Source: Gari tellinella (taxonomy: Eukaryota; Mollusca; Bivalvia; Cardiida; Psammobiidae). Taken from it: DNA of 64,000 bases. The stretch is taken from the NCBI GenBank assembly GCA_922989275.2, contig OV277869.1:40966189-41030188 (forward strand). The letters run 5' to 3'. A model generated the notes under the pieces. It did not search any database. It was not told the DNA's origin and saw only the letters and a program-made list of their open reading frames with translations. Made by a program: the position numbers and the translations under genes. Of this stretch, positions 1 to 64,000 are shown piece after piece; positions within the stretch are counted from its first letter, which is position 1, and each line of letters begins with the position of its first letter.

Positions 1-263
1 AATACATGTAAAACATTTAGCAAAAATTCTAAGACAAGATCATTAGTAACATGGAAAAGAATTAAACATTCAAGCCCGTGTTAAAAATAACCCACTATGG
101 CAACGGTCAAATTGTACTCAAGCGACTAGTCTGTAGTTACGAGTAACTGTAAGACATGGAAGGGTCCAGGGTACGACAGAGAGGGAGAGAAAAAACAAAG
201 CACGAAAATCCGACATAACTCTCCCGGTTAAGGACGGCTTTAAAGATACACCATCATGTAGTG

Positions 264-960
264 CTAAGCCCTGTCTGTCGTCGCACAACCAAAGAGGAAA
301 GCATAGTTATCAATTGTAGATTGATCGATAACCAAACGTGAAGTGCGCAGCAATATAGTTGGATCATAATCTTTTTTGAGGAAAAATCTAATACGTTTCA
401 CAAATAGGTTTTGAAAATGTATATGTCCAAGAATCTTACGAAGTCTGTAAATCACATCACCATAAAACTCCGGATGTGAAATACCTTGCCGCAGAAAAGA
501 CTTTAAGTTACATTTATACTTGTTAATGAGAGGAAGATTTCTATGAAAGAATTTAGAAAATGTTTTACGAAGTTTATGAAATCTGTACCCCTGTTTAAGA
601 AGCTTTTCAGTAATAGTTTTATTACGAATGTGGAAGTCCTCAACAGAGGTACAGGCCCTAGCAAAGCGAATAAGTTGTGAAATCCGTAAGATGTGGAACG
701 GGGAACATCGCCATCTAGATGAGGATAATTTACAATACTAAAATCAAAATCATCTCGTTTATCGTAAATCTTAGAAGAAACAATTCCGTTATTTATAAAA
801 AGATCCAAATCTAAAAATGGTGCCGACAAATTTGACTCGTTTGTTTTATTAAGGCGTAGTTCTTTTGGGTAAATAATAGGAAACAACGTATCAAAAAATG
901 GGTTGTCTATAACAAGAAACAGACTATGGGGTAAAGGTACGATTAGTAAAATTGCGTCTG
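264..960 (-). pseudogene. Reverse-transcriptase C-terminal fragment, frameshifted
   Basis: Read on the minus strand from about 960 down to 264. The pieces resemble the region just after the catalytic motif of the reverse transcriptases that are abundant in mollusc genomes (Penelope-like, or a related non-LTR class). Recognisable stretches are FPIIYPKELRLNKTN, FLDLDLFINNG and KIYDKRDDFDFSIVN at 886-700, then a frame change near 660 into a stretch containing KLLKQGYRFHKLRKTFSKF. The tail at 455-264 lies in another frame. At least two frameshifts and stops make it dead. The catalytic palm lies upstream and is lost. The class is uncertain; that it is a retroelement RT relic is fairly secure. Confidence 0.6.
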
Positions 961-970
961 AAAATTTAAA

Positions 971-1379
971 ATCTTAGGATTTTTATGATCAACTTCTGGC
1001 AGCCCTGGTAAAGCATATAGTAAAAGGGTGTTTAATAGTAGCAAAACCCAATAGAAGGGCCATTGTTAACACCTTTTTTGCCTTACCCAGAGAACAGTGG
1101 TTATTTTCTAGGTATTGTTTGTTGTCGACATAATTAACGTGGTATCGTTTGAAAGAAAACGCAAACAAATGGTGTATTAGCAAAACTAAAAGAAAATACT
1201 CAAATAAAACCAAATGTGTATTCAAATACTCTTTATTTATCATGCATCTGGCATTAGAAAAATATGATCAGTCTAAAAAAAAACTCAAGAAAAGTCTTCA
1301 AATCTTAATTTTTTTTAGATATTTACATCGTTTTATCCTATATTTATTCAATAGCATCGAAAGACGCAAAAGAAATTGA
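971..1379. other. Unassigned spacer
   Basis: AT-rich stretch between the two retroelement relics. Both strands carry short open frames with no recognisable motif. Sequence near 975-1010 resembles text near 24,370-24,415, so it probably includes the edge of a dispersed repeat. Confidence 0.4.
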
Positions 1380-2537
1380 TCACGGGTCGGACATTAACCC
1401 GGGCCGAATAATGTAATCTCCATCGCTACACAGTAAGTACGTTAAATCTATCGTAGAGACATGAATAGTCCGGCTGGTCGAGTGGTCTAAGTGCGAATTT
1501 TCTTCTGTAAGATTGTCCTCTAATTGTTTAATTTTTTTAAGTAGGTCTGTTTCTTGTTTATTTATTTGTTTCTTTTTATAAGAGCCATAAGATATAGATT
1601 CCCCCCTGATTTCCATCAAAAGAGTTTCCAAGAACAGATCATCTGGTATCGTAAACTGTATGTCACTGCAATGTATATTATTGATGTTATCCAAATTATA
1701 AACAGGAATACAATATTGAGTCTTTATCTGTTTAATCTTAATTTGAATTTGCTGGACATATTGTAAATCATTCAATAAAGAGTCATTATGTTTCCATAAT
1801 CCTTTACCGTGATGAACGTTTGTAAATAGCATGTTTAATTTTACAATAGAATGATCTGAGTTCAGACTTGGCTCTATTTCACATGACTTTGAAAACTGTA
1901 CCAAGTCTTCTGTAACGAGAAAAAAGTCTAAACGTGCCTGTTGAATTGGACGAGTACGTCGCCATGTAAATCTCTTTTTGTCTGGGTAGAGGTCGCTATA
2001 TATATAAACTAACTGTCTATTTTGTATATTTTCAAGTATTATATTTCTAGCGTTTTTGTTGTTAATTGTTTTGTAATTCTTGTAGTCCATTTGAGGGTCT
2101 ATAATACAGTTAAAATCTCCGCATATTATATATGAATCATTTCCAAATTCATCTATAATTTCGAAAATGTTATTAAAGAAACCCGGATTATCCCGGTTTG
2201 GTCCATAGAGACTTACCAGTGTACATTTAAAATCATCAAAAGTCAGATCTAAAATGACAAAGTTGCCATCTTCATCGCATACGCTTCTGTTAATATTTAC
2301 TTTAATGTTATTATTAAAAAGAATAGCAACACCTATTGAACTAGATGAAAAACAACTGAGGTATACTTGTCCATTCCATTGTGAGTAAATTTGCTTTTCT
2401 TGGTCGCTTGTAAAATGAGTATCCTGAAGGCAATAAATATGACATTTTTGATCTTTAAGGTGCTTGAATACATCTCTTCTTTTTGTGTTGCCATGGAGCC
2501 CACGACAATTTAATGATAATATCTTAAGATCACCCAT
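1380..2537 (-). pseudogene. LINE ORF2 endonuclease domain, lacking the reverse transcriptase
   Basis: This 385-codon frame starts at an ATG and opens with the start of an apurinic-like endonuclease domain (SLNCRGL, Asn10). It continues with CLQDTHF (acidic residue Asp39), SLYGPN, ICGDFNCIID near residue 140, RLDFFLVTEDL, and SDHSIVKLNM near residue 228 with the catalytic Asp-His pair. This order is that of L1/Tx1-clade non-LTR retrotransposons, which nick target DNA for target-primed reverse transcription. After about residue 350 similarity stops and the frame runs into unrelated DNA. No RT domain follows, so the copy is 3'-truncated, the reverse of the usual 5' truncation. The domain itself has no stops, so the copy is fairly young. 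Confidence 0.85.
1462..1490 (+). other. tRNA A-box-like sequence at the LINE break
   Basis: CCGGCTGGTCGAGTGGTCTA resembles the 5' third of a tRNA-Leu/Ser-type tRNA (internal promoter A box). It ends where the endonuclease reading frame loses its homology. It may be the head of a tRNA-derived SINE that broke or was broken by the LINE. No B box was seen close by. Confidence 0.35.
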
Positions 2538-2686
2538 TAATTATGTAAAAGTATAAAGTGAAAACAAGTAAAGATGAAGTAGCTACAATAATAGAGGCAT
2601 GTCTTCTACTAACGTGCAGTTTAGATAAGCTAAACTGGGAACAAAAACTAAGTGCGTGCATCCCGATTCAAGTATCTAAATAGTTC

Positions 2687-3165
2687 AAGGTTAACAGGCG
2701 TGATTTGGAGTTTATGGCAGAGATAACTTTCAACATTTCGAGTGTAAAAGTAATAGTTTGATAATATACATGCCCCCCGATAAGAGGTATTAAACTAAAA
2801 CAGGTCCCAAATTTCCTCTCCATACCAGTATCAATGCCCGTGATATAACTACTCATTACAATCGTCACGAAGAGGCGATTCCAATGAGTAGTCATCACAG
2901 GGATCAAACGTAGACACAAAGTTTAAGGTTAACAGGCATGGTTTGGAGTTGATGGCAGAAATAACTTTCAACATTTCGAGTGTAAAAGTAATAGTTTGAT
3001 AGTATACATGCCCCCAGATAAGAGGTAGTAAACTAAAACATATCCAAAATTTCCTCTCCATACCAGTATCAAAGCCCGCGATATAACTACTCATTACAAT
3101 CGTCACGAATAGGCGATTCCAATGAGTTGTCATCACAGGGATCAACGTAGACACAAAGATTTGAG
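2687..3165. repeat. 238-bp tandem duplication
   Basis: Two head-to-tail copies about 238 bp long. The segment beginning GGTTAACAGGC recurs at about 2690 and 2928, and both copies contain the phrase CATTTCGAGTGTAAAAGTAA and end with AGGGATCAA and ACGTAGACACAAAG. Open frames on the minus strand here are by-products of the duplication. Confidence 0.9.
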
Positions 3166-4265
3166 GTTTTTGTAATAATCTACCTATCTGGAGCCCTACA
3201 TTATATTACCAGATTAACAACAAATATACAATAGCATACGATTTACCCTTCTCCTACTGGACAATCACATATATAAACAAAAACAACCAAGACCAAAATC
3301 CGCCACAATAAACAGCTTTCATATGAACTATAATATTGGCTAATATAGAAACCATTTTCCCTGGAAAGGCTGCTGCATATTCATTTATCAAACAGATCCC
3401 AGAAGAAAGCAGTGCAGTCCCGATCAGTTTGTCTGGTCTGGGTCCACACTATTCTCTTAAGGCACAGTGTACGGTAAAGCAGGAGAAGGGTTAATACAAG
3501 AATACAAGAATAACAACATGACAATGAGACAACACTTTGTGGTAAAATACTTTTTGCAAATAACATTATCGCTGCTGTCCTCTGCAGAAATTGAAAGAGA
3601 CTGGTTTCCTGTATCATTTGTAGAGTAAATCGTTTGAGTATCAAACCGTTTGAACAAAGGTAAGTCAGAGCTCCAGGTAAGAGGCTATAACTAAACAAAT
3701 CCAACCATCCTGTCACTAACGATGGCACCATCCATCAGAATCGTCTTGAAACGACGATTCTAATGAGTGGTGCGATTGCCGGGTTTCATGCAGAAATAGA
3801 GATTTTAATTTCGGAAAACTCCCCATATCTAGAGTCCTGTAGACACGAACTACAAGGTGTTTAAGTTTTTGCATTCTATAGATTAAACCAGCTCTGTTAT
3901 ATAGTCCTCACGGATATATCAGTATTTACTAATATGTATTTAGGCTTTGCCTATGGACGGAAAAAAAGCAAAATTGTACTAATAAGTAAAACTCAATGCT
4001 TCCTGATTTTGACAATATAGTGGTACTTTTACCTAGAGTCTTTATAAGTATTATCTAAGATATGACATTGTGACCTGCTTTTTGACCCCATATGACCCAT
4101 ATTCAAAGTGAAGCTACAACTCTTCAAGATGAAAATCCTGAGCAAATATGAACTTGATAGGGGTAGATCTATGGTCGCTAGCGTGTACCAAACCAAATGT
4201 TGACGGACAACAGACATCTACTGATCACTATAGATCTAGTTCACTTTAAAAGTCTCGGATGAACT
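3166..4265. other. No gene seen
   Basis: AT-rich non-coding sequence. A short inverted motif (CGTCTTGAAACGACG) at about 3743-3757 and surrounding text resemble other dispersed elements in the window. Nothing else can be supported. Confidence 0.4.
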
Positions 4266-4992
4266 AACAAGAGCCCCATGGGGCATATTTCGCTCACCTG
4301 AGAAAAGCTGACAAAACAGAGATAATGATTTATGTCCAGGACGGGGTCATATTTAACCAGGGCATAATTTGAACAATATTGATAGAGGACTTGAAGATGA
4401 TGCTATGTGCCAAATATCTAAGATAAGAGTACTAGGCTTTTAGATAAGAAGATTTTTTTAAGTTTCCATTGAAAAATCTATGTATAGCTCATGTGACCTA
4501 ATTATGCAACAGACTGGAACAATTTGTACAAAATAGGTAAAGGACATCTAGAACTGTCACCATGCCGAATATCAAAGCTCTGGCCATATTAGTGTCAGAG
4601 AAGAAGACGTTTGAACTTTTCACTATATAACACTATGCAAAACTGTGACCCCCGGGGCGGGGCCAATTTTGACCCCAGGGGCATAATTTGAACGAACTTG
4701 ATAAAGGATATGTAGATCATGCTATGTGCCAAATATCTAAGCTCTGGCCCTTGCAGATTTTGACAAGAAGATTTTTAAAGAGTTCCTTATTTTTTCACTT
4801 TGTTTGCCATCTGCATTGTTTTTAATTCTTTGAACAAATTTGAAAGAGCTTGACCCAAGGAACATTTCTGTAAAGTTTGGTTGAAATCTGAGGAGGAGAT
4901 GTCATTTGAAGCAATTGTTAACGACAACGGACGACGACGGACACAGGGCCATCCCAATAGCTCACCTTGAGCCTTTGGCTCAGGTGAGCTAA
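4266..4992. repeat. GCTCACCT-family dispersed repeat, copy 1
   Basis: Begins AACAAGAGCCCCATGGGGCA, soon followed by CGCTCACCTGAG. It ends with CTCACCTTGAG...CTCAGGTGAGCTAA, so both ends carry inverted GCTCACCT/AGGTGAGC motifs. It has internal copies of AAGAAGATTTTT and, near the end, a GACGACGGACACAGGGCCAT segment. No coding capacity. It is non-autonomous; the mobilising partner is not identifiable here. Confidence 0.8.
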
Positions 4993-5997
4993 TAAAACAA
5001 TTGATGACAACAAGAATGGTGTCACAGAAAGTGAGAAATGCCCCCGAAAGATCATTACATTATATTGATGTCATGACGTCATCGTCATAACAAGGTTTGT
5101 CAAATGTCCTATTGAGGACTTATTTCTAAATCAAGAAATGATCACATGATCAAAGAGTTATGGCCAGCTAGGATGAGTTATCTCCCTTCCTATTCACATG
5201 AAGTAATACAGGATGAGTTATCTCCCTTTTCACCCGATTTTACCTCTAAATGACGTTGACCTTTGCCAGACATGACCCGAGTTGTACTGACCTCAAAAGC
5301 TTCTTGAGGTGAGTACACACAACAGATATAAAGTCTCTATTCCATATTGTTCAAAAGTTACGGCCAAGGTTAAAGTTGTGCACAGACAAACAGACAGACA
5401 GACCAAAAACGATATGCCCCCGACTAAGTTGTGCGGGGGCATAAAAATGAAACCGAAATACAGTAATACTGTGTGGGCAAAACTTGCATTCTGTTGCAGT
5501 ACAATTAATTTAATTAATTGTAATGAGATGTCAGTGATGCAAATATAGCCTATCATAGTCTATCAAATTGTCAGATTATCAGAGACTAGAACACTAGTCC
5601 AATCCGGTGACATAAATCGGCCTCGTTATTTAATTACTACGCATCTCAAATCCTGCACGTGTTTTAATGCCAAGATAAAATACAGGTATAAATTCATCAT
5701 TTCTCAGTTTTGATGCAAATATCACCTGCCCAAATCAAAAACCACTTGTCCCTGTATTAAACTGTGTAATGCAGTGTATTGCTAAAGGCAAAATCAAAAG
5801 TAAATCAGAATGCTCAGGTAAGACATTTCTGTTTTACTTTCATTTTGCTTTAACGATGCAACTTGTATTGAATACCATAAAAGACTGTTCATTTGGATAA
5901 ATCAATAACACCAAAACAGCTCTTATTTCAATCACTTATGATCTAACTATTTGCTGTGTTTTAAAGACAGGCAAAAGTTTTACCCTTTCCTCCACAG
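4993..5997. repeat. Repeat-rich spacer with CAGACAGACAGA and GGGGGCAT motifs
   Basis: The segment at about 5270-5447 ends with CAGACAGACAGACC and a small inverted pair, ATGCCCCCGA...TGCGGGGGCAT. It looks like the end of a dispersed mollusc repeat. The rest is AT-rich and unassigned. Confidence 0.45.
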
Positions 5998-6047
5998 AAG
6001 TGCCTCCAGCACCTCTACCTACACCTCAGTATAAGGATTTCAAATGA
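5998..6047 (+). CDS. Possible short terminal coding exon (tentative)
   Basis: A good-looking acceptor (pyrimidine-rich tract TACCCTTTCCTCCACAG ending at 5997) is followed by 2 nt and fifteen codons, VPPAPLPTPQYKDFK, then TGA at 6045-6047. The proline-rich tail ending in a stop is what a last coding exon could look like. No upstream partner exon or poly(A) signal was found and the piece is too short to identify, so chance is a real alternative. Confidence 0.2.
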
Positions 6048-6625
6048 GTACCTGCTACCCAGTGACTATTTTAAACACATTTTCAAAGCAAGATAAAAGT
6101 AAAGCAAAAAGCTCTGGCAGGAGCTCCCTGCAAAAAGTTACTTTCATCTTACTTGAAGCAGTCAGTGTTTTTGACATAGTTGGATATAGGAGATTTGCAC
6201 TTTTTGCTATAGAGGAAAGGAGTAAAGCAAGGTGAAAGTATTCAGAAAGCACCTAAGGGGCTTTCTGCTTTACTTTTATCTAAATAATCTTGCATAATGC
6301 AGCCACTTGACAAGTTGTCTTGCAAACCAACAATTGGACCTCATGTAGTGGTTTTAATAGATATGCTTTACTGTAACTGAAACAATTGTTGGCATCAATA
6401 TTCAAAATAAGTGTCAGAGAGTGAAATATCACATACAAAAAGAAAAACATGATCTTTTTAAAATTAAGGTTCTCTTGGGCTTTCAATTCTGTTTTTTTTT
6501 ACTGGCACTTATACTGCACCAAGATTTTAGGAATTATTTAAAAACACAACAGGAAAAATATTTAATTTATATTTAATTTGCTTTTTTTTCTATTTCATCA
6601 GTTCTGATAATACACAGCAGTAAAA

Positions 6626-7366
6626 AACAAGAGCCCCATGGGGCATATTTCGCTCACCTGAGAATAGCTGACAAAATGGAGATAATGGTTTATGTCCAGG
6701 AGGAGTCATTTTTTACCCGAGGGGCATTATTAAATTTGAACAATCTTGATAGAGGACCTGTATATGATGCTATGTGCCAAATATCTAAGATCAGGGTACT
6801 AGGGTTTAATTAAGACAAGAAGATTTTTCCATTGAAAAAATCTATTTTTAGCTCCTGTGACCTAGTTATGCAACCGACCAGGACCATTTGAACAATTTTG
6901 GTATAGGTCATCTAGAAGTGCAACCATGCCAAATATCAAAGCTCTGGCCATATTAGTTTCAGAGAAGAAGACGTTTGAAAAGTTCACTATATAACTCTAT
7001 GTATAACTGTGACCCCCGGGGCAGGGCCAATTTTGACCCCAGGGGCATAATTTGAACAAACTTGATAGAGGACCTGTAGATGATGCTATGTGCCAAATAT
7101 CTAAGCTCTGACCATTGCAGTTTTTGACAAGAAGATTTTTTAAGATTTCCTTATTTTTTCACTTTGGTTGCCATGGCAACCAGAGTTCTGCATTGTTTTT
7201 TATTCTTTGAACAAATTTGAAAGAGCTTGACCCAAGGAACATTTCTGTAAAGTTTGGTTGAATTCTGTCAAGCGGTATAGGAGAAGATGTCATTTAAAGC
7301 ACAACGCACAACGGACACAGGGCCATCCCAATAGCTCACCTTGAGCCTTTGGCTCAGGTGAGCTAA
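6626..7366. repeat. GCTCACCT-family dispersed repeat, copy 2
   Basis: Starts AACAAGAGCCCCATGGGGCA and ends CTCAGGTGAGCTAA. It is closely similar along its length to the copy at 4266-4992, with small indels. It includes GGTTGCCATGGCAACC at about 7168-7183, a sequence that copy 1 has lost. Confidence 0.85.
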
Positions 7367-8699
7367 AAATCACACAACATAATTTTTCTTTAAAATAATT
7401 AACATGGACACAGGGCTCCAAATAAGGGGAGTACTTCAAGAACTTAAATCTTTATGTCTGCATTAAACCATATGGTGTGACTACTAATTTAGTGATTAGA
7501 ATTGGTGAGGCAATGCCTGTTGTCCAATCCATTTCATTATTTGAATAAAGTATTGTTTAAACCAGAATTGGTTAAAAGAGACAATTCTAATAATAAGTTA
7601 AATTACACCATAGGATTTGGTGCTGACATGGAATTTCCATCCATTTCAACTTATCCACCGCTCTAATCAGTTCATATATTTATTACTCAAATTCAGCACA
7701 TAATTATGTTGTTCTCCCTTGAAAAAAGTCAGTTTTAATTTGCATCATAGTCACTGACTCTCTGTTTGAAAGTCTATCTTGGATAGGATACTCATGGTTA
7801 ATGCTTGGCCTTCATTGTTTACCACTTCAGGTAGGGAAACATTCCAAACATTGCACTGGTTGTGATGATTCTGCAATAGATATAACATAAATAATTGATT
7901 GTTATGTATAAGGCACTCTACAGGTCTGAAACATTGCAGGACTTTTTGTGTTGTTGTTTTCTTTTATTATTGTTGTACAACTTAACATATTGACCAAAAA
8001 GCAGATTTTATTCCACACAGTGACACTAGTGGTCCCTCACAATTTCCTGCTTTAGCAAAGTTACTTGTGCGAAAGCAGGAGGTTATGTTGAAGATTCTTT
8101 AACTATTCTTTATAAAGCATAAGCTGAATTTTGGAGGCAATGTTAAGTATTATTTGGCTTTATGGAAACATGTGAATAAGGCATGGTTTTGGCTAATTTG
8201 TACTGTCCCATGAATTTTTCAGCATGTCTGGTATGAATTCAATCAATGGAGTTAAAGTTCCAAACCAACATGATGATAAATTAATGTTGAATAGTTCTAC
8301 TAACACAGGGTTTCAGATAACTGAAAAGTAAATTCTTTATGTCTACATTAAACCCAGTGGTGTGACTACTTATTAGAATCCTGTTTTCAAGACAATTCTA
8401 ATAAAGGGGAACACCATAGGCATTGGTGCTGACATAAAGAAAAGCTACATTTGGTCTGATTACTTCAACTTATGTGGAGCCCTGACTCGTAATAATAAAT
8501 CCGATTTCATGGACTGAAATGAAAATAATTTTACTGTCAGGACTGTACACATTACTATCTTATTTTTTCAATCTAATGACCCACACACATTGCCTTTAAC
8601 TTGTCTTTCAAATGTTTTCTTTCAATTATTTACTATTTGTAGGCGCTTTAAGTTATAACATAATGTAAGAAAATATTTTGCATTTTAAGGAGACTCAGC
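7367..8699. other. No gene seen
   Basis: AT-rich non-coding DNA. A phrase near 7449 (TCTTTATGTCTGCATTAAAC) recurs with changes at about 8335, each followed by GGTGTGACTACT, so a degenerate dispersed repeat is present twice. No coding signal on either strand. Confidence 0.4.
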
Positions 8700-9518
8700 T
8701 TTTAAAGGCCAAATAGGCAGAACTTAACATTGGTCACATGACTACATGTGATAGACTTCATTTTGGCATGTGCACCAAAGAATCTCTTGAGAAAAGTACA
8801 ACTTGGGTTAAGTCAGACAAATGTCAAGGCCATGTAGATGTCATCTAAAGGTCAGTCTACGCTGTTTGCCAAGGTAGTTTTTATCTGGTTCAAGTACTTG
8901 ATTCTTAAATCAGACCAATAGTTTCAGAGAAAAAGATTTTTAAAGATTTTCTATACAGAAATATAAGGAAAACTTGCCCCACCCACTGGCGGCCATGATT
9001 TTAAAGATAACAAAATGATTTTAAGAAATCAGGTAGAGAGTCATGAATGGATCATTTGTGTAAAATTATTTTCAATTTGGACCAGTAGTTTCACAGAAGA
9101 AGATTTTTAAAGTTTTTACTAAATAGTAACATAAGGAAAATGTGCCCCACCCACTGGCGGCCATGTTTTTTAGATATCAAAATTATTTTAAGAAATCTGG
9201 TAGAGGGTCGACACCCATGGATCGTTTGTGTGAAATTACTTTCAAATCGTACCAGCGGTTTCAGACAAGAAGATTTTTAAAGTTTTTTCAATTGGTTGCC
9301 ATGGCAACCACAATTTCAATTGGATGACCTATATTTGAAAAATCTGAGAGAGTACCCTACAAGGAACAATCCTATGAAGTTTTGAAGAAATTGGCCCAGT
9401 GGTTTCTAAGAAGAAGATCTTTAAAGAAAAAGTTTGACGACGGACAGACGGACGGACGACGACGGACACAGGGCGATCACAATAGCTCACCTTGGCACTT
9501 CGTGCCAGGTGAGCTAAA
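8700..9518. repeat. GCTCACCT-family dispersed repeat, variant copy 3
   Basis: The tail AATAGCTCACCTTGG...CCAGGTGAGCTAA (9481-9517) and a GACGGACGACGACGGACACA segment mark the family. The body is different, with three AAGAAGATTTTTAAAG-type modules and two ACTGGCGGCCATG modules. Its left end is blurred. The ORF across 9142-9327 is accidental. Confidence 0.65.
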
Positions 9519-9879
9519 AAAAAAAAAAATTTACCTAACAGAATAAGAATCTGAGTGTCAAACAGAGTATATCCAGATCAGGCCCGGCATCAGTGGTGCC
9601 TTATCTGTATCAAACCGTTTGCAAGTCCCAGATGAGTAGCATGTTTTTTCACCATGTTGCAATTTCAATAAAGGCTAACCTCAGCTGACTGGTGTAGAAG
9701 TTTTAACTTTTTCTAAATTTATGTATTATTTTAATGAAAGAAGCAATAATTTACCTATTGTATGGCTGTTGAATTCCCCTTGAAAGGTCTGGTACCATGT
9801 TAGTGTGATGTTACCATGCCCTTCATCACAATCAACGAGATTAGATGAAATCAGCTGTCCTGAAAGCATCTTCATCTCT

Positions 9880-9982
9880 TCATCCCTCATCATCTATCGG
9901 TGCTATATGATCCATTTTGTGTTGTGGTGCCATACAATCTGACGCATCCATGGGATCAATCCATACCATTTTACCATTGCCC
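9880..9982 (-). CDS. Possible terminal coding exon, unknown product (tentative)
   Basis: On the minus strand a TTATTTCAACAG acceptor (AG at 9984-9983) opens a frame of 33 codons after one leftover base. The frame begins GNGKMVWIDPMDAS and ends IDDEG before TGA at 9882-9880. The composition looks protein-like (acidic, methionine-rich) but no domain is recognisable. No partner exon was found upstream on the minus strand, so this may be chance. Confidence 0.25.
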
Positions 9983-11233
9983 CTGTTGAAATAATTTAAA
10001 AATATGTGTAAGTTTTCACAATAAACAACCAACATAAATCAAAGAGTGAAGGTCTTGAGAGTTGCCAAGGATGAGGTTTTGCAATTCAGTAAACAACTCT
10101 GTAGCCACAACTGAGGCTACAGTAATCATTTATTGTATAAGGCAGGTGGTCACTTAAAGAAAGATGAAAGTAAAGCAGATAGCATTTAAAGATGTTTTCT
10201 GCTTTTAATTGTTTCACTGTGCTGTAAGTTGTCAGCTATTTTTATTCCATCAATAAGTATTGTTTAGTCCTGGTTACAGATGGGTATATCCTTGCTTCTT
10301 GTCAAATCACCACTTTCTTGTCAATTCGCCACCTAAGCAAAACTTAGAATTCCGTCACGAGCAGGCTACCGAGGATGTCCGAAAACTACAGATGATCCCT
10401 GAATACTAGGATAGTTTCACTCAGGTAGATTTCAAGCGCCAAAAATGCGAAAGAAACAGATAAAATAACAATAATTCACAAAAAGTTTCCAATCAAAATA
10501 CATGTTCTAGTTGTCCGTTGTTACTTTTATATTGTTAAGTTGTAAAAGTTAAATTAAATATTTCAAAATCATTAAAAAATGTTCAAGTTTCATGAAACAA
10601 CCTATAACATACTGCCAGAGCCTACATTGACCTAATTATCGAACGACCAATCAGAGGTGACGATTTGACAAGAAAGCATCCCGGTGATCCAGAGCAATGA
10701 CCTCGTTTCGAAAACGGTAGTTATTTACACTTTGTATTTATTTCACAAGTTTTATTTGTATATATGCGTGTTATTGAAGGTTCAGTTCAGAATTAGATCC
10801 GTGAACAAGTAAGAAATGTTACATCAGATAGGCGCATGCGCGATAAATATAGCTAAGGGTGGCGAAAACACAGGTAACCAGGCTACATCAAATGATTAAG
10901 CAGAAGGTACATTTTGCACGAGATGGATCTACTGCTTGATTCACACGGGTAAAGAATTTTAAATGTAGCCAGTGTCAAATTCCATCTTAAAAGGCAGTTG
11001 AATTGCATTAACTTCTTTCATGAGAATGATGATAATATTTTAAGATAGAATTTTTTTTTTTTATTTTGTAATTTGTTGAACTTGCTTACATGTACCTGCA
11101 TGTGTACTCAACTGAAAAAGCTTTTGAGCTTGAGTACAAGTTGGGTAATGTCAGACAAAGGCCATGGTTATTTAGAGACCTGTCACATAAGGGGGCATAG
11201 AATTTTGCAAACAAATCCTGTTTTCATTTAATT
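9983..11233. other. No gene seen
   Basis: Non-coding. Around 10,160-10,205 there is a worn copy of the GAAAGTAAAGCAGA foldback element seen better at 21.5, 28.9, 34.5, 47.9 and 51.2 kb. A poly(T) run lies at about 11,050. Confidence 0.4.
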
Positions 11234-11475
11234 TACTATACTTAACAAAAATAGAGCAAGCTACTGCGGGGAGGGTGTCGACGGCCGTCTTCCGCAGATA
11301 GCGCTGGCCCAGGGGAACCAAGCGATGCACGCCGTACCAGCCTGGCGAGCTACTGCAGGAGTCGAAGACCGTCGACGGCAGATAGCGCTGGCCCAGGGGA
11401 ACGGAGCGCGGATGCTCGCCGTACCATCTCTGCGGGCTGGGATCGACGGCCGTCTTCCGCAGATAGAACATGTAT
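11234..11475. repeat. GC-rich minisatellite-like island
   Basis: A sharply GC-rich 240-bp patch in AT-rich DNA. It carries about two and a half imperfect units of roughly 85-95 bp. Shared landmarks are ACGGCCGTCTTCCGCAGATA, AGCGCTGGCCCAGGGGAAC and GCCGTACCA. Read on the minus strand it is open and gives peptide repeats (PLGQRYL recurs), but there is no promoter or splice support, so I treat the frame as a by-product. Confidence 0.65.
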
Positions 11476-12570
11476 AGGGTAAAGTTAGCGACGGGTGCGG
11501 AAAATTAATACCAGATTGACACGACCAACGACCTCAGATATGCTCGATTACGAAAATGGCATGGCATTCCACGTTATTCTTCCGTTCAAACGCAATGAAA
11601 TATAGAAAATGACAACTTTTTGACAACTACCAGTTTTAATTTGAGTGGCAAACAGTTTGGAGGCTGATCAGACGACGGGTTACCCACGGAATTATACAAA
11701 ACGGAATAGCAACTAAGCGAAATTGAATGGGCGAGTACCTGAGCTCTCGCGGCGGTTGAATTTTGCGAGATTATGTGTCACGTGACAACATCTTCACTTT
11801 TTTGCCTCGTTGTCCGCGATTTCTGGCGTGAAATTTACCGACTCGAGTGTTTTTATTGACATTTAATAGGATTTAAACGACTATGTGGACATTCCTATCA
11901 ATTCACGGGAATAAAAACCCGTTAACAATGCTTCGAAAACACACATTTATCATATTGACTACCGATAGACAGTCTCTTATCAAGTCTCGCGAGTCTCGTA
12001 TCCGCCGCACGAGGTTTACGATATAGCGCGAGGTTTCGATTCCGTCAGTGTATAATTCTGTGGGTTACCCGGCGTCTGATCTGACTCCAAACTGTTTGCA
12101 ATGAAAATAAAAGTGCAACCGGGGTTATTTGGAAAGAAAATGCTTTCTCTACTGTAATGCACTCTGCACAAACTGCTAACCTAAACAGCTGTTACAGCAA
12201 CAGTCGGTGGGTAATTGATCAATTGAACACGCTACAATTACTCTCCGCAAATTTGGATCAAACAATTCCATTTCTTTCACAGAAGCCTTGGCGCTTATAC
12301 ACACCTTTAACGACTGGTGGTCTCTAGCTCCTCATTCTTTCAGACATTTCTTATTTATGTCGAGTTTACATATCAAAACATAGGTTTGTGGGCATAATAC
12401 CAGAATAGATCACGCGGGGAAAAAAGTAGTCCGGCTTCTAAAAATAAATATGGTTATGGTTAATTCCTTGACAACTTCGCCTCGGAAGTATGCGCGCATA
12501 TGATAAAAGTATATTTCATATGAAATGTTGCCGATTTAAGGGTTAATATAACAAAAATAAACGAAATAAA
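11476..12570. other. No gene seen
   Basis: Non-coding sequence, including scattered relics of the AAACAGTTTGGA...GACG hairpin family at about 11,650-11,690 and 12,060-12,110. Nothing else supported. Confidence 0.35.
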
Positions 12571-14790
12571 CGAAAATCAAGAATTACGGAATGAAGCTTG
12601 TTTGGGATCATAAAACGCTTGAAAACTGTTGAAAGGTTGTCGCTCTATTATACTACTACCGGAACAGCTCACGCCCTATGGAAATTCTTATTGATTTGTA
12701 TGGGAGCGTGGGCTATTCCGGTAGTAGTATATAAGAGCGAGACAAATATTGATGAAGATATTTGGTCCCTAAAAGGATGTTTCAGTTCATTTATTGTGCA
12801 TGATATTTCGATCATATATGTCCAACAATTTGACATTCATTCCGTAAATAAATTGTGGCAATTGTTTAAAAGTAAAAGTGTCTAAAAATGGCAATTTTAC
12901 GATTTAGCGTGGGATGTAAGTACATCCCACGGCCTATGGAAAAAGCATTGATTTGTATGGGAGCATGGGCTATTCCGGTAGTACGAGCGAGACAATTATT
13001 GATGAAGCTATTTGGTCACTAAAAGGATGTTTCAGTTCATTTCTTGCTCATGATATTTCGATAATTTATATCCAACGATCTAAATGTGCTGCTACTAGGG
13101 GGGACATCACCCCCGGGGCTAGGGTTTTCCATGTGGGGATAATAAAGCTAGAAAACAGGGGCATGGTTTTTTTGGGGGTAAGTGTCTAAAAATGGCAATT
13201 TTACGATTTAGCGTGGGATGTAAGTACATCCCACGGCCTATGGAAAAAAGCATTGATTTGTATGGGAGCGTGGGCTATTCCGGTAGTAGTATACTACTAC
13301 CGGAACATCCCACGGCCTATGGAAAAATCAATGAAAATACATGGGACCGTGGGCTATTCCGGTAGTAGTATATAGAGATCGATACAATTATTGATGAAGA
13401 TATTTGGTCACAAAAAGGATGTTTCAGTTCATTTATTATTCATATTTCGATCACATATATCCAACAATCTAAATGTGCTGCTACTAGGGGGGACATCACT
13501 CCCCGGGGTAGGGGTTTCCCTGTGGGGATAATAAAGCTAGAAAACAGGGGCTTGGAAATATTTTTGGGGTTAGTGTCTGAAAATGGCAATTTTAAGATTG
13601 AGCGTGGGATGTAAGAACAGCCCACGCCCTATGGAAAAAAGCATTGATTTGTATGGGAGCGTGGGCTATTCCGGTAGTAGTATACTACTACCGGAACATC
13701 CCACGGCCTATGGAAAAATCAATGAAAATACATGGGACCGTGGGCTATTCCGGTAGTAGTATATAGAGATCGATACAATTATTGATGAAGATATTGGCTC
13801 ACAAAAAGATGTTTGAGTTCGTTTATGAATCATGATATGTCGATCACATAATTATATCCAACAATCTAAATGTGCTGCAACTAGGGTGGACATCACCCCC
13901 CGGGGTAGGGGTTTCCCTGTGGGGATAATAAAGCTAGAAAACAGGGGTTTGGACATATTTTTGGGGTTAGTGTCTAAAAATGGCAATTTTAAGATTGAGC
14001 GTGGGATGTAAGAACAGCCCACGCCCTATGGAAAAAAGCATTGATTTGTATGGGAGCGTGGGCTATTCCGGTAGTAGTATACTACTACCGGCACATCCCA
14101 CGGCCTATGGAAAAATCAATGAAAATACATGGGACCGTGGGCTATTCCGGTAGTAGTATATAGAGATTGATACAATTATTGATAAAAATATTTGGTCACA
14201 AAAAGGATGTTTCAGTTCATTTATTATTCATATTTCGATCACATATATCCAACAATCTAAATGTGCTGCTACTAGGAGGGACATCACTCCCCGGGGTAGG
14301 GGTTTCCCTGTAGGGATAATAAAGCTAGAAAACAGGGGCTTGGAAATATTTTTGGGGTTAGTGTCTAAAAATGGCAATTTTAAGATTGAGCGTGGGATGT
14401 AAGAACAGCCCACGCCCTATGGAAAAAAAGCATTGATTTGTATGGGAGCGTGGGCTATTCCGGTAGTAGTATACTACTACCGGAACATCCCACGGCCTAT
14501 GGAAAAATCAATGAAAATACATGGGACCGTGGGCTATTCCGGTAGTAGTATATAGAGATTGATACAATTATTGATAAAAATATTTGGTCACAAAAAGGAT
14601 GTTTCAGTTCATTTATTGTGCATGTTATTTCGATCATATATATATATCCAACAATATAAATGTGCTGCTACTAGTTTGAAATTCATTCCGTAAATAATTG
14701 TGGCAATTGTTCAAAAGATATACAATCCAACTTGGAAATTTAGCATTTCTGTTGTTGATAAAACAATAATTTACGGAATGAAGGTAATGC
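12571..14790. repeat. Composite tandem array built on a palindromic MITE
   Basis: About four units of 389-397 bp. The landmark AATAAAGCTAGAAAACAGG starts at about 13,141, 13,530, 13,927 and 14,318. Each unit contains one or two ~95-bp palindromic elements with termini TATACTACTACCGGAA and TTCCGGTAGTAGTATA around CCTATGGAAAAA. The array is bordered by a second inverted motif, TTCATTCCGTAAA / TTTACGGAATGAA (about 12,584, 12,838, 14,687 and 14,770). Open frames inside are by-products. Confidence 0.9.
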
Positions 14791-15057
14791 TGCATATAAG
14801 ACACATTTGCTATAGATTGGCATATGCCACTACTTAAGCAGTGGTCATTAAATAAGTCAAAATCAGTTGTAAACTGTATAGTTTTCACAATTCCTTTGTT
14901 CATTCCGTAAAGTGGTTTTTTACTTGATCTGGTAATTAACTCATTTGAATTTAAATAAAGCCATTTGCAGATTGAATGCGAAAACTTATTAGATCTAGAT
15001 CTACTCTACCGTCTATATAAAAGTGGTAGTGTAAAAAAAATAAATTGAATGGGTCAA

Positions 15058-15091
15058 ATCAGGAACGTAGATTATCTAATCTACGTTCCTG
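15058..15091. repeat. Short perfect hairpin
   Basis: AGGAACGTAGATTA followed at once by TAATCTACGTTCCT-type sequence forms a near-perfect inverted repeat with almost no loop, just outside the large palindrome. Confidence 0.75.
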
Positions 15092-16627
15092 TGAGTCGGG
15101 CGAAAAGTTAAACATTACATAGCCTATTTAGTCCTGTACCTGACCTGAAGACCCGTTTGCAAAATGGTGTTGAGAGAGTTTCTCACTTGATGTGAGTTAA
15201 CAAGACCATAGACATCACAAATCACCGAGGTGCTTGTCTGCCACACTGTCACGTTTCCCACAATATCCAAATCCAATATGGCCGCCGCCAGCCATTTTGG
15301 AAAAGCTAACTTTTTTGTTTTTTGGAGAATAAATAAGTGTAATACCTCTAAATTGATTGTTTTTTGGTGTGGAACTCATTTCTGGTGCCCTTTGTGCAAT
15401 CTGGGGTGTCTTTGATTTGGAAAGGTCAAATTTTACATTAGCCAAATCCAAAATGGCCGCCGCCAACCATGTTGGAAAAGCTTTTTTCGTTGTTTTTTTG
15501 AAGAAAAATCAAATATAATACTTCTAAATTGATTATTATTTAGAGTATAATTCACTTCTGATGCCCTTTGTGCAATCTGGGATGTCTTTGATTTGGAAAG
15601 ATCAAGTTCCACGATAGCAAAATCCAATATGGCCGCCGCAAGCCATGTTAAAAAAGCTAACTTTTTTCCTTTTTTGGAGAATAAACCAATAATATACCTC
15701 TCAATTGATAATTTTTGGGTGTTGAACTCATTTCTGATGCCTTTTGTGCAATCTGGGATGTCTTTGATTTGGAAAGATCAAGTTCCACAAAAACCAAATC
15801 CAATATGGCCGCCGCAAGCCATGTTAAAAAAGCTAATTTTGTTTCTTTTTTGGAGAACAAACCATTGTAATACCTCTCAATTGATAATGTTTGGGTGTTG
15901 AACCCATTTCTGAGGCCTTTTGTGCAATCTTGTATGTATTTGATTCGGAAAGGTCAAGTTTCACAATAGCCAAATCCAATATGGCCGCCGCAAACCATGT
16001 TGAAAAAGCTAATTTTGTTGGGTTTTTTGGACAAAAATCAAATGCTATACTTCTAAATTGATTATTTTTTAGAGTAGAACTCATTTCTGATGCCCTTTGT
16101 GCAATCTAGGGTGTCTTTGCTTTGGAAAGATCAAGTTCCAAAAGAAGCAAAATCCAATATGGCCGCCGCAACCATGTTGAAAAAGCTATTTGTTTTCTTT
16201 TTTAGAGAATTATCAAATGTAATATCTCTAAATTAATAATATTTTTGGTGTGGAACTTATTTCTGAGGCCCTTTGTGCAATCTTGGGTGTTTTTGATTCA
16301 GAAAGGTCAAGTTCCACAATAGCAAAATCCAATATGGCAGCCGCAAACCACGATGGAAAAGCTAATTTAAAAAAATAATAATTAAGAAAGATCAAATATA
16401 CATGTAATACATGTATATCTTAATTGGTTATTGCTTGTGTTTAACTCATTTCCTCTCTGAGGTCCTTTGTTCAATATGGAGAGTCATTGGTTTGAAAAGG
16501 TCAAGTTCAATGTCTTTTTGATACATTAACGACCTTTGGCTTAGCTTGAACAGCAGTAGTCAGTATGTAAACAAGATGTAAGTAAATGGCAACTCTCTGA
16601 CATTAGACAGAGAAAACACGACAGTGA

Positions 16628-16693
16628 GCGGGACTCAATCCTACGTCCTGAGGTAAGAGGCTTTTATCCTAACCACTAAGACTACCACAGGCC
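16628..16693 (-). repeat. tRNA-like SINE head in left palindrome arm
   Basis: On the minus strand TAGTCTTAGTGGTTAGGA (A-box-like) is followed by GGATTGAGTCCC (B-box-like), the split polymerase III promoter layout of tRNA-derived SINEs. It is mirrored in the other arm. Confidence 0.5.
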
Positions 16694-17324
16694 CATGGAG
16701 AGACGGTAGGGCCGGGGCAGAATATATAACACCTTTTTCCACATGCATGGAAAGATACATCAATAAAGCATCAACAATTGATTAGATACACATGTAGTTC
16801 CAAAGTCATTTCGTGCCGGGTTTTCACAGGGTGAAGAAACTGAAGACAGACATGCAACAAAAGTGTCGGTTCATCAATTTTTATTCATGATATGCCCGGT
16901 TTTGTCGAGATAGGGTGAGAATATACTGACAATCAGTTGTATCCCTTTTCTCTATTTATCCCTTCTGACGATTATTCCCCTCAAAATCAATCGTGTCGGA
17001 TCCTTGTGGTAAGGAGTACATTGGTACTCTGCTGCCCTAAAAGTGCCTTCAGCCTTTACCATAGAGTCTGCTCACATTGTATTAGTGTACAGAGACGTGT
17101 GATACTCGTTGATGTCTTTGCCGTGCTGCAGAGGTACTTTTTGCAACACATTTTGTCATGGAAAACTGGACACTTCAGTTTCTTCACCCTGTGAAAACCC
17201 GGCACGAAATGACTTTGGAACTACATGTGTATCTAATCAATTGTTGATGCTTTATTGATGTATCTTTCTATGCATGTGGAACAAGGTGTTATATATTCTG
17301 CCCCGGCCCTACCGTCTGTCCATA

Positions 17325-17396
17325 GGCCTGTGATAGTCTTAGTGGTTAGGATAAAAGCCTCTTACCTCAGGACGTAGGATTGAGTCCCGCTCACTG
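17325..17396 (+). repeat. tRNA-like SINE head in right palindrome arm
   Basis: Mirror copy of the element in the left arm: A-box-like sequence near 17,334-17,350 and B-box-like GGATTGAGTCCC near 17,378-17,389. The acceptor stem does not pair convincingly, so it is not a functional tRNA gene. Confidence 0.5.
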
Positions 17397-18996
17397 TCGT
17401 GTTTTCTCTGTCTAATGTCAGAGAGTTGCCATTTACTTACATCTTGTTTACATACTGACTACTGCTGTTCAAGCTAAGCCAAAGGTCGTTAATGTATCAA
17501 AAAGACATTGAACTTGACCTTTTCAAACCAATGACTCTCCATATTGAACAAAGGACCTCAGAGAGGAAATGAGTTAAACACAAGCAATAACCAATTAAGA
17601 TATACATGTATTACATGTATATTTGATCTTTCTTAATTATTATTTTTTTAAATTAGCTTTTCTATCGTGGTTTGCGGCTGCCATATTGGATTTTGCTATT
17701 GTGGAATTTGACCTTTCTGAATAAAAAACACCCAAGATTGCACAAAGAGCCTCAGAAATAAGTTCCACACCAAAATATTATTAATTTAGAGGTATTACAT
17801 TTGATAATTCTCCAAAAAAGAAAACAAATAGCTTTTTCAACATGGTTGCGGCGGCCATATTGGATTTTGCTTCTTTTGGAACTTGATCTTTCCAAAGCAA
17901 AGACAACCTAGATTGCACAAAGTGCATCAGAAATGAGTTCTACTCTAAAAAATAATCAATTTAGAAGTATAGCATTTGATTTTTGTCCAAAAAACAACAA
18001 AATTAGCTTTTTCAACATGGTTTGCGGCGGCCATATTAGATTTGGCTATTGTGAAACTTGACCTTTCCGAATCAAAACATCCCAGATAGTAGAAAAGGCT
18101 TCAAAAATGAGTTCAACACCCAAATATTATCAATTGAGAGGTATTACATTGGTTTATTCTCCAAAAAAGAAACAAAATTAACTTTTTTAACATGGCTTGC
18201 GGCTGCCATATTGGATTTGGCTATTTTTGAACTTGATCTTTCCAAATCAAAGACATCCCAGATTGCACAAAAGGCCTCAGAAATGAGTTCAGCACCCAAA
18301 CATTATCAATGGAGAGGTTTTACATTGGTTTATTCTCCAAAAAAGAAACAAAATTAGCTTTTTTAACATGGCTTGCGGCGGCCATATTGGATTTGGCGAT
18401 TGTGAAACTTGACCTTTCCGAATCAAATACATCTCAGATTGCAAAAAAGGCATCAGAAATGAGTTCAACACCCAAAAATTATCAATTGAGAGGTATTACA
18501 TTGGTTTATTCTCCAAAAAAGGAAAAAAGTTAGCTTTTTTAACATGGCTTGTGGCGGCCATATTGGATTTTGCTATCGTGGAACTTGATCATTCCAAATC
18601 AAAGACATCCCATATTGCACAAAGGGCATCAGAAATGAGTTATACTCTAAAAAACAACGAAAAATGCTTTTCCAACATGGTTGGCGGCGGCCATATTGGA
18701 TTTGACTAATGTGAAATTTGACCTTTCCAAATCAAAGACACCCCAGATTGCACAAAGGGCAGCAGAAATGAGTTCCACACCAAAAAACAATCAATTTAGA
18801 GGTATTACACTTATTTATTCTCCAAAAAACAAAAAAGGTAGCTTTTCCAAAATGGCTGGCGGCGGCCATATTGGATTTGGATATTATGGGAAATGTGACA
18901 GTGTGGCAGACAAGCACCTCGGTGATTTGTGATGTCTATGGTCTCGTTAACTCACATCAAGTGAGAAACTCTCTCAACACCATTTTGCAAACGGGT

Positions 18997-20520
18997 CTAG
19001 AGGCCTAGTCCTGGACTAATTCAATTTCATCCAAAATATCAAATTTCAAAAAAAGAAAAAGAAAAGATGATTAATAATCCAAACTAAGATTTCATATTGA
19101 ATAGCTTATTTTCACCTAAAAAAGCAGAATTTCTCAATTTCTTCAATATTTTTCACAAAAAGTAGTACCGGCGTAGGAATATTGAGTAATTCGGTCAAGT
19201 GGCGTATGAATATCAATAACAAATGAAATAGAGGCATTTATTGAAAGGAAAAGTTAACTCAAAAACATATCTCCCCTCCGTGAGATGTTCCGGTATTATG
19301 CCGGTTTGTGTACAATCCAAAGTTCAGTTTCAGTTTTTATTTACAACTAGGCCCAATAGTACCGCGTCTTGTCAACCATCTTGGTGCAGTATAATTCGAC
19401 AGCCCACAAAGTGTTAAATCGGGGCTTTATTCGGTTCCAATGTAACGTGACTTGTTCAAGAGTACAGTAACTAAGTAAATTGACTCACCCACTCTATGGC
19501 AATGAACTCACCCAAAATGGTGCGAAGGGCCAGGTTATTACCTCCCTGACCCGCGCATGTACATAAAGTAGTACCGGTACTTCGGCGAAGTAGTTCCTAG
19601 ATGGTCAATCACAACAACGTAAATAACGTCTTTCTTCATCAATTATTGCTTCATTACATCATAAGTTGATTTAACAAAACGAAAATTTGAATCGAGAGCT
19701 TAAAACCAGGGGCTATCTGCATTTGTTGGATTCCCTAGGCCTAACTATTTCCAACATGTCAGCCCCCATGTCGCATCGTTGCTTAGTTTTAGGGAAGTTA
19801 TGCACGCGCAAATCAAACACTTTTCAATGTCTGTCAGTGAATGTGAATTGAATAGGAATACCTTTGTTTTATTCATGCATTACTTAAGAACGGAAAAAAC
19901 TTTTTTTCCGTATAATCACGAAAGTCAAAGCTATTACATACATATTATTAATATATTTTACAAATTAAAAAATATGAATATTTCAATAAGTAGCCAGTTG
20001 TTTATTGATTGTAAGACTCGCTTACATAACAAATACAAGTTGCCTTTGTTATGTTCTAAAACAGAATCACAGTACCAAACTGTAAAAAAATTGTTGTCAG
20101 TTAATTAAAGGGAGGTAAAAACTGTTTTGTTGCTTTGCAAAAAAGATAAATGATCAATTTTAGTAAAAAGAAAGACAACACCATAGATCTTACATTTACC
20201 TTGTCAAGCTAGATGGATAATTCTGTTTAATGAACCTAAGTGGTTCAGTTTATTTATATTCTCCCATATATACCGAATTACAATTTCATATAGTAAATAA
20301 TTTTATTTTCAACCACCGTTAGAATTATATAAACAATATAAAGATACCAAATACTGTGACATCTGATCAAAACATGCGTAGATCCTTTTATCTATAACTC
20401 TTAGAAAATGAAAAGAAACGAGAGTTTAATATATCTTTGCCGTATACATACTATACAAACATTTGTTTAACTCTTTCCATGTTGCGGTGGATATGTGTGC
20501 CGCCGTGGTTTCCTTAAATG
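18997..20520. other. No supported gene
   Basis: AT-rich sequence. The longest frame, 19,779-20,108 (+), is 109 codons with no recognisable domain, no clear splice signals and low-complexity AT codon use; I do not call it. Motifs typical of dispersed mollusc repeats (AGTAGTACCGG) occur near 19,160 and 19,568. Confidence 0.4.
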
Positions 20521-20586
20521 CAAATAGTGTGGATTCTGATGAGACGCCGCGTAACGCGGCGTTTCATCAGGTTCCAAACTGCATGA
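20521..20586. repeat. GACGCCGCG hairpin element
   Basis: Core GACGCCGCGTAACGCGGCGT flanked by roughly complementary arms (GGATTCTGATGA / TCATCAGGTTCC). One of about 25 members of the hairpin family in this window. Confidence 0.8.
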
Positions 20587-20627
20587 CACCCTGTCCCTTT
20601 TTTTTTTTAAATATTAATTTTAGGAAG

Positions 20628-20712
20628 AATTCTATTGGTCTAAGTGGTTGCCTTATTTTTCTTCCTGCCCCTTCATGCCGGGTCCCGGGTTCGAATCCCA
20701 CCAGAGTCTAAT
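20628..20712 (+). repeat. tRNA-derived SINE relic
   Basis: TTGGTCTAAGTGGTTG (A-box-like, about 20,636-20,650) and GGGTTCGAATCCCA (B box, about 20,688-20,701) are spaced as in a tRNA. The acceptor stem is not intact. Confidence 0.5.
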
Positions 20713-20929
20713 AATATTTTTCTTATTAAAATGCCGTTTTTAAACAGAATTTCTTATCCTAAACTAATTCTTACCCGTTTATATAGTCGTTTGACATATA
20801 TTTACAAATTACTATTTTCAATGCTAATTCTGGTCGCGAACCTCTTTAATATTAAACGTTTTGTTATTTGATAAATATATGAACGCGTTTAACCCCTTCA
20901 CTGCCTTACCCCGAGCACAACAGGGTTTC

Positions 20930-21001
20930 GCAAACAGTTTCGATCCTTATCAGACGCCGCGTTACGCGGCGTCTGATCATGATTCAAGCTGTTTGACACT
21001 C
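20930..21001. repeat. GACGCCGCG hairpin element
   Basis: GCAAACAGTTTCGATC...GATTCAAGCTGTTTGAC arms enclose GACGCCGCGT/ACGCGGCGTC. One of the best preserved copies. Confidence 0.85.
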
Positions 21002-21017
21002 ATTTCAATATTTCTTC

Positions 21018-21301
21018 GGGGGCCTCCGTGGCCTAGTGGTATAGTCACTGTGACTTACATCACTAAGCTCCTCACCGCTGTGAGTTCGAATCCCAGTAGG
21101 GTCGTTCGGATTTTTCATGTGGGAAAGCCTTCCAGCTGGCTTGCGGAAGGTCGGTGGTTCTACCCAGTTGCCGATTTGTGCCTCAAACAGTGCATAAAAG
21201 GCTTCTGGGGTCTTCCTCCACCTGTCATTAGCTGGACGTCGCGATGTGACTGAAATACTGTTGAAAGCGACGTAAAATCAAAACAAATCAAATCAAATCA
21301 A
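21018..21301 (+). repeat. V-SINE resembling the molluscan RUDI family
   Basis: A tRNA-like head, CCGTGGCCTAGTGGTATAG, with B box GAGTTCGAATCCC (about 21,083-21,095) is followed by a body ending GAAATACTGTTGAAAGCGAC, then a short-unit tail built on CAAAT. This head, conserved 3' domain and simple tail match the layout of the V-SINE superfamily. The 3' phrase is what I recall for RUDI, described as widespread in molluscs. SINEs are copied by a partner LINE. The long frame through it is accidental. Confidence 0.65.
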
Positions 21302-21479
21302 TATTTCTTCAGTCAAAAAAGCAAAAAAAAGTTTAGGAAATAAAAGCAAACGAACGCGTTGAAAATGCTCTCAATCATGGCTAGTTCTAGCAAAATACGG
21401 CTTTAAAACAAGTTACATACCATGATTCAGTGTTTAGACAAGTTACATACCATGATTCAGTGTTTAGACATAAAACGTT

Positions 21480-21735
21480 AACCCATTAACCCATAGCCTG
21501 TTTCTTGTATTTAAGATATGTGACCTATTAAAGCAGGCTGAAAGTAAAGCAGAATGCGCCATAGGGCGCATTCTGCTTTACTTTCTGTCTGCTTTAAGTT
21601 ACTATCTGCTAGGATATAGAAAATATTTCTTATGGTACATATTCTTGACAGTATAAAATGGAACTATTTTCTTTGGCGGATGAATAAAATGAATGCGTTA
21701 AAAGTCGCTTCTATAAGGGAAAGGGTTAACGGGGC
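21480..21735. repeat. AAGTAAAGCAGAATGCG foldback MITE
   Basis: GCAGGCTGAAAGTAAAGCAG...CTGCTTTACTTTC forms a hairpin at about 21,533-21,598. The outer sequence includes AACCCATTAACCCATAGCCT and a drifting mirror ending near AAAGGGTTAA. Same family as copies at 28.9, 34.5, 47.9 and 51.0 kb. Confidence 0.75.
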
Positions 21736-21962
21736 ATGCTTCAATGACATAATTGATATTGCAAACAATGTCTAACTTGAAACATATTCTCTCACCTGGA
21801 TATCACTATTTATCAGGGTAAACATATAAACGGACTGGCAAACAGGTTTAGCATAAAAATAGTAATTTGTAAATGTATGTCAAACGCTTATATAAACACT
21901 TAACTATTAGTTTAGGCTAAGTAATTATGTTTAAAAATGCTTTTCAGAGAAATTAATATTTA

Positions 21963-22056
21963 GCTCGGGTGGGATTCGAACCCGTGACCCTGCATATGGG
22001 GCGGAACATTACTTGGTCAGACGTACATGTATTAACCACTCGGCCAGCCGGGAGTA
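21963..22056 (-). repeat. tRNA-like SINE head
   Basis: On the minus strand GGCTGGCCGAGTGGTTAA (A box) and GGGTTCGAATCCCA (B box) lie about 60 nt apart, as in tRNA-Leu/Ser. The acceptor stem fails to pair, so I read it as SINE-derived and not as a tRNA gene. Confidence 0.5.
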
Positions 22057-22082
22057 GTTTAGTGCTGCTGTCACGTGATCGA

Positions 22083-22285
22083 TGACGTCACAACAGGGTG
22101 GCGTCACAATCGGACGTCACAACGGGAGGATGGCATAATAATAGAAACAAAAGGGGTCCCGCCGACCATCCCGCATTCCACAGAGGGTATGGTACGCCCG
22201 TTGCCGTCATCCACGACGTCACAATGGGAGGATGGCATAACAATAGAAACAAAAGGGGTCACGCCGACCATCCCGCATTTCATAG
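22083..22285. repeat. 102-bp tandem duplication with CRE-like motif
   Basis: Two copies about 102 bp apart (GGGAGGATGGCATAA at about 22,124 and 22,226), each with ACGTCACAA just before. A palindromic TGACGTCA lies at about 22,083. Open frames on both strands reflect the duplication. Confidence 0.75.
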
Positions 22286-22991
22286 AAGCCTTAGAACAAT
22301 AGGACAACCTCTCGGACCGCGTGACGAATCAACGACAATAAAAAAAATCGCAAACAGTTTGGATTCTTTGTAATGGGACACGACGGTAAACGGAACAGCA
22401 CCCAATTTTAGGCCCCAAACAGTTTGCCACTCAGATTGAAAACTTGTAGTCAGAATTGTCAAAAAGTTGGCCTTTTTCTATATTTCATTACAATGCGTTT
22501 GCGTTTAAACGGAAGAATAACGTTTTCTCCACTATATTTCAGACGGGTAGCCACTTTGCAATCGATGACCATCGACGGCCATCGATTTCTTTTCTGAACC
22601 CATGGCATATTTAAATTCAAACTGTTTGACACTCATCGTTTTGGTTTCTTCACTTTGAAATCGCTTAAACAATAATCAAATTAGATTAACACAGTTGCCA
22701 TTATCTAAAAAATCGGTTGGAATCAGTTTGGATCTAGATCCTTACACCGTGTCTGATCTGGATCTAAATGTTGGATACTCATCATTTGTTTTTTTCTTAA
22801 AACTTAATTCGACAGAAATTGCAAACACGTTAAAAGCAGATGAGCATATGACCTGAAAAAACGGTTTAAATAATGGTACAATTTTTCACTCGTTTATCAA
22901 TTAATGTTCTGTCTTTTAACCCTTTGAACCCTAGTCCCGCATATAGGCGTCCTTTTCAAACAGTGAACATGTGAATAGTACACTTGTCCTG
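22286..22991. other. No gene seen; degenerate hairpin relics
   Basis: Contains several worn arms of the AAACAGTTTGGAT hairpin family (about 22,350, 22,420, 22,620 and 22,730) without intact stems. No coding signal. Confidence 0.4.
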
Positions 22992-23063
22992 TGCAAACAG
23001 TGAAGACCCAGATCAGAGGGCTCCGAAAGGAGCCCTCTGATCAGGGTCTTCACTGTTTGTCAT
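22992..23063. repeat. Hairpin element, GAGGGCTCC stem variant
   Basis: CAAACAGTGAAGACCC arms enclose AGAGGGCTCCGAAAGGAGCCCTCT. The layout is that of the GACGCCGCG hairpins, but the stem sequence is entirely different on both sides and still pairs. Confidence 0.85.
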
Positions 23064-23640
23064 AATGCCAAAAATGGATAAAAAACAACCCTTAAAAGTC
23101 AGAAATGGACTAGATTAAAATGGAAACTGGAATTTTCCATTTAAAGTTTCAGGGAGGAAAGAGTTAAACCACTATTGACAAACGGTGTCGGTTACAAGTT
23201 ATAAGCGACGAGGGTGAAAAGGAAAGATTAAATTTCCACTGTTGCTCAAGATACTCGATCTTTTATATTCACTTCCAATCCCAGTTTATTCAATGATTCA
23301 ATCCCCATTGTTCCCACTATTAAAATAACTGTAAAACATGAGACAAGTTTGCTTAAATTGAAAACAGCCATCTCAAGCTGTCTAGAGAGGCACTGACATA
23401 CTCGCACTCAAGGGGGTTTTCAATGAATTTTACTAACCAAACTATCAAATATAAGGTACGGACCCCACATGAAACTCCTGACTAATTCTTTGCCTAGACA
23501 TTGAAGCATACAATCCTTTTGTGTCTATTTTTCAACAAGTTCAATATCGATATAATATTACCCATTATACTGTTTAAGCTATCATTAACCTTGTATGCAA
23601 CGGATGTAAGTAGTCCGGTTGCAGACAAGGATAATTTAGC

Positions 23641-23975
23641 TTAACCTTGCTTGGAGTTTTACAGAAAATGTTTTTGTCGTTTTTGGTAGAATAGACTCTC
23701 AGCATCAAGGATCCGATGTATGACCGCCGGTCATCCTTGAGCATTTCCAGATATTCAAGATGGCGTCCAAGATGGCCGCCGGCATGTATCTGACTAGCTG
23801 TTGGGTTTGATTCAATGCATTTGAAGGACTTTTTTTTCAGCAGATTATAGTTCACTTTCATGACTTTTGACATTATTAAAGTTCTAAATGGAAATAATAG
23901 AAATGCTTTATTCAAAATGAGGGTCTATTCTATCAAAAACTACAAAAACATTTTCTTTACAACTCCAAGCAAGGT
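23641..23975. repeat. ~335-bp element with ~55-bp terminal inverted repeats
   Basis: The left end CCTTGCTTGGAGTTTTACAG and on through AAATGTTTTTGTCGTTTTTG is answered on the right by CAAAAACTACAAAAACATTT and CTCCAAGCAAGG. The interior holds TCAAGATGGCGTCCAAGATG, which resembles YY1-type sites. It is a non-autonomous DNA-transposon-like element; the ORF on its minus strand is not supported as a gene. Confidence 0.8.
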
Positions 23976-24246
23976 GAAACGTGTGCGCTGCCGGACTAAA
24001 GAGCTCATACTCGATGATGCATTGTAGAAGATGTTATTCTCTTCCAATAAACGCGCGTATGCTACAAAACGTAATGCAGGGCTGCCATTTTCTCCGTATT
24101 TTTCCGAAATCTTCGGCCTTTACTCAATTTCTCCAGACCTACGGATATTTCAGGAATCTGCGGATTTCTGCTCTTCTTAGTAAAATGTGAAATGCTATGT
24201 TTTTTAACGTAAAAATGGTTCAATTATATAGGCGTAAAACAATTAA

Positions 24247-24300
24247 GATCCAGACCAGACGCCGCGTTACGCGGCGTCTGATATGGATCCAAACAGTTTA
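24247..24300. repeat. GACGCCGCG hairpin element, left arm shortened
   Basis: GATCCAGACCA, then GACGCCGCGT/ACGCGGCGTC and ATGGATCCAAACAGTTT. Confidence 0.75.
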
Positions 24301-24428
24301 CATAATTATATTAGTGTTATAGAGCTGGGCAGCGAAAGGGTTAAAGGTAAGACTTTAAAATCGTGTTTGAAATATTGGAATTTTAGGACTTTTATGAGCA
24401 CATTATGGTAGCCCTGCTTATGACATCT

Positions 24429-24500
24429 GTAAACAGTTTGGAGCCAGAGCAGCCATCTAATATGGCGGCGTCCAATCAGGATCCAGATTGTTTGTCACTC
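24429..24500. repeat. Degenerate hairpin element
   Basis: The arms AAACAGTTTGGAGCC...ATCCAGATTGTTTGTCAC are kept, but the stem has decayed to a sequence containing ATATGGCGGCGTCC. Confidence 0.6.
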
Positions 24501-24543
24501 CGTTTAAATAAGTAATTGTAGTTTCTCCATTTTATTACATTTA

Positions 24544-24900
24544 CAGTGCTCCCTCCCTGCAACGGCACTCTCCTTAAAACGACCCCTCCTTACAACGACC
24601 TGTGCTGCAGTTCCCTAAAAAGGACAATTATGTCTAACGTTTTTACTGCTGCAAAATCGTCTGCTTGACTTTGTCGTCTGCTGTTTTTCTCAAATTACAT
24701 AAAGGACATTTTGACAAGAAAAAACTTAATGACGACTGACAAACAGCTTGAATCCATATTAGACGCCGCGTGACGCGGCGTCTGATCTGGATTCGAGCTG
24801 TTGGTAAATGTATTAAATGTCCCTCTCTATAACGACTCCTTCCGAACAACACACATATTTGTTGTCTCCCATCGGGTGTCGTTGTAGAGAGAAAGCGCTG
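24544..24900. repeat. CAGTG-ended MITE carrying a GACGCCGCG hairpin
   Basis: Begins CAGTGCTCCCTCCCTGCAAC and ends with GTTGTAGAGAGAAAGCGCTG. The CAGTG-type inverted ends resemble hAT-superfamily termini (inference; no clear 8-bp target duplication seen). The body includes TCGTCTGCTT...GTCGTCTG and, at 24,737-24,805, a full hairpin GACGCCGCGT/ACGCGGCGTC. Related full-length copies lie at 40.5 and 55.1 kb. Confidence 0.8.
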
Positions 24901-24935
24901 TAGTTTGCATTTAAATGGAACGAATATCGTCTACA

Positions 24936-25179
24936 GGGGCCCGTTTCATAAAACTTCGTACAAAAAAACCGGTCGTAAGTCAAAACTTTGAAATACATTT
25001 AATTAATTATTTTTCTATCTAATCCTGTCTTGAGACATCTCTTTGGAATCGTCTTTTCAAGACGATTTCAAAGAGATGTCACACGACAGGATTAGACGGA
25101 GAAATAAATAATAATTGATACTTTTATAATCTGACTTACGACAACTTTTTTCGTAAGATGTTTTATGAAACGGGCCCCT
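24936..25179. repeat. GGGCCCGTTTCAT foldback MITE, full copy
   Basis: Near-complete palindrome. It opens GGGGCCCGTTTCATAAAACT and closes ATGAAACGGGCCCC. The two halves pair through ATCCTGTCTTGAGACATCTC and its complement, around a TCTTTTCAAGACGA centre. Confidence 0.88.
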
Positions 25180-25296
25180 GTATATCTTTACAGAGTATTC
25201 TAAAATAAAACTTTCTTCCTGAATTGGCAATGCCCTGGCTATGAGCTTTTAACACTGATAATGGTCCAGTTTTCGTTTTCATTTCATACATTTCAG

Positions 25297-25377
25297 AGAT
25301 GGCAAGAGCGTTATTTGTCTGTGCTTGTTTTACTGTCGCGGCAATGATCTTGATGACTATTTCGACTGACTTTCTAA
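25297..25377 (+). CDS. Carbohydrate sulfotransferase, coding exon 1 (membrane anchor)
   Basis: The first coding exon of a Golgi-type carbohydrate sulfotransferase. It starts after a TTTCATACATTTCAG acceptor (AG 25,295-25,296), has ATG at 25,299, and ends at the strong donor GTAAGT (25,378). The 26 codons begin MARALFVCACF and form one hydrophobic segment, about residues 4-21, after a short basic start. That is the expected type II signal anchor placing the enzyme in the Golgi membrane facing the lumen. The exon ends with one base of a codon, which the exon at 33,472 completes with its first two bases (phase 1). The acceptor before the ATG implies an upstream 5' UTR exon that I cannot locate. 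Assignment rests on phase, position and the anchor. Confidence 0.65.
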
Positions 25378-25779
25378 GTAAGTATTATTTTAATTAAAGT
25401 AACGCGTATTAACCCTTCACTATCAAATATTTCGTGAGATTTTTACCCATTCATAGTTTGACGTCTGTTTTAATTTTGTTGTCTTCAATACCGTTTCAAA
25501 GTTAAAAAAATAAGGCAGTATGACTGAAGAAATTTCACAACGAGTGTCAAACAGTCTTGGTCCTGCACGGAGAGGCAAATAGTTTCGGCCTGATTAGACG
25601 TCGGGTAGCCCGGTGTCTGATCTGGCTCAAACACGCTGCAATAGAAAATAATAGTTTTAGCGCACGCGCGTTAACTGGGAAATAATAACGTCTTCTCCAT
25701 GTATTGTCTACAAACAGTTTTGTCTGTAACAATATTCAGAGTTGATATATTTGAATTTCTCTATGTAAAGTTATCACCT

Positions 25780-25973
25780 GCGCCCGTTTCATAAAACTTC
25801 GTACGACACTGTTGTCGTAAGTCAGATTATAAAAGTCTCAATCATTATTTATTGCTCCATCTAACCCTGTCTTGTGACATCTCTTTAGAATCGTCTTTTC
25901 AAGAAAATTAAATGTATTTCAGAATACTTACGACCGTTTTGGTCGTACGCAGTTCTTTATGAAACGGTCCCCA
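25780..25973. repeat. GGGCCCGTTTCAT foldback MITE, internally deleted
   Basis: CGCCCGTTTCATAAAACTTC to GAAACGGTCCCC. It lacks most of one half, but both inverted ends (CGTACGAC / GTCGTACG) remain. Confidence 0.8.
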
Positions 25974-26068
25974 GTAAAAAGTACAATTTGTAAAACTGTT
26001 TTTGAAATATATCAGTTTATGTATTACTTTTAACCCCTTCACTGCCTTACCCCGAGCACAATGGTTAT

Positions 26069-26113
26069 TTGCAAACAGTTTGGATTCTGATCAGACGCCG
26101 CGTTTGACACTCA
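26069..26113. repeat. Truncated hairpin element
   Basis: GCAAACAGTTTGGATTCTGA leads into GACGCCGCG, but the right half of the stem is missing and the right arm TTTGACACTC follows directly. Confidence 0.7.
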
Positions 26114-28944
26114 TTTCAATATTTCTTTAGTCAAAATTCATAAAAATTAACTTTGAAAAATAAATGCAGACGACAATTATTTAAAATTGATGACGTCACG
26201 GCAGTGAAGGGGTTAATCAGGAGCTCTAATATATTAATTTAATCTCCCTGGGTTAATGCATATAAAATTCATTGCAATTAAAAGGGATAACTGTTTAAAA
26301 TCTCAATTTTTAAGAAATAAAATTTCTTATTTTTCTAAGGAACCCTACCCCAATCTTTTTCTATATTTTGATTTTAAAACATTAATGATTTCAATTATGG
26401 CTTGGTTTATATTTGAAACACGAAGTTAAGCTTTCAACAAATACTCTTTAACATAACAATAGTACAATTTAGATGATATCTTTAGTACAATAATAGGCTT
26501 AAGTATTTTATAGAATAAAAACATTTCAAATAGTGCAGTATGTCAGATTTTATTTGAACGAAAGTTTCATTACCTTATCAAAAATAATAAAGCCGCTATA
26601 ATTATCAAAGTAGATCTATAATTTTTAATTTTGTTTTTACCTCAACGAGGCCAACAAACAGTCCAATGCCCTTGAGTTGGGGTTATTTCAGTTCGTATCG
26701 TGACTTATTGAGTTACGTGATTTATGCTATATTCACGTGTATTATACTCTCGTGTAGGCGAGAGTTTGCTCTTTCGAATGTCATATCAAACATGCATTTT
26801 GCACGTATTGATAAAGTTCCATTAATTATGAAACACTGCTCGTATCCTTGGTTTCCGCGCTTGCATGATGTTATACATCGAAATTACATCGAAAGTAATG
26901 ACTTTCACCGAACCAAGCATGTAGATAGATTATTTTTGATATTCAAACTAATGCGTATCACTATTTTACCTTCTCTTATTTTTGTGTGTTTGTGTTACGA
27001 ATTACAGAGTTTGGATTCCGATCGTTGAAAATACCGGCTCCGCAGCCTGTTATCGATGAGAAAATACACCAAGTACAAAGTAAGACATGTTGAAACTCAA
27101 GATTTCTATTTTTTGGCCAACATTAAGTAGCCACATGATTTCTGCACTATTTTTTGTCCAACATTAAGTACCCACATGCCTTATAAATAGAACAGGCCCA
27201 GCGCTTATAAAGTGTTTGCGTTGAGTCTGAGTTCCTTCGCAAGCATTTATTTGGTCAGATTTGAGCATATGCGTTACATTTCAACGTATTTAGTTGTTGT
27301 CCTTAATTAATTTTGTTGAATATACTCGGATATTGTCGATGGCTCACCTTGTTTTCGACAGTGTTGTCATAAAGATCGAGTATTTTTACCATCTACACGA
27401 GAGGTTCTACATCTTAAACTACACATACTGCGCGGAAAACATATTTTATATCCATTGATACGATTATATTAAAACTATGTTTTTGAATGTGCAGTCTAAA
27501 TGCTAGAAAACGTGTAAACAATGTAAAGCAAACTGTACGGTCAGCTCTAGAGGAAATGTACTGTCAGCTGTGAGAGTAGATGCAAAAGTTCTGTACGCTC
27601 AGCTCATTATTTTAAGAATTTGAAACGATCAAAATGGCAATGTCCATACCTTGATACTTTTGTTGAAGGACTCATGGCCACATGACCATTTTATGTAGTA
27701 CCGGTGCCGTATAACCCAACCCAATCAATCAATAAATGAGGGTACTGCTCGTTCTCTACTATATTGACCTTGACATATTCCTTGCTCTTTTCTATCCAAG
27801 TTTGTGTTTATTACATTGTGAAACTATTTAGAGGTATAAGGTATTATCTATCAAATACGACCTTTTCATTCTGAACTGTAAGGTCTTTGAATCAATTCGT
27901 TACAAAGAAAATGTCGTATTTGACAGATGCAATCTTTTACCGCAAAGTATTTTTCATATTTGTAGATAATACCTTAGATATTTTATCAATATCTTAAAAG
28001 CATATTTTAATTTAAGCTGGATATTTTAACATTTTTTTACAGACAACATAGCTTTGAAAAATGAGAAAATGTCATTTTCTGACAAAATGTCAGATACGAC
28101 TTTTAAACTACCAATATGGCGTATAAGTCAATGCCTTAGACAATATATGTTCTACTTTGTTCTAAAAAAAATTAAGTCGTTATGTAAAAACACAAAACAA
28201 TTAAATGATACAAATTCGCCCAACTATATCAAAGCGCAACCTTTCTGTCCAGTTTACACAATTATTGACAATTTTAATCAGGAAACTTTACCAACTCAGG
28301 GTGTTTTTCAAGAAAATATTGTTTATTGCGGCCACTTTGGACGTCATTTTGGATTTTGACCGAAATAGGGCAGCCAGGTCGGGCACCCCCAATTATTATG
28401 ATTATAATATATTATACTGCAAATGTAACCCGTAAACAAAGTAGTAAGCTTGAATCCACCAAATAACGAGTTCCCCATAGCAAATAGACTATAAGGCCCT
28501 GATCGGTCATTTAACCCGAGCGTGTTACATTTTCAAATATAGCCCGTCCTTGTTTGAATATTAATCAAATTATCAAACAATAATCAAACTCAAACGTAGA
28601 ACATTTGGCAACGCGAACGTTACCTATTGCAGAAGCAATTATTACTAGCAAACATTGTATACTCTGATCGGAGAGGTCCTTCAGGAGGTATTAAATCTAG
28701 ATTTACACTGTCTGCAAAACGACTTTAATGTGATAAGCGGGTTAAGGGTTGGTAGTGTAACAGCCGGTCAGGTGCTCAGCAACCAAAACAAAGCCTTCAT
28801 GAACCATCGCAATATTAACCCCTTACCAAAGAGCATATTTCTAGTTTTATGACAGGTCAAAACTTAAGGCAGGTCGAAGGTAAAACAGAATGTGCCTTAA
28901 TGGGCATTCTGCTTTACTTTCAGCCTGCGAGTTTTAATCTTCAG
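26114..28944. other. Large sulfotransferase intron, central part; no gene seen
   Basis: Non-coding, AT-rich. Frames at 26,666-27,028 and 28,054-28,435 have no recognisable domain. An imperfect inverted pair (AAGGTATTATCTA / TAGATAATACCTT) spans about 27,838-27,985. A GAAGGTAAAACAGAATG hairpin, part of the AAGTAAAGCAG family, lies at about 28,862-28,928. Confidence 0.45.
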
Positions 28945-29176
28945 GCGTCCGTTTTTTGAAACGTCGTACGACAAAAACGGTCATAAGTCAAAACTTTAAA
29001 ATACAGCTTACTTTTGATTTCTCCATCCAATCCGGTCTTGCGACATCTCTTTGGAATCGTCTTTTCAAGACGATTCCAAAAAGATGTCACAAGACAGGAC
29101 TAGATGGAATATTAATTGATAATTTTAGAATCTGACTTACGACCATTTTTGTCGTACGACGTTTCATACAACGGTC
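28945..29176. repeat. GGGCCCGTTTCAT-family foldback MITE, third copy
   Basis: Inner palindrome CCGGTCTTGCGACATCTCTT / AGATGTCACAAGACAGGA around CTTTTCAAGACGA. The outer ends have drifted, but CGTACGAC and GTCGTACGACGTTTCAT remain. Confidence 0.82.
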
Positions 29177-31540
29177 CACAAGAACATGGCATTGCCCTGA
29201 GTCTATGAAGGTATTTCATTTACAAATGTATATAAAAAAACAGAACGATGTTCCTTGGAACATATGGGTCACCTGCCAGCAAGCATCAGTCGAAGCAAGA
29301 GTTATGAACCATGTGCAAGACATTCCCACTCACCAAAATATTTCCATGCATGAAGGTTCATCTGAAAGGCATCAATAGAATAGGAGTTATAGGCCGAAAA
29401 TAGAACATGAGGGAAAGAGGGAACAATTATCGCAGTATTGATGAAGGTGTTATGATCCATGTGTAAAGCCCTTTATATTGCCATTAATGAAATCTTATTT
29501 CAAAAGCTTTAGTGTTGCAGAAGTCATCTACCGGAAAAGAAAGTGTAGGAAAGGGGAATAACTTTCATGGTTTTGAATCTTTTGATCCAAATGTATGAAC
29601 CATGTGAAAGAAACGTCCACTCATCAAACTCTTTCCGTAAATGAATTTTAATCTTAAACGCTTCTGTAGAACAGAAATTAGCGTTAAAAATATAAAGTAA
29701 CAGACGGTCGATCAGACGGACGGTCTACTTACTTAGGTCTAAGGGCCAGCCTGTTAAGGGGCTAAATTTAAAGGGCCATCTGTCCAAGTTAAAGGGCCAC
29801 AAGTGGCCCATTGATATTATCTGAGCAACCAAAATGGCCCTTTAAAGTCACACCCCTACATATGGACAGATTATGGACATTTATGGTAAAGGGCCTTAAT
29901 TTGAAAACTTATTTTTTACCTCCCCTGAGGCCCCCTGATACCATTTTTGCAATTTTTAGAACCAGTTCAGGGGCCATATCCCTTTAACTGCCAATAGCCC
30001 TATATTTGTTCACAGTCCACTAAAATGGTCCCTTACTCCAAGTTAGCTGCACGGACAGACAGATAGACGGACGGATGGACAGTCAGACACCCTTGTGTTA
30101 TGTGGCTATTTCTTTTGATCGTTTTTACGTGGCTAGTCAAATAACCGAAAATTCTCTGGGCTCTGAGAAGGACCTAGAAGCTAAGCCTAACCCTATTCCC
30201 ATTCATGGCCAAGTTAATAGCACAAGACGTATCCAGGTTAATGTAACCATAGATGAGCGCACGAAAGGTCCTTTGTTGGGTAGGGAGAACAATAGATTCC
30301 ATTAATTCCGTGATTACCCTATTGTTATTGTTGGGTATTTTGTGTACTGTTGGGTACTTTTAAACAAAAAATATACCCAACAAATGCCCAACTGTGAGAA
30401 CGTCTGGCCAGGTTAACATTTTGGACTCATAAGTATCGATTTATGAGCGCGGACGCACGAACAGACAGACTACGTAAAATGATCCCGAAGGGTCAATTTT
30501 GCCTACACGATGTTCACAGAATGCATCGGACGGACAGACCGAATAATTTCCGATACGACAGAATCGAGTAATTACCGTATATTGTCACCATGGCAACAAC
30601 GATCTTCATTTCATTCAGACCAATAATAACAATAATCATAATAATAAAGACTTTATTTAACGAGAGAGCTCATTTGGTAAAGACCAATCTTCCATGAGGC
30701 CCTCAACATATATACAAGTACATAAAACAAAAGGCATTTTCATACAAAACAAATAATAAACAACAATACCAACCGGGATGCAGCAATTTGCAAGAACAAA
30801 AGTTCAGCATCTGAAAAAGTGCACCTGTTAAGTGTACACTTGTCCTGTGTAAACATTGAAGACCCAGATTACGGGACTCGCAATGAGTCCTCTGATCAGG
30901 GTCTGCACCGTTTGTCATTTTACAATGTATAAAGTATAAAGAAAAGATAAACAATCAGTTTTATGTGTCCATTATGTGTATACAGCACACCCAATGGGAA
31001 ACAAAAAATGTGAGCGTTGTTCGGAGGGAATCGTTATAGGGAGGAACACTGGCTTACATTTGCAAACAGCTTGACTCCAGATCAGACGCCGCGTCATTAA
31101 TTATGTTCTGTTTAAAACGCCTGTTATATAACTTTGAGAAAAACAGAAGACGACAATTTTAAGCAGACAATAGAGAGGGAGCACTGTTATTCTACACCGT
31201 GAGACCTTGTCATTTTTATCTTACGATCCAATTTTACAGAGGCAAAGACTACTAAATGTGTTTTATCATCCTGTGAAATATAAGAGATCTATCAAGCAGA
31301 GCAAACCAAATGTGTCCCCTTGTCCATTTGAGTGGCAAAACCCTTGGTAGAATGTATGAGGTTTTCTTTTACTGTTTTAGATATGTGAACAATATGTTTT
31401 TGCTGTCGGGGGTTATGGGTGAGGTGGATCAGAACATAGACTTCACACATGTGTGACATATTCGAATGTTTTCGTGAAGAATTCGTCCGAAGTGTAAAAT
31501 TTACGGCTCAACACACCACCTTTGCAAAGGTCCATATGTA
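29177..31540. other. Intron sequence with repeats; no gene seen
   Basis: Includes a diverged repeat at about 29,250-30,070 with CAGACGGACGG motifs and GGGCCA-rich phrases, another ending CGGACAGACCG near 30,540, a GAAGACCC-armed hairpin at about 30,843-30,923, and half a GACGCCGCG hairpin near 31,063-31,097 beside GGAGGGAATCGTTATAGGGA (a CAGTG-MITE fragment). No supported exon. Confidence 0.45.
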
Positions 31541-33268
31541 AACAAGAGGGCCAGAATGGCCCTTAATCGCTCACCTGTACATGGTGATGGGTCAGTGATT
31601 TCAGAAAAGAAGATTTGTGAAAATTTGACCCAGGGCGGGGTCACTTTTGACCCCAGGGACATAATATGAATGCTCTTGATACAGGACCTGTAGACGATGC
31701 TATGTGCCAAAAAATCTAAGCTCAGTGTACTATGATTTCAGACAAGAAGATTTTTAAAGTTTTCATTGAAAAAAACTATGTTTAGCTCTGGTGACCCAGA
31801 TATGCAACAGACCGGAACCAATTCATCAACATATGTGAAAGATCTCTAGACATTACATCATGCAAAATATCTAAGCTCTAGCCATATTGATTTCAAAGAA
31901 AAATGTGTTTGAAAATTTCACTATATAACTCCATGAAAAATGGCGACACCTGGGCCGGGGCCAAATTTGACCCCAGTGGCACAATTTGAACAAATTTGAT
32001 AGAGGACCTGTAGACGATGCTATGTGCAAAATATCTAAGCTAAGTGTATTTTGGTTTCAGACAAGATTTTTAAAGTTTTTTGAAAAAATCTATTTTTAGC
32101 TCCAGTGACCCAGATATTCAACACACCGGAACCATTTCGACAACATATGTGAAGGACCTCTAGACGTTACACCATGCCAAATATCAAAGCTCTGGACGAA
32201 ATGGTTTCAGAGAAAAATGTATTTGAACATTTCACTATAACTCTACGTAAAACATCGACCCCCGGGGCCGGGCCAATTTTGGCCCCAGGAACAAAATTTG
32301 AACAACTTTAATAGAGAACCTGTAGACAATGCTATGTGCAAAATATCTAAGCTCAGTGTATTTTGGTTTCAGACAAGAAGATTTTTTAAAGTTTTCATTG
32401 AAAAAATCTATTTTTAGCTTCAGTGACCCAGATATTCAACAGACCGGAACCAATTCGTCAACATATGTGAAGGACCTTTAGACATTACACATTGCCAAAT
32501 ATAAAAGCTCTGGCCATAATGGTTTCAGAGAAAAATGTTTGAACATTTCACTATATAACTCTATGTAAAATGGTGACCCCGGGGCGGGGCCAATTTTGAC
32601 CCCAGGGTCAAACTTTGAACAATCTTGATAGAGGACCTATAGATGATGCCATGTGCCAAATATCTAAGCTCTGGCCTTTGTGGTTTTTGACAAGAAGATT
32701 TTTTTAAGATTTCCTTATTTTTTCACTTTGGTTGCCATAGCAACCAGACTTCTGCATTGTTTCAAATTCTTTGAACAATTTGAAAGAGCTTGACCCAAGG
32801 AACATTCCTGTGAAGTTTGGTTGCAATCAGGCATGTGGTTTTGAAGAAGAAGATGTTTGAACATTTCACTATATATCTCTATGTAAAACGGTGACCCCTG
32901 GGGCGGGGCCAATTTTGACCCCAGGATCAAACTTTGAACACTCTTGATAGAGGACCTATAGATGATACTATGTGCCAAATATCTAAGATCTAGCATTTGT
33001 GGTTTTTGACAAGAAGATTTTTTAAGATTTCCTTATTTTTTCACTTTGGTTGCCATGGCAACCAGAGTTCTGCATTGTTTCAAATTCTTTGAACACCTTT
33101 GAAAGAGCTTGACCCAAGAAACATTCCTGTGAAGTTTGATTGCAATCAGGCAAGCGGTTTTGAAGAAGAAGATGTTTGAAGAAATTGTTGACGCACGACG
33201 CACGACGGACGCCGGACAAAGACCAACCACAAAAGCTCACCTTGAGCACTTTGTGCTCAGGTGAGCTA
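31541..33268. repeat. GCTCACCT-family dispersed repeat, long copy with ~316-bp monomers
   Basis: Opens AACAAGAGGGCCAGAATGGC and closes GCTCAGGTGAGCTAA. Five internal monomers of about 312-320 bp are marked by GAGGACCTGTAGACGATGC-type phrases near 31,683, 32,001, 32,313, 32,630 and 32,948. Two contain GGTTGCCATRGCAACC-type palindromes (about 32,740 and 33,048). It lies wholly within sulfotransferase intron 1 and ends 204 bp before the next exon. Confidence 0.88.
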
Positions 33269-33471
33269 AAAAAAATTGATCTAGTCTACGGCCGAGACTC
33301 GATGCTTCGAACTTGCTTAAATTGAACTTAGCCGTATTTCATCTATGAATCGAACTCGCGTAAGTAGAACACACCCCTGGTTTAGTCACGTGTGCACTTT
33401 AAAATACGTATAAGTTCCACTTAAGCTAGTTCGAGTTATCGAGTTTCGACTGTATTTTGTTTTTGTTTCAG

Positions 33472-33649
33472 CCGAGACGAAACCGTTTGTGTTACTTCTA
33501 GCTTATTATAGAACCGGATCAAGCTATACTGGATCAGTGCTTGCCAGCTACCCTGGGGCGTTCTACCTGTTCGAGCCTCTCCTTGCAATAAAGCACGTGT
33601 ATATTGTGCGGCGTAACAAGACTGCTACTTTCTTCAATGGCACAAAAGT
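33472..33649 (+). CDS. Carbohydrate sulfotransferase, coding exon 2 (PAPS 5'-phosphosulfate loop)
   Basis: Acceptor TTTTGTTTTTGTTTCAG (AG 33,470-33,471), donor GTACGT at 33,650. It encodes residues 27-85 plus two bases of codon 86. FVLLLAYYRTGSSYTGSVL contains the 5'-phosphosulfate-binding loop (Arg40-Thr-Gly-Ser-Ser44), which binds the sulfate donor PAPS in the CHST family. FYLFEPL follows, as it does in vertebrate GlcNAc/Gal 6-O-sulfotransferases (CHST1-7 group). One likely N-glycosylation site is Asn-Lys-Thr in VRRNKTATFF. It enters in phase 1 from 25,377 and leaves in phase 2, matching exon 3. Reading past the donor soon reaches a hairpin repeat and a stop, so splicing is needed. Confidence 0.88.
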
Positions 33650-33713
33650 GTACGTACATATACGTATTACAATAGAGAAGACGTTGACTCATCATATACT
33701 ATCATATCCACTG

Positions 33714-33785
33714 CAAACAGTTTCGAGCCTGATCAGACGCCGGGTAACCTGGCGTTTGATCAGGCTCCAAACGCTTTGCCAAACA
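33714..33785. repeat. Hairpin element, GACGCCGGGT stem variant
   Basis: GCAAACAGTTTCGAGCCTGA, then GACGCCGGGTAACCTGGCGT, then TGATCAGGCTCCAAACGCTT. It lies in intron 2, 65 bp after the donor. Confidence 0.8.
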
Positions 33786-34034
33786 GTTTTAAATGAATTG
33801 TCAAAATTGTTAATACGTTATTAATTTCTACATTCTATTGTTATGCATTAACGTTCAAACGTGAAAAAAAAATATCTTCTCCACTGTACCAAACCAAAAA
33901 CTAGTTACAACAAAATATTGGAATCACTGAACATGGTCTTCAGGTGGGAATATAAGAATACACCATGAGGGTTGATGTAGGATAGGAATTTCTCCCCCGA
34001 GGGTCGGCAAATTCAGGCAGGGACGAGGCGCAAC

Positions 34035-34400
34035 GGTGCATGGTTTGTACAATGTTGCAATGCAATAAGGCTCGCTTTGTCATGACACGGCTCATTTGTT
34101 TAGAACAATCGCGTTTATTGAATAGGAATACAATTGAGCCGTGCCATTACCAAACCTGCCTTATTGTATTGCAAAATTGTACAGATCAAGCACCATTGTC
34201 ATCCCAGGCTCTGCATCTGAGTTTGGTCTACACTACCAAATACCGTATATAATATAGCGACATGATGTGCCTCAGATGCTTGCAGGTGTCAAAAAGTGTA
34301 GATTAAGACCAGCCGTCGCATGTTTGACGCGGCGGCTGACCTTGATCTACACTGTTTGAAATGCAATTAGGCAGGTTTTTGTCATGACACGGCTAAATTA
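34035..34400. repeat. Foldback repeat with TTGCAATGCAATAAGGC ends
   Basis: ACAATGTTGCAATGCAATAA is answered by TTATTGTATTGCAAAATTGT about 100 bp on. A hairpin with CAGCCGTCGCATG...GACGCGGCGGCTG follows at 34,283-34,355. A related element lies at about 51,265-51,510. Confidence 0.65.
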
Positions 34401-34439
34401 TTTTATAACTGTATCCACGTTATGTTATTAAATAACCAA

Positions 34440-34660
34440 TTCCTCCATAGCCTGTCTCTAGTGTTGAAAAGACTGTTGATCACTGACAAACAGATTGAAA
34501 GTAAAACAGAATGCATCTTAAGGCTCATTCTGCTTTACTTTTAGTCTGCTTAAAGCTACCATCTTCTAGGATATAGAAACTGTTTCTTATGTGGCATATT
34601 CTTGTTTGTGTAAATCCGGACTATTTTTCTTCAGGAGAAGAAAGTATTACATGTAGTTGC
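34440..34660. repeat. AAGTAAAGCAGAATGCG foldback MITE
   Basis: Hairpin GAAAGTAAAACAGAATGCAT / CATTCTGCTTTACTTTTAGT at about 34,497-34,545, with family flanks (CCATAGCCTGTCTCTAG, CTAGGATATAGAAACTG). Confidence 0.75.
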
Positions 34661-34716
34661 GTAAAAAGGCGTATTTATTAACCCATAGCCTGCCACTCAC
34701 GACTATAGCTCCATAT

Positions 34717-34790
34717 GCAAACAGCTTGGATCCGGATGAGACGCCGAGTAAATCGGCGTCTCATCCGGATCCAAGCTGTTTGACACTCAG
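34717..34790. repeat. Hairpin element, GACGCCGAGTA stem variant
   Basis: GCAAACAGCTTGGATCCGGA and TCCGGATCCAAGCTGTTTG arms are perfectly paired, enclosing GACGCCGAGTAAATCGGCGTC. Confidence 0.88.
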
Positions 34791-36045
34791 ACAACATTTT
34801 CAGCAATTTTCAGCAACTTTGAAGCACTTTGAAACTTGAAGCAGAAGAGAAATATAGCAGACGACAATTTATTTGGCGGGCTAAGGGTTAAATAAATATT
34901 TACATTCGCAACATTCAGATCCATTGTAAACGCTATTTTTCGAAAAAGCGGGACTTGTGGATAAGTTTCGCAGAGTAGACGGGGCATATGTATTTTCCAT
35001 TCGCGAACTAATCTTTGGAACTTGGATAGCAAACATTTGGCGGGTTTTTCAAAAAAATGTTTTTCACCGATGTAATTCTTCCTTTTAGCGGAAAGCATGA
35101 TGATCGACTAAAATTCTTCTTTACTAGTGACATAAACTGCAAGAAAATTGATATACCTTAATATTCATAGCAGCTGTCTGCATTTCTTTATGACAAAAAT
35201 CGCTATATTTATCCTACTTTAAAAATGACGTCACTTACAAACGACGTCAAATCGGCATTTTCGCGCCAAACTGTTAAGTTGTTGACATTGGAATGTAAAC
35301 AAAGGAACTTATGTTTTTGCTTTCGAATGCACACAGCTTCAGTAATTCGGCAATGGCTGTTCCTTATAGGGTACACATTATTCGTGTTATCAACCTCTAA
35401 TATTGATTAAACATTGATAAAACATACATGCGTACATGTACTAACAAATTGTTCATTTGATACAGATGTATTATAAATTACAGCAAATATATTGTAAATA
35501 TCAGAAATGAACTGATTTTTAGGCGTTCAAGCGAAATAAACGACAGAAGATTACGGCAAATTTACAATGAATCGCTAATGCGATTCATGGTTTTTGCCGA
35601 TAATTTGGATAATCAAGATCACCTTTTAATCCGTATACGACGGGCAATGCAGTGTTAGGTTATGTCAAATTACTTAAAACAATGGCCATGTTCTTAAAGT
35701 AGAATATATATGGCCGGTGAATGGCTTCAAATAGAAATTAAACTTCGCGATTTGAAAGGGTAAAATATAATTTCTATAGGCTATTTTCAGATGATAATCT
35801 TATAATGTACAGTAGCGAAAACGTTATTCTTTCCAAATAAACGTGTTTACGCTTAAAATATTAATTCCATTGCAAACAGTTTGGAGCTAGATCAGGCTAC
35901 ATGATTTGCCACTCACATTAGTGAATAGTTAGAATTGTTAATAAGATGTAATTATATACATCTTTTACAATGCGTTTGCGTGTATCTTGCGTTTTAACTG
36001 GACAGGATAACGTCTTCTCCACTGTATTTTATTTTCCTTTTTCAG
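34791..36045. other. Sulfotransferase intron 2, 3' part; no gene seen
   Basis: AT-rich with no coding signal. A partial AAACAGTTTGGAGC hairpin arm lies at about 35,874-35,915 and a small inverted pair, ATGAATCGC/GCGATTCAT, near 35,567-35,588. Confidence 0.45.
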
Positions 36046-36826
36046 ACGTATTACGGATTCGTACTTAAAGTTACTCCGGAGGGAGGAGTTACATGCATTG
36101 ATGACGTGTAATTTGGAATGGTATCCATACGAGTTGGCCATTGATATTTTGCACTGGAGGAAGATAAGGTCATTAGCTTCGCTTTCAAACTGCTCACATG
36201 GGAAAACGATCCAAGAAACACACACATGCATGCGTAAAATTCAAAAACGGTGTTTAACCGCACCGTTACGGATTATTAAATTCATTCGACTGAGAATGCC
36301 GAATGTTGAAGAGTTAATTGAAGAGTATCCTCATATTAAGTTTATTCACTTAGTAAGAGATCCAAGAGGAAACGCTTTGTCGCAATCGGCAAGGAAAAAA
36401 CCTGGTGGCCTCAAGAACATTTCTTCCGAATACTGCCATATGGTAAGAGAGGACTCGCTAGAGAAAGCTCGAATATTTCAAAACTATCCTGACCGAATAT
36501 ATACACTTAGATACGAAAGCATTGCAAACTTTCCTTTTAGATACGCCACAGAATTATTACACTTCATAAACCAAGGATTGAATTTAACAGAGGGCATGAC
36601 GCAGTATATTGGAAAAATCACTCTGTTTGGTAAAGCCAAAACATGCCCATACTGTGTTGAAAGGGGAAATAGCAGTAAAACGGCTTCTAAATGGAGAGCT
36701 GTTATTGGAAATGATTCATTTAAAGACATCAATGAAGTATGCGGAAGCATTTTAGACATTTATGGATACACCAGGTTTCAAAACATTAGCGACGTGCGCA
36801 ATTTAACAATCCCATCAATGTTATAA
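36046..36826 (+). CDS. Carbohydrate sulfotransferase, coding exon 3 (catalytic C-terminus)
   Basis: Acceptor TTTTCCTTTTTCAG (AG 36,044-36,045). The exon supplies the third base of codon 86 and runs to TAA at 36,824-36,826, giving a 345-residue protein. Residues 185-198 (FIHLVRDPRGNALS) are the 3'-phosphate-binding motif with Arg190, Asp191 and Ser198, the second PAPS contact of Golgi carbohydrate sulfotransferases. Cysteines at CNLEW, CSHG and CPYCVERG fit disulfide-bonded lumenal enzymes, and NIS/NLT sequons near the end fit N-glycosylation. Expected role: transfer of sulfate from PAPS to a 6-hydroxyl on a Gal or GlcNAc residue; substrate and family number cannot be fixed. It is slightly shorter than vertebrate relatives (about 390-480 aa), and it has introns where many vertebrate homologues have a single coding exon. 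Confidence 0.92.
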
Positions 36827-36973
36827 ACACTATATGAAAGAATTATTTATGGTTATTTCACATAATGTATGTGGTTTATACATATTTAAATGTGTCATAT
36901 ACATCTGTTTTTCCCTCAAAATACTGCTATATACATGTACGGCTATATATGTGATTTGTGTATATTTATGCCG

Positions 36974-36979
36974 AATAAA
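36974..36979 (+). terminator. Poly(A) signal of the sulfotransferase gene
   Basis: AATAAA about 150 bp after the stop codon at 36,826, the first such hexamer downstream. Confidence 0.65.
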
Positions 36980-37210
36980 GATTATGTTATGTAATAATAT
37001 CTCTGAAAAATTAAAGAGTTAAATATCTTTTGACATAAAATGATATTTTATGTGTAGTTATATCAACATTAATATTTATCTTTATCAAAATTAACAATTT
37101 TATATATCTGCAATATATAAAAGGTAATGTTTTCTGTGCACTTACATGATAACAATATTTATGTCAATAGCTTTTTGTCAATTATAAATGGAATTAAGAT
37201 ATAAATTGGT

Positions 37211-38700
37211 AACAAGAGGGCCTGAAGGCCCTGATATCGCTCACCATTTGTAACGAAGCCTAATAGCTTTACCTTTGAATTTCACCCATTTTATTCTAAA
37301 TCCATTCAAGTTTGTCGACCTACTCTAGTATAGTAGAGTACATCAAAGGCGGATAACTAGAGACTAAACAATACTGAAATGAAGCCTTTTTCTAGCATTA
37401 AACAACTTCTATCAAGGTCAGGTTACTATTGCCACAATGATTAGATTTAAACAATAGTTGCACTCCTTCGAGAACGTATAGCTATATACTGTGTGTACAA
37501 GTACTGAGTATAATCAAAATCCATTGAAAACTGTAATTGCAATAGTGTAAACGCTGTAAAATATGGCATTTTCAGCAATTCAAATGTAGATAACTCTTGA
37601 TCTTTTTGTCCGATTTCAACCATAATCACCCTTTTTTCGAACTCTTATGGTCATATACAATCTCGGCAAGTTTGAGAGGGCTTGGATAAATAGTATTGCC
37701 TCTAGAGCGTAAACACTGTTAAATAGATCATTTTCAGCATTTCAAAGGTAGATAACTCTCGATCTGTTGATCCGATTACAACCATAATTGAACACATCCG
37801 AAGTATTATAGTAATATACAATCTGAGTAGTTTGAGAAAGTTTGGATAAAATGTGTGGCCTCTAGAGTGTAAACACCCTTAAATATAGCATTTTCAGCAA
37901 TTCAAAGGTAGATAAATCTGAATAAGGGGAGATCCTTTGAAAGCACAGAAAACAAAGCAAATACTGAAAATTGCAGACTCGGTTTAATTGAGTCTGTTCA
38001 TGAGCAATACTGAAATATGCAACAGTGCTCACGCCCCCTAGCACCAGCTTAAGCGGAATTCAACTTTCAACTGTAAATGCGCTGAAATCATTGATTCCAA
38101 AGGACCAGAAAGTATAACAACACTGAGAATGAAGTAAGGGGCGACTTTTTACAGCCGCCACACAAGCACTTAACATCTGCTGTTGTGAATTCTCCACCTA
38201 TTAATCTGATTTCAACCATAATCAAACTCATTTGAACTCTTATAGTCATATACAATCTGAGTAAGTTTGAGATATTGTGAACTCTAGAATGTAAACACCG
38301 TTAAATATGGCATTTTCAGCAGTTCAAAGGTAGATAACTCTTGATCTATTTGTCCGATTTCAACCAAAATCGAACTCATTCCAATTCCTATTGTCATATA
38401 CAATATGGGAAAGTTTTAGAAAGATTGGATAAATAATGTGGCCTCTAGAGGGTAAACACTGTTAAATATGGCATTTTCAGCAATTCAAAGGTAGATAACT
38501 CATGACCTATTTGTCTGATTTCAACCATAATCGAACTCATCCGAACTCTTATGGCGATATACCATCTTAGCAAGTTTGAGAAAGATTGGATAAATATTGT
38601 GGCCTCTAGAGTGTAAACACTAAAATTGTTGACGCCGGACGCCGGACGACGGACATTCAAGGATTGCAAAAGCTCATCCTGAGCAAGCTCAAGTGAGCTT
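37211..38700. repeat. GCTCACCT-family dispersed repeat, second subfamily
   Basis: Opens AACAAGAGGGCCTGAAGGCC and CGCTCACC, ends GAGCAAGCTCAAGTGAGCTT. The monomers are marked by TAGATAACTCTTGATC and GGCCTCTAGAGTGTAAACAC, repeated about every 170-180 bp. A GACGCCGGACGACGGACATT segment precedes the tail. Confidence 0.82.
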
Positions 38701-39249
38701 AAAAGCAGAGAATTTATATCTTACGAAACTTATCTTTTTTCTATATTTCTAAGTTATAATAAATGCTAAAGGCTAAAAACGAACAAATTGTAAATTAACC
38801 AAAATAAGTTCATTTGTGTATATTATATACTTAAGTAAGTATTTCATATATTTAATAACTATATTGTTGAATATTGTCACAACATATAATAGATTGAAAG
38901 TAGTGAATTATATTGAATAAATAGTGTCCTTTTTATGAGAAAATTCGAGCTAAATTTAATGTATTTCAGTAAAAACGAATTATTTATATTTCAAGGCTAA
39001 ATATAAGAGACTTAAAATTGTTGTGTAAGTTTATACCCAACGTATATCCTTATTGTTTTAAAACTAAACTGCGTGGCATTTTTACACATTTATTGTATAT
39101 ATAAGGGGTCCGTATAAGCTATTTGATATACGTGAGGCTTGTCAAATGTTTCAAGAATATTCATTTCATATATATTATTATTTTAGTTCTGGTTTAAGTC
39201 CTAATTCTGCTCTAATTAGCAACTTGAGTATTGGCTGGACACTTTATTA
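38701..39249. other. No gene seen
   Basis: Very AT-rich intergenic DNA downstream of the sulfotransferase; no coding signal or clear repeat. Confidence 0.4.
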
Positions 39250-40065
39250 AAATTGAATACCGTAAGGCATGCTTTCTTGATATTGAAAGTCAAGTGCAAT
39301 CTTTGTAATTATACCGCTCCACGAATTGCTGTTGTTGTTGTTGGGAGGGATATACTGGAATCAGCCCGCTCGTCTGTCTATCTGTCTCTTTATCCGCTCG
39401 TATGTCATCCCTGTAATCGCTTACCTCCTACACCGTTGATAGGATTTGGAAACAAACTTTACAGGATGATAGAGCACCATGGAAGGATGTGCATGAAGAA
39501 ATATCTTTCTATTACACCATTTCTAAGTGGAGATAATTCAAAAGAGAGATAATTTACTTTAATGTTTTAATGACTATAGGTTATAAGCGCTAGTAAGCAC
39601 AGCTCCTCGTACACCGTTCATCGGATTTTAAACATCACAGGTTGATAAGGTACCATTTACAGATATGTAGGAAGAAATATTTTTCTATTACGCAAATTCC
39701 AAGGGTAGATAACTGAGCTTTACTGTTTCATACATTGTAGGTCAAAAGCGCTCGTAGGCGCAACTCCTCCTACACCGCTCTTCTGATTTGACAAAATTTC
39801 ACAGGTAGATAGAGTACCATCTACAGATGTGTACGGATAACTATTTTCTATTCCGCATCTCCGATGGGAATGTTACTGAACTTTTAATGTTTTATACATT
39901 ATCGTTAAAAAGCGCAACTTCTCCTACACCATTGATCGGATTTGGACAAATCAAAGATTGATAGAGAAGAATTTACAGGTGTGCATGAAGAAATTCTTCT
40001 CTATTCTGCCATTTGCAAAGGCAAAGATGTCAAAGGGGGAGGGAGATAATGGTTTCGTAAATTAT
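39250..40065. repeat. Degenerate tandem repeat, 154-181 bp period, four units
   Basis: The landmark CTCCTACACCG-type phrase starts near 39,425, 39,606, 39,767 and 39,921. Each is followed by GATCGGATTT-like sequence, then GATAGAGTACCAT and GAAGAAATATTTTTCTATT-like sequence. The frames at 39,253-39,552 and 39,958-40,143 are repeat by-products. Confidence 0.75.
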
Positions 40066-40504
40066 TATCATACGCGCGGTGGGAGAATTAGCAATACTAG
40101 TATACAATACTTTGTTGAACTGTTTAGAACTCTTTTAAAGTAGAGCTTTGCCTCACCGGCAGAAATGCACCATCGGTAGAACAGTTTTCTAGAGTTTGAA
40201 ACACTTAATATACAGTATTGTCCACTTAAGCGAGCTTGATATATAGACATTTATCAAAAGAAATACTTATACATGTTCGGGGTAGCGAGTTCGACTGTAT
40301 GCCAATTGGCATATGGTTCTGAAAATCATTGTCAAATAAAGCAGGTTATACTGTTTTTTGTTAATTTCATAGTAGTTTTCATAATTTATTTCATAGTAGT
40401 TGTCACAATTTTTTGGTACACATAATTTTGATATTAGAACTATACTCAGGGATTACTACTCATGGTCCAGGGGGATTTAGCTGTAGTTTTGTTGTTATGA
40501 TTTA

Positions 40505-40847
40505 CAGTGATCCCTCTCTACAACGACACCGAATTGAAGACATAGGTTGTGTGTGTTGTTCGAAAGGGATCGTCACAGGGAGGGAAAATAAAGCCTTGGA
40601 TTATACTTGCAAACAGCTTGAATCCAGATCAGACGCCGCGTATTGCGGCGTCTGATCTGGATTCAAGATGTTTGTCACTCGTCATAAAATATATTATATC
40701 AAAATGTCAAATTTTATGTAACTTTGAAGAAAACAGCAGACGAAAAATTTAAGCAGACGATATTGCAGCAGTGAAAGTGTTGTCCTGTGTTGGGAACTGC
40801 GGCAATGGTCGTTGTAAGGAGGGAGTCGTTGTAGGGAGGGAACACTG
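40505..40847. repeat. CAGTG-ended MITE carrying a GACGCCGCG hairpin
   Basis: CAGTGATCCCTCTCTACAAC to GTAGGGAGGGAACACTG. Contains the hairpin GACGCCGCGTATTGCGGCGTC at about 40,630-40,650 with arms GCAAACAGCTTGAATCCAGA / TCTGGATTCAAGATGTTTG. Flanking GTCGTTGTAGGG-type repeats match the 24.5-kb copy. Confidence 0.85.
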
Positions 40848-41526
40848 AGATAGAACAGATGGCCTCGAACGGTATTTTCTACAATTTATATACTTTTTTT
40901 TAAGAGTGTTAACGTCGTCAAGTGTCGGAATAGCCACTTTAGAAGTCTTTTGAAATATTAGATAAGAAAAATAAATCATGAATAAGAACTTAATTACGCT
41001 TTTAACATGGATCTACAAAAGACCACAGGTCATGGTCTTGAACGAAGGCGAGCGGAAGGTACACCTAGGAATAGTTGATGGCTGTTTCACAGTAAACTTT
41101 GGCGGGCGCTATCCTTTCTTGAGGATGTTTAAGACAGATCATAGTTTTCAAATACCAGATGAACGATAATACTACACATTTGCTTTTATTGGAGTATTTT
41201 CCTTTTTCTTTTTACGAATACACCGTTTGGTTTTAAGTCGCTTTAAAGACTTTTCCTCAGTCCATTGAGGGACCTTCAGCCCATTGTTCTGGAGGTGTCA
41301 ATGTAACTGTAAAGCACGTGCAACACAATCTCAGTTTACCTAGTGAGGTCCAGATTATACTCATGCTCTAGTGATTTTCGATGGTTATTTCTAACCAAAC
41401 GGTCCGGTCTCACATAAGACGATTCAATGGTTCAATATGCACAAGACCCATGCTTTTTGCAAGAAAATTGACAGTAAATAATCTGGCAAGGCGTTATGAC
41501 CAAAAGGTCGTCAGGAGATGTCTTTA
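40848..41526. other. No gene seen
   Basis: A 63-codon frame at 40,978-41,169 (+) has mixed composition but no domain, splice context or poly(A) support. I do not call it. Confidence 0.4.
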
Positions 41527-41884
41527 ACAACAAAAGGGCATTGATGGCCCTGATATCGCTCACCTGTTGTAATGAAGCCTGATAGCTTTACCTTTGAGTT
41601 TCACCCTATTTAATCTAAATCATTCAAATTTGTAGTATAGCATGTAAACAATTTTGGAATACATCCTCATAATTCTAGTATAGTAGAGTACATCAAGGGC
41701 AGATAACTAGAGCCATAACAATACTGAAATGAAGCCTTTTCTAAAATTATTTTAAAGTATATCAAGGGCAGATAACTGTGCGACAATGATTAGATTTCAA
41801 CATTAATTGCATTCCTTCGAGAACTTATAGCTTTATACTGTGTGTGCAAGTATAATCAAAATCCATTGAAAACTGTATAGTAGA
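41527..41884. repeat. GCTCACCT-family repeat, 5' fragment
   Basis: CAAAAGGGCATTGATGGCCC and TGATATCGCTCACCTG match the head of the 37.2-kb copy. Similarity continues to about 41,880 and then breaks at a different repeat. Confidence 0.75.
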
Positions 41885-42430
41885 GGGGCTGACCCCATGA
41901 ATCCCAATTTTTTTTAACCCATCCGGTATAAAATTTCTGTTGATACCAGGCAATAGTATATATACATACATGACACTTGAGGGTGCATGCTAGATTCAGA
42001 AGTGGTGCAAATTTTTTCTACAGCATTTTTTGTTACCCCACCCATTGAAATTCAATGCTAAATACTGATCTTACAGATTGTTTAATCTTATGACAGGGTT
42101 GTTATGTAAACATGTTTATCGTTTGAATTGTGTTGTTTATTGGGTATTTAAATGCTTTAAAATACAAAATTTTAGTATTTAGAAGGTTTAGAAGCTCATA
42201 GAATGTCGTAGAATGTAATATAGTAGAGGGGCTTGCACTATGAATTAACCTTTTTTTTTATTTAACACATCCAGTACTAAAGTTATGTTGATTTGAGGGA
42301 ATAGTATACATTCAGACAATGACACTTGAGGGTGGATGCAGGTTCAGAAGTGGTGCAGAAATTGTTACAGTATTTTTTATTACCCCACCCACTCCATTTC
42401 AATGGTAAATACCGATGTCATGTTAAGTCT
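41885..42430. repeat. Two tandem copies of a ~345-bp unit
   Basis: TAGTAGAGGGGCTGACCCCA near 41,880 and TAGTAGAGGGGCTTGCACTA near 42,222 each lead to GACACTTGAGGGTG, CAGAAGTGGTGCA and TTACCCCACCCA in the same order. Confidence 0.85.
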
Positions 42431-45019
42431 TATAATCAGGTTACAAATTAATAAATTGACTCAAAACACCTTAAATAAGTCTTCTTATATACTTTTATGT
42501 AGAATCATGGTATAAACTATTTGTTTATTGTTAATGTGTGTCTCCTTCAACCTCCCCCCCCCCCAAAAAAAAAATCACACCACAAAATCAACCTTTTGGG
42601 GAGTTAAGACATTTTATTGTGCCTTCTGTCTGTCTATTTGTCTGTCTGTTAAAACTCGCTTGGAACTAGCTCGCATAGCAAAACTGAAGGACTTTTTTCA
42701 AATGTTCACAAGTGAATTACTTATATGAGAAACCGTTGGACATTGGGCTGTGACCAACTTTACTATAAACTGTTTTCCTTCATAGATATAATGGGGAAAA
42801 TCATGTGCGCAGTTAACTCCAGCAATATTAAAGGGATTTGCACTGAACCTTCGTGGACTAACATTACTTGTAGACAGTCTCACTTCTATAAATGATGAGT
42901 AACTAAAATTAAAAGAACCATTCAAAAATGAGTTATGAGAGACAGTGTAAAGCTTAGAAAATGACAAATAATTAGATTTACAAACCTAAAACCATGCAAC
43001 TTAGTGTATGCTTATAAAATACTAAAAACAATTAAACTTTCATCACAGCGTGCTCAAAGTTTTAAAATATAGGTAAATTATATACATCATCACAGCATTA
43101 ATTATACAACTGTTGTCGTTTATACATTACTCTATCTTGACAGATTTTGGCACTGGTTTTAACATCATAAGCATCAGACAAAATGAATTCAAATTTCGCA
43201 TATGTGAATGTGTTTAAAATGGTTTGGAAAGTTTACTGCGACCATTTTGACTGTAGTAATGGCGCTTTGAATATATTTCCTACACAGAATATCTATGACA
43301 AAAAGGTGTGCACCGAGCTTACTCTACACTATTGGAGGGAATTCCCAGATTGACTAATTATATAAAATTTGCAATTTGAGCTGCATTTATTTTACATAGA
43401 ATGCATGTATACATAAATCCGAAAATAGTGTGTGCAGTTTATTCTTCCTACACTGTTGGAGGACTTTCATAGACCAACTATGTGTATTTGAAGGTGAAGA
43501 AGTGGTTTGGAATTTCGACTGCGACCATTTGGATATAAGTTAATGCCCTTCAAATTAAAATGTGTACAACTTCCTCACTATTTGTTCAAACTGTCATAGA
43601 TGAACCACCTGTGTTTTGAAGGGATATAGGTGGGAGTACTCCTGTAACTTATATTAGTAAGTGTTTTGAAAAGCTACATTGAAATTCGAAATAGTGATAT
43701 TGGTAAATAATTAACCCCATAAATGAGTATGGTTCTTATAAAGAATTAAGATGATTGGGCTCGCATAGGCACAGTGAAACGCTGTTTTTCTTAATGAAAC
43801 TGGCTCGAACTATTCCTTGTCCGACTTGGATTCGAAACCTGCCACCGCTCTCCCACGTCGCTACAAGCAACCACAACTTATCACAAGCATTGTACTTTAA
43901 GTTAATTTATTAGGTGTCCAAGTTAAAATTGTCATATATACGAGTACATTCACTTTTAGCACGAATATAACGTTTGGTTACCTAAGCGACTACTCACAAT
44001 ATATGCTAAATAAGAACAGTATACTGGAAATATGTGTCAAATTCCAAGCTTTTTAAACAGCAAAGTACATCAACTTATTTGAATTAGCATACGTCAGTTT
44101 CATAACCAGGCATGCAAGGTCATTGTCATATAAACATTCACTTTTAGCATCAAATAATATTTGGTTATTTTAGCAAGCAATGACACTATATATTTCCTCT
44201 TATTACAGAGATTATATCAGTTGACAGGATACATGATAATAAATGTAATAATAGTTATTAGATGTACATTATGATTGAAACACAAATGAAACAAGTATCT
44301 AATACACTATTTGAACATAACCAATGAGTACAAAGAATACAGAGCTCATCACTTTAAGTTTGTATGTAGCATTGATATGATTAGATACAAATCTCAAAGT
44401 GAATGAAACATTAACAACGGACATCAATTTAGAAATTGTTGATTTATATATTATATTCTCAAATAACTTGAGAACGATAGGTTATAAGGAAATGGTAACT
44501 TGAACAGGCATAATAATTCGTAGCTACCAGTTTTATATAAAATTAAACTTGATTATGACTGACCCTTAGAGCATGATATGTCAAATACGACACTTAGACA
44601 GAACAGGCATCAAGAGAAGTCGAAATCAATATAAAGGCTCAGTGGTATTCCATTACTGCTCCTTATACGACACGACTTCTTTTTCGAAACGAAACAAAAT
44701 AAGCTGTCAGAAGTGTGCTGCTTTCCAATAAAAAACACAGACAATTCATTTTATTATAAACGCAATGCACAGCCTAGGATAAAGGGTTTAATCAGTCTAA
44801 ATCGTATACATACTAGTACTATGATAAAACAGTATAAGGCAGTAAAGCAATAACCACAATCCTGCTCACGGTTTATGCTGACAAATATAAACCATTTTTT
44901 ATGCACATTGCAACAAAAAATGTGGCTTTTGACAGAAATAAATTGAAAGTCTAGTCTGACCAGGTCTAACTCAAAGTTGCGCATCCAACAGTTTTCACAA
45001 GAAACATAAAGATGAGTGA
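42431..45019. other. No gene seen
   Basis: AT-rich and non-coding. A C-run followed by an A-run lies near 42,552-42,573, with TCTGTCTGTCTATTTGTCTG after it. A degraded tRNA-like B box (GGTTTCGAATCC on the minus strand) lies near 43,830. Frames at 42,698-42,967 and 44,754-44,984 are not supported. Confidence 0.45.
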
Positions 45020-45080
45020 CAGTTTGAAATCAGATCAGATGCCGCATTACGTCTGATCTGGGTTCTAACTGTTTGCAAAT
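45020..45080. repeat. Hairpin element, shortened stem
   Basis: GACAGTTTGAAATCAGATCA, then GATGCCGCATTACGTC and TGATCTGGGTTCTAACTGTT. The inner stem has lost part of its right half. CTCCCTCCGAACAACAAACA beyond it is CAGTG-MITE sequence. Confidence 0.7.
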
Positions 45081-45223
45081 GAAAGCCAAGTCAGCATTCT
45101 AAGAGTATTAATTTCCTTCTCTATAACAACTCCCTCCGAACAACAAACACTCTTTGTCTCTCATTGGGTTTGGTGATCAGAGGAAGCATTGTATGTTGCT
45201 CTCATTTGGCATATATTGTGAGT

Positions 45224-45990
45224 GGTTGTTAAGGTAACTAAAAGTATATTTTGTGTCAATTGCATAACAGTACATGTATTAATTTGCAAACTTGAAACTG
45301 CGACTGAAATACACTGATTCGAATACGTGCAATATACTTTCCCTTCAAAATAGCTTAATTTGACATATATTTGACACACATTTTCAATATAGTTACCTCA
45401 TTTTGCAATTACTGTGAATGGTTGCTAAGGTAACACTTTATTATTTTTATTTTACTGTTTTACAACAATGTTAACTTGCAAACTGTATGAATACGGGCTT
45501 AGATTATGAACTTTCAGTATAATGGTTTTGACAGGTTCAGTGGTTGACTTCAAAAACGCTAGAATTCATATTTAGATTATAAAGCTATCATTCAGCAATA
45601 ATTATGGGTGGTTGCTATGGTAACCAAATATCAGTTTCATGCTAAACGCCAACGTGTATATGACAATGGTTATTTGCAAACCTTAAAATGAAACTAATTA
45701 AAGTAATTGTGTAATGATTCTGATAGTTTACTGCATTTTACCTGCCTAATGTCTTGCCTTTGACACACGTTTCCAGTAAATCAAGTCCTTTTGACAGGTA
45801 TTACCATAGTTACCAAGCACTATATGCATGTATTCTTGTATTTGTATTTTATAACGCTACGCTTCAATATGTGGTTATAGCCATTTAAGAGTGATCATGG
45901 TACATTTCAACTTCAAGCAATACAGCTCAGTTACATACCAGTAGCAATTAAAACATTGTAAATATTATAGTTTCGTTTCCATAGTTACTT
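45224..45990. repeat. Degenerate ~190-bp repeat with X-box-like sites
   Basis: GGTTGTTAAGGTAAC (45,224), GGTTGCTAAGGTAAC (45,420), GGTTGCTATGGTAACC (45,610), a diverged ATTACCATAGTTACC (about 45,800) and TTTCCATAGTTAC (about 45,976) are spaced 177-196 bp apart. The text between them (ACATGTATTAATTTGCAAAC-like) is weakly shared. The palindrome resembles the X-box bound by RFX-family factors. Confidence 0.6.
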
Positions 45991-46649
45991 CCTTAGCAAC
46001 CCAAATCCAATAGGTTTTCTTCCCAAATAGTAATCAACATACATGCATTATTTTTGTTTCTTGGTGATCATATTCAAATTCAACATAGATGCATGAATTT
46101 TCTACCAGTACTAAAATATGCCAAACTCATAGTTTCTTTCTTTCAGTATACTAACCCCTAAACATTGCACGTGCGTACCAATTAGGTATAATGTTGACCT
46201 GAAAGTAACAACGTTATTTTATAATCAATATGTCGTGTTTCGAATTTCAAATGTCATTGTATCTGAAACATGTACGTTTTACCTGAAAATGCCATGAATT
46301 TGTTGTTTTTTACACACAAAATACTCTGGTTTGAGGGGAAATCCTCTTTTTCGCGTTACCATGGCAACCGGATACCGGAAACAAGTTTTTGGGGTATTGT
46401 TTTCCATTTCATGCATAGAGGTACAAATGGTGTAATTTTCATGCAAATCGGAGCAATGGGTGCCGACGCCTTTATAATTCAGTGAATTACTGTTACACAG
46501 TGTTAAATTTGATGACAGAGTTATGGCCCTTGTTTTAAAAAATCTGCACCGCTTCCAGATCTGGCATCCACCATAAATTAAAGCCTCATGGTCTAAACTA
46601 TTCGAAAATATCATCAGAAATTTTATACTAGATTGGTTAAAAAAGAATC

Positions 46650-47273
46650 CATTTTAAGGCCCTTTTATTCAGTTGGCCCTTCTACTAGTAGTTGCAAGAG
46701 TAAACGCTGCTAGATATGACATTTTCAGCAATTCAAGGATAGATAACTCTTGAATTGTTGGTCTGATTTCAACCATAATTACACTTATTCGAACTCTTAT
46801 GGTCATATACAATCTGAGCAAGTTTGAAAAAGTCTGGAAAAAATTGCGGCCTCTAGAGTGTAAACACCGTTAAACATGGCCATTTTCAGCCAGTCAAGGG
46901 CAGATAACTCTTGACCTATTCGTCCGATTTCAACTATAATTGAACTCATTTGAACTCTTATGGTCTTATACAATCTGAGCAAGTTTGAGATAGTGTAAAC
47001 ACTGTTAAATATGGCATTTTCAGCAATTCAAAGTTAGATTACTCTTGATTTATAGGTCCGATTTCAACCATAATCGCACTCATCCGAACTCTTATGATAA
47101 TTAACAATCTGAGAAAGTTTGAGAAAGATTGGATAAAAAATTGTGACCTCTAGAGTGTAAACACTAAATTTGTTGACGACGAATGACTAACGACGCACAA
47201 CGGACGCCGCACGACGGACGCCGGGCATTCAAGGATTGCAAAAGCTGACCCTGAGCTAGCTCAGGTGAGCTTA
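46650..47273. repeat. GCTCACCT-family repeat, 3' portion
   Basis: Monomers with TAGATAACTCTTGA and CCTCTAGAGTGTAAACACCG, then GACGCCGGGCATTCAAGGAT and the tail CTAGCTCAGGTGAGCTTAAA. The head is replaced by unrelated DNA. Confidence 0.78.
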
Positions 47274-47737
47274 AAAGATATAAATTATAACATAGAATAC
47301 ACAGTAAAATAAGTTTTATTAAAAAGTTACATAGTTTATTTGTATAAATGACTTACTCGTTAAAATACGATGTAAAATGTCTGTAAAGTTAATTAGATTT
47401 AATACTTTTCTGAACGGTTTCTATTCTATTGTTGTAAACTGTTCTATGTATAAGAACTCCGTCCTCGACGAAACGGTCCATATAACATAAAATATATAGT
47501 AACATAAGTACTATTACATAGTAACATAGTTTGTTTGTATCAATGAATTACTCGTTATATTCACTATAAAATACAATGTAAAATGTCTGCGCAGTTGATT
47601 AAGATCTTTCAAGAAGGTTTACTATATTCTATTGTTGTAAAACTGTTCTATGTTCAAGAAAACTCTACCCTCGATGAGAAACGTTCTAAATAATGTATTG
47701 ACCTTCTGTCCGCTACGGACGATTTTGCAATAGCTCT
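47274..47737. other. No gene seen; local duplication
   Basis: Two similar ~180-bp blocks: TAAAATGTCTG...GTTCTATGT...CTCGACGAAACGGTC near 47,365-47,475, and again near 47,577-47,690. No coding signal. Confidence 0.5.
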
Positions 47738-47810
47738 TGCAAACAGTTTGATCCAGATGAGACGCCGAGTAACTCGGCGTTTCATCTGTTTCCAAACTGT
47801 TTGGCATCCT
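47738..47810. repeat. Hairpin element, GACGCCGAGTA stem variant
   Basis: GCAAACAGTTTGATCCAGAT, then GACGCCGAGTAACTCGGCGT and TTCATCTGTTTCCAAACTGT. Confidence 0.85.
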
Positions 47811-47827
47811 GATGACAGTTTCTTAAC

Positions 47828-48056
47828 GCTTTACTCCATAGCCTGGTTCTAGTTTTAAAGGTAGCTGACAGCTTAAAGCAGAATGAAAGTAAGGCGTAAT
47901 GTTCATTTTACTCCACTTTCAGCCTGTTTTAAGCTACATGTACCAACTGTTAGGATAATTATAGAATTTATTTCTTACGATTCATATTCATGACTGTATA
48001 AAGTGGGACTATTCTTTTTATGAAAGGGGTAAAATGGAGTAATGGGTTAAAGAAAG
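47828..48056. repeat. AAGTAAAGCAGAATGCG foldback MITE
   Basis: Hairpin GAATGAAAGTAAGGCGTAAT / TTTTACTCCACTTTCAGCCT, with flanks CCATAGCCTGGTTCTAG and AGTAATGGGTTAAAG. Confidence 0.72.
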
Positions 48057-48171
48057 TGCAAATACATGTACATCAACTTTCGGATACAATTAATACATAG
48101 CTCGCTACATTTAAGGTGAACTCTTTCAACACCACGAACCTGTTTAAAATATACTCATTTCATTTGCAAAC

Positions 48172-48240
48172 AGTGTAAACCCAAATCAGAGGGCTCATAT
48201 ACATGTAGGAGCCCCCTGGTCAGGGTCGACACTGTTTGCT
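48172..48240. repeat. Hairpin element, AGAGGGCTC stem variant
   Basis: GCAAACAGTGTAAACCCAAA arms with AGAGGGCTCATATACATGTA and GGAGCCCCCTGGTCAGGGTC. Same layout as the 22,992 copy, with some mispairs. Confidence 0.75.
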
Positions 48241-50840
48241 AATTAAAAGCAGTATTTATTAAAGTACCCAGAATTCAAGGTAGACAGATTAATGTTTTGG
48301 TAACTAATATTTTCCACAAGGGAACCTGATAAATAACAAAAGATACATGTACTTACTGTTGAAAGAGTTAGAAATAATGTGTTAACTAGAATAAACAAGC
48401 TAATTATCTCTTGGGTATCGAGATAATGGAATACTACATGTAGTTAATACATTGTGTGTAGACATTGCTGTTATCAAATAAATATATATTTCTTTACCTG
48501 ATTACACAAAGTGTAAAGACGATATCCTTCCCAATAACATGAAACTGTTTATCACTCAGATTAAACAAAAGCATTAGAAATTCTAAACAAATGTCACTCT
48601 CTACATTTTATTGCATTGTGTTTTGAGTTTCGTATGCGTTGAAACGGAAGATTAAACGTATCATCTACTGTAAGCAGCACCTGCAAAAAGTCCGTTGCAA
48701 GCAATGTGCAGAGGAGCGAAACAAAACGAAAAAGTCAACGCAATGAAATGTTGAAACTGACAGGTTTTTGAAGGATTTGACAGGGTTTATTCATTTATGG
48801 ACCCATTCGTGCCTAGCCTCCAATAAAAGGGACATAGGCAAACATTGTAGACTATGGTCAGAAACCGCACAATGCGGCGTCTGATCAGAGTCTATACTGT
48901 TTGCTGATAGGAATTTCAATATACTCGTAAAACAAAACGAAAATGAACAATTTGACCAGGCACCACTTACATCAAACATGGACTCGTCCAATATATAAGC
49001 ATGGAAGAATCATTGGCACTTGGCAAACATTGGTTAATTGTTTTGACTCTAAAGAGACGCCGAGTTGTCTGTATCTGGTCTGCCTGGCTCCAAATTGTTC
49101 GCAATACACCAATGCTTTTGGCACAAACGCATATATTGTGAGATGATAACGACTTCCAATAATTGTATAAAAACCCTCCTATAACGATCACTGCAATACG
49201 GCTAAATGACATATGGTAGTTTAAAGCATTATGTGAAGGTAAAACAGAAAGCTCCTTTAAAACAAAGTGGGATATGGGACGATAGAATCGACTCAATGTC
49301 AACAGTGCATAGTGGTTATACTCCACCAAACTGCGTCACTGACTCACTCGATCACTCTCTCACTCACTAACTCACTCACTAACTCACCCACCCCACCCAC
49401 TCACTCACTACATGCATACACATTGGCGATATATGACCGATAATTATACAAGTTTCGTAAAACCAACTGCTCAACCAATCCAATAAGACAGTCGCTAGCA
49501 ATGTATAGACAATTTTGCATATCTATTTAGCCCAACCACTGTCCTTATGGCTTGAATGTACGGCACTGCCACACTGAATAGGTCATAGCATGAGCGCTAA
49601 TTGATGATGAGATATTCATTGTGATGATGAGTGATGATTTCAGGAAGATGGTTCGGCTAATCTCACTCGCTGCAAAGCAAATCATCGAATGGGGTCGAAA
49701 CCACCGACCTGTCTTCCTTTTAGTTCTTGGCAGAGGGGATCTCTATAGGAATAAACAACATATTTTTGACGTACGTTCATGACGGTATGACTACATTAGC
49801 TTCGCAGGGGGTAATTTCCGTAAACGCCCGAAGGGCGTTTTCGTTAAATTTACCCCCCGAAGCTTATGTAGTCATACTGTCATGAGTGGCAAAGAGATGT
49901 TGTTTATTCCTTATATTTATATTTTCTGTCTTGTCAATTTAATGTGTTTATTGGCCAGATTTGTTTTTCTGTATAAGAATTGATCATATACCGGTCAAAG
50001 AGGTTTGATAGATGTAATGTCGATGTAATAGCCATTCCAGTTTCTAAATATGGTGAGAAAGTAGTCCCCACTACATGTACTGTAACTGTATTAAAAATTC
50101 AGGATTTCTTCCAGTAAACTTTCTCTCTGTGAAAGGAAAAGACTTACAAGGCAAACAAATAACAGTGCAACTTGAATATTGCACTAATACTGTGCTATTG
50201 CCAAAGCACATTCTAAAAATACAGGTCGCGGTTGTTTTCTTAACCCATTTACACACATAGCAACGCGATGACAACGACCTATGGGTCTGTATCTCTCCGC
50301 TAGTGTCATATGACCGTCGACCAATGGGAGCTTAGTGTTAAGTGCCCGATGTAGTCTATTTGAAGAAGTCCACGAATAGCACGGGGTAATCCGAACTGGC
50401 TAAAACCAGTTCGGAATTGTAGGTTCATCGGCAGATGTACAGCATATTTTTAATAGGATTACATAAAGACTTTACAGGGTGAATGTAAATATTGTCAAAT
50501 TCACAAAAAATAAAACCCCCTTTGCCAATTAAGGCCCAGAACCGCGGCAAGGTAGGAAGGTCTCTGGGCCGTTATGATGTCATAACCCGTTTAAAACACT
50601 CACTGACATTCCGATCTCGTTTAAGTTAAACATATCTATATTACAGGGTTAATAACATGAATATACAAAGTTTTAACGTTGAAATGCTGATATGTCCGAC
50701 TTAAGTGAGTACGAGATATCGATAATCGACTGTATTTTAAAATAATATGCCTATTGAGACTAACCCATTAAACCCATGGACGCAGGTACATTCCGTTTAC
50801 AAACGGTTTACATGTACCTGTGAATATTACTCTTCCTCTT
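48241..50840. other. No gene seen; hairpins and simple repeats
   Basis: Contains a half-decayed hairpin at about 48,840-48,905 (ATGCGGCGTCTGATCAGAGT), another at about 49,020-49,105, a CACTCACTAACT simple repeat at 49,331-49,420, and a foldback at 49,785-49,885 listed separately. Frames on both strands around 48,790-49,330 are not supported. Confidence 0.45.
49785..49885. repeat. ~100-bp foldback
   Basis: CATGACGGTATGACTACATT...CGCCCGAAGGGCG...AATGTAGTCATACTGTCATG-like halves pair around a central CGCCCGAAGGGCG. Confidence 0.8.
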
Positions 50841-50912
50841 GCAAACAGTGTTTACCCAGATCAGAGAGCATCAACAGGGGCCCTCTGATCAGGGTCTGCA
50901 CTGTTTGTCATT
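50841..50912. repeat. Hairpin element, AGAGGGC/GCCCTCT-type variant
   Basis: GCAAACAGTGTTTACCCAGA, a stem around AGAGAGCATCAACAGGGGCC, and CCTCTGATCAGGGTCTGCAC. The stem is partly mispaired. Confidence 0.75.
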
Positions 50913-51013
50913 TTGTAATATATGGTCAAAACAACCAAAACATAATGGAAAACATAACTAAATTTTATTGAAACTCGAAATGTCTATCTGAAGTCTCATG
51001 GGTTTTTTGATTA

Positions 51014-51256
51014 ACCCATTACCCAATATATATGCCTTTTTCCTTTAAATTATTCCTCCACTGAAGAAAATACTTCCTATTTATATAGTCATGAACATTT
51101 TCTATTAGAAATATTTTCTGTATTCTAGCAGATAAAGCTTAAAGTAGGCTGAGAGTAAAGCAGAATGCGCCTGAGGGCGCATTTTGCTTTACTTTCAACC
51201 TGCTTTAAGTGGTCACCTGTCTTCAAAACTAGAAACTGGCTATGGGGTAATGGGTT
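51014..51256. repeat. AAGTAAAGCAGAATGCG foldback MITE, well-preserved copy
   Basis: Outer ends TTAACCCATTACCC / GGGGTAATGGGTTAA; centre AGTAAAGCAGAATGCGCCTG and AGGGCGCATTTTGCTTTACT. This copy best shows that the outer ends are inverted. Confidence 0.85.
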
Positions 51257-51558
51257 AAAGAATAATATATGAGCCGTGGCATGACAAAACCCGTCTTATT
51301 GCATTGCAACATTGTACAGACCAAGCACCGTTGTCGTCACAAGCTGTGCATTTGAGTTGGGTCTACATTGCCAAATATCGTATATAATATACATGTAGCT
51401 ACATAAAAGGCTGATACATGTACACTTGCGGGTGTCAAAAATGCTGATCAAGACCAGCCGCCTTGTCAAATCTCCACTGTTTGCAATGCAAGAAGTCGGG
51501 TTTTCTCATGGCACGGCGCATAATGTTGTAAGGAAATAACAGGTTTTATCTAAATTCA

Positions 51559-51755
51559 TTACGATTGATAAACCCGTACGGTGCCTTTAATTTCCTTCTT
51601 GCAATGTGAGCATTGTTTGAGGCTCACTGCGCATGTCTGACACGTGGTCATGTGACCACATGGTAGAAAGACGGTATTGGCCGCGTTCGTACGACAAACC
51701 TTACAGGACATTTGCTGCCGCAGAGTTTCATTTTCTTTGTGGATGGCTCGGGCTT
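51559..51755 (-). CDS. Inhibitor-of-apoptosis gene, last exon (C-terminal RING)
   Basis: Minus-strand acceptor TATTTCTTGGAATTTCAG (AG 51,757-51,756). The exon starts with two bases completing a Glu codon and runs to TAA at 51,561-51,559. It encodes a C3HC4 RING: CKVCRTNAANTVFLPCGHMT, then CQTCAVSLKQCSHC, ending IKGTVRVYQS. This is the hallmark C-terminal RING of IAP (BIRC2/3/4-type) E3 ubiquitin ligases, which ubiquitylate themselves, caspases and signalling partners. Every zinc ligand is present. The preceding helix (AIHKENETLRQQ) is the usual RING lead-in. It splices in phase from the exon at 53,511-53,589. The upstream ATG in the open frame (51,801) is intronic, not the start. Confidence 0.9.
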
Positions 51756-53289
51756 CTGAAATTCCAAGAAATAGTAACAGTTGAATAGTTTGGCGAAACA
51801 TTATCCTGCAACAACGGTGTCTTAACTAGTATTCTAACATGACACGTGAATTCGTCTCTATAAATAAGGAACAAGTTTGCCGTGGTATACCTAGTATATT
51901 TTACCACGCTGTGAAAATAGTCCTTTTAAACAGGCTCTTCCTGTACCCACCCTACGGTAAAGCGCAGTTTTCAATGAAAATTCATATGACGGAAATGGTC
52001 TTTTCTTTAATGTTTTGTTGCTGATTTGCCTCAGATATATTAAATCTGACTAATACTAAATGGTTCTATGACAGAAAAAAATATTTCGTCACTATTTTTT
52101 ATTTTTCTTATATATGACGTACTGATATCGGTTTCATGTAATAGCCATACAAGGGAAGTAATTCGGTCGAAAACTGCATTCGCAGAGGAAATAAGCCTGA
52201 AACATTTGCTTGCATTTCTTATGATTTATTTAAGTTACAGGTAGTCATGTTAGAATCGAAAAAATCGATGTTCTACCGTTGTTAAATGGTGCTCTACAAC
52301 GGTTGGTCGTTGTGATGCGCAGGATATTGACCACTCAGGGTTTCGGCCTTCGTGGTCAATTCATGCGCACCACAACTCCCAACGGTAGAACATCGATTAT
52401 TTCTTAATTTGAAAATGCATGCGGTTTTGACAGGGCTCCAGATAAAAGAGTAAACTGAACAATTTCAACATTTTCTGACTTACTTTCAGCTCTACTACTA
52501 ATCAAAGGTATCTCGAAAAGACTTTTCTTATAGCTAGTGACACCATAGGGTTTAATGCAGAAATAACAATTTTAGTTTTTGAAATACTCCTTCTATTTGG
52601 AGCCAAACCTCTTTACACATCATATGTTTATAGTTTTACTTTGAATATATACAATTGGCTTAACACTTTACCGCGAAATCTTAACACAGCAATCTGTACC
52701 AAAACATGTATTTGAAATTGAGATTTCCACAGCTATATTAACACTATCACTGCCGAGTGTTATCGCCTTTTTCAATCCTCTTACCGCCCAAATATCGTCT
52801 GCATTGATAGTGTCGTCTGCAATATACTTAGAGTCAGCTTGAGGGCCGTTTGATTTAAGCTGTTGTCACCAGTCATTATGTTTCCATAATATGCATGTGA
52901 GAAAAACAGTAGACGACAATTTAAGCATACGATATTGCAGCCGTGAAAAGGTTGGACATACTTGTTTTGGTAAGCTTTGTTATAAGGAGGGAATTGTTGT
53001 TCGGAGGGCCGTTGTAGGAAGGAAACACTGTATTTATCATTGTATTAGTAAACAACGAGCAATGAAGCATAAAATTCAACGTAGCCCACTTTTTGTGGGA
53101 ACCGAGCATTATGTCAGGATATCGACAGCTTAGTTAGATAGACTGCATGAATACAGACCTCCCTAAATCGTGGACAGTACTAAAGTATAGAGTACATTCA
53201 CGGATCACTGCTCGTTTTTTACCCTTTTATTACTCTTACGAAGAACTCTCGTAACGAAGCATAGCTGAAAAATCCACATTGGATATGTG
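51756..53289. other. IAP intron; foldback and MITE fragments
   Basis: A strong foldback at about 52,258-52,400 pairs ATCGATGTTCTACCGTTG with its complement CAACGGTAGAACATCGAT through TGATGCGCA/TGCGCATCA-like inner parts. At about 52,790-53,035 there is a partial CAGTG-type MITE (GTTGTAGGAAGGAAACACTG) without its hairpin. No exon was found. Confidence 0.6.
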
Positions 53290-53385
53290 AGAATCTCCGG
53301 GAGGGGATCGAACACGGGGCGCTGGCGTGACAGTCCAATACCATAACCTCTGAGCTAAAGAGTCTACTCTTCAGCGCAGGAGCTA
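53290..53385 (-). repeat. tRNA-Asp-like relic
   Basis: On the minus strand TTTAGCTCAGAGGTTA (A box), a GACTGTCACGCC anticodon-arm-like segment (GTC) and CGTGTTCGATCCCC (B box) follow in tRNA order. The 5' and 3' acceptor strands do not pair well, so a tRNA pseudogene or SINE head is likelier than a working tRNA. Confidence 0.45.
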
Positions 53386-53510
53386 GATATTGCATATGTC
53401 ATTCGCCGCGGCTACATGTATGCTATGCTATGCTATTTATAGTACACACAGTGAGGTCAGTGTGTGGGATGTAACAATACGTAATTCAGAATGGATCATA
53501 ATAAACATAC

Positions 53511-53589
53511 CTTGAGAGCAGGATTGGTTGGGAGCAGTAAGGTTTTTAGTCTTCTCAATCAGTTCTTTGTGAATCCCATTTGTAGGTGT
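53511..53589 (-). CDS. Inhibitor-of-apoptosis gene, linker exon
   Basis: Minus-strand acceptor AATATTTCAG (AG 53,591-53,590) and donor GTATGT after CAAG (exon end 53,511). The 79 bases enter in phase 0 and leave in phase 1. They encode a short linker beginning TPTNGIHKELIEKTKNL. The entry phase matches the donor phase of the BIR exon at 54,725, and the exit phase matches the RING exon at 51,755. That three-way agreement is the main evidence. There is no domain in the linker. Confidence 0.7.
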
Positions 53590-54609
53590 CTGAAATATTG
53601 CATTTAGCAAATCTTAATTTTATAATATTTCAATCGAACCATAGATGGTACCTGGAATGTATCTGTTTGACCAAATGACCCTTTCCCGCTCGCCTCTCTG
53701 CTACATGCACGAAGGGTGTTCAAATAGCTTTGATACTGCATCAACTATGATAAGTGCGAAATGCATGTGTGATATCATTTTAAAGAGCAATTCTTCGCCT
53801 ACACGATAGTATAACGCACGATAAGATCACATAACTCGATGAGACACAACATGAACTTAAATGACCCCTACTCGAGAACACTGGAACATAGCTCTTTTCA
53901 GACATTATTTTTTCACGTAATAACTTCTTAAAGAGTACAATTTACAGATTTAGTTGTGAAATATATCAGTTCATGTTTAAATTTTAATGTAAATAAAGTT
54001 TTATTTCTATTGAAAGGGTTCACTGTCTTAAATCTCATTTTTTTCATAAACAACATTTCTTATTTTGATTATTACGAAAGTGAACATGTTTTTTCGAACG
54101 CTACGAAAATTTTCTAGATCAATATATCTACATTTTGATTTCTACTTGAAAATCTACTTCAATGGCTTCAATTATAGCCTGGTTTAAAATAAAAAATGAG
54201 TTTGTGATTTCACTCAGTACTTTTATACATATAACAGTAGATTAACTTTTTTATTAAATTTTCAGTACGTGTTTAGTATTAGCTCTATTTTTGATATTTT
54301 ATATTATAATAACAATGAAAACTGTGTAGTGTTTGCATTATTGTCTAAATTTATTTGACAGAAAATTTCATAAGCTTATTAAAATAGTAAAGCCGTAGTA
54401 ATAATTATAGTATCAAATTGTGTTCAGAAACAGTGTCCTCGAGGATGGGTCATTTAGCTTTCAAAACTGTTTGAACACCCCTCGTAGCTTTCCTCCTTGA
54501 GAAGTTGATAAGAAATTAATCTTTCCCGTTTAAAAGCAAAAAGATATTAAAAAAAGTTTAAATCAATATAGAAAATCACAATATTTTAAGATTTATTTTA
54601 ATCCGAGAG
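53590..54609. other. IAP intron; no gene seen
   Basis: AT-rich. Segments near 53,960-54,420 resemble 25,990-26,600 (for example ATATCAGTTTATG and TAAATCTCATTTTT-like phrases), indicating an old dispersed repeat. Confidence 0.4.
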
Positions 54610-54672
54610 GCAAACGTCAGGAGCCTGATCAGACGCCGGGTTACCCGGCGTCTGATCAGGCTTCTGGCGTTG
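54610..54672. repeat. Hairpin element, GACGCCGGGT stem variant
   Basis: The stem GACGCCGGGTTACCCGGCGTC is perfectly paired within AGGAGCCTGATCA / TGATCAGGCTTCT arms. Confidence 0.88.
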
Positions 54673-54724
54673 ATGTTGGCTCTAAATGTATATTGAATCT
54701 GATGAAAGATATTTATTTACAAAC

Positions 54725-54891
54725 CTGTTTCGGTTGTTGTACAGTCCCGTCATTGCTGTTGGTAACGTTGTTCTGTTTCAGGTGGCTACACTTGGATGAC
54801 CAGCGGGCATGTTCAGACCATGGATTGTCTCCCCTTTGCCAGTTTTTCAAACCCACGCCACAGCAGTAACATCTCGTGAAGTCTCGGATTC
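54725..54891 (-). CDS. Inhibitor-of-apoptosis gene, exon with 3' half of a BIR domain
   Basis: Minus-strand acceptor TCATTTAAAG (AG 54,893-54,892), donor GTTTGT after CAG (exon end 54,725). It begins with two bases of a codon (phase 1), then 55 codons. [17 protein letters not shown] and [16 protein letters not shown] are the zinc-binding half of a BIR domain: the C-x2-C pair, His in SEHARW and Cys in SSKC. BIR domains bind caspases or IAP-binding-motif partners. The N-terminal half of the domain must lie on an earlier exon, which I could not find between 54,892 and the viral cluster. The gene may be complete with upstream exons beyond 61.8 kb or outside the window, or it may be a truncated duplicate. 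Confidence 0.8.
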
Positions 54892-55100
54892 CTTTAAATG
54901 AGAATTAAAAATTTTACGGTAACAAATTCTATTAATATTAGGAATTCTATTTATGGTACACCGGTTTTACAAAGCTTTTTTGTAGTTGTGTCCCTTGTTA
55001 TAATTGGGGGAGATTTCGGTACACATTTGTACTCTAATACCTTTTGTAATTGATAAATCATTTCCAGTCAAACCCGTTCATACAAAAATACTTACATATA

Positions 55101-55452
55101 CAGCGTTCCCTCCCTACAACGGCCCTCCAAACAACGAATTCCTCCGAACAACAATCCGCAGTTCCCTTACCAGGACAATTATGCCTAGCACTTTTACTGC
55201 TGTAAAATCGTCTGCTTAAAGTTGTCGTCTGATTTTTTTTCTCAAAGTTACATATTGAGTATTTTGACGGAAAAAACCACTTAAAGACGAGTGACAAACA
55301 GCTTGGAATTCAGCTCAGACGCCGCGTTACGCGGCGTCTGATCTGAGTTCAAGCTGTTTGCAAATGTAAACCAATTTCCCTCCCTATAACGACTCACTCC
55401 AAACAATGCACACATTTTTTCTCACAATGGGTGACGTTGTAGAGAGGGCGCA
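55101..55452. repeat. CAGTG-type MITE carrying a GACGCCGCG hairpin
   Basis: Begins CAGCGTTCCCTCCCTACAAC, ends GACGTTGTAGAGAGGGCGCA. Hairpin GACGCCGCGT/ACGCGGCGTC at about 55,319-55,339 with arms ACAAACAGCTTGGAATTCAG / CTGAGTTCAAGCTGTTTGCA. About the same length and layout as the 24.5-kb copy. Confidence 0.85.
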
Positions 55453-56850
55453 CTTTATTGTAAACATTTTCGAGCCTGATCAGATACATCGGTGGCTGAT
55501 CAGGCTTCATAGTGTATGACGCACACATATTTAAATAAAGGCAACACTCTGCTTAGCACAATTTGTCGTCTGATTCAAATATATCGTCTGCGAAAGTAAA
55601 TCAAATTGGTGTTTGTTAAAAGATGAGTGACAAACAGTTTGGATCAAGATCTGGGCCCAAATGGTTTGCAAATGTAAGCCAAGTCGCGCTTAGCACGATA
55701 AGGGTTACTTAAGCTATATGAACTGTCTTTTTATAGAGGATCTTACATGAGTGCTCATTATTTATCATTTTTAATAAACGAGTTGACTAAAACAATATGA
55801 CGCGAGCCTTGGCGAGCTTCATATTTATTTTAGTCAACGAGTTTATTAAAAATGATAAATAATGAGCACGAATGTGAGATTCTATTTATCACATAACAAG
55901 TTTAAGCACCTATTAAATTGATTGAAGCCGTAGTGTGTAGACCCTCCGCTATATAGAATTTCCGCCAAAACGTTACGTTGTTTACCCTAACGTCATAGTA
56001 AATGACGTCATTTGGCATCCCGCTACATGCAGCGTTTGTGGATGAACAAGTTGGGCCGGAGCCCAAAAAACGATATTCCACTAGTGGATTACGATATTTA
56101 TACAATCGCTTTATGCAACTCCCAGACCGCAAATTATGTGATAAAAATATTTATTACATTACGTTTTTTTAATGGAAATAATAATGAAACTTACAACGTA
56201 AGTGCATAGTACTACATACTTTCTTGGAAATCAACTCTCAATACATAGAAGAAGCGAAAGTGAGGCCAATGAATTGGTCACATGGGTGTACCTTGGCTCC
56301 TAGATTATAAAGCGTTTGAGTTGAGTCCAACATCGTTCTCAAGCATTTAATTGGTCAGACTGGAGCTCTGCTCCACTCTGACCAATCAAGTGCGTGCGAA
56401 CGATCTCAGACTCAACTCAAACACGCTTTATAACCTTGGAGCAAAACGAGCAATGCCAGTAGTATTAGGGTCGGTTTGGTTCCAAATAAATCGACGCCAT
56501 TTTGGATGACCTACTTTTCTAAAAATAGGATAAACACGTGGGTCTATATATAGCCCAGGGTGAAGGTCTTGTGGGGGTAGCCATATTGGATTTGGGTTTG
56601 AACGGGAAAAAAGCGGCCATTGTGAATTATTGAATTTTCACCAATCTGGGTCTACACGGTATACAGAACTGACCTGTTAACGATCTGTTAAGATAGCCAG
56701 GGACATTGAGCGTCAGGTTCTTCCCTATCAGAGGCGAATCTTAGAGGTGTTGCATATAACGTGTGTTCACATCGATGTTTTCAGTTCAAATGACTGAGAT
56801 GTTTCTCCTTCATGCGCGGATAGAGGGCGCAATGTTTAAAATGACAGCAT
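55453..56850. other. Foldback-rich spacer left of the viral cluster
   Basis: Hairpin-family relics lie at about 55,473-55,515 and 55,632-55,672. A ~160-bp foldback at about 55,727-55,890 pairs GAGTGCTCATTATTTATCAT with its complement. A ~145-bp foldback at about 56,305-56,450 pairs TTATAAAGCGTTTGAGTTGA with TCAACTCAAACACGCTTTAT. No BIR N-terminal exon or other coding signal was found on either strand. Confidence 0.6.
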
Positions 56851-57026
56851 CGCTATATTTAGCTGGCCGGTGTTACAAGTATTGCATCAGCCGAGAAAAG
56901 GCCTAGAGCATTAACCCCCGACCAGGGAGAGTCCGAAAACACATTCACTCCAGGAAATGGCAGTCAGGCGTACTATTTTACAAGTCCAAACATGTCTGAT
57001 TCCATCAAAGATCCATACATGTATGT

Positions 57027-57036
57027 CTATAAATAG
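57027..57036 (+). promoter_or_regulatory. CTATAAATAG motif upstream of the PC4-like gene
   Basis: Fits the MEF2-type consensus YTAWWWWTAR. Exact copies lie upstream of the next two viral genes (57,634 and 58,291). Confidence 0.4.
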
Positions 57037-57068
57037 AAAATGACGTTATGTTTGCCCACTCCAACTGG

Positions 57069-57076
57069 TATATAAG
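57069..57076 (+). promoter_or_regulatory. TATA box of the PC4-like gene
   Basis: TATATAAG, 56 bp before the ATG at 57,125. Confidence 0.75.
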
Positions 57077-57124
57077 AGTGTAGGCAACAGTAATATTCAT
57101 TCACAGTTACGCGCATCGTACAGA

Positions 57125-57613
57125 ATGGATAACCACTCTAGCTTTGCCTTGGGGAATCAGCGATACGTAAAAGTGACTGAATGGAAAGGCGAAGTGAGAG
57201 TCGATCTAAGAGAATGGCTCAATGATAAACCCAGTAAGAAAGGCATCAGTTTACCCTTAAGGCGGTGGAAAATTTGGGTCGACTGCATCGAATGCTTAGA
57301 CGAAGCCTTGGCAGAGAAGAAACACTACAGTAGTCACTTGGGAGGCAACGTTTATTGCACAGTAGACGAGGGCAGCGTGTGTGTGAGCATTAGACAATAT
57401 TGGAAACCACAGGACGAAGTGGTGCCGACTAAGAAAGGCTTGTGTTTAAGACCCAACGAATACGCCAAATTGAAAGAAATGATACCGGTCATAGGAAAAC
57501 AATTGCCTGAATTGAACTCGATTGTACCCTGTTACTTGCAGAGCGATCATATGAACCAGTTGGGCGCTTTGCGATGCGCCGAGTGCAACCCCAATTCACA
57601 CGCGGACTGGTAA
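57125..57613 (+). CDS. Tandem PC4-like ssDNA-binding coactivator (virus-like cluster)
   Basis: 162 residues, no intron. Two PC4/Sub1-type domains lie in tandem. In the first (about residues 7-62) RYVKVTEWKGEVRVDLREW is followed by KKGISLPLRRW. In the second (about 70-130) VSIRQYWKP is followed by TKKGLCLRPNEYAKLKEMI. The basic KKG turn plus aromatic/leucine pattern is the ssDNA-binding face of PC4, a RNA polymerase II coactivator that also acts in replication and repair. Cellular PC4 has one domain and dimerises, so two in one chain could form an intramolecular dimer (inference). A CAEC pair near the C-terminus may bind metal. First of four plus-strand genes; the frame is open and the TATA box lies just upstream. 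A role in viral transcription or DNA replication is inferred. Confidence 0.82.
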   Translation: MDNHSSFALGNQRYVKVTEWKGEVRVDLREWLNDKPSKKGISLPLRRWKIWVDCIECLDEALAEKKHYSSHLGGNVYCTVDEGSVCVSIRQYWKPQDEVVPTKKGLCLRPNEYAKLKEMIPVIGKQLPELNSIVPCYLQSDHMNQLGALRCAECNPNSHADW

Positions 57614-57633
57614 TATCCAATCTGACACGGTTA

Positions 57634-57643
57634 CTATAAATAG
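57634..57643 (+). promoter_or_regulatory. CTATAAATAG motif upstream of the BIR gene
   Basis: Second exact copy of the motif, 36 bp before the TATA box of this gene. Confidence 0.4.
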
Positions 57644-57669
57644 TCCACCAATCAGAATGGAGACAGCAG

Positions 57670-57677
57670 TATAAAAA
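57670..57677 (+). promoter_or_regulatory. TATA box of the BIR gene
   Basis: TATAAAAA followed by GGC, 54 bp before the ATG at 57,724 and only about 57 bp after the preceding stop. Confidence 0.78.
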
Positions 57678-57723
57678 GGCAGAGGTGACTAAGATCCACT
57701 TCACTCTTCACTGAAACACCGAT

Positions 57724-58134
57724 ATGAATACTACAGATGCTTGTCTGGTAAACAACATGTCCCAGAACAAGTATTACGAACATAGACTGAAAACGTTTGA
57801 CAGTAACTGTTGGCCAAAACAGATGATTCCTAACAAATACGACTTGGCGAAATGCGGGTTCCTATACGCGGGTCACGGCGATCAAGTGAGGTGTTTTCAA
57901 TGCGGTGTCGGTCTACGTGATTGGGAACGAACGGACGACCCCTGGAAAGAACATTACAAATGGAGCCCAAACTGTGATTATTTGAAAATGGTTGGGTGGA
58001 ACGATAACGTCAAGGTAGCCGACGTAGGATTTGGACAAGTTACCAAACCACCCAACAGTGGCTTTGGATTTGGAGTCACTCTGACAAAATCCCAGAAACC
58101 CTTTGGACCTAATACAAACTCAAATTTATTCTAA
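57724..58134 (+). CDS. Single-BIR inhibitor-of-apoptosis-like protein (virus-like cluster)
   Basis: 136 residues, one BIR domain at about 21-87: HRLKTFDSNCW opens it, GFLYAGHGDQVRCFQCGVGL and DDPWKEHYKW carry the core, with zinc ligands Cys57, Cys60, His77 and Cys84 all present. No RING or CARD follows; the last 45 residues are low-complexity, rich in Gly, Phe and Lys. BIR proteins are known accessory genes of several insect and aquatic dsDNA viruses, where they block or redirect cell death. An alternative ATG at codon 12 (57,757) would leave the domain intact. The host IAP BIR exon at 54.7 kb is of the same class but clearly different in sequence. The anti-death role is inferred. Confidence 0.9.
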   Translation: MNTTDACLVNNMSQNKYYEHRLKTFDSNCWPKQMIPNKYDLAKCGFLYAGHGDQVRCFQCGVGLRDWERTDDPWKEHYKWSPNCDYLKMVGWNDNVKVADVGFGQVTKPPNSGFGFGVTLTKSQKPFGPNTNSNLF

Positions 58135-58204
58135 ACTGTCCATGGTGTTCGTTTTGTAATATCAATGTATTGTACGATGTTATGTAATATTGGCGCTATA
58201 TCGA

Positions 58205-58210
58205 AATAAA
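58205..58210 (+). terminator. Poly(A) signal after the BIR gene
   Basis: AATAAA about 70 bp after the BIR stop codon. Confidence 0.65.
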
Positions 58211-58290
58211 CATTAAATCTATTTTATGCACTTGTGATTTGTCCAATTACCAGAGAGAGAGAGCGAGAGAGAACATCCTCTGACGTAGTT

Positions 58291-58300
58291 CTATAAATAG
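58291..58300 (+). promoter_or_regulatory. CTATAAATAG motif upstream of the death-domain gene
   Basis: Third exact copy, 89 bp before the TATA box. A GAGAGAGAGCGAGAGAGA tract lies just upstream. Confidence 0.4.
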
Positions 58301-58379
58301 ATAAACAGGTCTGGGCATGTATCAGTCAGATAAATGAGTGTAGCCAATCCCTATTCTTTTGATGACGTCATACAAAGCG

Positions 58380-58387
58380 TATAAAAA
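58380..58387 (+). promoter_or_regulatory. TATA box of the death-domain/TBP-like pair
   Basis: TATAAAAA followed by GAGACG, 53 bp before the ATG at 58,433. It is the only TATA box seen for the two ORFs that follow. Confidence 0.75.
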
Positions 58388-58432
58388 GAGACGTTTCTGG
58401 TGCCACAGTATCAGTTTGACCTCGAGAGTACC

Positions 58433-58807
58433 ATGAGTAACAATCAAAGTATCGAGCACAGTACTTTAACAGACGACGAGTTGCTACAGTATTCTAAAGA
58501 ACTCGGATTTAACTGGCAGCTCTTTGCGTTTCAGCTGGGTTATAAACTAACTCAAATAGACGCTTTGAAAAAGACATACTCTCAACATTACCAAACGTTA
58601 TTGTATGTGATGCTGTTTAAGTGGTACGAAACAGTGGTAAATTGCTCCAAAGAAAATCCGAAGTGGCTTCTAGCGGCCGCTTTTTCACGCATCGACGACC
58701 AATGTACTGCCCTAAAGATTTTGGGGAGTTTTGACTTGATAAACACTGCGAAAACGCTCCGACCTTGTGTAGACACTGAACGTCATATACGTCAAATTCG
58801 CTTTTGA
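58433..58807 (+). CDS. Small death-domain protein (virus-like cluster)
   Basis: 124 residues from the first ATG, which has A at -3 (good initiation context). The open frame extends upstream only to a GTG at 58,400, so 58,433 is preferred. Almost the whole protein is one six-helix death-fold domain: LTDDELLQYSKELGFNW (helix 1), FAFQLGYKLTQIDALKKTY (helices 2-3), LLYVMLFKWYETVV (conserved Trp64) and WLLAAAFSRIDDQCTALKIL (helices 5-6). Death domains form homotypic assemblies in death-receptor, FADD, MyD88/IRAK and PIDD pathways. A stand-alone domain could act as a decoy or adaptor; that role is inference. CARD or DED cannot be fully excluded by eye. The stop is 9 nt before the next start. Confidence 0.75.
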   Translation: MSNNQSIEHSTLTDDELLQYSKELGFNWQLFAFQLGYKLTQIDALKKTYSQHYQTLLYVMLFKWYETVVNCSKENPKWLLAAAFSRIDDQCTALKILGSFDLINTAKTLRPCVDTERHIRQIRF

Positions 58808-58816
58808 GAAAAGAAA

Positions 58817-59326
58817 ATGATCACCAACGTTGTGGTGATGACCGAGACACATTGTGACATTGATCTAACAGTGCTAACCCGTAAAACTGAAAATATGATA
58901 TACGATCCAGCCCGGTACTCCGGTGCCCAATGGAAACATCGAAAGATAGGTGGACATTGCATGGTGTTTTCTACCGGAAAGTTAATGATCAACGGAAAGG
59001 TCCATTCTATTACTGATGCCAAACGGAGACTTAGACGTTATGCCAGACGCATTCAGCAACTAGGTTGGCCAGTCGCATTATCTACCATTCAAGTGGTGAC
59101 CGTATCGGCTTCTTTCAAAGTTGAGGGACCTTTAGACTTACCGACAGTGGTTAAATATTACAAAGGACAGTACGACCCCGAGTTGTTTCCGGCGGCCATG
59201 TTTACTAAAGACTCTATTCATTTTACATGTTTTCACACTGGATCCGTACTAATGACCGGTATTAAACGTCAATGTCAGTTGAACGATATTTGTATACCCG
59301 TATTGATAGAATTACCCTTATTGTAA
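58817..59326 (+). CDS. Divergent TBP-like protein (virus-like cluster)
   Basis: 169 residues, the size of a bare TBP core, with two pseudo-symmetric repeats. Repeat 1: YDPARYSGAQW, then CMVFSTGKLMINGK and RRYARRIQQLGWP. Repeat 2: YDPELFPAAMF, then TCFHTGSVLMTGIK. These are the saddle signatures of TATA-binding protein. Of the four aromatic positions that wedge into the TATA box, three are Phe (51, 124, 139) and the fourth is Tyr34. It is far more diverged than any metazoan TBP or TRF I know of, and it lacks the usual N-terminal tail. It probably binds TATA promoters, perhaps those of this cluster (inference). No TATA box of its own was seen; the start lies 9 nt after the death-domain stop. 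Confidence 0.88.
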   Translation: MITNVVVMTETHCDIDLTVLTRKTENMIYDPARYSGAQWKHRKIGGHCMVFSTGKLMINGKVHSITDAKRRLRRYARRIQQLGWPVALSTIQVVTVSASFKVEGPLDLPTVVKYYKGQYDPELFPAAMFTKDSIHFTCFHTGSVLMTGIKRQCQLNDICIPVLIELPLL

Positions 59327-59379
59327 AGTACGATCGGTGGGACCGCCCTAATCCCCGACGTACTGTATTGAACGGGGCT

Positions 59380-59385
59380 AATAAA
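59380..59385 (+). terminator. Poly(A) signal after the TBP-like gene
   Basis: AATAAA about 54 bp after the TBP-like stop, within CTAATAAATAG. Confidence 0.6.
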
Positions 59386-59498
59386 TAGATCAGTCCATTA
59401 CGATTTGTTTGTTTTGATTCCAATTCAAAGAGAGAGAGACAGACAGACGTAAAGAAAAAATAGGATATCCAAAACAAAAACCCAACAAATGTGCTTTC

Positions 59499-59513
59499 TT
59501 TATTCGCTTTATT
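59499..59513 (-). terminator. Poly(A) signals of the packaging ATPase gene
   Basis: Two AATAAA hexamers on the minus strand (59,504-59,499 and 59,513-59,508), about 175-190 bp after the ATPase stop. They face the plus-strand signal, so the two gene blocks converge here. Confidence 0.6.
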
Positions 59514-59685
59514 TATACAAGACAAACAAAACATGTGTCCCATTTACAATATGTTACAATGACCAATGACAGCATCACCAATATTTACAAATATTCCTCA
59601 ACAAAGTAGCGAATTTCACTTCTTCAGAAATGTTTTACAAATAAATTGGTCGTCGTCAGTAACATCAAACGTGGTTTTTCCGGTC

Positions 59686-61140
59686 CTATCCGTACACCGG
59701 AAGTCCCGGAGGTATCATAGAAAAGTCTGGTTCAGGTACTGCTGTGAGGGGCCTCTTCTTAATGGCTCGTTGGTGATTCTGCTCGGAAGTTGACACTTTT
59801 CTTCGACGTTTGACTAATGATCTGGTCATGGGCGTCTTTCTAAAGCCCCTTCTTTTATTCTGAGCGGAAGTCGTCTCCTTTCTTTGGCGTTTGACTAATG
59901 ATCTGGCCATTTCGATATCTTGGGCGATGGGTGTTACCCACGGGATAGACCTTCGACCCGTGTCCTTCACACGGCCATAACCAGTTTGCATGTCTTCCAC
60001 TATATAGTGTCCCTTGTGATTTGGTTTTACTTTTCCTTCAGCCATTCTTTGGAAATGTCTTATCCACTTATCGACTGCAGGGCTTCTTTGTGAGGAAAAT
60101 TTATCCTGATCCATATCTTCATCTTCCTCAAATCCTTCCCCGATAATTCCATCGTCTGAATCATAGGATTCTGTGTCGTCCTCATCAAGATTCGCTTCAT
60201 CATCGAACTCGCTCTTATTTTCGTCCGTAAGCCTGTGTCGGTAGGGCATCGGGGCTTCGTCGTCCGCGGTACCTTGTGTTTTTATCGGACACCAGGTTTT
60301 GACGTGCCTTTGCAAGTGATGAATATTAGATAATATTGCTCCGCAATCGTCACACGTGATTCTAATGTCACCCTGTGTTAGGCTGTGGATAGGCGCCACT
60401 GACTGCTGAGTCTGTGCTTTCGACGGGTCGGTGAATCTGGTTGTTTGGACCCTAGCTTCGGTTGTGTCTCTTATATCATTCAGGACACGGTTGCGCATAC
60501 GTAGAGACTCCAATGTGGTCGGTTTCAAATCGATCAACAAGTACCCGTAAGGTCTGCTGACGGCCTCTTCGAAGCGCCGTAATAGCGTCTGAGAGTTACT
60601 CGGGTACATTTGTCTGGCCAATGTCATCACTTGCTGTTTGTCTATGGGATTGTTGAAAAGGACCAGATAATGGCAGTTGCGTCTCTGGGTTGGGTCTTTA
60701 CTATAATATAGGTTCTGGTTGAGAGCGATGACCGACAAATTTCTATGGTGGCTGCCTTCCGTAAAGATATCCGTGACTCTAGGGTCTTTGGCCGCCTCCG
60801 ACGCCATATCGTCGAGGACTATTAGGTTTCTCACTCGGGTGTCGAGAAATTCATCCTTCTCTAGATTCCACGGGACGCCTCGCATAAATTCGACCGCAGG
60901 AAAGACGGACGTTTGTATGACGTCGTAGAGAGGCTGCCATCTTTTGTACAACCAAATAATGCGTTCAGGAGAAGGTTGAATGCGTTGTTGAGCGCTCTGA
61001 AGCAGTTGGGATACAAAATAAGTCTTGCCACAGGCCGTTGGTCCTGACACGATACAGGTAAAGGGGTGCTTTAAAGCAAATGGCAATTGTTGTTGTTGTT
61101 GTTGTTGTTGTTGTTCGTCTTGTTGTTGTTGTTCTTCTTC

Positions 61141-61175
<35 letters not shown>

Positions 61176-61281
61176 GCTGTTGGTCCTTAGTGTCAAGTAT
61201 ACCTTTGTGTTTATGTTTCCTGTGTCGTTTCAAACTGTCCAAATAGGCGTACGAGTTGTGGCAGAGGTTGCAGGGATACAT
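59686..61281 (-). CDS. HerA/FtsK-type DNA-packaging ATPase with zinc fingers and polyglutamine
   Basis: 531 residues, minus strand. Order: C2H2-type finger (Cys4, Cys7, His20, His25); glutamine-rich tract about 34-66 encoded by near-pure CAA; P-loop GPTACGKT at 80-87; Walker B LIVLDDM at 153-159; an ALNQN sensor-like motif near 186; DPTQRRNCHYLVLF; then a second finger-like C2HC (Cys310, Cys313, His326, Cys331), an acidic stretch of about 30 residues, and a basic tail with two similar RSLVKRxRK blocks. The ATPase core matches the packaging ATPases of Polintons, adintoviruses and relatives, which pump DNA into the capsid. Those are commonly 200-300 residues, so both flanks are additions. It converges on the plus-strand block and is the best evidence for the cluster's viral nature. 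Confidence 0.88.
61085..61190. repeat. CAA/TTG trinucleotide repeat inside the ATPase gene
   Basis: Interrupted (TTG)n on the plus strand, encoding polyglutamine broken by Glu and Asp on the minus strand. Plus-strand Cys- and Leu-rich frames here are its shadows. Confidence 0.92.
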
Positions 61282-61328
61282 TCTCGTTGGTATAGATAAC
61301 TGATAATACTGTCAACAACTCTCTCCCT

Positions 61329-61336
61329 CTTATAAA
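61329..61336 (-). promoter_or_regulatory. TATA box of the packaging ATPase gene
   Basis: TTTATAAG on the minus strand followed by AGGGAGAG, 48 bp before the ATG at 61,281. Confidence 0.72.
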
Positions 61337-61372
61337 CTTTGGTCATTTCTCTGAGCCGGATTTGTACAATAT

Positions 61373-61723
61373 TTACTCTTCGCTGATCATTTGCGCTCGT
61401 CTGGTTTCGTCCGCGATAGTTACTATGACGTAACGTTCTCGTAAGATGACGGGTATCAAAGAATGATGTAGTCTTAGTAATGTCTTTTTTCTGGACACGT
61501 TGACGCTTTCACTAGCCAGTGTTCTCAATAGTCTCCGTTCTCTCGCGAACGTTTGGCTGTCGCGTCTTAGGGGATTGATAGTCCCATCCACGATACGTTT
61601 GATAACTTCGCTAAGGGCTTCGGTTTGACGCCACGTCATGTTTCGGAGCAATTGTCTCCGACCTCTCATCTCCCTCAAGGCCGTCAAGAAATTAAAATGT
61701 CTATAGACTCTAGAGTGTTCCAT
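61373..61723 (-). CDS. Small arginine-rich protein upstream of the packaging ATPase
   Basis: 116 residues with more than twenty arginines, predicted mostly helical and with no cysteine. Regions with RRQLLRNMTWRQTEAL, LRRDSQTFARERRLLRTLAS and SRKKTLLRLHHSLIPVILR give a pattern I associate with small basic proteins encoded near capsid or packaging genes of Polinton/adintovirus-like elements in aquatic animals. A virion core or DNA-condensing role is possible but unproven. The start ATG at 61,723 follows its own TATA-like box. The stop is 92 bp before the ATPase ATG, in the same direction. Confidence 0.65.
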   Translation of the reverse strand: MEHSRVYRHFNFLTALREMRGRRQLLRNMTWRQTEALSEVIKRIVDGTINPLRRDSQTFARERRLLRTLASESVNVSRKKTLLRLHHSLIPVILRERYVIVTIADETRRAQMISEE

Positions 61724-61760
61724 CGTGGTGATGGTGCGTTATAGGGATGTCGTAGTACCT

Positions 61761-61768
61761 CTTATAAC
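61761..61768 (-). promoter_or_regulatory. TATA-like box of the arginine-rich protein gene
   Basis: GTTATAAG on the minus strand followed by AGGTACT, 37 bp before the ATG. Similar in form to the ATPase box (TTTATAAGAGGG). Confidence 0.6.
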
Positions 61769-61790
61769 ATACATACATACAAACTTTTAT

Positions 61791-62545
61791 TGAGAGTTTT
61801 TTAACGAGCTTTACAGGTGAATGTCTATTTTTGTTGTTTTATTATGAATTATCGAGTATTAATTAATGTATTTGGTATCAATTCAGAGTAAAACTAGTTC
61901 AATAGAGCGATTTCTGGATTTAAAATGATGAAATTGTGATGTTTACACGTTATTAGAAAAAATTGATGTTTCTGCTAGAAAACTTTCCTAATAGTTTTTT
62001 AACGAGCTTTACAGGTGAATGTCTATTTTTGTTGTTTTATAATGAATTATCGAGTATTAATTAATGTATTTGGTATCAATTCAGAGTAAAACTAGTTCAA
62101 TAGAGCGATTTCTGGATTTAAAATGATGAAATTGTGATGTTTACACGTTATTAGAAAAAATTGATATTTCTGCTAGAAAACTTTCCTAATAGTTTTTTAA
62201 CGAGCTTTACAGGTGAATGTCTATTTTTGTTGTTTTATAATGAATTATCGAGTATTAATTAATGTATTTGGTATCAATTCAGAGTAAAACAAGTTCAATA
62301 GAACGATTTCTGGATTTAAAATGATGAAATTGTGATATTTAGACGTTATTAGAAAAAATTGATATTTCTCCTAGAAAATAATTCTTAATAGCTTTTTAAC
62401 GAGCTTTACAGGTGAATGTCTATTTTTGTTGTTTTGTAATGAATTATCGAGTATTAATCAATGTATTTGGTATCAATTCAGAGTAAAACCAGTTCAATAG
62501 AACGATTTCTGGATTTAAAATGATAAAATTCGAACATTTTGTGCA
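61791..62545. repeat. 198-bp tandem array, four units
   Basis: AACGAGCTTTACAGGTGAAT starts at 61,803, 62,001, 62,199 and 62,398. The first two periods are exactly 198 bp, the third 199. Units are nearly identical; the fourth is the most diverged and breaks off near 62,530. It abuts the viral cluster's right edge. No coding capacity. Confidence 0.93.
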
Positions 62546-62900
62546 TTTTATGCCAATACTGTACAATGGGGATTGCTGATGAGTTAATGACTTTTCAATC
62601 TGTGACTTCTGACCGTGCGAGCGAGATCGCCATAGTTACTGTTTTTTTATGGCTAAACCTTTAACATGCTAAGTAAACTGTGGTCTGCAGCATGTTGTTA
62701 TTTGCATTTTATGATCAAATATCCATTATTCATCTGTATGTTTAATATCAATGTGTACTACCACTAGATTGTTACATGTCTAAAGTCAAGCATATCAAAT
62801 GATCAACTTAATAAAAAGGATAATGTACACATTGTGTGACAAAACATGGGGGGAGTTCAGTTAAAAACTTTGTACTTTAGCCCCCTAATATATGGGAACG
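62546..62900. other. No gene seen
   Basis: AT-rich spacer between two tandem arrays. Confidence 0.4.
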
Positions 62901-63735
62901 CTCACAGCTCACAAAGAAAGAGGGTTTTTCGCGGTAGGTTACAGCAAAACGGTTTGAATTTTTTCAGTCAAGGCTCATTCGATCTGCTTTACTTGCAACC
63001 TGCTTTTAAGTCGTCATCAGTCTTCAAAACAAGAAAACATGCTATGGGGTAAAGGGTTAAGGAAATGTATTAATACTCTACATGTGCTTAACCCTGCTTT
63101 AAGTATTCATCTGCCTTCAAAGCTAGAAACGTACTATGGGGTAGTTTTAAAAAAAACGTGTGTTGCACGGACTGTGTCAGCAGGATAAAGGTTGCATCAA
63201 AACGGCTACAATGTGTCAGTCAAAGCGCCTTCTGCTTTACTTTCAGCCTGCTTTAAGTAGTCATCTGTCTTCAAAGCTAGAAACGTACTATGGGGTAGTT
63301 TAAAACACGTGTGTTGCACGGACTGTATCAGCAGGATAAAGGTTACAGCAAAACGCTCAGAATGTGTCGGTCCATGGGCATTATTCTGCTTTACTTTCAG
63401 CCTGCTTTAAGTAGTCATCTGCCTTCAAAGCTAGAAACGTGCTATGGGGTAGTATTAAAAAAAACGTGTGTTGCACGTACTGTGTCAGCAGTATAAAGGT
63501 TACAGCAAAACGCTCAGAATGTATCGGTCAAGGCGCATTCTGCTTTACTTTCAGCCTGCTTTAAGTAATCATCTGTCTTCAAAGCTAGAAACGTGCTATG
63601 GGGTAGTTTTAAAACACGTGTGTAGCACGGACCGTGTCAGCAGGATAAAGGTTGCATCAAAAAGGCTACAATGTGTCAGTCCAAGCGCATTCTGCTTTAC
63701 TTTCAGCCTGCTTTAAGTGGTCATAGATATGGGGT
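62901..63735. repeat. ~154-bp tandem array from an AAGTAAAGCAG-family MITE half
   Basis: TTTCAGCCTGCTTTAAGT starts near 63,241, 63,395, 63,549 and 63,701, with ACGTGTGTTGCACGGACTGT and CATTCTGCTTTACTTTCAGC in each unit. It contains one half of the foldback MITE seen at 51.0 kb, amplified in tandem. The array begins and ends with GGGGTAAAGGGTTAAGGAAA. Confidence 0.85.
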
Positions 63736-64000
63736 AAAGGGTTAAGGAAATGTATAAATACACTACCTGTGTTTAACGTCAATTACAGTTTTGTTAAAAA
63801 TCTACAGCAAAACATTGAGATGTGTGTATAATGCTACAGAGAGAGAGGGGGACCCTAATGAGATAATGAGTTCCCCAGGCTCCCTGAGAAACGAATTGGT
63901 CCCTAACGACCTGTTAGAAGTGAAAACAGATGTCTGCCTCATGCTTACTGTGTAGTTAAAGTCTAAAACCGTGAAATTTTACATGTACAGTAATTCCTCT
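63736..64000. other. No gene seen
   Basis: Non-coding; a GAGAGAGAGGGGGA patch near 63,838. Window edge. Confidence 0.35.

What the first reader, a model, noticed from the sequence alone, without database searches (positions are those of the whole stretch)
57027..61768. Compact endogenous virus-like cluster combining TBP-like, PC4-like, BIR, death-domain and packaging-ATPase genes
Six intron-less open frames occupy 4.7 kb in a genome region otherwise made of repeats and split exons. The ATPase places them with Polinton/adintovirus-type dsDNA viruses. I know of no described metazoan Polinton-like element that carries both a TBP homologue and a tandem PC4 protein alongside two cell-death domain proteins. 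It looks like a self-contained transcription-takeover plus death-control module.
Basis: partly seen in the sequence, partly recalled or inferred. Interest (0 to 1): 0.92.

Follow-up and report, generated by a model that had tools for sequence, protein, structure and literature searches.

The report
Clam Polinton satellite with regulator genes
The gene cluster is the payload of a 9-kilobase mobile element in a clam-like genome that carries its own DNA-packaging motor and genes resembling the cell's transcription and cell-death regulators, but seems to borrow the polymerase, integrase and shell of a larger virus-like element with the same ends, which would make it a satellite of an animal DNA virus.

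Summary
The six frames are real: tandem PC4, BIR, death domain, TBP, a C2H2-flanked packaging ATPase and a 116-aa ORF. They sit in a complete 8.95-kb element, window 56458 to about 65408 (past the window end), with 474-bp inverted termini, AG...CT ends and a perfect 6-bp target duplication: the Polinton/Maverick signature. It is not self-contained: no polymerase, integrase, protease or capsid frame was found between its ends. The genome holds at least 47 full-length copies of the ATPase (93-100% identical, 37 without stops). PolB-bearing elements of 16-19 kb with 96-100% identical termini live in the same genome; one carries the same PC4-BIR-TBP arm plus a protease. A second family of small elements with other termini shares a derived ATPase fusion; ATPase-core dN/dS between families is about 0.07, but about 1.2 among young copies. 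Best reading: a helper-dependent Polinton satellite with its own packaging motor and a transcription/cell-death module. Helper dependence, packaging and gene functions are inferred.

The parts
56458..56931 (+). left terminal inverted repeat, starts AGTAGTATTA; preceded by the 6-bp duplication AATGCC (56452-56457)
   Evidence: 99.6% inverted match to L029:1024-1497 (= window scale 64935-65408), followed there by AATGCC
57125..57613 (+). tandem PC4 (transcriptional coactivator p15) protein, 162 aa
   Evidence: PF02229 1.8e-23, two stretches; full-length and 100% identical at 23 loci, this one and C19 included
57724..58134 (+). single-BIR protein without RING, 136 aa
   Evidence: PF00653 8.6e-24; NAIP BIRs among solved structures
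58433..58807 (+). death-domain protein, 124 aa
   Evidence: PF00531 1.1e-5, above cut-off; 65% identical homologue in the second small-element family
58817..59326 (+). two-repeat TBP, 169 aa; starts 9 bp after the death-domain stop, no TATA box in the 160 bp upstream
   Evidence: PF00352 7.8e-22; human TBP 2.4e-16
59686..61281 (-). packaging ATPase, 531 aa: N-terminal C2H2 finger, polyQ, P-loop core, second C2H2 finger, C-terminal part homologous to a small separate Polinton ORF
   Evidence: Pox_A32/Adeno_IVa2; IVa2 fold match; 35% to the co-resident Polinton ATPase, and residues 403-496 47% to L034:676-942
61373..61723 (-). ORF6, 116 aa, function unknown
   Evidence: 57% identical to an ORF between ATPase and PolB in the Polinton locus L034; no Pfam hit
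57027..57078 (+). promoter-like stretch of PC4: CTATAAATAG 98 bp and TATATAAGAG 56 bp before the ATG
57634..57678 (+). promoter-like stretch of BIR: CTATAAATAG 90 bp and TATAAAAAG 54 bp before the ATG
58291..58388 (+). promoter-like stretch of the death-domain/TBP pair: CTATAAATAG 142 bp and TATAAAAAG 53 bp before the death-domain ATG
61327..61334 (-). TATAAGAG 53 bp before the ATPase ATG
61759..61766 (-). TATAAGAG 43 bp before the ORF6 ATG
61795..62530 (+). 198-bp tandem repeats; 61795-62936 is shared at 98.5% with the flank of PolB in a Polinton locus (L035)
63093..63724 (+). 154-bp tandem repeats in the right arm; the number of units differs between copies
63725..64000 (+). right arm; the element continues past the window end to about 65408
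   Evidence: colinear in the copies fetched; right end in L029

Best explanation
The cluster is the gene content of a complete, recently mobile, helper-dependent satellite of a Polinton (Maverick) virus-transposon. Shown: Polinton-type ends with 6-bp target duplications, dozens of near-identical copies, no polymerase, integrase, protease or capsid frame found between the ends, and PolB-bearing Polintons with near-identical ends in the same genome. Inferred: the helper's PolB copies the satellite from the shared terminal repeats, the helper's integrase inserts it, and the helper's capsid carries it. The satellite keeps its own diverged packaging motor plus ORF6, which would direct helper capsids to its own DNA. 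TBP and PC4 would bring host RNA polymerase II to the element's TATA promoters, and the BIR and death-domain proteins would delay death of the cell. The regulator cassette is exchangeable: one PolB-bearing Polinton has it and some satellites lack it.
For: Nine different perfect 6-bp duplications at 9 of 9 evaluable copies, out of 17 looked at. Left boundary within 1 bp of 56458 in 14 of 16 copies. No core Polinton frame in the window element or in the family-2 loci L025-L028. Satellite-type ATPase: 0 of 78 loci with a listed PolB within 20 kb; conventional ATPase of the L034 type: 28 of 30 within 10 kb. Termini 96-100% identical flank three elements of 16.2-19.4 kb that hold PolB. The 19.4-kb one carries PC4, BIR and TBP at 100%, followed by an adenovirus-type protease (Peptidase_C5 2.6e-4, 21.2 bits against a cut-off of 21.3). 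Family 2 (5.8-8.2 kb, 781-992-bp termini of another sequence, 6-bp duplications at the 3 of 4 loci where both ends were found) has the same ATPase fusion; the fused tail matched none of the 120 listed homologues of 345 found, some of them fragments. ATPase-core and ORF6 dN/dS 0.07 between the families. TATA-like box 43-56 bp before 5 of 5 ATGs other than TBP's.
Against: Among young family-1 copies the ATPase shows no purifying selection (dN/dS 1.25; 45 nonsynonymous against 17 synonymous-only variable codons, polyQ included). Synonymous changes between families are near saturation (pS about 0.7), so 0.07 is rough; the death domain gives 0.31. Five of 16 fetched copies lack part or all of the regulator cassette, so it is not essential. 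The one PolB element found with the cassette has its own ATPase split by an insertion. TATA boxes at 35-54 bp were seen for only 3 of 6 frames of L034 and 2 of 6 of family 2. No free viral contig in 4 scans. No expression, particle or activity data; the helper's capsid gene was placed by position only. On checking, the 0-of-27 control made me lower this confidence slightly.
Confidence: 0.62

Rival explanations
1. Ordinary deletion derivative: a Polinton lost its core, its ends still work, and the remaining genes are hitch-hikers that look intact only because the copies are young.
For: ATPase dN/dS about 1.25 among young copies; cassette-less copies; nine further small elements with the same ends and neither an ATPase nor a PolB match, of which the one read is a snap-back palindrome as expected of defective replication products.
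Against: Two small-element families with different termini share a fused ATPase at 55-62% identity, with core dN/dS 0.07. The satellite ATPase is only 35% identical to that of the Polinton whose ends and arms it shares, so it is not a simple deletion of that Polinton.
Confidence: 0.28
2. One segment of a multipartite Polinton: polymerase/capsid elements and ATPase/regulator elements need each other.
For: Satellite ATPase apart from listed PolB (0 of 78) with shared termini.
Against: The PolB elements have their own ATPase (28 of 30 adjacent), so they should not need the small element.
Confidence: 0.05
3. Host gene cluster or domesticated viral genes.
For: The domains are typical host families; bivalves are reported to have expanded IAP and PC4 families (passages of PMC7831173 and PMC9223095).
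Against: The same cluster at dozens of loci on many contigs, inside elements with target duplications.
Confidence: 0.01

Closest known systems
Polinton/Maverick (polintovirus, adintovirus-type) elements
   Same: Terminal inverted repeats with AG...CT ends, 6-bp target duplication, packaging ATPase, minus-strand ORF6-ATPase order as in the Polinton locus L034
   Different: 8.95 kb instead of 15-20 kb; no PolB, integrase, protease or capsid frame found; diverged, fused ATPase; PC4, BIR, death-domain and TBP genes
Phage satellites such as PICIs (recalled, no call)
   Same: Would work alike: integrate, depend on a helper for capsids, keep an own packaging function and own transcription control
   Different: Animal host, integration with target duplication, ends shared with the helper; packaging takeover not shown here
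Transpovirons and virophages (recalled, no call)
   Same: Small linear DNA with terminal repeats that depends on a larger DNA virus
   Different: Putative helper is a Polinton, not a giant virus; no helicase or capsid frame seen
Non-autonomous DNA transposons and defective interfering genomes (recalled)
   Same: Ends recognised in trans, core genes missing; a snap-back element with the same ends exists in this genome
   Different: Keeps six intact genes; ATPase core conserved between two diverged families

Membership tests
Polinton/Maverick | Terminal inverted repeats of hundreds of bp with AG...CT ends (rule recalled) | tested here: met
   474 bp, 99.6%, AGTAGTATTA...TAATACTACT
Polinton/Maverick | 6-bp target-site duplication (rule recalled) | tested here: met
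   9 of 9 evaluable copies; 8 of 17 not evaluable in the fetched pieces
Polinton/Maverick | Protein-primed PolB and RVE integrase (PMC4028283, passages) | tested here: not met
   No such frame between the termini of the window element; 0 of 78 ATPase loci with a listed PolB within 20 kb, capped list
Polinton/Maverick | Capsid proteins and adenovirus-type protease (PMC4028283, passages) | tested here: not met
   No frame left for them between the termini; protease found in the PolB-bearing C19 element
Polinton/Maverick | FtsK/HerA-type packaging ATPase | tested here: met
   (no PDB match at 1e-3)
Helper-dependent virus satellite | Helper with matching ends in the same host | tested here: met
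   Three PolB-bearing elements with 96-100% identical termini
Helper-dependent virus satellite | Own conserved gene set kept by selection | tested here: inconclusive
   dN/dS 0.07-0.31 between families but 1.25 for the ATPase among young copies
Helper-dependent virus satellite | Packaging in helper capsids, interference with the helper | not testable with these tools
   Needs particles or cells
Adintovirus | PolB clade and adinto-type capsid genes | tested here: not met
   No PolB or capsid frame in the element; the helper's clade was not placed by a tree

The most novel reading that the evidence does not exclude
An animal-virus counterpart of phage satellites: a lineage of integrated satellites that live off Polinton viruses, able to change helper by changing termini, redirecting helper capsids with their own packaging motor, and switching on their TATA promoters with a viral TBP and PC4 while blocking cell death. 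Polintons and satellites trade this regulator cassette.
Probability: 0.38. Interest if true: 0.92.

Novelty: new variant of a known kind. Interest (0 to 1): 0.8.

Why it matters
Satellites with their own packaging genes are well known in phages (recalled), but I know of none for animal Polintons. Young near-identical copies and co-resident helpers make helper dependence testable in a living animal. Virus-borne TBP and PC4 mean that an animal DNA element may bring parts of its own RNA polymerase II initiation machinery. It may also change the reading of bivalve gene-family expansions: the hard-clam paper (PMC7831173, passages) reports 51 of 159 IAP genes intronless and a clade of 49 with 42 intronless, read as retroposition; the scallop paper (PMC9223095, passages) reports PC4 expansion in most bivalves, with two single-exon genes among five in the bay scallop. 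In this genome, PC4 frames have a BIR frame within 3 kb at 71 of 84 loci (against a selected part of the BIR rows). The link to those papers is my inference; their genes were not tested.

Tried and rejected
Looked for PolB, integrase, protease or capsid frames inside the element: none; frames of 75 and 93 aa at 59566-59793 and 59262-59543 were taken as spurious. Looked for free viral relatives in IMG/VR with TBP, PC4 and the TBP and ATPase alignments: none. The death-domain model was too poor to use. Foldseek against the PDB gave no ATPase match at 1e-3. Young family-1 copies gave no support for constraint on the ATPase. Papers: searches (listings seen) and term look-ups (passages only) in PMC4028283, PMC11071296, PMC11071308 (no hit), PMC7831173, PMC9223095, PMC10675990 and PMC8905726 showed no description of Polinton satellites or of animal Polintons with TBP plus PC4; the library holds only open-licence papers. 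A passage of PMC10675990 mentions sporadic TBPs in viral elements of a green alga that lack PolB.

Rows dropped before counts: one search used 78 of 90 ATPase rows (12 fragments beside used rows dropped), 60 of 77 TBP rows, 43 of 150 BIR rows and 64 of 129 PolB rows (mostly second pieces of the same loci dropped); one search used 84 of 104 PC4 rows and about half of the 150 BIR rows; one search used 75 of 132 conventional-ATPase rows, and 43 PC4 loci (42 of the 51 diverged ones, plus C19). The other copies L009-L024 were compared with the window by alignment, not scanned for all frames.
Full report
What is there. Six frames in 57125-61723 were confirmed: tandem PC4, single BIR, death domain and TBP on the plus strand, and a 531-aa ATPase with two C2H2 fingers plus a 116-aa ORF (ORF6) on the minus strand. 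TBP matches human TBP over both repeats (2.4e-16); in that alignment three of the four positions that I recall as the DNA-intercalating phenylalanines are Phe and the fourth is Tyr. The ATPase has P-loop motifs GPTACGKT and LIVLDD (sequence); its modelled core (pLDDT 85) best resembles adenovirus IVa2 in the viral library (4.6e-5), with no PDB match at 1e-3. The death domain rests on sequence (1.1e-5); its model failed. GC is 41-43% in the 2-kb bins from 56 to 62 kb and 32-40% in all other bins, the element's right arm (62-64 kb, 36%) included.

Where it begins and ends. Comparing the window with 16 near copies of the ATPase locus (fetched), homology starts within 1 bp of 56458 in 14 of 16 and runs towards or past the window end. 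The right end lies in L029: a 474-bp inverted repeat, 99.6% identical, which places the element at 56458-65408, 8951 bp. The ends read AGTAGTATTA...TAATACTACT, flanked by AATGCC on both sides. Of 17 copies (window included), both ends are fully visible in 9, and all 9 have perfect and different 6-bp duplications. This is the integration signature of Polintons (recalled).

What is missing. Between the ends of the window element no PolB, integrase, protease or capsid frame was found (frames of 70 aa or more up to the window end; of 40 aa or more in 61700-64000 and in L029:1-1500). Genome-wide, the ATPase search gave 90 matches (81 of 876 candidates scored): 47 cover all 531 residues at 93-100% identity and 37 of these have no stop. 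Of 78 loci (12 fragments dropped) none has a listed PolB within 20 kb; of the 60 at 90% identity or more, 42 have TBP within 5 kb and 33 have BIR within 6 kb.

The helper. PolB matches (129 rows, about 64 loci) lie elsewhere, many in frames of 1597-1599 aa. One fetched locus, L034, has PolB (1.6e-49), an ORF6 homologue (57%), a 310-aa C2H2-ATPase, a rve+chromo integrase (2.7e-12) and further frames. Its flank, L035, shares window 61795-62936, the 198-bp repeats included, at 98.5%; its termini lie outside the fetched pieces. The L034-type ATPase occurs at 30 loci at 96% or more, 28 with PolB within 10 kb. The satellite ATPase is only 35% identical to it. The satellite terminus was searched by DNA (40 of 309 candidates scored): 16 paired ends and 8 single ones. 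Three pairs (16.2, 16.6, 19.4 kb; termini 96-100%) contain PolB, four contain the satellite ATPase, and nine pairs of 3.7-7.8 kb contain neither match. One of the nine was read: a snap-back palindrome (arms 1237 bp, 99.8%) with the protease in both arms; the other eight were not read.

The shared arm. The 19.4-kb element C19:6985533-7004935 carries PC4, BIR and TBP at 100% identity (one BIR indel aside) at nearly the same distance from the terminus (TBP 2859 against 2868 bp). After TBP it goes on with an adenovirus-type protease (Peptidase_C5 2.6e-4, 0.1 bit under the curated cut-off) and a frame at the capsid position (no family hit) whose end overlaps L034 at 100% over 126 bp. Its conventional ATPase is split by an insertion of about 1.1 kb, so this copy may itself be broken. 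The satellite leaves the Polinton sequence at about window 59597 and rejoins it at about 61795, with its own ATPase and ORF6 between. Five of 16 fetched copies (L010, L016, L018, L023, L024) lack part or all of PC4-BIR-DD-TBP; L018, L022 and L023 have a broken TBP and L014 a shortened ORF6.

A second small-element family. ATPase loci at about 62% identity (L025-L028) lie in elements of 5.8-8.2 kb with other termini (ACTACAAATACG or ACTACAAGTGCG, 781-992 bp, 99.5-100%), with perfect 6-bp duplications at the 3 of 4 loci where both ends were found. L027 and L028 carry ATPase plus ORF6 (97-98% identical to the window's), L025 and L026 ATPase plus death domain (64-65%); no PolB-like frame was seen. 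Both families have an ATPase tail like a small separate Polinton ORF (window tail 47% to L034:676-942; same tail in L025-L028); it matched none of the 120 listed ATPase homologues of 345 found, some of them fragments. The ATPase core differs with dN/dS 0.07 (pS 0.71, near saturation), the full ATPase 0.13 (against L025), the death domain 0.31, and ORF6 0.07 at dS 0.11, so ORF6 was exchanged long after the ATPases split. Against this, young family-1 copies show ATPase dN/dS 1.25, while the cargo genes and ORF6 give 0.12-0.24 on very few changes (12-17 intact copies per gene).

The module elsewhere. PC4 has BIR within 3 kb at 33 of 33 close, 8 of 16 (55-69%), 24 of 27 (35-37%) and 6 of 8 (33-34%) loci. 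Of 43 diverged or C19 PC4 loci tested, 41 have a conventional-type ATPase within 16 kb. TBP homologues of 39-43% lie within 20 kb of PolB at six further loci. In other data sets, TBP and PC4 homologues come from contigs of equal length (7320, 3644 and 3466 bases), which suggests linkage but is indirect. Named sources among the hits are bivalves (Mercenaria, Pinctada, Ruditapes, Mytilus, Mactra, Solemya, Pecten, Mizuhopecten, Mya), apart from one bacterial bin labelled Sedimenticola. That the window is from a bivalve is inferred from these hits.

How it probably works. Each ATG other than TBP's has a TATA-like box 43-56 bp upstream (5 of 5; background 0.44 hits per 160 bp); the three plus-strand units also have CTATAAATAG (4 in the window, 0.2 expected). 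In L034 the box is seen for 3 of 6 frames (PolB, ORF6, ATPase; 35-54 bp), and in family 2 for 2 of 6 at 40-51 bp, so the rule is not general. TBP follows the death-domain gene by 9 bp. A viral TBP acting on viral TATA promoters with PC4 as coactivator is a plausible loop; binding is not shown. A BIR without RING suggests caspase or adaptor binding, and the death-domain protein a decoy adaptor; both are inferred from domain knowledge. Copying by helper PolB and insertion by helper integrase follow from shared ends; packaging in helper capsids by the satellite's own motor is the least supported step.

Verdict. The element is best read as a Polinton satellite: a new variant of a known kind, with a fair chance of being an animal analogue of phage satellites.

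Noticed in passing
L029:5432-6826 (C14, right of the element): 464-aa frame with two BIR stretches (PF00653 1.6e-21), perhaps a host IAP gene; BIR fragments also match at window 54770-54907 and at C14:41089329 and 41122335, so the element sits in an IAP-rich stretch.
   Followed up: partly
G000:C8:14729204-14732908 (L037): 3.7-kb element with the same termini whose interior is a near-perfect inverted duplication (1237 bp, 99.8%) holding the protease in each arm: a snap-back product, as expected of linear replication from terminal repeats.
   Followed up: yes
C7:73108413, C3:7843455 and more than 20 similar loci: Near-identical 244-aa PC4 and 180-aa BIR frames about 1 kb apart with a 232-aa ATPase frame about 5 kb away: another abundant element family.
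   Followed up: partly
L028:2725-3543, also L025 and L026: Protein MNTWDYYFDLF... (duplicated in L026 and L028) in the second small-element family, no Pfam family above cut-off.
   Followed up: partly
window 58363-58370 and 57041-57048: TGACGTCA (CRE/AP-1-like palindrome, name recalled) just before the TATA box of the death-domain unit and TGACGTTA before that of PC4, seen by eye; may link the promoters to host stress signalling.
   Followed up: no
window 51138-51265 and 63093-63724: Parts of the 154-bp repeat unit of the right arm also occur outside the element, around 51138-51265.
   Followed up: no
window 1380-2540 (-) and 36011-36826 (+): By eye, a LINE-type endonuclease frame and a sulfotransferase-like frame.
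   Followed up: no
C15:58504218/58505746, C1:120219713/120221216, C3:22940261/22941411: Pairs of ATPase frames of 431-450 aa in opposite orientation 1-2 kb apart, possibly more snap-back elements.
   Followed up: no
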